DNA of 17,199 nucleotides, from contig JAKAMA010000007.1 of NCBI GenBank assembly GCA_021813085.1, forward strand, positions 1 through 17,199, given 5' to 3'. The notes under the pieces are model-generated. The model was not told the DNA's origin and searched no databases. It worked only from the letters and a program-made list of their open reading frames with translations. Shown here piece by piece: positions 1 to 17,199 of this stretch. The DNA comes from Chloroflexota bacterium. GTDB lineage: Bacteria > Chloroflexota > Dehalococcoidia > DSTF01 > JACRBR01. The first letter of the stretch is position 1, and each line of letters opens with the position of its first letter. The position numbers and the translations under genes are program-made.

Positions 1-2093
1 TCGATCGTCGCGAGGAGCAAGGGCACGATCATCCCCTTGTGGACGCCCTGCGGCCGCACTTCCACAACTTTGTTGCCGGCGAGGACCTGGACGGGGGCGT
101 TGCTCAGCATCTCGCCGAGCAGGAGGCGCAGCTCCTTCGCCTGGTACTCGCCGAAATCGGTCTCCGGCGCAAAGTCTGCCCTCGCCAGGCGGTAGTGCCA
201 CGCGAGCGAGCCGGTCTTCTCCTCGATGAAGGTGCCGCGGGTCGCGCCGACGAAGTGCTCCATGATGGGGCGCACCTTCTCCTTCCACTCCTGCGACACG
301 GGGCGCAGGATGCGCCAGGGCGCACCGGGGGCCATGCGTGACCACAGGCCGTGCTCCGCGTGCAGGCCAACGGGAAGGCAGCCGAGCCAGCGGTCAAGCG
401 AAGCGCGGGTGCGTCCGCTGACCACGTGCACGTGCAGGCCGGGCCGCGCCGCCAGCGCGCTCAGAAGGTCGCGCAGGTCAGGGTCAGGGACGGCCTCGTC
501 GGGCGTCGGTGCGAAGGGGACGAGCGTGCCGTCGTAGTCGAGAACCAGCAGCGCCTCCGGCGCGCGGCGGACGCACTCGACGATCGACGCGAGTTCCGAC
601 GGCGCGGACGCGCGCTGCGAGCGGCGGTACGCCGGGCCGGTCTCCGCCAGCGCGCCGATGAACGACTCGGCCCAACGGTGCACATCGTGGGTCAGCACGC
701 GCGAGCGGAGGGCACGCATGCGGGCCTTGCGTTCGGGCTCGGGCATGGACAGCGCATCATTGATGCGCGCGGCGAGACGCTCTGTATCGAACGGGTTGAT
801 GTGCAGCGCCTCACCCATCTCGGCAGCGGCGCCGGCGAACTCGCTGAGGATCAGCACGCCATCTTCATCGGTGCGGGCGGCGACGAACTCCTTGGCGACG
901 AGGTTCATGCCGTCGCGGACGGGCGTCACGAGCATGACGTCGGCGGCACGATAGAGCGCGCAGACCTCCGCCTGGGAGATCGCGCGGTACATATGGTGGA
1001 TGGGCATCCAGCTCGCCGTCGCGTGTCCGCTGTTGATGCGGCCGACCAGCTCGTCGATGCGGCGCTTGAACTCGGCGTACTGTTCGACGTGCTCGCGCGA
1101 CGGCACGGTGACCTGCACGACGCGCACGCGGTCGCACAGCTCCGGGTGGTCGGCGAACAGCCGGTCGATGGCGACGAGACGCCGCGGGATGCCCTTGGTG
1201 TAGTCGAGCCGGTCGATGCCGACGATGATCTTGCGGCCGCCGGCCTCCTCGCGCAGGGACGCGACCTCGCGCGCGACCTCGGGGCTGTCGGCGGAGCGCG
1301 CCCAGCGGGCGGCATCGACGCCCATCGGGAAGACGCCGAGCCGCACCCGGCGCTCGTCCTGCCAGAGCGCGTCTACATCGACGTCGGCGCCCAGGACGCG
1401 GCGCAGCGACGTGCTGAAGTGGCGGAGGTAGCCGGGCGTGTGGAAGCCGATGAGGTCGGCACCGAGCAGGCCCTGGAGGATCTCCTCGCGCCAGGGCAGC
1501 ACGCTGAACACCTCCGACGAGGGGAACGGCACATGGAGGAAGAAGCCGATGCGGGCATCGGGGAGGGCGCGACGCAGCATCGCCGGCACCAGCATCAGGT
1601 GGTAGTCCTGCACCCAGATCAGGTCTCCGGAGCGGTAGTTGTCGATGACGGCGCGGGCGAATTTCTCGTTGACACGGCGGAAGACATCCCAGTCCCCGAG
1701 CTCGTTCGGGAGCTGATCGATGAGGTAATGAAACAGCGGCCAGAGGACGCCGTTCGCCATGTTCTCGTAGTATTCGTTGACCTCGTCCTGCGTGAGGTAG
1801 ACGGGCAGCGCGCGGAGGTCGGCGAGCTTGTCGTCGAGCTCCTGCTTCTGGTGCGGGTCGAGCTGCAGCTCGCCCGGCCAGCCGATCCAGAGCCCGCCGG
1901 AGCGCTGATGCGGACCCCAGAGCCCCGTGGCGAGCCCGCCCGACGACGGCTCGACGCTGATCGCGCCGTCGTCGTCGACCCTGGCGGTGATCGGCAGGCG
2001 GTTGGCGACGAGAAGGAGACGGCCCGTCGCCGGCGGGACGTCGGACGGGTACGGCAGCGACGGTGCGGCGGGCTGCGGGGCGATGGTCGTCAA
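1..2093 (-). CDS. otsA: Bifunctional trehalose-6-phosphate synthase/phosphatase (OtsA-OtsB fusion), 3' end missing
   Basis: The gene makes trehalose-6-phosphate from UDP-glucose and glucose-6-phosphate and then dephosphorylates it to trehalose, a cytoplasmic osmo- and stress protectant. About 697 codons are visible; the frame leaves the window at base 1. Residues ~24-480 form the GT20 synthase domain: NRLP at 31-34, SSGGLATGL near 50-58, and R295/K300 in [11 protein letters not shown], matching the UDP-glucose/phosphate-binding Arg and Lys of E. coli OtsA. A HAD phosphatase domain begins near 510 with DYDGT (nucleophile D519, D521), followed by VVSGR and [12 protein letters not shown]. The last HAD motif (GDDxTDE) lies beyond the edge, so an estimated 40-60 residues are missing. 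The start is a TTG at 2091-2093, eight bases after a perfect AGGAGG; no better ATG fits. The leader contains a c-di-AMP riboswitch. Function is very likely; that both activities are intact is inferred. Confidence 0.95.
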
Positions 2094-2147
2094 AACGCCG
2101 GCCTCCTGCGATCCATGCCAGCCGAGAAGCAGCGCAAGGGACACCAA

Positions 2148-2174
2148 GAAGGACAGGGAGCGACCCTGCCCTTC
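2148..2174 (-). terminator. Terminator-like hairpin between c-di-AMP riboswitch and otsA
   Basis: On the minus strand GAAGGGCAGGG pairs with CCCTGTCCTTC across a five-base loop, giving an 11-bp stem with one G-U pair. A moderately T-rich stretch (TTGGTGT) follows. It lies between the aptamer and the otsA start codon, where a riboswitch expression platform is expected. Its 5' arm (GAAGGGC) could instead pair with GCCTTC in the aptamer loop, a plausible antiterminator. The T tract is poor, so termination strength is uncertain. Confidence 0.6.
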
Positions 2175-2185
2175 ATCGAGCGTCG

Positions 2186-2312
2186 TCGCCTCTCACGTGC
2201 CTGCGAGGTTAGCTGTCGGGTTCGGTCTGAGAAGGCTGACCTACTCGCGCCGTCGCGCGAGATTCACCCCACCGATGGTTCCCCCGCTCCGCGTCCGCGG
2301 ATTCGGCCCTAT
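2186..2312 (-). promoter_or_regulatory. Cyclic di-AMP riboswitch (ydaO-yuaA class)
   Basis: Read on the minus strand, the conserved blocks of the ydaO motif appear in order: GGCCGAATCC, GCGGGGGAACC, TGGGGTGAATC, a variable CGCGC/GCGCG hairpin, AGTAGG, GGTC-loop-GACC, CCGAACCCGACAGCTAACC, then CGCAGGC. The loop GCCTTCTCA can pair with the downstream TGAGAGGC (one bulged T), reproducing the ydaO pseudoknot. The layout closely matches the crystallised thermophile ydaO aptamers as I remember them. It begins a few bases after a predicted transcription start and lies about 93 bases before the otsA start codon, in the same direction. The class usually turns genes off when c-di-AMP is high; that polarity here is inferred from the hairpin that follows. 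Confidence 0.92.
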
Positions 2313-2325
2313 GCGGTTTGCGAAA

Positions 2326-2334
2326 AGTATACCA
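2326..2334 (-). promoter_or_regulatory. otsA: Extended -10 promoter of the otsA riboswitch transcript
   Basis: The minus strand reads TGG then TATACT, an extended -10 element with a 5/6 hexamer. No good -35 lies 16-18 bases upstream, as is common with extended -10 promoters. Transcription would begin near 2319, just before the first conserved riboswitch block, which supports the call. Confidence 0.6.
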
Positions 2335-2466
2335 CGCGGGCAAGGACGCACCGCGTGCGCCGGGGAGCGCGGCGGGAGCGTTCATGGTGGACGCCGGGAT
2401 ATTTTGTGCTTCGGTTAGATTTCTTCAGTGCTCATAGCCCGGGGGCGTGCTGCACGCGCGCGCCTC

Positions 2467-2495
2467 GTGACGCAGACGCACGGCTGGCGTAGACT
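2467..2495 (+). promoter_or_regulatory. Candidate sigma-70 promoter for the SDR gene
   Basis: GTGACG (2467-2472) and TAGACT (2490-2495) are separated by 17 bases and resemble -35 and -10 elements. The predicted start, near 2502, would give a leader of about 38 bases to the ATG at 2540. A small GCGTG/CACGC hairpin lies just upstream. Match quality is moderate. Confidence 0.45.
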
Positions 2496-2539
2496 GGCGC
2501 GAGATCTCCCGGCGACGCAGTCCATTGACAGGAGCGCGT

Positions 2540-3325
2540 ATGTCATCGAAATGGGCGCTGATCCTCGGCGCCTCAAGCGGCTTCGGCGGCGCCACGTCGG
2601 TCGAGCTGGCGCGGGCCGGATACGGCGTCTTCGGCGTGCACTTCGACCTGCGCTCGACGCTGCCCAACGCACTGCGCGTGCAGGACGAGGTGAGGGCGGC
2701 CGGGCAGGAGGCGGTCTTCTTCAACGTCAACGCGGCCGATGCGGAGAAGCGCGCCACCACGCTCGACGCCGTCCGCGAGAAGCTCGGCCGGGACGGCTAC
2801 GTGCACGTGCTGATGCACTCGCTCGCATTCGGCTCGCTGCTGCCGTTCATCGACGATGACCCGAAGGGGCGCATCAGCCAGAAGCAGATGGACATGACGC
2901 TCGACGTGATGGCCCACAGCCTGGTGTACTGGGCGCAGGACATGGCGTCGCGCCGTCTGCTCGGCCGCAACAGCCGCATCTTCGCGATGACCAGCTCCGG
3001 ATCGACGCGGGTGATCGCGGCGTACGGCGCCGTCTCCGCCGCGAAGGCCGCGCTGGAATCGCACATCCGGCAGCTCGCGTTCGAGATGGCGCCGCTCGGC
3101 GTCACGGCCAACGCCATCCGCGCCGGCGTCACCGACACGCCGGCGCTGCGGCGCATCCCCGGCGGGCCGGAGCTGCACCAGCGCGCCATGGAGCGCAACC
3201 CCAGCGGCCGCGCGACGACGCCCGAGGACGTCGCGCGGGCCATCGCCGTGCTGTCCGACGAGCGGCTCTACTGGATGACCGGCAACGTCATTGGCATCGA
3301 TGGGGGCGAAGAGCTGAGTGCGTAG
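2540..3325 (+). CDS. SDR-family oxidoreductase, enoyl-ACP reductase-like (FabI/FabL type)
   Basis: A 261-residue short-chain dehydrogenase, probably a cytoplasmic NAD(P)H-dependent reductase; the best guess is the last step of fatty-acid elongation. It has a classical Rossmann loop GASSGFG at 10-16, HSLAFGSLLPF at 93-103 (comparable to HSIGFAP of FabI), Ser152/Ser153, and a catalytic pair Y162 and K169 spaced Tyr-x6-Lys. That spacing is diagnostic of FabI/FabL enoyl reductases; most SDRs have Tyr-x3-Lys. It ends with the usual MTGNVIGIDGGEEL. The ATG at 2540 follows AGGAG at proper spacing; a TTG 15 bases upstream is in frame but has no ribosome site. The gene diverges from otsA and converges on the DRTGG gene. 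The glycine motif is more FabL-like than FabI-like. SDR membership is certain, the exact substrate is not. Confidence 0.85.
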   Translation: MSSKWALILGASSGFGGATSVELARAGYGVFGVHFDLRSTLPNALRVQDEVRAAGQEAVFFNVNAADAEKRATTLDAVREKLGRDGYVHVLMHSLAFGSLLPFIDDDPKGRISQKQMDMTLDVMAHSLVYWAQDMASRRLLGRNSRIFAMTSSGSTRVIAAYGAVSAAKAALESHIRQLAFEMAPLGVTANAIRAGVTDTPALRRIPGGPELHQRAMERNPSGRATTPEDVARAIAVLSDERLYWMTGNVIGIDGGEELSA

Positions 3326-3331
3326 GAGTAC

Positions 3332-3356
3332 GTCGCCGGCGCGCGCTGCCGGCTAC
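3332..3356. terminator. Bidirectional terminator-like hairpin between convergent genes
   Basis: GTCGCCGGC and GCCGGCTAC form a stem of GCCGGC plus two outer pairs around a 7-base GC-rich loop. It sits exactly between the SDR stop codon and the stop codon of the convergent P-loop gene, overlapping the latter. No T tract is present on either strand. Confidence 0.5.
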
Positions 3357-4231
3357 GAAACGACAGGCAGCGGCAGCGAAACGTCCGCCTCATCGAGCAT
3401 CTCGACAACGCGCCGGAGCTTTACGTCGCCGTCGAAGCGGCTGCGCCCGTAGAGCGCTTCGACCTTCGCCATCGTCTCCACCGTCGAGCCCGGGACCGCC
3501 AGCAGAGAGACCTCATCCGGGTGGCTACACACGCGGTCGAGCAGGTACGGGCTCGGCTCGCCGCCACCCGTGATCACCAGGCATCGGACGTCGGTGAGGA
3601 GCGCCGCGAGCTGGACATCCGTCTTGTCGAAACGGGTGATGACGCAGACCCGCTCGCGACTGCCGAAATACGGCGACCCGGCGTCGGACGCGACGGTGCC
3701 GATCATCACGCGGCCGATGGACTGCGGCTCGGCGCTCCGGTGCAGCCAGCGTCCGCCGAGCGCCGCAGCGAGGTCGTCGAGCGACGGCGCGGCGAGGACG
3801 CGATCCTCGGGCAGCACCGCCAGCACGCCCGCCCGCGCGCGCACCGTCGCGACGGCTGCGGCGGGTACACGCGTGATGATCTTGCCGACGACCGCGTCCA
3901 TGGACGCGTCGACGTCCGGGGACGCGGGACCTCCGACGGCGACGACACGGGCATCGAGCGACGAGACGAGCTCGTGCACCGATCCGGGTGGCGCTTCCAG
4001 CACCACCTCGCCCGCAAGCGACCGCACCGCGTCGAGCGTCATGGGTGTCGCGGGGGCAGAGAGGTCATCGAGTGCCGCGAACGTCGCCGAGTCCGGCGCG
4101 GCGCTCTCGTCGCCGGCGAGGCGCGCGAGCGTCACCTGCGCGCCATCGCGCGCCAGGCGGTACGCGAGCGCCGCGGCGATCAGGCTGCGACCGGCGCGCG
4201 GCTCAGATGACGCAACGAGCAGGACGGGCAT
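3353..4231 (-). CDS. P-loop protein with DRTGG domain (phosphotransacetylase N-terminal-like)
   Basis: The 292-residue protein has two parts. Residues ~1-125 resemble a BioD/dethiobiotin-synthetase-like P-loop domain: VLLVASSEPRAGRS at 3-16 occupies the Walker A position, but the usual Lys is Arg15. Residues ~135-265 fit a DRTGG domain as found before the catalytic domain of long Pta proteins: LPEDRVLAAPS, GRVMIG, VITRFDKTDVQLAAL (197-211), CLVITGGGEPS (217-227), and a VPGSTVETMAKVEALYGRSRF ending. No phosphotransacetylase catalytic domain follows, so this is the stand-alone regulatory or sensor arrangement seen in several bacteria and archaea. The ATG at 4231 has GAGGT just upstream; an in-frame ATG 36 bases earlier lacks one and would lie inside the promoter. 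The biochemical role of such stand-alone proteins is not established. The family call is fairly secure. Confidence 0.8.
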   Translation of the reverse strand: MPVLLVASSEPRAGRSLIAAALAYRLARDGAQVTLARLAGDESAAPDSATFAALDDLSAPATPMTLDAVRSLAGEVVLEAPPGSVHELVSSLDARVVAVGGPASPDVDASMDAVVGKIITRVPAAAVATVRARAGVLAVLPEDRVLAAPSLDDLAAALGGRWLHRSAEPQSIGRVMIGTVASDAGSPYFGSRERVCVITRFDKTDVQLAALLTDVRCLVITGGGEPSPYLLDRVCSHPDEVSLLAVPGSTVETMAKVEALYGRSRFDGDVKLRRVVEMLDEADVSLPLPVVS

Positions 4232-4257
4232 CGGCACCTCGATCGTCGATTCGGCGC

Positions 4258-4266
4258 AGTATAGCA
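4258..4266 (-). promoter_or_regulatory. Extended -10 promoter for the DRTGG-domain gene
   Basis: The minus strand reads TGC then TATACT, an extended -10 like that of otsA, with no clear -35. The predicted start lies about 20 bases before the ATG at 4231. Confidence 0.55.
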
Positions 4267-4311
4267 ACGGCCTTGCTTACGAGCAGAGGCGCACGCCGGC
4301 TCCGCGATTCC

Positions 4312-4339
4312 TTGCCCGTGCCGACGGGCCGCCGATACA
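4312..4339 (+). promoter_or_regulatory. Promoter of tRNA-Phe, containing the GCCGATAC motif
   Basis: TTGCCC (4312-4317) and GATACA (4334-4339) are 16 bases apart, and the -10 region lies within GCCGATAC (4331-4338). The predicted start near 4346 leaves a leader of about five bases before the mature tRNA. GCCGATAC also occurs upstream of three regulatory genes further right in the window. Confidence 0.45.
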
Positions 4340-4350
4340 CTCAGGCTCGT

Positions 4351-4426
4351 GCCGAGGTAGCTCAGGTGGTAGAGCACACGACTGAAAATCGTGGTGTCGG
4401 CAGTTCAACTCTGCCCCTCGGCACCA
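4351..4426 (+). tRNA. tRNA-Phe (anticodon GAA), CCA encoded
   Basis: A complete 76-base cloverleaf is visible. The acceptor stem GCCGAGG pairs with CCTCGGC, the D stem is GCTC/GAGC, and the anticodon stem CACGA/TCGTG holds the loop CTGAAAA with anticodon GAA. The T stem GGCAG/CTGCC holds TTCAACT. Discriminator A and an encoded CCA end the gene. An antisense open frame across this gene is the usual false ORF of a tRNA locus. Confidence 0.98.
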
Positions 4427-4444
4427 TCCATCAGACTGGGACAG

Positions 4445-4473
4445 CGGCGGGCAGCGGGCGACCCTGCCCGCCG
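4445..4473. terminator. Strong hairpin between tRNA-Phe and the convergent gene
   Basis: CGGCGGGCAG pairs perfectly with CTGCCCGCCG (10 bp) around a 9-base loop. It lies 18 bases after the tRNA CCA end and 31 bases beyond the stop of the minus-strand gene, so it could end transcription from both sides. There is no T tract. Confidence 0.55.
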
Positions 4474-4504
4474 TCGCCGTGCTCACCGCGGCGCGCGGGC
4501 GCCG

Positions 4505-5635
4505 CTACGTCGCCGGCGCGACGTCGCTCCAGGGGTTGAAGTCGTACGGCTGGTACGCGCCGAGTAGCAGGAACTCGATGATCCCGTGGCCAACGCCGAG
4601 GCCGTCGATACCATCGACGGTGTAGTCGCAGACCGTCTCGGTCTGGCCGGCGACGCGTCGCAAGAGCGCCTCGTCGCGGAGATCCCAGGTCTCGCCCTCG
4701 ACGACCAGCGGCCCCTGATACTGGCCATGGCGCCAGCCACCGCTGTAGGCGTATCCGGCGCCCGCCATGTAGATCGTCGACTTCGGCTCCATGCGGATCG
4801 TCGCCGGCGTGCCGTGGGGCCGCGCGACGGTCAGCGTCCCGCGCTCGAACGTGCGCGTGCCTGGGCGCATCTTGATGTCGTGTCCGGCCACCGTCAGCCG
4901 CTCTGCCGGCCCGCCCCGCGCGTACGTCGGGATCAGCTCGGCTGCGGCGTGCCAGCGCGTGCCATCGGGGTCCTCGCTGCACGTATACGGCAGACAGGCC
5001 GCCTCGAACTGGATCGGTGTCCAGATCCAGAAGAAGCCGCCTGGCCCGCCACCGGGCGGTGGCGCGGATGGCGGCTCGGCACCGCCCACCGGGCGCACGC
5101 CCCACGAGTGGTCGCGCGCACCCCACCACGCCGACGGCTCGACGTCGAATGTGCGCCCGCCGGCCGTGAGCGTGCCCGACCAGCGGCCACCCTGTGTCAG
5201 CCGCGTATAGTCCATCACGACGCGGTTGCCGGCGCGGCGAAGGAAATGCGGCTCCTCGAACGGCGGCGCCGCGCCCTCGAACGTCAGGTCGAGCGCGAGC
5301 CCGAACGCGTTCGGCTCGACCGTCACGCGGAACCGCCTGAGCCCCTCCAGCACCTCGACGCGCACCGGCCCGGCGCTCGAGTCCATCCGGTCGGAGCCGA
5401 GCGCGCGTGACGCCCGGACGATGTACTGCGTCGTGCCGCCGATCACGCACGTCGCGAACGCGTCAAGGACGCCGATGTTCGGGTACAGGCCCATGGCAAC
5501 CACGAGGAAGGCCTCGCCGTCGAGCGTGTGGGCGTTGAAGTAGTAGCGGTCGTAGAAGTTGCGGTCGCTGGTAGCGACGTGGTCGACCGTGTCGGGCGTC
5601 TGGTGTACGAGGTAGTCGTCGAGGCGGCTCAGCAT
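4505..5635 (-). CDS. Conserved hypothetical protein resembling CrtC/AttH lipocalin-like families
   Basis: The 376-residue protein has no signal peptide or membrane segment. It is rich in aromatic residues and predicted beta strands: FYDRYYFNAHT (27-37), EAFLVVAMGLYPN (41-53), a central SAWWGARDHSWGVRP (168-182), FFWIWTPIQF (201-210), and EPKSTIYMAGAGYAYSGGWRHGQYQ nearer the end, reaching FNPWSD near the C terminus. The RDHSWGxRP block is typical of hydroxyneurosporene-synthase/AttH-like double-lipocalin proteins, which bind or modify hydrophobic molecules. A Pro/Gly-rich insert (about 184-200) interrupts the fold right after that block. The start at 5635 follows GGAG at good spacing and a promoter-like TACAAT. 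Its function is unknown, and the family link rests on motif resemblance only. Confidence 0.72.
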   Translation of the reverse strand: MLSRLDDYLVHQTPDTVDHVATSDRNFYDRYYFNAHTLDGEAFLVVAMGLYPNIGVLDAFATCVIGGTTQYIVRASRALGSDRMDSSAGPVRVEVLEGLRRFRVTVEPNAFGLALDLTFEGAAPPFEEPHFLRRAGNRVVMDYTRLTQGGRWSGTLTAGGRTFDVEPSAWWGARDHSWGVRPVGGAEPPSAPPPGGGPGGFFWIWTPIQFEAACLPYTCSEDPDGTRWHAAAELIPTYARGGPAERLTVAGHDIKMRPGTRTFERGTLTVARPHGTPATIRMEPKSTIYMAGAGYAYSGGWRHGQYQGPLVVEGETWDLRDEALLRRVAGQTETVCDYTVDGIDGLGVGHGIIEFLLLGAYQPYDFNPWSDVAPAT

Positions 5636-5678
5636 GTGGTCTCCAGTCAGAGGCAACCGGCGCAGGCCAATCGGCGCC

Positions 5679-5694
5679 ATTGTAGGCGGCCGCC
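5679..5694 (-). promoter_or_regulatory. Candidate promoter with palindromic operator for the lipocalin-like gene
   Basis: On the minus strand TACAAT (5684-5679) matches five of six -10 positions and would start transcription about 36 bases before the ATG. Directly upstream, where RNA polymerase would sit, is the perfect 10-base palindrome GGCGGCCGCC (5685-5694). No convincing -35 is seen. The palindrome may be an operator or simply GC-rich chance. Confidence 0.35.
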
Positions 5695-5700
5695 TGCGTT

Positions 5701-5793
5701 GGGTGAAGCGAGCCCGCTGGCTCACCCGGGCTGGTGGGCGACGCGCAGCGTGGAGCACAGCCGCCCTCGGCTGTGCGTCCGGCAGAGCCGGAC
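5701..5793. repeat. Cluster of three hairpins, candidate interspersed palindromic repeat
   Basis: The 271-base gap between the methyltransferase stop and the lipocalin-like start holds three adjacent hairpins. The first is GGGTGA/TCACCC with an inner AGCG/CGCT (5701-5727). The second is GCACAGCCG-CCCT-CGGCTGTGC (5755-5776, nine perfect pairs). The third is GTCCGGC-AGA-GCCGGAC (5777-5793, seven perfect pairs). The last two abut exactly, a layout typical of REP/BIME-like extragenic elements. They could also end the methyltransferase message. No second copy is present in this window. The rest of the gap (5794-5906) shows no gene. Confidence 0.5.
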
Positions 5794-5906
5794 GACCGAC
5801 GCGGTAGAGCCCAGACGGCCCTGCCGGCGCCTCGTGCGACGAACTGCCGCCGCGTCGGAGACCTGTTGGCGGACCGCGGCGGCGAAACAGCGTGAGAAGC
5901 GCCACA

Positions 5907-6788
5907 CTACCGCGGACGCCAGGAGAAGATGGCCGAGCGCGTCGCGGCCGCCGTGCTGCCCAGCCGTCCGTTGGGAAGCGGCACCATGCGCTGGTCGAGG
6001 AGCGCGGCGAGCTTCGTGCGTGCATCGTGGTCGTCGTCGCGCAGACAAAGGCTGTTCGCCACCTGCTGCACCGCTTCCTCCCGCGTCTCGAACGTCCACG
6101 TGAGCGGCATGCTGACGATCTCGACGTCGGCGAAGATGCCGATCTGCGCGAGGACGTTGAACAGGTCGACGTGCGCCGGCTGCGGCTGCAACGGCACGCC
6201 ATGGAACGCGCTCCAGAGCCCGAAGTCGGTCGCCAGCGGGTCCGCGCGGAGGTAGATGAATACGCGCTCGATGGCGCTCGACTCGAGCTTGCGCACGAAC
6301 GGCACGACGTCGGCGATCGGGTACAGGACGTGCGAGCAAATCACATAGTCGGCCGGCTCCACCTCGGCAGACATCCACTCCGCCTGCACCGTCGCCACGT
6401 TCTCGATCGTTCGTGCGGCGAGGTCTTCCCGCAGCAGTCCGAGCATCGCCGCCGACGGATCGACTGCCGTGATCTGGGCCACGTGCTGCGCCAGCGCGAG
6501 CGTGTGCCTCCCCGTCCCCGCCCCGACATCGAGCAGCGTGCTCGCGGGCGTGACCGCCTCCCGCACCCGCACGAGGAACGGGTCCTCCTCCGTGCGCGCA
6601 TGGGTCGCGTTCCGGAACGCCACCGCGCGGCGCCCCCAGTAATCGACGTGCTCGATGCCCGCCTCCGCATACGCCGCGTCCATCTGCACACGCCGTCGCT
6701 CGACGATCTCCGCCCAGCGCCGCACGTAGTCGATCTCCGGAGGATTGGCCGGCAGCGGCCTCCCGCTAGGTGTTGTGTGGGCTGTCAT
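5907..6788 (-). CDS. Class I SAM-dependent methyltransferase
   Basis: A 293-residue cytoplasmic methyltransferase. Motif I STLLDVGAGTGRHTLAL lies at about 83-99, the acidic motif II ends in AVD110, and VATVQAEWMSAEVEPADYVICSHVLYPI follows as motifs III and IV. The N-terminal ~80 residues are helical and charged (RRWAEIVERRRVQMDAAY). The substrate is unknown. The ATG at 6788 has GGGAG eight bases upstream and overlaps the end of the preceding 133-residue gene by 23 bases, which suggests translational coupling and joint function. The frame is open further upstream, but that stretch only shadows the preceding gene. Family assignment is secure; role is not. Confidence 0.88.
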   Translation of the reverse strand: MTAHTTPSGRPLPANPPEIDYVRRWAEIVERRRVQMDAAYAEAGIEHVDYWGRRAVAFRNATHARTEEDPFLVRVREAVTPASTLLDVGAGTGRHTLALAQHVAQITAVDPSAAMLGLLREDLAARTIENVATVQAEWMSAEVEPADYVICSHVLYPIADVVPFVRKLESSAIERVFIYLRADPLATDFGLWSAFHGVPLQPQPAHVDLFNVLAQIGIFADVEIVSMPLTWTFETREEAVQQVANSLCLRDDDHDARTKLAALLDQRMVPLPNGRLGSTAAATRSAIFSWRPR

Positions 6789-7167
6789 CACGTGTGCTCC
6801 CGTCGTCCCCGATCGCATCGGTGACGTCAAATTGCATCTTGCCCATGCCGGTGACGATGAAGCCGATGCCGATCTTGTGCTTGCCCGCGTCCAACTGCTT
6901 CCCATCGACGCCAATCGTCACGACCTTGTGCATCGCCAGGGTGAACGGGCGCTCGCCCGATACGTCCGCGAACCGCACGTGGTCTCCGTCGACGGAGAAC
7001 GCCGCGCGCTCCGGCGGCACCTCCTCGCCGTCGATCGTGAGCGGCAGCACCTGTTCGGCGTAGCCAGAGCCGAGCGAGTTCTTCAGGTCGAAGGCGAAGC
7101 CGCCATCTTCGTTGCGGAGGCTGCCCTTCACATAGAGCCTGCGGAGCAGGAATGCCGGGACCTGCAT
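6766..7167 (-). CDS. Conserved hypothetical protein, 133 residues, probably all-beta
   Basis: I do not recognise a named family. The protein starts MQVPAFLLRRLYVKGSLRN and continues as alternating hydrophobic and charged short strands (GGFAFDLKNSL, VLPLTIDGEEV, FSVDGDHVRF, HKIGIGFIVTG), consistent with a small beta sandwich or barrel. It has no signal peptide, membrane segment, cysteine pair or obvious catalytic motif. The ATG at 7167 has AAGGA upstream; 39 further codons open upstream lack a ribosome site and look non-coding. Its 3' end overlaps the methyltransferase by 23 bases, so the two are probably co-translated. It lies 131 bases downstream of the aldolase, with a candidate CATACT -10 in the gap. 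Confidence 0.7.
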   Translation of the reverse strand: MQVPAFLLRRLYVKGSLRNEDGGFAFDLKNSLGSGYAEQVLPLTIDGEEVPPERAAFSVDGDHVRFADVSGERPFTLAMHKVVTIGVDGKQLDAGKHKIGIGFIVTGMGKMQFDVTDAIGDDGSTRDDSPHNT

Positions 7168-7200
7168 CGATGTTCGTCCTTCCCTTCGCCACAAATCGCG

Positions 7201-7219
7201 CGGTGCGCTGTATGCACCG
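7201..7219. repeat. Inverted repeat CGGTGC-N7-GCACCG upstream of the 133-residue gene
   Basis: A 6-bp perfect inverted repeat with a 7-base spacer lies in the 131-base gap between the aldolase stop and the 133-residue gene. A CATACT hexamer on the minus strand (7235-7230) lies 11 bases upstream of it. The repeat could be an operator over a local promoter or a weak hairpin. Confidence 0.3.
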
Positions 7220-7298
7220 TCCGACCCCCAGTATGGTCGAGCGGACAGGCGGGCACCACGCGCCTCCATCTGTGCAGCTTCCAAACGGCAGCGGACGC

Positions 7299-7964
7299 TT
7301 ACTGCGGCGCGAACCCGTGCAGCATGCGGTACACGGCCTGCTCCGTCCGCACGACATCTGCCGGCAGCTCCTGCGCGCCGCCCAGCACCGCGCTGAGGAC
7401 CTGCACCTGCGCGACGCGCTCGGTCAGCTCGACCGCGGCGAGCGCCTCATCGAGGTCGCGTCCGACGCCGACGACGCCGTGGCTGCGCAGCAGCACCGCC
7501 GCGCGCTCGCCGAGCGCTGTGACGCAGTGCGCGGCCAGCTCCTCGCTGGCCGACGGGCCATACTCGGCAACCTCAACGGCGCCTCCGAGGAGCACCACCT
7601 GCTCGTCGAGCACCGGCAGGACGGGCCGGGCCGCAGCGGCGAACGCGCTCGCGTACACGGAGTGCGTGTGGACCACCGCGCTCACGTCTGGCCGCGCACG
7701 GTACACCGCGAGGTGCAGCAGCGACTCGCTCGACGGCACGCCCTCGCCCACGACCGGATCGATGTCGAAGTCCACCACCAGCACGTCGTCGAGCGTGAAG
7801 CGATGGTACGGGACGCCGCTCGCCGTCACAACGAGCAGCTCCGCGTCCGGCGTCGCGATGCGCCGGCTGACGTTGCCGCTCGACCCCGCGACCAGCCCTG
7901 CGGCGACGATCCGCTCCACCGCCCGCAGCACCTCGCGGCGCTCCGTCTCGTACGTCTCGCTCAT
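7299..7964 (-). CDS. Class II aldolase/adducin family protein (L-fuculose-phosphate aldolase-like)
   Basis: A 221-residue zinc aldolase that likely cleaves a phosphorylated ketose or sugar acid to dihydroxyacetone phosphate, or a related triose, plus an aldehyde. GSSGNVSRR (28-36) and TASG (47-50) are phosphate-binding loops. E80 in PSSESLLHLAVYR corresponds to the catalytic Glu of FucA; H99 and H101 (VVHTH) and H162 (LLRSHG) are the zinc ligands. All family residues are present and length is normal. The ATG overlaps the kinase stop as ATGA and follows GGAGGGAGC, so kinase and aldolase are translationally coupled. The pairing implies the kinase product is the aldolase substrate, as in fucose, rhamnose or ribulose-type pathways. 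The precise sugar cannot be told. Confidence 0.88.
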   Translation of the reverse strand: MSETYETERREVLRAVERIVAAGLVAGSSGNVSRRIATPDAELLVVTASGVPYHRFTLDDVLVVDFDIDPVVGEGVPSSESLLHLAVYRARPDVSAVVHTHSVYASAFAAAARPVLPVLDEQVVLLGGAVEVAEYGPSASEELAAHCVTALGERAAVLLRSHGVVGVGRDLDEALAAVELTERVAQVQVLSAVLGGAQELPADVVRTEQAVYRMLHGFAPQ

Positions 7965-9427
7965 GCTCCCTCCGCGGCCATGCGCTCCAGCGCGTCCGCC
8001 ATCGCGCACCAGCGTGCATAGTAGTCCTCGTACGCGGCCGACGCCGCCAGCCTGGGCCGTACCGTGCGCCGGTCACTGCACATCGCCGCGACGGCGCCAT
8101 CGAGCGACGCGTGCAGCCCCGGCGCGACCGACGCGAGGGCCGCGGCGCCCAGCGCCGTCGTCTCGGGCGCGCCGGTGACCTCAATCGGCCGGTCGGCCAC
8201 GTCGGCGAGGATCTGCGCGAACGTCGCGTTCCGTGACAGACCGCCGCCCAGGCGCAGCGACGCGATCGGTGTGTCCGCCACCGCTTCGATCTGCTCAAGG
8301 TTCGCGCGCAGCGCGTACGCCATCGATTCCAGCACCGCGCGCAGCATATCCCCGGCGCCCGGCGACGACATCACCAGCGGCAGAGGCAGCGTCAGCGCGC
8401 CCAGCCCGGCGCTCATCCGCGACGCGCGCATGACGCGCGGCCCGAGCACCGCCATGACATCGTGCGCGCCCGGCGGCGTCGCGCGGGCCAGGCCTTCGGC
8501 ATCCGCCACGGCGACCTTGGCCAGCCCGCACGCCCACGCCCACACGCGCCCGGCCTCACCCGCGTTCGACTCCAGCACGAACCGCCCGGGCGCGACGTGC
8601 ACGCCCGTCCACGTCCGCATCTCCTTGTCGAACACCGGCTGCGCGGTCACGAGCTGGACCGGCGCGCTCCAGCCCGCCGGCACGCCGCAGTCGCCCGCTG
8701 CGACCGCACCGAGCCCGACGAGCGCGCACTGCGTATCGGCGCCCGCCAGGGCGACCGGCGTCCCCGCCAGGTCTCCGCCGCGCACACGCGCCACGACCGA
8801 CCCATCCTCGACGACAGGCGCAAGGAGCGTCGGTCCTACACCGAGGTCCTCGATATATGCGGGCGGCGCACCGGCACGCACGTCGAGCAGGCCGTTCTCG
8901 GCGGCCAGGCTGCGGCTCATCGCCGGCTCGTGCGTCACGAGCCAGGCGAGCCAGTCCGCCAGCGGCACGACATGCCGCACCCGCGCGGCGTCCGCGGGGC
9001 GGTGACGCCGCAGCCACGCGTACTTCGCCGGCGCCTGCATCAGCGACGGCAGGTGGCCCGTCGCGAGATAGACCTCCTGCCCTCGCGCCGCGTCGATCGC
9101 CATGCCCTCGGCCGACGCGCGCGCATCGACGTTGGGCGAGGCGCAGACAGCAGCGCCGCCTTCATCGACGAACACGACGCCTTCGCGCTGCCCAGTGAAC
9201 GCGACCGCCGACCATCCGCCGGCGGCGCGCGCGGCGCGCAGGAGCGCGCCCAACGACGCCTCGACCCGCGGCCCGTCGAGCTCGCGCCCGAACGGCTCGG
9301 CGTCCGCGGGCGTACGCATGTCCCAAGGCTCCGCGGCGATCGCGGAGGTCTCGCCGCTCGCCGTTACCGCGACCGCGCGCAGGCTGCTCGTGCCGGCGTC
9401 GATGACGAGGATGCGCTCAGCGGACAC
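7961..9427 (-). CDS. FGGY-family carbohydrate kinase
   Basis: A 488-residue sugar kinase of usual length that probably phosphorylates a ketose or sugar alcohol with ATP. The N-terminal phosphate loop is VIDAGTSSLRAV (D10, G12, T13, S14), followed by AFTGQREGVVFVDEGG and SPNVDARAS in the sugar-binding domain. The C-terminal domain has GADTQCALVGLGAV, and LRLGGGLSRNATFAQILADV as the adenosine/FGGY signature. The usual GTS of the second domain reads GWS here (GVPAGWSAPVQL), a modest deviation. The GTG start overlaps the dehydrogenase by 11 bases; a GGAGG lies about 12 bases upstream, rather far. The gene overlaps the aldolase by 4 bases. Pentulokinase, LsrK-like and fuculokinase-like specificities are all possible. 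Confidence 0.88.
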   Translation of the reverse strand: MSAERILVIDAGTSSLRAVAVTASGETSAIAAEPWDMRTPADAEPFGRELDGPRVEASLGALLRAARAAGGWSAVAFTGQREGVVFVDEGGAAVCASPNVDARASAEGMAIDAARGQEVYLATGHLPSLMQAPAKYAWLRRHRPADAARVRHVVPLADWLAWLVTHEPAMSRSLAAENGLLDVRAGAPPAYIEDLGVGPTLLAPVVEDGSVVARVRGGDLAGTPVALAGADTQCALVGLGAVAAGDCGVPAGWSAPVQLVTAQPVFDKEMRTWTGVHVAPGRFVLESNAGEAGRVWAWACGLAKVAVADAEGLARATPPGAHDVMAVLGPRVMRASRMSAGLGALTLPLPLVMSSPGAGDMLRAVLESMAYALRANLEQIEAVADTPIASLRLGGGLSRNATFAQILADVADRPIEVTGAPETTALGAAALASVAPGLHASLDGAVAAMCSDRRTVRPRLAASAAYEDYYARWCAMADALERMAAEGA

Positions 9428-10415
9428 GGGCGGGGTCGACCTCCGGGTTCACGGCGTACCGCAGGCGTCGGCCGGTCAGCAGCCGCTCGATCTCGTCCGT
9501 CATCATCCGCGACTGCCGCGTGACGGTCTCCGCCGTCGCGCCGCCGATGTGCGGCGTCAGGATCACGTTCGGCGCGGAGAGCAGCGGGCTGCTGAGGGGC
9601 AACGGCTGCCCGTCGAACACGTCCAGCGCCGCGCCGGCGATGCGCCCCGATGAGAGGGCATCAATGAGCGCGCCGGTGTCCACCACGCCGCCGCCGCTCG
9701 TATTGATCACGTACGCCGTCCGTCGCATCCGGCCAAGAAACGCCGCGTCGATGAGCCCCGCCGTGCCCTCGTCGGCCGGCACGTGCAGCGTCACGCAGTC
9801 CGACGCGCGGGCGACGCCGGCGAGCGACGCCGGCGTGGCGCCGATCGCCCGCAGCCGCCGCGCCGGCACGAGCGGGTCGTACGCCAGCACACGGGCGCCG
9901 AGGGCGATGCACTTCCGCGTCACCGCCCGTCCGATCTGCCCGCAGCCGATGACGCCGACGGTCGAGCCGGCGATCTCGCTACCCCGCAGGATGCGGTAAC
10001 CGGCCACCGGATCGCGCCAGCCTCCGCCCGCCACGAGCGCGTGCGCCCGCGGGATCTGGCGCGCGAGCGCGAACATCAGCCCGAGCGTCAGCTCCGCGAC
10101 GGCGTTCGTGTTGCGCCCCCGCGCATGCGTCACGACGACGCCGTGCTCCGTCGCGCTCTCGATGTCGATCTGGTTCAGGGCGTTGCGGCACACGCCTACC
10201 AGGCGCAGGCCTGGCGCTGCCTCGAACAGCTCCTCGAAGACGAAATCGGCTTCCACGACCAGCACGTCGGCGCCGGTCGCGGCGATGCGCGCGCCAAGCT
10301 CCGCCGGGTCGTGGATGCGTCCGGTCTCGAGCCAGCTCTCATACGTCACCGCACCCAGACGGCGCAGGCGGGCGAGCGAACGGTCCGAGAAGGGTGCGAG
10401 GATCAGCGCGCGCAC
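9417..10415 (-). CDS. D-isomer-specific 2-hydroxyacid dehydrogenase-like protein with altered active site
   Basis: A 332-residue member of the SerA/D-2-hydroxyacid dehydrogenase family. The NAD-binding loop VGVIGCGQIG lies at 153-162, NAVAELTLGLMFALARQIP precedes it, and TPHIGG (287-292) carries the catalytic His289. Two catalytic positions are changed: the usual N-T/A-S-R-G reads NTSGG, giving Gly241 in place of the catalytic Arg, and the usual DVFxxEP reads DVFDGQP, giving Gln270 in place of Glu. Formate dehydrogenase also uses Gln at the second position but keeps the Arg. The GTG at 10415 follows GGGAG; an ATG 33 bases upstream has a poorer site. The gene lies between tetR and the kinase in one apparent operon. 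Fold is certain; dehydrogenase activity is open. Confidence 0.88.
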   Translation of the reverse strand: MRALILAPFSDRSLARLRRLGAVTYESWLETGRIHDPAELGARIAATGADVLVVEADFVFEELFEAAPGLRLVGVCRNALNQIDIESATEHGVVVTHARGRNTNAVAELTLGLMFALARQIPRAHALVAGGGWRDPVAGYRILRGSEIAGSTVGVIGCGQIGRAVTRKCIALGARVLAYDPLVPARRLRAIGATPASLAGVARASDCVTLHVPADEGTAGLIDAAFLGRMRRTAYVINTSGGGVVDTGALIDALSSGRIAGAALDVFDGQPLPLSSPLLSAPNVILTPHIGGATAETVTRQSRMMTDEIERLLTGRRLRYAVNPEVDPARVR

Positions 10416-10472
10416 GGAACTCCCACCGGCCCCAGACGCGCCGGGCATCCTGCGGATACGGCGCCGCCCGGC

Positions 10473-11087
10473 TTAGACCGCGGCTGCGCGGCGCTTCCCG
10501 GCGGGAGCAGCCTCGAGGGGCGACAGGAGCGCGGCGGCGAGTTGTGCCGGCGTCATCAGCTTGCCAGACGGCGAGCCGATGGCGAGTTGCACCACATAGC
10601 CGTCGTGCGAAGCCAGCGCGACGCCGGCGGCCTCATCGGCGGACTCCACGTGCAGCGCTCCGGACTTCGCCTCGTGCGCGAAGGCGGACGCGAGCTCCTG
10701 CCGCCACGCGCCGTACACCTGCGCCAGGCGCTTCCTCACCTCGTCGTTTCGCATGGACTGTGCCCAGAACTCCAGCAGCATGCCCGGCCAGCGCGGCTCG
10801 CGCTCGTAGGAGAAGAGCGCGACGAGCGTCGCGCGCAGGTCGCGGGCGCCGTCGCTGCCCGCGACGGCGGCGAGCCCGGACGCGCGGTCGTCGCTCCAGC
10901 GGCGGAGCAGCTCCAGGAGGATGTCCTCCTTCGTGGAGAAGTGGAAGTAGTAGGCCCCCTTCGAGTACCCCGCCTCCTGCGAGATGTCGTCGATGGTTGC
11001 GTGGTCGTACCCGTTCGCCGAAAAGAGCTTCAGCGCACCATCGATCAGCCGCGCCCGGGTCAGCTTGCGTTGTTCGAATCGGTCCAT
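10473..11087 (-). CDS. TetR/AcrR-family transcriptional regulator
   Basis: A 204-residue DNA-binding repressor type. The helix-turn-helix is the classic TIDDISQEAGYSKGAYYFHFSTKEDILLELL (31-61), preceded by RARLIDGALKLFSANGYDHA. The C-terminal ligand-binding part includes WPGMLLEFWAQSMRNDEVRKRLAQVYGAWRQEL and ends in a basic AAPAGKRRAAAV tail. The ATG at 11087 follows GGAGG seven bases upstream; 59 further open codons upstream cover the promoter and are not coding. It heads the dehydrogenase-kinase-aldolase cluster (57-base gap), which it likely regulates together with itself. An inverted repeat overlapping its -35 fits autoregulation. The same repeat precedes the second TetR gene near 14.1 kb. 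Confidence 0.92.
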   Translation of the reverse strand: MDRFEQRKLTRARLIDGALKLFSANGYDHATIDDISQEAGYSKGAYYFHFSTKEDILLELLRRWSDDRASGLAAVAGSDGARDLRATLVALFSYEREPRWPGMLLEFWAQSMRNDEVRKRLAQVYGAWRQELASAFAHEAKSGALHVESADEAAGVALASHDGYVVQLAIGSPSGKLMTPAQLAAALLSPLEAAPAGKRRAAAV

Positions 11088-11149
11088 GATTGCCCCTCCG
11101 GCGTGATCCCGCCCCGCGAGTATCGTCCGCAGCCCCCTGCGTTGAAGGC

Positions 11150-11178
11150 AGTATGCAACAGGATCTCCCGTTTGCCAA
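11150..11178 (-). promoter_or_regulatory. Sigma-70-type promoter of the first tetR gene
   Basis: On the minus strand TTGGCA (11178-11173) and CATACT (11155-11150) are exactly 17 bases apart. The start would be near 11143, about 56 bases before the ATG. The -35 forms half of the inverted repeat at 11172-11191, so a bound repressor would block RNA polymerase. Downstream, GACGATAC (11126-11119, minus) is one base from the GCCGATAC motif and may be a second start. Confidence 0.6.
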
Positions 11179-11191
11179 TCCCCCTTGACAA
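11172..11191. promoter_or_regulatory. TetR operator candidate, copy A: TTGTCAA-N6-TTGGCAA
   Basis: Read on the minus strand, TTGTCAA and TTGGCAA flank GGGGGA. The half-sites are inverted repeats with one mismatch. The same arrangement, with spacer GGGGGT, occurs at 14017-14034 upstream of the second TetR gene and in the same orientation relative to it. Position over the -35 and presence before both tetR genes point to a TetR binding site. It also lies about 130 bases upstream of the c-di-GMP riboswitch on the other strand. Confidence 0.6.
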
Positions 11192-11321
11192 TCTCCCACA
11201 CGGCATCAGGCGAGAAAAAATGCGCCCCGACCTGTAACACTTGGCCTCCAGCAGCGTTAGGCACTAGTGGAGGCGAACGACTCGCCCGTCGCCTGGCAGG
11301 ACGCCCCGGATGTGATCGTCA

Positions 11322-11409
11322 GAGGTTCCGACAGGGCAAACTCGCCGAAAGGCGAGGACGCAAAGCCACGGGTCCGCCACGCGCGGATGGCCGGGCCGCC
11401 GAAGACCTC
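11322..11409 (+). promoter_or_regulatory. Cyclic di-GMP-I riboswitch (GEMM-I)
   Basis: The GEMM-I core is clear: AGGGCAAAC (11333-11341), a P2 stem CTCGCC/GGCGAG capped by a GAAA tetraloop (11341-11356), GGACGCAAAGCC (11355-11366), ACGGG, a second stem TCCGC/GCGGA (11373-11388), then GGCCGGGCCGCCGAAG. GAGGT (11322-11326) pairs with ACCTC (11405-11409) to close P1. The GAAA loop and the conserved linkers are those that form the tetraloop-receptor contact and the c-di-GMP pocket in the Vibrio Vc2 aptamer. It is oriented toward the sigma-factor gene, whose ATG is 94 bases after P1. I found no convincing promoter upstream. Whether binding turns the gene on or off is not evident. Confidence 0.93.
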
Positions 11410-11423
11410 GAGCCCCCAACGCT

Positions 11424-11502
11424 CGACAGCGTCTCCCGCGCATCTCCCCTGTCGCAGCTTCCGGCGCCAAGTCGGGTTCCGCATTGCGGGGGGGAGCTTC
11501 TC
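11424..11502 (+). promoter_or_regulatory. Predicted expression platform and ribosome site of the sigma gene
   Basis: After the aptamer come a CGACAG/CTGTCG hairpin (11424-11454) and AGCTTCC (11456-11462), which can pair with GGGAGCT (11492-11498) and so cover the ribosome site GGGGAG (11491-11496), six bases before the ATG. A small CCGC-ATT-GCGG hairpin abuts the G run. The run of seven Gs (11488-11494) could alternatively pair with CCCCC at 11413-11417. No T-rich terminator is seen, so control of translation is more likely than termination. Confidence 0.45.
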
Positions 11503-12228
11503 ATGCGCAGTCCAGACCGCCAGGAGATGATCATGCGGCACATGCCGCTCGTGGCGTTCGTCGTCAGCCGCATGTCCACGGACAACCAGAAGACCCTGGG
11601 GCTCGACCGCGAGGACGCGCTCGCCTACGGCACCGAGGGCCTGATCCAGGCGATCGACGCCTTCGACGCCGAGCGCGGCACCAGCTTCGCGAGCTTCGCC
11701 GTACGCCGCATCCGCGGCTCGATCCTGGACGCCATCCGCAAGATGGACCCGCTGCCGCGCTCGCTGCGCAAGAGCACCCGGGAGGTCGAGCACGCCTCGC
11801 AGGAGCTCGCGGCGGCGCTCGGCCGCTGGCCGACCACCAAGGAGGTCGCCCTCCGCCTGGGCATGCCCGCGGACCAGCTCCACGGCATCATGCGGCACGC
11901 CAACTCGAAGTTCATCTCGCTGGAGCACGCGCTCCAGGACCGGGGCGGCGAGAACGGCCCCGCCCTGGACCCGGTAGACGAGGACGAGTCCGGCGACCCC
12001 GCCAAGGCGGCCGACCACAATGCCTCGCTTGCGATGCTCGACGTGGTGCTGCACGACCTGAACCCGCGCGACCGGGCCATCCTGAAGCTCCGATACGCAG
12101 AATCCAGGCCGTTCCACGTCATCGGAGAGATGCTCGGGCTCTCCGAGTCCCGGGTCTGCCAGCTTCACAAGCGCATCCTGGCGACGCTCCGGCGCCAGCT
12201 CGCCGCCGAGATCGACCAGGCCGCCTGA
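11503..12228 (+). CDS. RNA polymerase sigma factor, FliA/WhiG (sigma-28) class
   Basis: A 241-residue group 3 sigma factor that directs RNA polymerase to a special promoter set. Region 2 spans about 8-85: RQEMIMRHMPLVAFVVSRM, REDALAYGTEGLIQAIDAFD, GTSFASFAVRRIRGSILDAIRKMDPLPRSLR; the last part resembles the D-x-x-P-R-S-x-R block of FliA/WhiG. Region 3 is about 92-142 (TREVEHASQELAAALGRWPTTKEVALRLGM). Region 4, about 176-232, holds LNPRDRAILKLRYAE and the HTH HVIGEMLGLSESRVCQLHKRIL. An acidic linker (148-170) separates regions 3 and 4. The ATG at 11503 has a strong G-rich ribosome site, and upstream codons cover the riboswitch. No flagellar gene is nearby, which favours a WhiG-like or other developmental role over motility. 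No anti-sigma factor is seen. Confidence 0.92.
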   Translation: MRSPDRQEMIMRHMPLVAFVVSRMSTDNQKTLGLDREDALAYGTEGLIQAIDAFDAERGTSFASFAVRRIRGSILDAIRKMDPLPRSLRKSTREVEHASQELAAALGRWPTTKEVALRLGMPADQLHGIMRHANSKFISLEHALQDRGGENGPALDPVDEDESGDPAKAADHNASLAMLDVVLHDLNPRDRAILKLRYAESRPFHVIGEMLGLSESRVCQLHKRILATLRRQLAAEIDQAA

Positions 12229-12246
12229 GGCCTCCCCCGGCTCAGG
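12224..12246 (+). terminator. Hairpin at the end of the sigma gene
   Basis: CCTGAG(G)CC and GGCTCAGG form an 8-bp stem with one bulged base. It begins within the last sense codon and spans the stop. It separates the sigma gene from the HD-GYP gene, which has its own promoter-like motif 15 bases further on. There is no T tract. Confidence 0.45.
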
Positions 12247-12260
12247 CCCGCCACGCCGCT

Positions 12261-12268
12261 GCCGATAC
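12261..12268 (+). promoter_or_regulatory. GCCGATAC motif, candidate -10 for the sigma factor, upstream of HD-GYP
   Basis: GCCGATAC differs by one base from the FliA/WhiG -10 consensus GCCGATAA and is 43 bases before the HD-GYP start codon. Fifteen bases upstream is TCAG rather than TAAA, so the -35 match is poor. No sigma-70 -35 is present at 17 bases either. Confidence 0.45.
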
Positions 12269-12310
12269 TACTACGGGCCTCCCGGCGGCGATTGCGTATC
12301 TGGCGGAAGC

Positions 12311-13822
12311 ATGCTGAACCGAGCCTTCGAAGAACCGGCCGACGACCGCGACGAACCACGGGGCGTGCGCCACGATCCGTCGTCGAACGTCATCCCCCTG
12401 CCGGTCCAGCCTGGTGCCGCCGCGGAGGGCGAGGCGCGCCTGCCGCGCCCGGCGCTGGCCTACGTCCTCCTGGTGTTCGCGCTGGGGGTGGCGGCGGTGG
12501 CGTACTTCGCGCCCCAGCTCAATACGTCGGACCTGACGGGGTTCGTAATCCTGGGCATCCTCGCGGTCGCGGCGGGCCGGACGCGGATCTCCATCTATGG
12601 CGACACGACGATTTCGCTGGGTATGGTCGGCGACTTCGCGGTCGCGCTGCTGTTCGGCCCGGCCGGCGCCGTCATCGTCGGCCCGGTCGCCGCCCTCGTG
12701 GCCGACTACGAGACGGGCGCGCCGTGGTACAAACGGCTCTTCGACATCGGATCCGTCACGCTCTCCAACCTCACGATTGCAGGCGTGGCCTGGCTCCTCA
12801 TGGGCGGTCACATGACGACCTCCGCTCTGCTTGTCGCGGTGACTGGCGCGACCGTTGTCGTATATTACGCAGTCAACACCACGCTAGTTGCCACTGCGGC
12901 GAGCCTGGCGACGCGGCGGCAAGTCTACGCCGTGTGGCACGACGATTTCGCTTGGCTGCTGCCCCACTACGTCGTGGCTGCGCTTCTGGGCTCGGCGCTA
13001 GCGGTGGGGTACGGCGGCGTAGGCGTGCTCGGCATCCTAGCCTTCGCCGCGCCGCCGCTCCTGGTGCGGCTGTCCATGAAGCAGTACATCGACAAGACGG
13101 CCGAGAACGTCGAGGAACTGAGGAAGACGAACCACGAGTTGACGAAGGCGAACACAGACATCCTGCAGATGGCGGACGAGCTGCGCCGGACGTACGACGG
13201 CACGCTCGAGGCCCTCGTCTCCGCGCTCGACGCGCGCGACCGCGAGACCAAGGGCCACTCGATCCGCGTCGCCAAGTACATGATGGAGATCGCCTATCAC
13301 ATGGGCATCGCGCCGGGGACCGACGAGTGGCTGGACATGCAGCGGGGCGCCCTGCTGCACGACGTCGGCAAGATCGGCGTCTCCGACACCATCCTGCACA
13401 AGCCGGGACCGCTGACCGACGAGGAGTGGGCCGATATGCGGCGCCACCCGAAGATCGGGCACGACATGCTCAAGGACATCTCGTTCCTCTCCGGAGCGGC
13501 GACGCTCGTCTTGGCGCACCACGAGCGCTTCGACGGCAAGGGCTACCCGCAGGGCCTGCTGGCGGACGAGATCCCGCTCGGCGCGCGTATCTTCGTGCTG
13601 GCGGACACCTTCGACGCGATGACGTCGGACCGGCCCTACCGGCGCGCGCTCTCTACCGAGGTGTCGCGGGACGAGATCATCAAGTGCAGCGGCAGCCAGT
13701 TCGACCCGCGCTGTGTGCAGGCGTTCCTGCTGGCCTTCGACGAGATCGTCAAGATCCGCATGGCCGACCACGACGAGCCGAGTGAACACCACGCCGCCGC
13801 TGCACCCCGGCAGGCGGCCTGA
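12311..13822 (+). CDS. Membrane HD-GYP domain protein, probable c-di-GMP phosphodiesterase
   Basis: A 503-residue inner-membrane protein. Residues 1-45 are polar. About 48-255 form a multi-pass hydrophobic region of some seven segments with GRTRISIYGDTTISLGMVGDFAVALLFGP, an unnamed sensor-like module. A coiled-coil linker (about 256-300) leads to an HD-GYP domain (about 298-485) with H316, the metal pair H350-D351 in HDVGKIG, K354, H379, H384, HHERFDGKGYP (H403/H404, GYP at 411-413) and D432. All core metal ligands and the GYP signature are present, so hydrolysis of c-di-GMP to pGpG or GMP is likely. The ATG has only a weak ribosome site (CGGAAGC). It follows the riboswitch-controlled sigma factor by 82 bases, behind a hairpin and a GCCGATAC motif. 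Confidence 0.93.
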   Translation: MLNRAFEEPADDRDEPRGVRHDPSSNVIPLPVQPGAAAEGEARLPRPALAYVLLVFALGVAAVAYFAPQLNTSDLTGFVILGILAVAAGRTRISIYGDTTISLGMVGDFAVALLFGPAGAVIVGPVAALVADYETGAPWYKRLFDIGSVTLSNLTIAGVAWLLMGGHMTTSALLVAVTGATVVVYYAVNTTLVATAASLATRRQVYAVWHDDFAWLLPHYVVAALLGSALAVGYGGVGVLGILAFAAPPLLVRLSMKQYIDKTAENVEELRKTNHELTKANTDILQMADELRRTYDGTLEALVSALDARDRETKGHSIRVAKYMMEIAYHMGIAPGTDEWLDMQRGALLHDVGKIGVSDTILHKPGPLTDEEWADMRRHPKIGHDMLKDISFLSGAATLVLAHHERFDGKGYPQGLLADEIPLGARIFVLADTFDAMTSDRPYRRALSTEVSRDEIIKCSGSQFDPRCVQAFLLAFDEIVKIRMADHDEPSEHHAAAAPRQAA

Positions 13823-13828
13823 AGGGCT

Positions 13829-13891
13829 TCTCATTCGGGAGATACAGAAGGGGCCCCCTCTGAGGAGGCCCTTCTGACTGTCTCATTCGGG
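13829..13891 (+). repeat. Direct repeat TCTCATTCGGG flanking a hairpin
   Basis: The 11-mer TCTCATTCGGG occurs at 13829-13839 and again at 13881-13891 with no mismatch. The copies flank the strong hairpin at 13846-13875 just after the HD-GYP stop. No element is recognisable between them. They may be paired protein sites or a remnant of a small insertion. Confidence 0.45.
13846..13875 (+). terminator. Terminator-like hairpin after HD-GYP
   Basis: AGAAGGG and CCCTTCT make a seven-pair base that continues, after a bulged G, with CC/GG and CCT/AGG around a CTG loop. It begins 24 bases after the HD-GYP stop codon. There is no U tract, but stem strength and position fit an end-of-message hairpin. 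Confidence 0.6.
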
Positions 13892-13949
13892 GCAACTAGC
13901 CCCAAGTCGCGCGCTGAACCATGGCTACTCCTCCTGACCGCTGTTTGCC

Positions 13950-13990
13950 CTATACCCCGGTTCGGACCGAGCTATACCGACTCGTCGGTA
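13950..13990. repeat. Paired CTATACC sites and inverted repeats upstream of second tetR
   Basis: CTATACC occurs at 13950-13956 and 13972-13978, 22 bases apart, about two helical turns. Between and beside them are CGGT-TCGG-ACCG (13958-13969) and TACCGA-CTCG-TCGGTA (13975-13990). The cluster lies in the 283-base gap between HD-GYP and the second tetR. That gap otherwise contains only the hairpin, direct repeats, operator and promoter motif listed separately. A short open frame here (13921-14121) shows no coding character. Confidence 0.35.
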
Positions 13991-14016
13991 TTGATTCTGG
14001 CCCAGGGCGGCTCCCG

Positions 14017-14034
14017 TGTCAAGGGGGTTTGACA
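14017..14034. promoter_or_regulatory. TetR operator candidate, copy B: TGTCAA-N6-TTGACA
   Basis: TGTCAA (14017-14022) and TTGACA (14029-14034) are perfect inverted repeats separated by GGGGGT. The block TGTCAAGGGGG(A/T)TTG(G/A)CA is shared with the region before the first tetR, in the same orientation relative to the gene. The right half is a perfect -35 hexamer, although no good -10 follows at 17 bases. Autoregulation or cross-regulation by the two TetR proteins is the simplest reading. Confidence 0.6.
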
Positions 14035-14092
14035 AGAAGTGGAGATTTTTCTGCCGAACGGCCCCAGCCCGCCTGCGGATCGGCCCCCTGCG

Positions 14093-14100
14093 GCCGATAC
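14093..14100 (+). promoter_or_regulatory. GCCGATAC motif directly before second tetR
   Basis: The motif ends six bases before the ATG at 14106. If it is a -10 element, transcription would start at or within a base of that ATG, giving a leaderless message. This agrees with the absence of any ribosome site there. No TAAA lies 15 bases upstream. Confidence 0.4.
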
Positions 14101-14105
14101 ATCAC

Positions 14106-14627
14106 ATGGTACGTATGCTAAGCCAACCGAACCGACAGGCGCTCCGCACCCAGCGCACCCGGGACCAGATCGTCCAGGCGGCGCTGACTGTCTTCGCGCT
14201 CAAGGGGTTCAGCGCCGCATCGATGGACGACGTAGCCCTTGCGGCCGGCTGCTCCAAGGGCGGACTCTACCACCACTTCCCCTCGAAGTCAGCGGTGCTC
14301 GTCGGCGTCGTCGAGCGCCTGATCCGCAGTGACGCGCTCCTGCCGCCGTTCGAGGCCCAGGACGGCGCCCTGCCGCTGCCTCCTTCGGCCGTCGGGCGGG
14401 TGCTGATTGAAGTCTGGACGGAAGCGGCCCGCTGCGGCGAGCTGCGGGCGCAGCTCCGCGCGGGCTACGAGGCGCGCCTGGACAAGACGCTCACCGACCG
14501 CGGGCGCGAAGGCAGCGCCCTGGCGGAGATCCTGCGTATCGGCACGCTGATCCAGTTACTGTCCCGGGGCGAGGCGATGGACGCGAACGCGGCTGCCGCC
14601 CGCCTCGGCATCGGCCGCGCAGCCTGA
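14106..14627 (+). CDS. Short TetR/AcrR-family transcriptional regulator
   Basis: A 173-residue DNA-binding regulator, shorter than the usual 190-210. The N-terminal domain is canonical: RTRDQIVQAALTVFALKGFSAASMDDVALAAGCSKGGLYHHFPSKSAVLVGVVERLI (about 18-72), with the HTH near 40-60. The ligand domain is reduced and Pro/Ala-rich (LLPPFEAQDGALPLPPSAVG), then VLIEVWTEAARCGELRAQLRAGYEARL, ending in ARLGIGRAA. The start is uncertain: the ATGs at 14106 and 14115 both lack a ribosome site, and 14106 fits a leaderless start after GCCGATAC. The gene lies between HD-GYP and GGDEF genes and shares an operator-like sequence with the tetR at 11.0 kb, so it may belong to the same regulatory loop. Its effector is unknown. 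Confidence 0.88.
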   Translation: MVRMLSQPNRQALRTQRTRDQIVQAALTVFALKGFSAASMDDVALAAGCSKGGLYHHFPSKSAVLVGVVERLIRSDALLPPFEAQDGALPLPPSAVGRVLIEVWTEAARCGELRAQLRAGYEARLDKTLTDRGREGSALAEILRIGTLIQLLSRGEAMDANAAAARLGIGRAA

Positions 14628-14652
14628 CCGCCGGACCCGGATGGACAGCAGC

Positions 14653-14676
14653 AGGCGCCGGGCCCAGCCGGCGCCT
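14653..14676. terminator. Bidirectional hairpin between second tetR and GGDEF
   Basis: AGGCGCCGG pairs perfectly with CCGGCGCCT (9 bp) around a six-base loop. It lies midway between the convergent stop codons and probably ends both messages. Confidence 0.6.
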
Positions 14677-14704
14677 CGTGATGTCGATGCCGCTGGCGGG
14701 CCGG

Positions 14705-15523
14705 CTACGCCGACAGCCACATGCGGCGGCGGCGCTCCCGGTCCTGCTTCGCCTGGTTGAGGCTCGCCATCGCCGCCTCCAGCAACCGCTCAGCACCCAT
14801 GATGTCGGGCGTGCCGCAGGCGCTGCCCGAGCAGACGCCGGCCCAGAGTGAGACGTCGCGGCCGCCGACCTCGGCCATCGCCGATTCGCGCGCCAGGCGG
14901 TCTTCGAGCCGCTCGATAAAGGCGGCGATCCCCTCCTCGCCGGTGTCGATCAGCAGCACCCCAAACTCGTCATCCCCGAGCCGGGCCACCACGTCGTTGA
15001 AGCGCTTCGTGGCATCGATCGTGCGCGCCACGTGCCGGAGCACGGCGTCCCCGGCGCGGACCCCGTACTCGCGGTTCACCGCCGTGAGGTTGTTCACATC
15101 GACCAGCACGACGGACACCGGGCGGCCCATCCGGCGGGCGCGGGCGAACTCGTCGTTGAGCCTGCGGGCGAAGTGGTTGAACGTGGGCAGCTCGGTCAGC
15201 AGGTCCTGGCCGGCGTCGACGTCGGGGTCGGATGCGGCTGCGGCGTCACGCTCCCGGCTCTCGTCGCGGGTGAGCACGAAGATCGCCGCGACGAGGAAGC
15301 CGGTCATACCGATGGCGAGGAGAAACGGCAGGTGCGGCACGAGCCCGAACGTGTCGAGCAGGGCGGCGACGATCGTCCCGCCCCAGGCGATGGTGAGCAA
15401 CCGCAGCGTCACCGGCAGCCACGAGATGCCCCGTTGGCGCTCGCTCGGGCGGCCCTCGGCGGTGATCAGCGGGAACTCGCCGTCTTCGACGAGCCGGATG
15501 CGGCGTGGCGCGCGTGCACTCAC
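14705..15523 (-). CDS. Membrane GGDEF-domain protein, possible diguanylate cyclase with GDDEF signature
   Basis: A 272-residue protein: a cytoplasmic N terminus (1-36), two membrane helices (about 37-60 and 63-85), a short linker, and a GGDEF domain (about 105-270). The domain has LLTELPTFNHF, DVNNLTAVN (D142, N150), GDAVLR (D159), the inhibitory I-site R174-x-x-D177, and the signature RLGDDEF with GDDEF at 183-187. Metal and guanine positions known from PleD are kept, but the second Gly of GG(D/E)EF is Asp184, which could weaken or abolish catalysis. The GTG start at 15523 follows AGGGGG; longer versions would run through the promoter. A GCCGATAC motif lies 24 bases upstream. Function may be c-di-GMP synthesis or, through the intact I-site, c-di-GMP sensing. 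Confidence 0.9.
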   Translation of the reverse strand: MSARAPRRIRLVEDGEFPLITAEGRPSERQRGISWLPVTLRLLTIAWGGTIVAALLDTFGLVPHLPFLLAIGMTGFLVAAIFVLTRDESRERDAAAASDPDVDAGQDLLTELPTFNHFARRLNDEFARARRMGRPVSVVLVDVNNLTAVNREYGVRAGDAVLRHVARTIDATKRFNDVVARLGDDEFGVLLIDTGEEGIAAFIERLEDRLARESAMAEVGGRDVSLWAGVCSGSACGTPDIMGAERLLEAAMASLNQAKQDRERRRRMWLSA

Positions 15524-15546
15524 GGCAATACCCCCTACCCTCACGA

Positions 15547-15554
15547 GTATCGGC
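15547..15554 (-). promoter_or_regulatory. GCCGATAC motif upstream of GGDEF gene
   Basis: On the minus strand GCCGATAC is followed by TCGTGAGGGTAGGGGG and the GTG start 24 bases on. As a -10 it would give a leader of about 17 bases holding the ribosome site. Fifteen bases upstream is TACG, two of four matches to TAAA. Confidence 0.45.
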
Positions 15555-15619
15555 ACGGGCGGCCAGACCCGTACGGGGCAGGGGCCAGGCGTCCGTCCAA
15601 TTGCGCCCAAACGACCCTG

Positions 15620-15647
15620 TTTTGGCGCGATCGCCGGGGTGTATAGT
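15620..15647 (+). promoter_or_regulatory. Candidate promoter of the icd-mdh operon
   Basis: TATAGT (15642-15647) matches five of six -10 positions. TTTTGG (15620-15625), 16 bases upstream, is a weak -35. The spacer contains the palindrome GCGATCGC (15627-15634) within GGCG-CGAT-CGCC, possibly an operator. The start would be near 15653, 212 bases before the icd ATG. Confidence 0.5.
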
Positions 15648-15864
15648 GACCCTGCTCCAGAAGGCCTCAGTTCGGGCCCAACGGGCTCCAGAGGAGCAGT
15701 CGCGAGCGAGGCCGGGGCGACCTTCCACGAGGAAAGGGCCCAGTGATCCGCCTGCCGGAATCGCGCTGAGGGCCTGTTGCCCCAGCGGCTGACAGACCGG
15801 TCTTGACGCACACGGAACAGCAGCCCGGCGCCCGATCGCGCCGCCTGATGTCAGGAGCCCCGCC
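15648..15864 (+). other. Long structured leader of icd, no gene seen
   Basis: About 210 bases separate the predicted start from the icd ATG. At its very beginning CTGCTCC (15652-15658) pairs with GGAGCAG (15693-15699), enclosing a GCCC-AAC-GGGC hairpin. Further on is the 10-base palindrome AGACCGGTCT (15794-15803). I do not recognise a known riboswitch or protein-binding leader. No open frame here looks coding. Confidence 0.35.
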
Positions 15865-16956
15865 ATGGCATACCGAGTGACGCTGATCCCGGGCGACGGC
15901 ACCGGGCCCGAGATCACGGAGGCGACGCGGCGCGTCCTTGAAGCGACAGGCGTCGCCTTCGACTGGGACGTGCAGGACGTTGGCATCGACGTGATGGCGA
16001 AGGAGGGGACGCCGCTGCCTCAGCGCGCAATCGACTCCCTCGCCAGCACGAAGCTCGGCATCAAGGGGCCCGTGACGACGCCGATCGGGACCGGCTTTCG
16101 CAGCGTCAACGTCGCCCTGCGCAAGGCGCTCCAGCTCTACGCCTGCGTGCGCCCGTGCAAGGTCTATCCCGGCGTCCGCACGCGCTACGCCGACGCCAAC
16201 GTCGACGTGGTCGTCGTGCGCGAGAACACCGAGGACCTGTACGCCGGCATCGAGTTCGAGAAGGGGTCGCCGTACGTGGCGCAGCTCTCGGCGATGGTGG
16301 CCGAAAGCGGCCAGGGCACGATCCGCGACGACGCCGGCATCAGCATCAAGATGATCTCGGAGTTCGGGACGCGCCGCATCGCGAAGTACGCCTTCGAGTA
16401 CGCGCGCAAGAACGGGCGCAAGAAGGTGTCCGCCATCAGCAAGGCGAACATCATGAAGTACACCGACGGCCTCTTCTACGCCGTCTCGCGGGAGGTCGCG
16501 AAGGAGCACCCGGACATCGAGTACGAAGAGGTGCTCGTCGATGCGCTGTGCATGCAGCTCGTGCAGAAGCCGGAATGGTTCGACGTGCTGCTGCTGCCCA
16601 ACCTCTACGGCGACATCCTCTCCGACCTCTGCGCGGGCCTCGTCGGCGGCCTCGGCGTCGCGCCCGGCGCGAACATCGGCGATGTGGCCGCGCTCTTCGA
16701 GCCGATCCACGGCAGCGCCCCGAAGTACGCCGGCCAGAACAAGGTCAACCCGATGGCGATGATGTTCAGCGGCATGCTGATGCTCCGCCACATGGGCGAG
16801 CAGGAGGCCGGCGACCGCCTCGAGCGCGCGCTCGCCGAGGTGATCCGGGAAGGCAGGTCGGTCACCTACGACATGAAGGCGGACCGCAACGACTCGACGG
16901 CGGTCGGGACATCGCAGGTCGCGGACGCCGTCATCGAGAAGCTGCGGAGGATGTAG
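15865..16956 (+). CDS. icd: Isocitrate dehydrogenase, short form with NADP-type cofactor residues
   Basis: A 363-residue cytoplasmic TCA-cycle enzyme that oxidatively decarboxylates isocitrate to 2-oxoglutarate. [11 protein letters not shown] is at 8-18; the substrate motif [20 protein letters not shown] gives S80, N82, R86 and R96; [12 protein letters not shown] gives R119 and Y126; K193 lies in SKANIMK; D226, D250 and D254 are the metal ligands. The cofactor loop [15 protein letters not shown] carries Lys287-Tyr288, and Tyr335 follows in VTYD, matching K344, Y345 and Y391 that set NADP preference in E. coli Icd; the E. coli Arg395 position is Ala339. The size is that of the short isocitrate/isopropylmalate dehydrogenase group. 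The ATG follows AGGAG. It lies 49 bases before mdh in an apparent operon. Isopropylmalate or homoisocitrate specificity is much less likely. Confidence 0.93.
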
Positions 16957-17005
16957 GGCGGCAGCGCGAGAGCGCTCCGCCCGCCAGGCACGAACGGAGG
17001 CGAAC

Positions 17006-17199
17006 ATGGGAGCGCGCAAGAAGGTCACGGTGATCGGTGGCGGCATGACGGGCGGCGCCATCGCCCAGCGGCTCGTCGAGAAGGGAATCGCCGACGTTGT
17101 CATCCAGGACGACCCGCAGTTCGCCGGCACGCTGCACCACGGCAAGGCGCTGGACATGACGCAGTCGGCGTCATGGCTCGGGTTCGACACGAAGGTCAC
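17006..17199 (+). CDS. mdh: Malate dehydrogenase, N-terminal part only
   Basis: The first 64 codons of an NAD-dependent malate dehydrogenase, cut by the window edge. The start ATG follows GGAGG at six bases. KKVTVIGGGMTGGAIAQRLVEKG is the Rossmann GxGxxG region. GTLHHGKALDMTQSA matches the GKALDxxxxA block of the lactate-dehydrogenase-like malate dehydrogenases common in Chloroflexota and other bacteria. Placement right after icd supports a TCA-cycle operon. Substrate residues (the Arg pairs and the His) lie outside the window, so lactate dehydrogenase cannot be fully excluded, though GKALDM favours malate. Confidence 0.88.
   Translation, partial: MGARKKVTVIGGGMTGGAIAQRLVEKGIADVVIQDDPQFAGTLHHGKALDMTQSASWLGFDTKV

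Follow-up and report, generated by a model that had tools for sequence, protein, structure and literature searches.

A c-di-GMP-I riboswitch aptamer lies in the leader of a FliA/WhiG-class sigma factor gene on a 17,199-nucleotide stretch of Chloroflexota DNA (hereafter the window), and the same riboswitch-sigma pair recurs in the order to which the window belongs. Its sequence context suggests a model, to which we give slightly better than even credence, in which the riboswitch would repress an ex-flagellar sigma factor that may itself run promoters of HD-GYP, GGDEF and TetR genes and of a Tad-pilus operon. An earlier note on this DNA had described a GEMM-I aptamer upstream of, and pointing towards, a sigma gene of this class, and this description was found to hold, with the aptamer match at 11326-11404(+) and the gene at 11503-12228(+).

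Table 1. Position and basis of assignment of the features of the riboswitch-sigma locus within the window
Feature	Position	Strand	Basis
Divergent TetR-family regulator 1 (TetR1), likely start	10473..11087	-	domain match
Predicted ECF-like promoter TGTAAC-N16-CGTTA	11233..11259	+	single window match; conserved upstream of aptamer
c-di-GMP-I riboswitch aptamer with extended P1	11322..11409	+	Rfam match 11326-11404, fold, covariation
Aptamer arm CGACAGGG (P1/J1-2), predicted alternative partner of 11447-11454	11329..11336	+	sequence, fold
Switch element: anti-Shine-Dalgarno CUCCCC (11444-11449) overlapping CCCUGUCG (11447-11454)	11444..11454	+	fold
Shine-Dalgarno GGGGGGGAG	11488..11496	+	sequence; 6 nt before sigma ATG
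FliA/WhiG-class sigma factor, 241 aa	11503..12228	+	domain, NCBIfam and structure-relative matches
Predicted FliA-type promoter TCAGG-N14-GCCGATA of HD-GYP gene	12242..12267	+	conserved -10; -35 weak
HD-GYP c-di-GMP phosphodiesterase, catalytic motifs intact	12311..13822	+	HD_5 110.4 bits
FliA-type -10 box GCCGATA directly before TetR2	14093..14099	+	4/5 family members counted
TetR-family regulator 2 (TetR2), likely start	14106..14627	+	PF00440 55.3 bits on longer frame 14016-14627
GGDEF protein, likely start GTG 15523	14705..15523	-	PF00990 93.1 bits on longer frame
FliA-type -10 box before GGDEF gene, TACGG-N14-GCCGATA	15548..15554	-	4/5 family members; fifth GCCGATG

The aptamer was recognised by two Rfam models, RF03167 (the GGC model) giving 68.0 bits against a cut-off of 59 (E 1.6e-14, whole window) and RF01051 giving 65.7 bits against a cut-off of 35 in the search of the window's own genome, both on 11326-11404; the Rfam comparison that had been proposed as a check thus bears out the GEMM-I assignment. 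Extension of P1 by GAGGU/ACCUC gives a span of 11322-11409, in agreement with the start at 11322 claimed before. In isolation 11322-11410 folds into P1, P2 and P3 and a small additional hairpin (z -2.29 against 200 shuffles), and two-sided changes were seen in 8 of 21 consensus pairs in an alignment of 16 sequences, P2 and P3 being conserved with compensatory changes and the window copy carrying a GAAA tetraloop. The ligand contacts of c-di-GMP-I aptamers are given as G20, A47 and C92 in PMC4744006. The equivalents of all three (Vc2 numbering) are the canonical contact bases in the window aptamer, which shares fold, core blocks and pocket bases with RF01051, and an A stands at the A47-equivalent pocket position in all 16 aligned aptamers, the window included. 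Positions were mapped through the RF03167 and 16-aptamer alignments and the Vc2 sequence, which we assume to place the A47 equivalent correctly.

The aptamer might instead be a GGC-type variant sensing a different molecule, since RF03167 outscores RF01051 by 2.3 bits, and c-AMP-GMP is the ligand of rare GEMM variants (PMC7266159). The RF03167 consensus, however, has a conserved G at the A47 equivalent, and this pocket G is absent from the window aptamer and its 15 aligned relatives, all with A. From that consensus we take this G to be the hallmark of the GGC variant. The HD-GYP and GGDEF genes that neighbour the aptamer also speak against another ligand. We dropped the variant as very improbable and, given the A in all 16, read the aptamer as having an ordinary c-di-GMP-I pocket within a GGC-group-like body; as judged from its sequence, its ligand is very probably c-di-GMP.

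Two c-di-GMP-I-type aptamers were found in the window's own genome (77% complete), the second of which (G000:C375) lies before a gene for a subtilase (L064 9789-11270 (-); PF00082 149.7 bits) with a C-terminal SWGSISWGS repeat. The window also holds a c-di-AMP riboswitch at 2183-2318 (-) (RF00379, 93.8 bits), and the gene 3' of it (3-2147) reads by eye as a trehalose-6-phosphate synthase/phosphatase.

Sigma-70 regions 2, 3 and 4 are all present in the 241-residue sigma factor, and the closest of the 61 NCBIfam models matched was FliA_WhiG (TIGR02479), whose curated cut-off it misses by 8 bits (181.6 against 189.6). Its best relatives in the PDB are 6pfv and 6pfj, listed as 'RNA polymerase sigma factor' and presumably WhiG with RsiG, followed by FliA, and the comparison with WhiG drawn in the earlier note is fair at the family level. 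Named records matching the sigma factor are Chloroflexota/Dehalococcoidia MAGs. The ribosome site noted before the gene is likewise there, as GGGGGGGAG at 11488-11496, 6 nt from the ATG.

We searched 79 genomes for both riboswitch and sigma gene, 18 from the window's order (its own included) and 61 other members of the class. An ortholog of the sigma gene was found in 17 of the 18 order genomes, and the riboswitch lies directly upstream in 15 of these 17 (positions matched by eye), the exceptions being G009 and G011, which have the ortholog without the riboswitch. Because the pair recurs in this way the order of aptamer and sigma gene is not due to chance, and the search of related genomes suggested in the earlier note returned the pairing in those 15 and also in G047, the sole one of the 61 class members outside the order to have the riboswitch directly before the sigma gene. 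On a tree labelled for the pair at least two label changes were forced, the G047 branch being long, and the G047 pair is apparently a separate gain. A draw of 400 genomes from the phylum contained the riboswitch in 90 and a relative of the sigma in 185; no further pairs outside the order were seen by eye among the matches listed, and more may exist.

A known riboswitch in the sigma leaders of G009 and G011 was rejected, as Rfam gave no match there even at E 0.5. These two leaders (L073, L075) share a motif, GGGATGCGAG...CGCATCC, which has no Rfam match and is possibly another RNA element. A T-box-like leader (L073 7059-7384 (+)) of 74.3 bits, below the cut-off of 93, comes directly after a tRNA gene in G009.

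Upstream of the aptamer the pattern TGTAAC-N16-CGTTA, the boxes and spacing of which we take to be of ECF-sigma type, has its only match in the window at 11233-11259 (0 matches in 200 shuffles). By eye, both boxes are exact in 9 of the 15 order pairs, read CGTTT in two and are looser in four (G004, G005, G008 and G010); one-base variants precede the sigma gene in the riboswitch-less G009 and G011, and none were seen by eye upstream of the G047 aptamer. Across the 7 family genomes the pattern has 16 matches against 5 for the reversed control. Because of this conserved promoter, transcription is predicted to start upstream of the aptamer, a few bases 3' of 11259. A transcript start downstream of 11322 had been named as grounds for refutation, and the start predicted from the sequence precedes the aptamer. 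A FliA-type box at the sigma gene's own promoter, and with it autoregulation, was rejected (0 of 7 family genomes).

A near palindrome containing these boxes, TGTAACG-N15-CGTTACA, readable both ways, occurs at one locus each in G000, G001, G002 and G005 (L110, L112, L113 and L117). G002, G003 and G006 also have an ECF-like site close to the gene of an uncharacterised protein of 84-98 aa, the G002 copy of which has no Pfam or NCBIfam match.

Within the leader, CCCUGUCG (11447-11454) is complementary to the aptamer arm CGACAGGG (11329-11336), and CUCCCC (11444-11449) is able to pair with the ribosome site. When the downstream leader was folded alone the ribosome site was hidden by CUCCCC, whereas in the full leader the aptamer-arm pairing was preferred, and the mean predicted unpaired fraction of the site in the window fell modestly, from 0.36 in the free leader to 0.17 when the aptamer was withheld. 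The values for G001 are similar (0.35 against 0.13), while G002, of the same genus, shows the opposite (0.19 against 0.24), and compared with shuffles the alternative helix of the aptamer arm did not exceed chance in the window (p 0.17) or in G002 (p 0.60). Over 16 leaders from related sequences the anti-aptamer complementarity had a mean z of -1.49 and reached p<0.05 (300 shuffles) in seven (G008, G010, G012, G013, G014, G016 and G017).

No intrinsic terminator was found at 11100-11560 of the window, and terminator-like hairpins were seen by eye in the leaders of G003-G006, G008, G010 and G047, the T run being poor in G003 and G006. The best duplex of the aptamer 5' arm lands on the 5' arm of the hairpin in six of these seven leaders. 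The G005 terminator hairpin went from 0.01 in the free leader to 0.99 with the aptamer withheld, and in the remaining six it forms whether the aptamer is available or withheld, so that equilibrium folding was set aside as mostly uninformative for proving a terminator switch; the start codon in these leader folds is only approximate for several relatives.

An OFF sign is implied because the ribosome-site leaders and the terminator leaders both complement the aptamer 5' arm. The leader complementarity moderately favours this sign, being weak in the window itself, and suggests that the riboswitch probably lowers sigma production at high c-di-GMP. The HD-GYP gene adjoining the sigma gene behind a FliA-type box would also suit an ON switch with negative feedback, in which c-di-GMP raises sigma, sigma raises the phosphodiesterase and c-di-GMP falls again. 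High c-di-GMP often favours adhesion, which fits a link to pili, and in the fold predictions OFF has weak support from the window, with G002 pointing the opposite way. Yet the aptamer 5' arm complements a downstream element across leader designs, including the terminator 5' arm in the six hairpin leaders (of these, G008 and G010 alone exceed chance at 0.05), and we consider ON unlikely and OFF the preferred sign.

The HD-GYP gene that follows the sigma gene has intact catalytic motifs, HD.GK and HHE..DG.GYP being present in all 13 orthologs read. The corresponding motif of the GGDEF protein reads GDDEF in 6 of 6 genomes, so its cyclase activity is uncertain and it is possibly not a cyclase. 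The FliA-type -10 box GCCGATA occurs seven times in the window against 1.84 expected (1 of 200 shuffles as high), and three of the seven sit at the starts of HD-GYP, TetR2 and GGDEF. Within the family the box is found upstream of HD-GYP in 6/7, TetR2 in 4/5 and GGDEF in 4/5 genomes, a total of 14 of 17 cases, against 0 of 44 regions 5' of seven control genes from the neighbourhood, one of them the sigma gene. Since it was in the window that the boxes were first spotted, and the genomes share ancestry, p-values for such comparisons overstate the case. With the window and the near-identical G001 removed the counts are 4/5, 2/3 and 2/3 respectively, and the looser core CCGAT(A/G) is found in 16 of 17 target cases against 7 of 44 controls. 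TetR1, which was placed on neither side of the comparison, has the box in four of seven family members and not in the window. Where sigma and HD-GYP genes adjoin in riboswitch genomes, GCCGATA lies exact in the gap in 8 of 11 and one base off in three, and it is absent between the two genes in the riboswitch-less G009 and G011. The -35 boxes are weak at HD-GYP, GGDEF and TetR2. Another GCCGATA, at 4331-4337 (+) of the window, ends 13 nt before a tRNA-Phe gene (4351-4426) and may be chance or a promoter.

The promoter pattern TAAA-N14..16-CCGATA has 10 matches in the 7 family genomes against 3 for the reversed control, and in each of the seven one match lies just before cpaB of the Flp/Tad pilus (own cpaB TIGR03177 138 bits, cut-off 71). 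Apparent TadZ, CpaF, TadB and TadC genes follow 3' of cpaB in the two long stretches that were read by eye, the window genome's own contig ending within cpaF. The TAAA-type promoter also precedes cpaB in G007, G012, G013, G014, G015 and G017, giving 13 order genomes, and a TCAAG form precedes one cpaB copy each in G008 and G010; the box precedes cpaB in three families, and it is at these cpaB sites only that the -35 box is clear. The bare pattern is not more frequent than the reversed control in genomes beyond the family (36 against 24 in 13; 24 against 48 in 12, where no match had a cpaB nearby), and so only its position before cpaB counts.

Among genomes with a readable cpaB upstream region, counting any copy, the cpaB promoter was present in 15 of 16 with the riboswitch-sigma pair against 1 (or 2) of 10 without it (Fisher 3e-5, or 2e-4 with G011 counted; relatedness uncorrected). 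In this count G015 was scored positive from a separate reading, an N stretch shifting its box out of the scan range, the G047 promoter was accepted at 2 mismatches (p 0.01 uncorrected) and that of G011 is borderline (2 mismatches, p 0.035). G016 has the pair without the cpaB promoter, and G007 (72% complete) has the promoter with neither riboswitch nor sigma gene found.

The boxes could be chance in GC-rich DNA and the riboswitch one of the GEMM riboswitches that precede genes of many kinds, with no circuit between them; short boxes are common, and the behaviour of the bare pattern outside the family would agree with this. Such an ordinary arrangement is nevertheless improbable given the 14 of 17 targets against 0 of 44 controls, the 10 matches against 3 reversed in the family genomes and the recurrence before cpaB in three families. 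A stronger challenge is that the promoters may belong to another sigma factor, because 16 of the 17 genomes with the ortholog also carry a second one of the FliA class (own-genome paralog G000:C175), G016 being the exception, and promoter evidence alone cannot separate the two. The riboswitch would then control the window sigma, which would have some other regulon, and the restriction of clear -35 boxes to the cpaB sites also leans this way. Against this, GCCGATA clusters around the window sigma gene, with three of its seven copies at named gene starts, and the cpaB promoter is missing in 7 pair-less class genomes outside the order with readable cpaB, six of which have a FliA-class sigma. Ownership by the paralog is thus rather doubtful, and on these sequence patterns it is likely that the window sigma acts at the GCCGATA promoters.

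A flagellar role for the sigma gene was set aside, since FliG_C was not found in 17 of the 18 order genomes (G011 having a marginal hit of 22 bits); these hosts, Chloroflexota known from metagenomes, are apparently without flagella. In the model that we prefer, the sigma factor, a FliA/WhiG-class protein no longer tied to flagella, would have its leader transcribed from an ECF-like promoter. High c-di-GMP would fold the aptamer, which in the window's genus would release the anti-Shine-Dalgarno to mask the ribosome site and in several relatives would release a terminator instead, sigma output dropping in both designs. At low c-di-GMP the sigma factor would be made and would use FliA-type promoters (GCCGATA -10) at the adjacent HD-GYP phosphodiesterase gene, the GGDEF gene, the TetR regulator and the Tad-pilus operon. 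Since the phosphodiesterase destroys the riboswitch ligand the loop would reinforce itself, a feedback which follows if the sign is OFF and the window sigma owns the promoters. A self-reinforcing RNA/sigma switch by which the FliA class moved from flagella to other appendages (Tad), gained a second time in G047, is a more tentative proposal. A gene that reads by eye as an ECF sigma lies directly 5' of the Tad operon, and a cascade is conceivable. The earlier suggestion of a single switch governing a whole regulon is made plausible, and stands at that strength, by the aptamer's place in the sigma leader, the conservation of the pair and the promoter boxes that point to a regulon.

The accompanying statement that no well-described example existed has to be withdrawn, as RNA-level control of a FliA-class sigma by c-di-GMP is already known from Clostridium difficile, where the flgB operon containing sigD is under the class I riboswitch Cd1 (PMC6366702). 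Cd1 (Cdi-1-3) resembles the window pair in setting a class I c-di-GMP aptamer over a FliA-class sigma gene, at the RNA level and with OFF logic; sigD, however, belongs to a 23-kb flagellar operon with a terminator platform, whereas the window sigma has its own leader with no terminator, in a host where FliG was not found, and with HD-GYP and GGDEF genes in its predicted regulon. In Streptomyces, c-di-GMP likewise restrains a FliA/WhiG-class sigma, WhiG, through RsiG (PMC9530166), a system whose structures are presumably the closest to the window sigma but which acts through a protein-level anti-sigma factor rather than an RNA-level leader. FliA/sigma-28 flagellar regulons use the same promoter type, TAAA-N14..16-CCGATA, whereas here the Tad pilus (cpaB) and HD-GYP, GGDEF and TetR genes are the expected targets. 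Besides the C. difficile operon, no c-di-GMP riboswitch directly before a sigma gene was met in the literature searched, in which subscription journals are thinly covered. Relative to that literature what appears to be new is that a stand-alone sigma gene has a leader dedicated to it, that FliG was not found in the host, that the pair may have arisen a second time, and that conserved promoter boxes lie on the HD-GYP gene and the Tad pilus. If the model is correct, one RNA element would set the level of a sigma regulon that includes the enzyme destroying the element's own ligand, a compact design for a two-state decision observed here only in Chloroflexota genomes, and this would explain why a flagella-type sigma is kept by bacteria where FliG was not found. 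The model also offers specific promoters and a leader that lend themselves to tests in standard laboratory hosts.

The pattern TAAA-N14..16-CCGATA also finds a true flagellin (PF00669, 137.4 bits) in G019, a flagellated member of the class. In the riboswitch-less G009 a FliA-type promoter (L153, G009:C155:10724-10749) stands 55 nt ahead of a gene of the archaellin family (PF01917, 62.7 bits), where a flagellar-type bacterial sigma may drive archaellum genes derived from archaea; archaella occur in Chloroflexota (PMC12488501). In G012 (L148, G012:C154:12654-12806) a second c-di-GMP-I aptamer has a FliA-type promoter about 41 nt upstream of it, and the gene 3' of the aptamer codes for a protein resembling camelysin/TasA (PF12389 27.5 bits, cut-off 22.5); here sigma factor and riboswitch may act in series. 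The same arrangement, with about 50 nt between FliA-type promoter and c-di-GMP-I aptamer, is found in the flagellated G019 (G019:C134:9069-9233).
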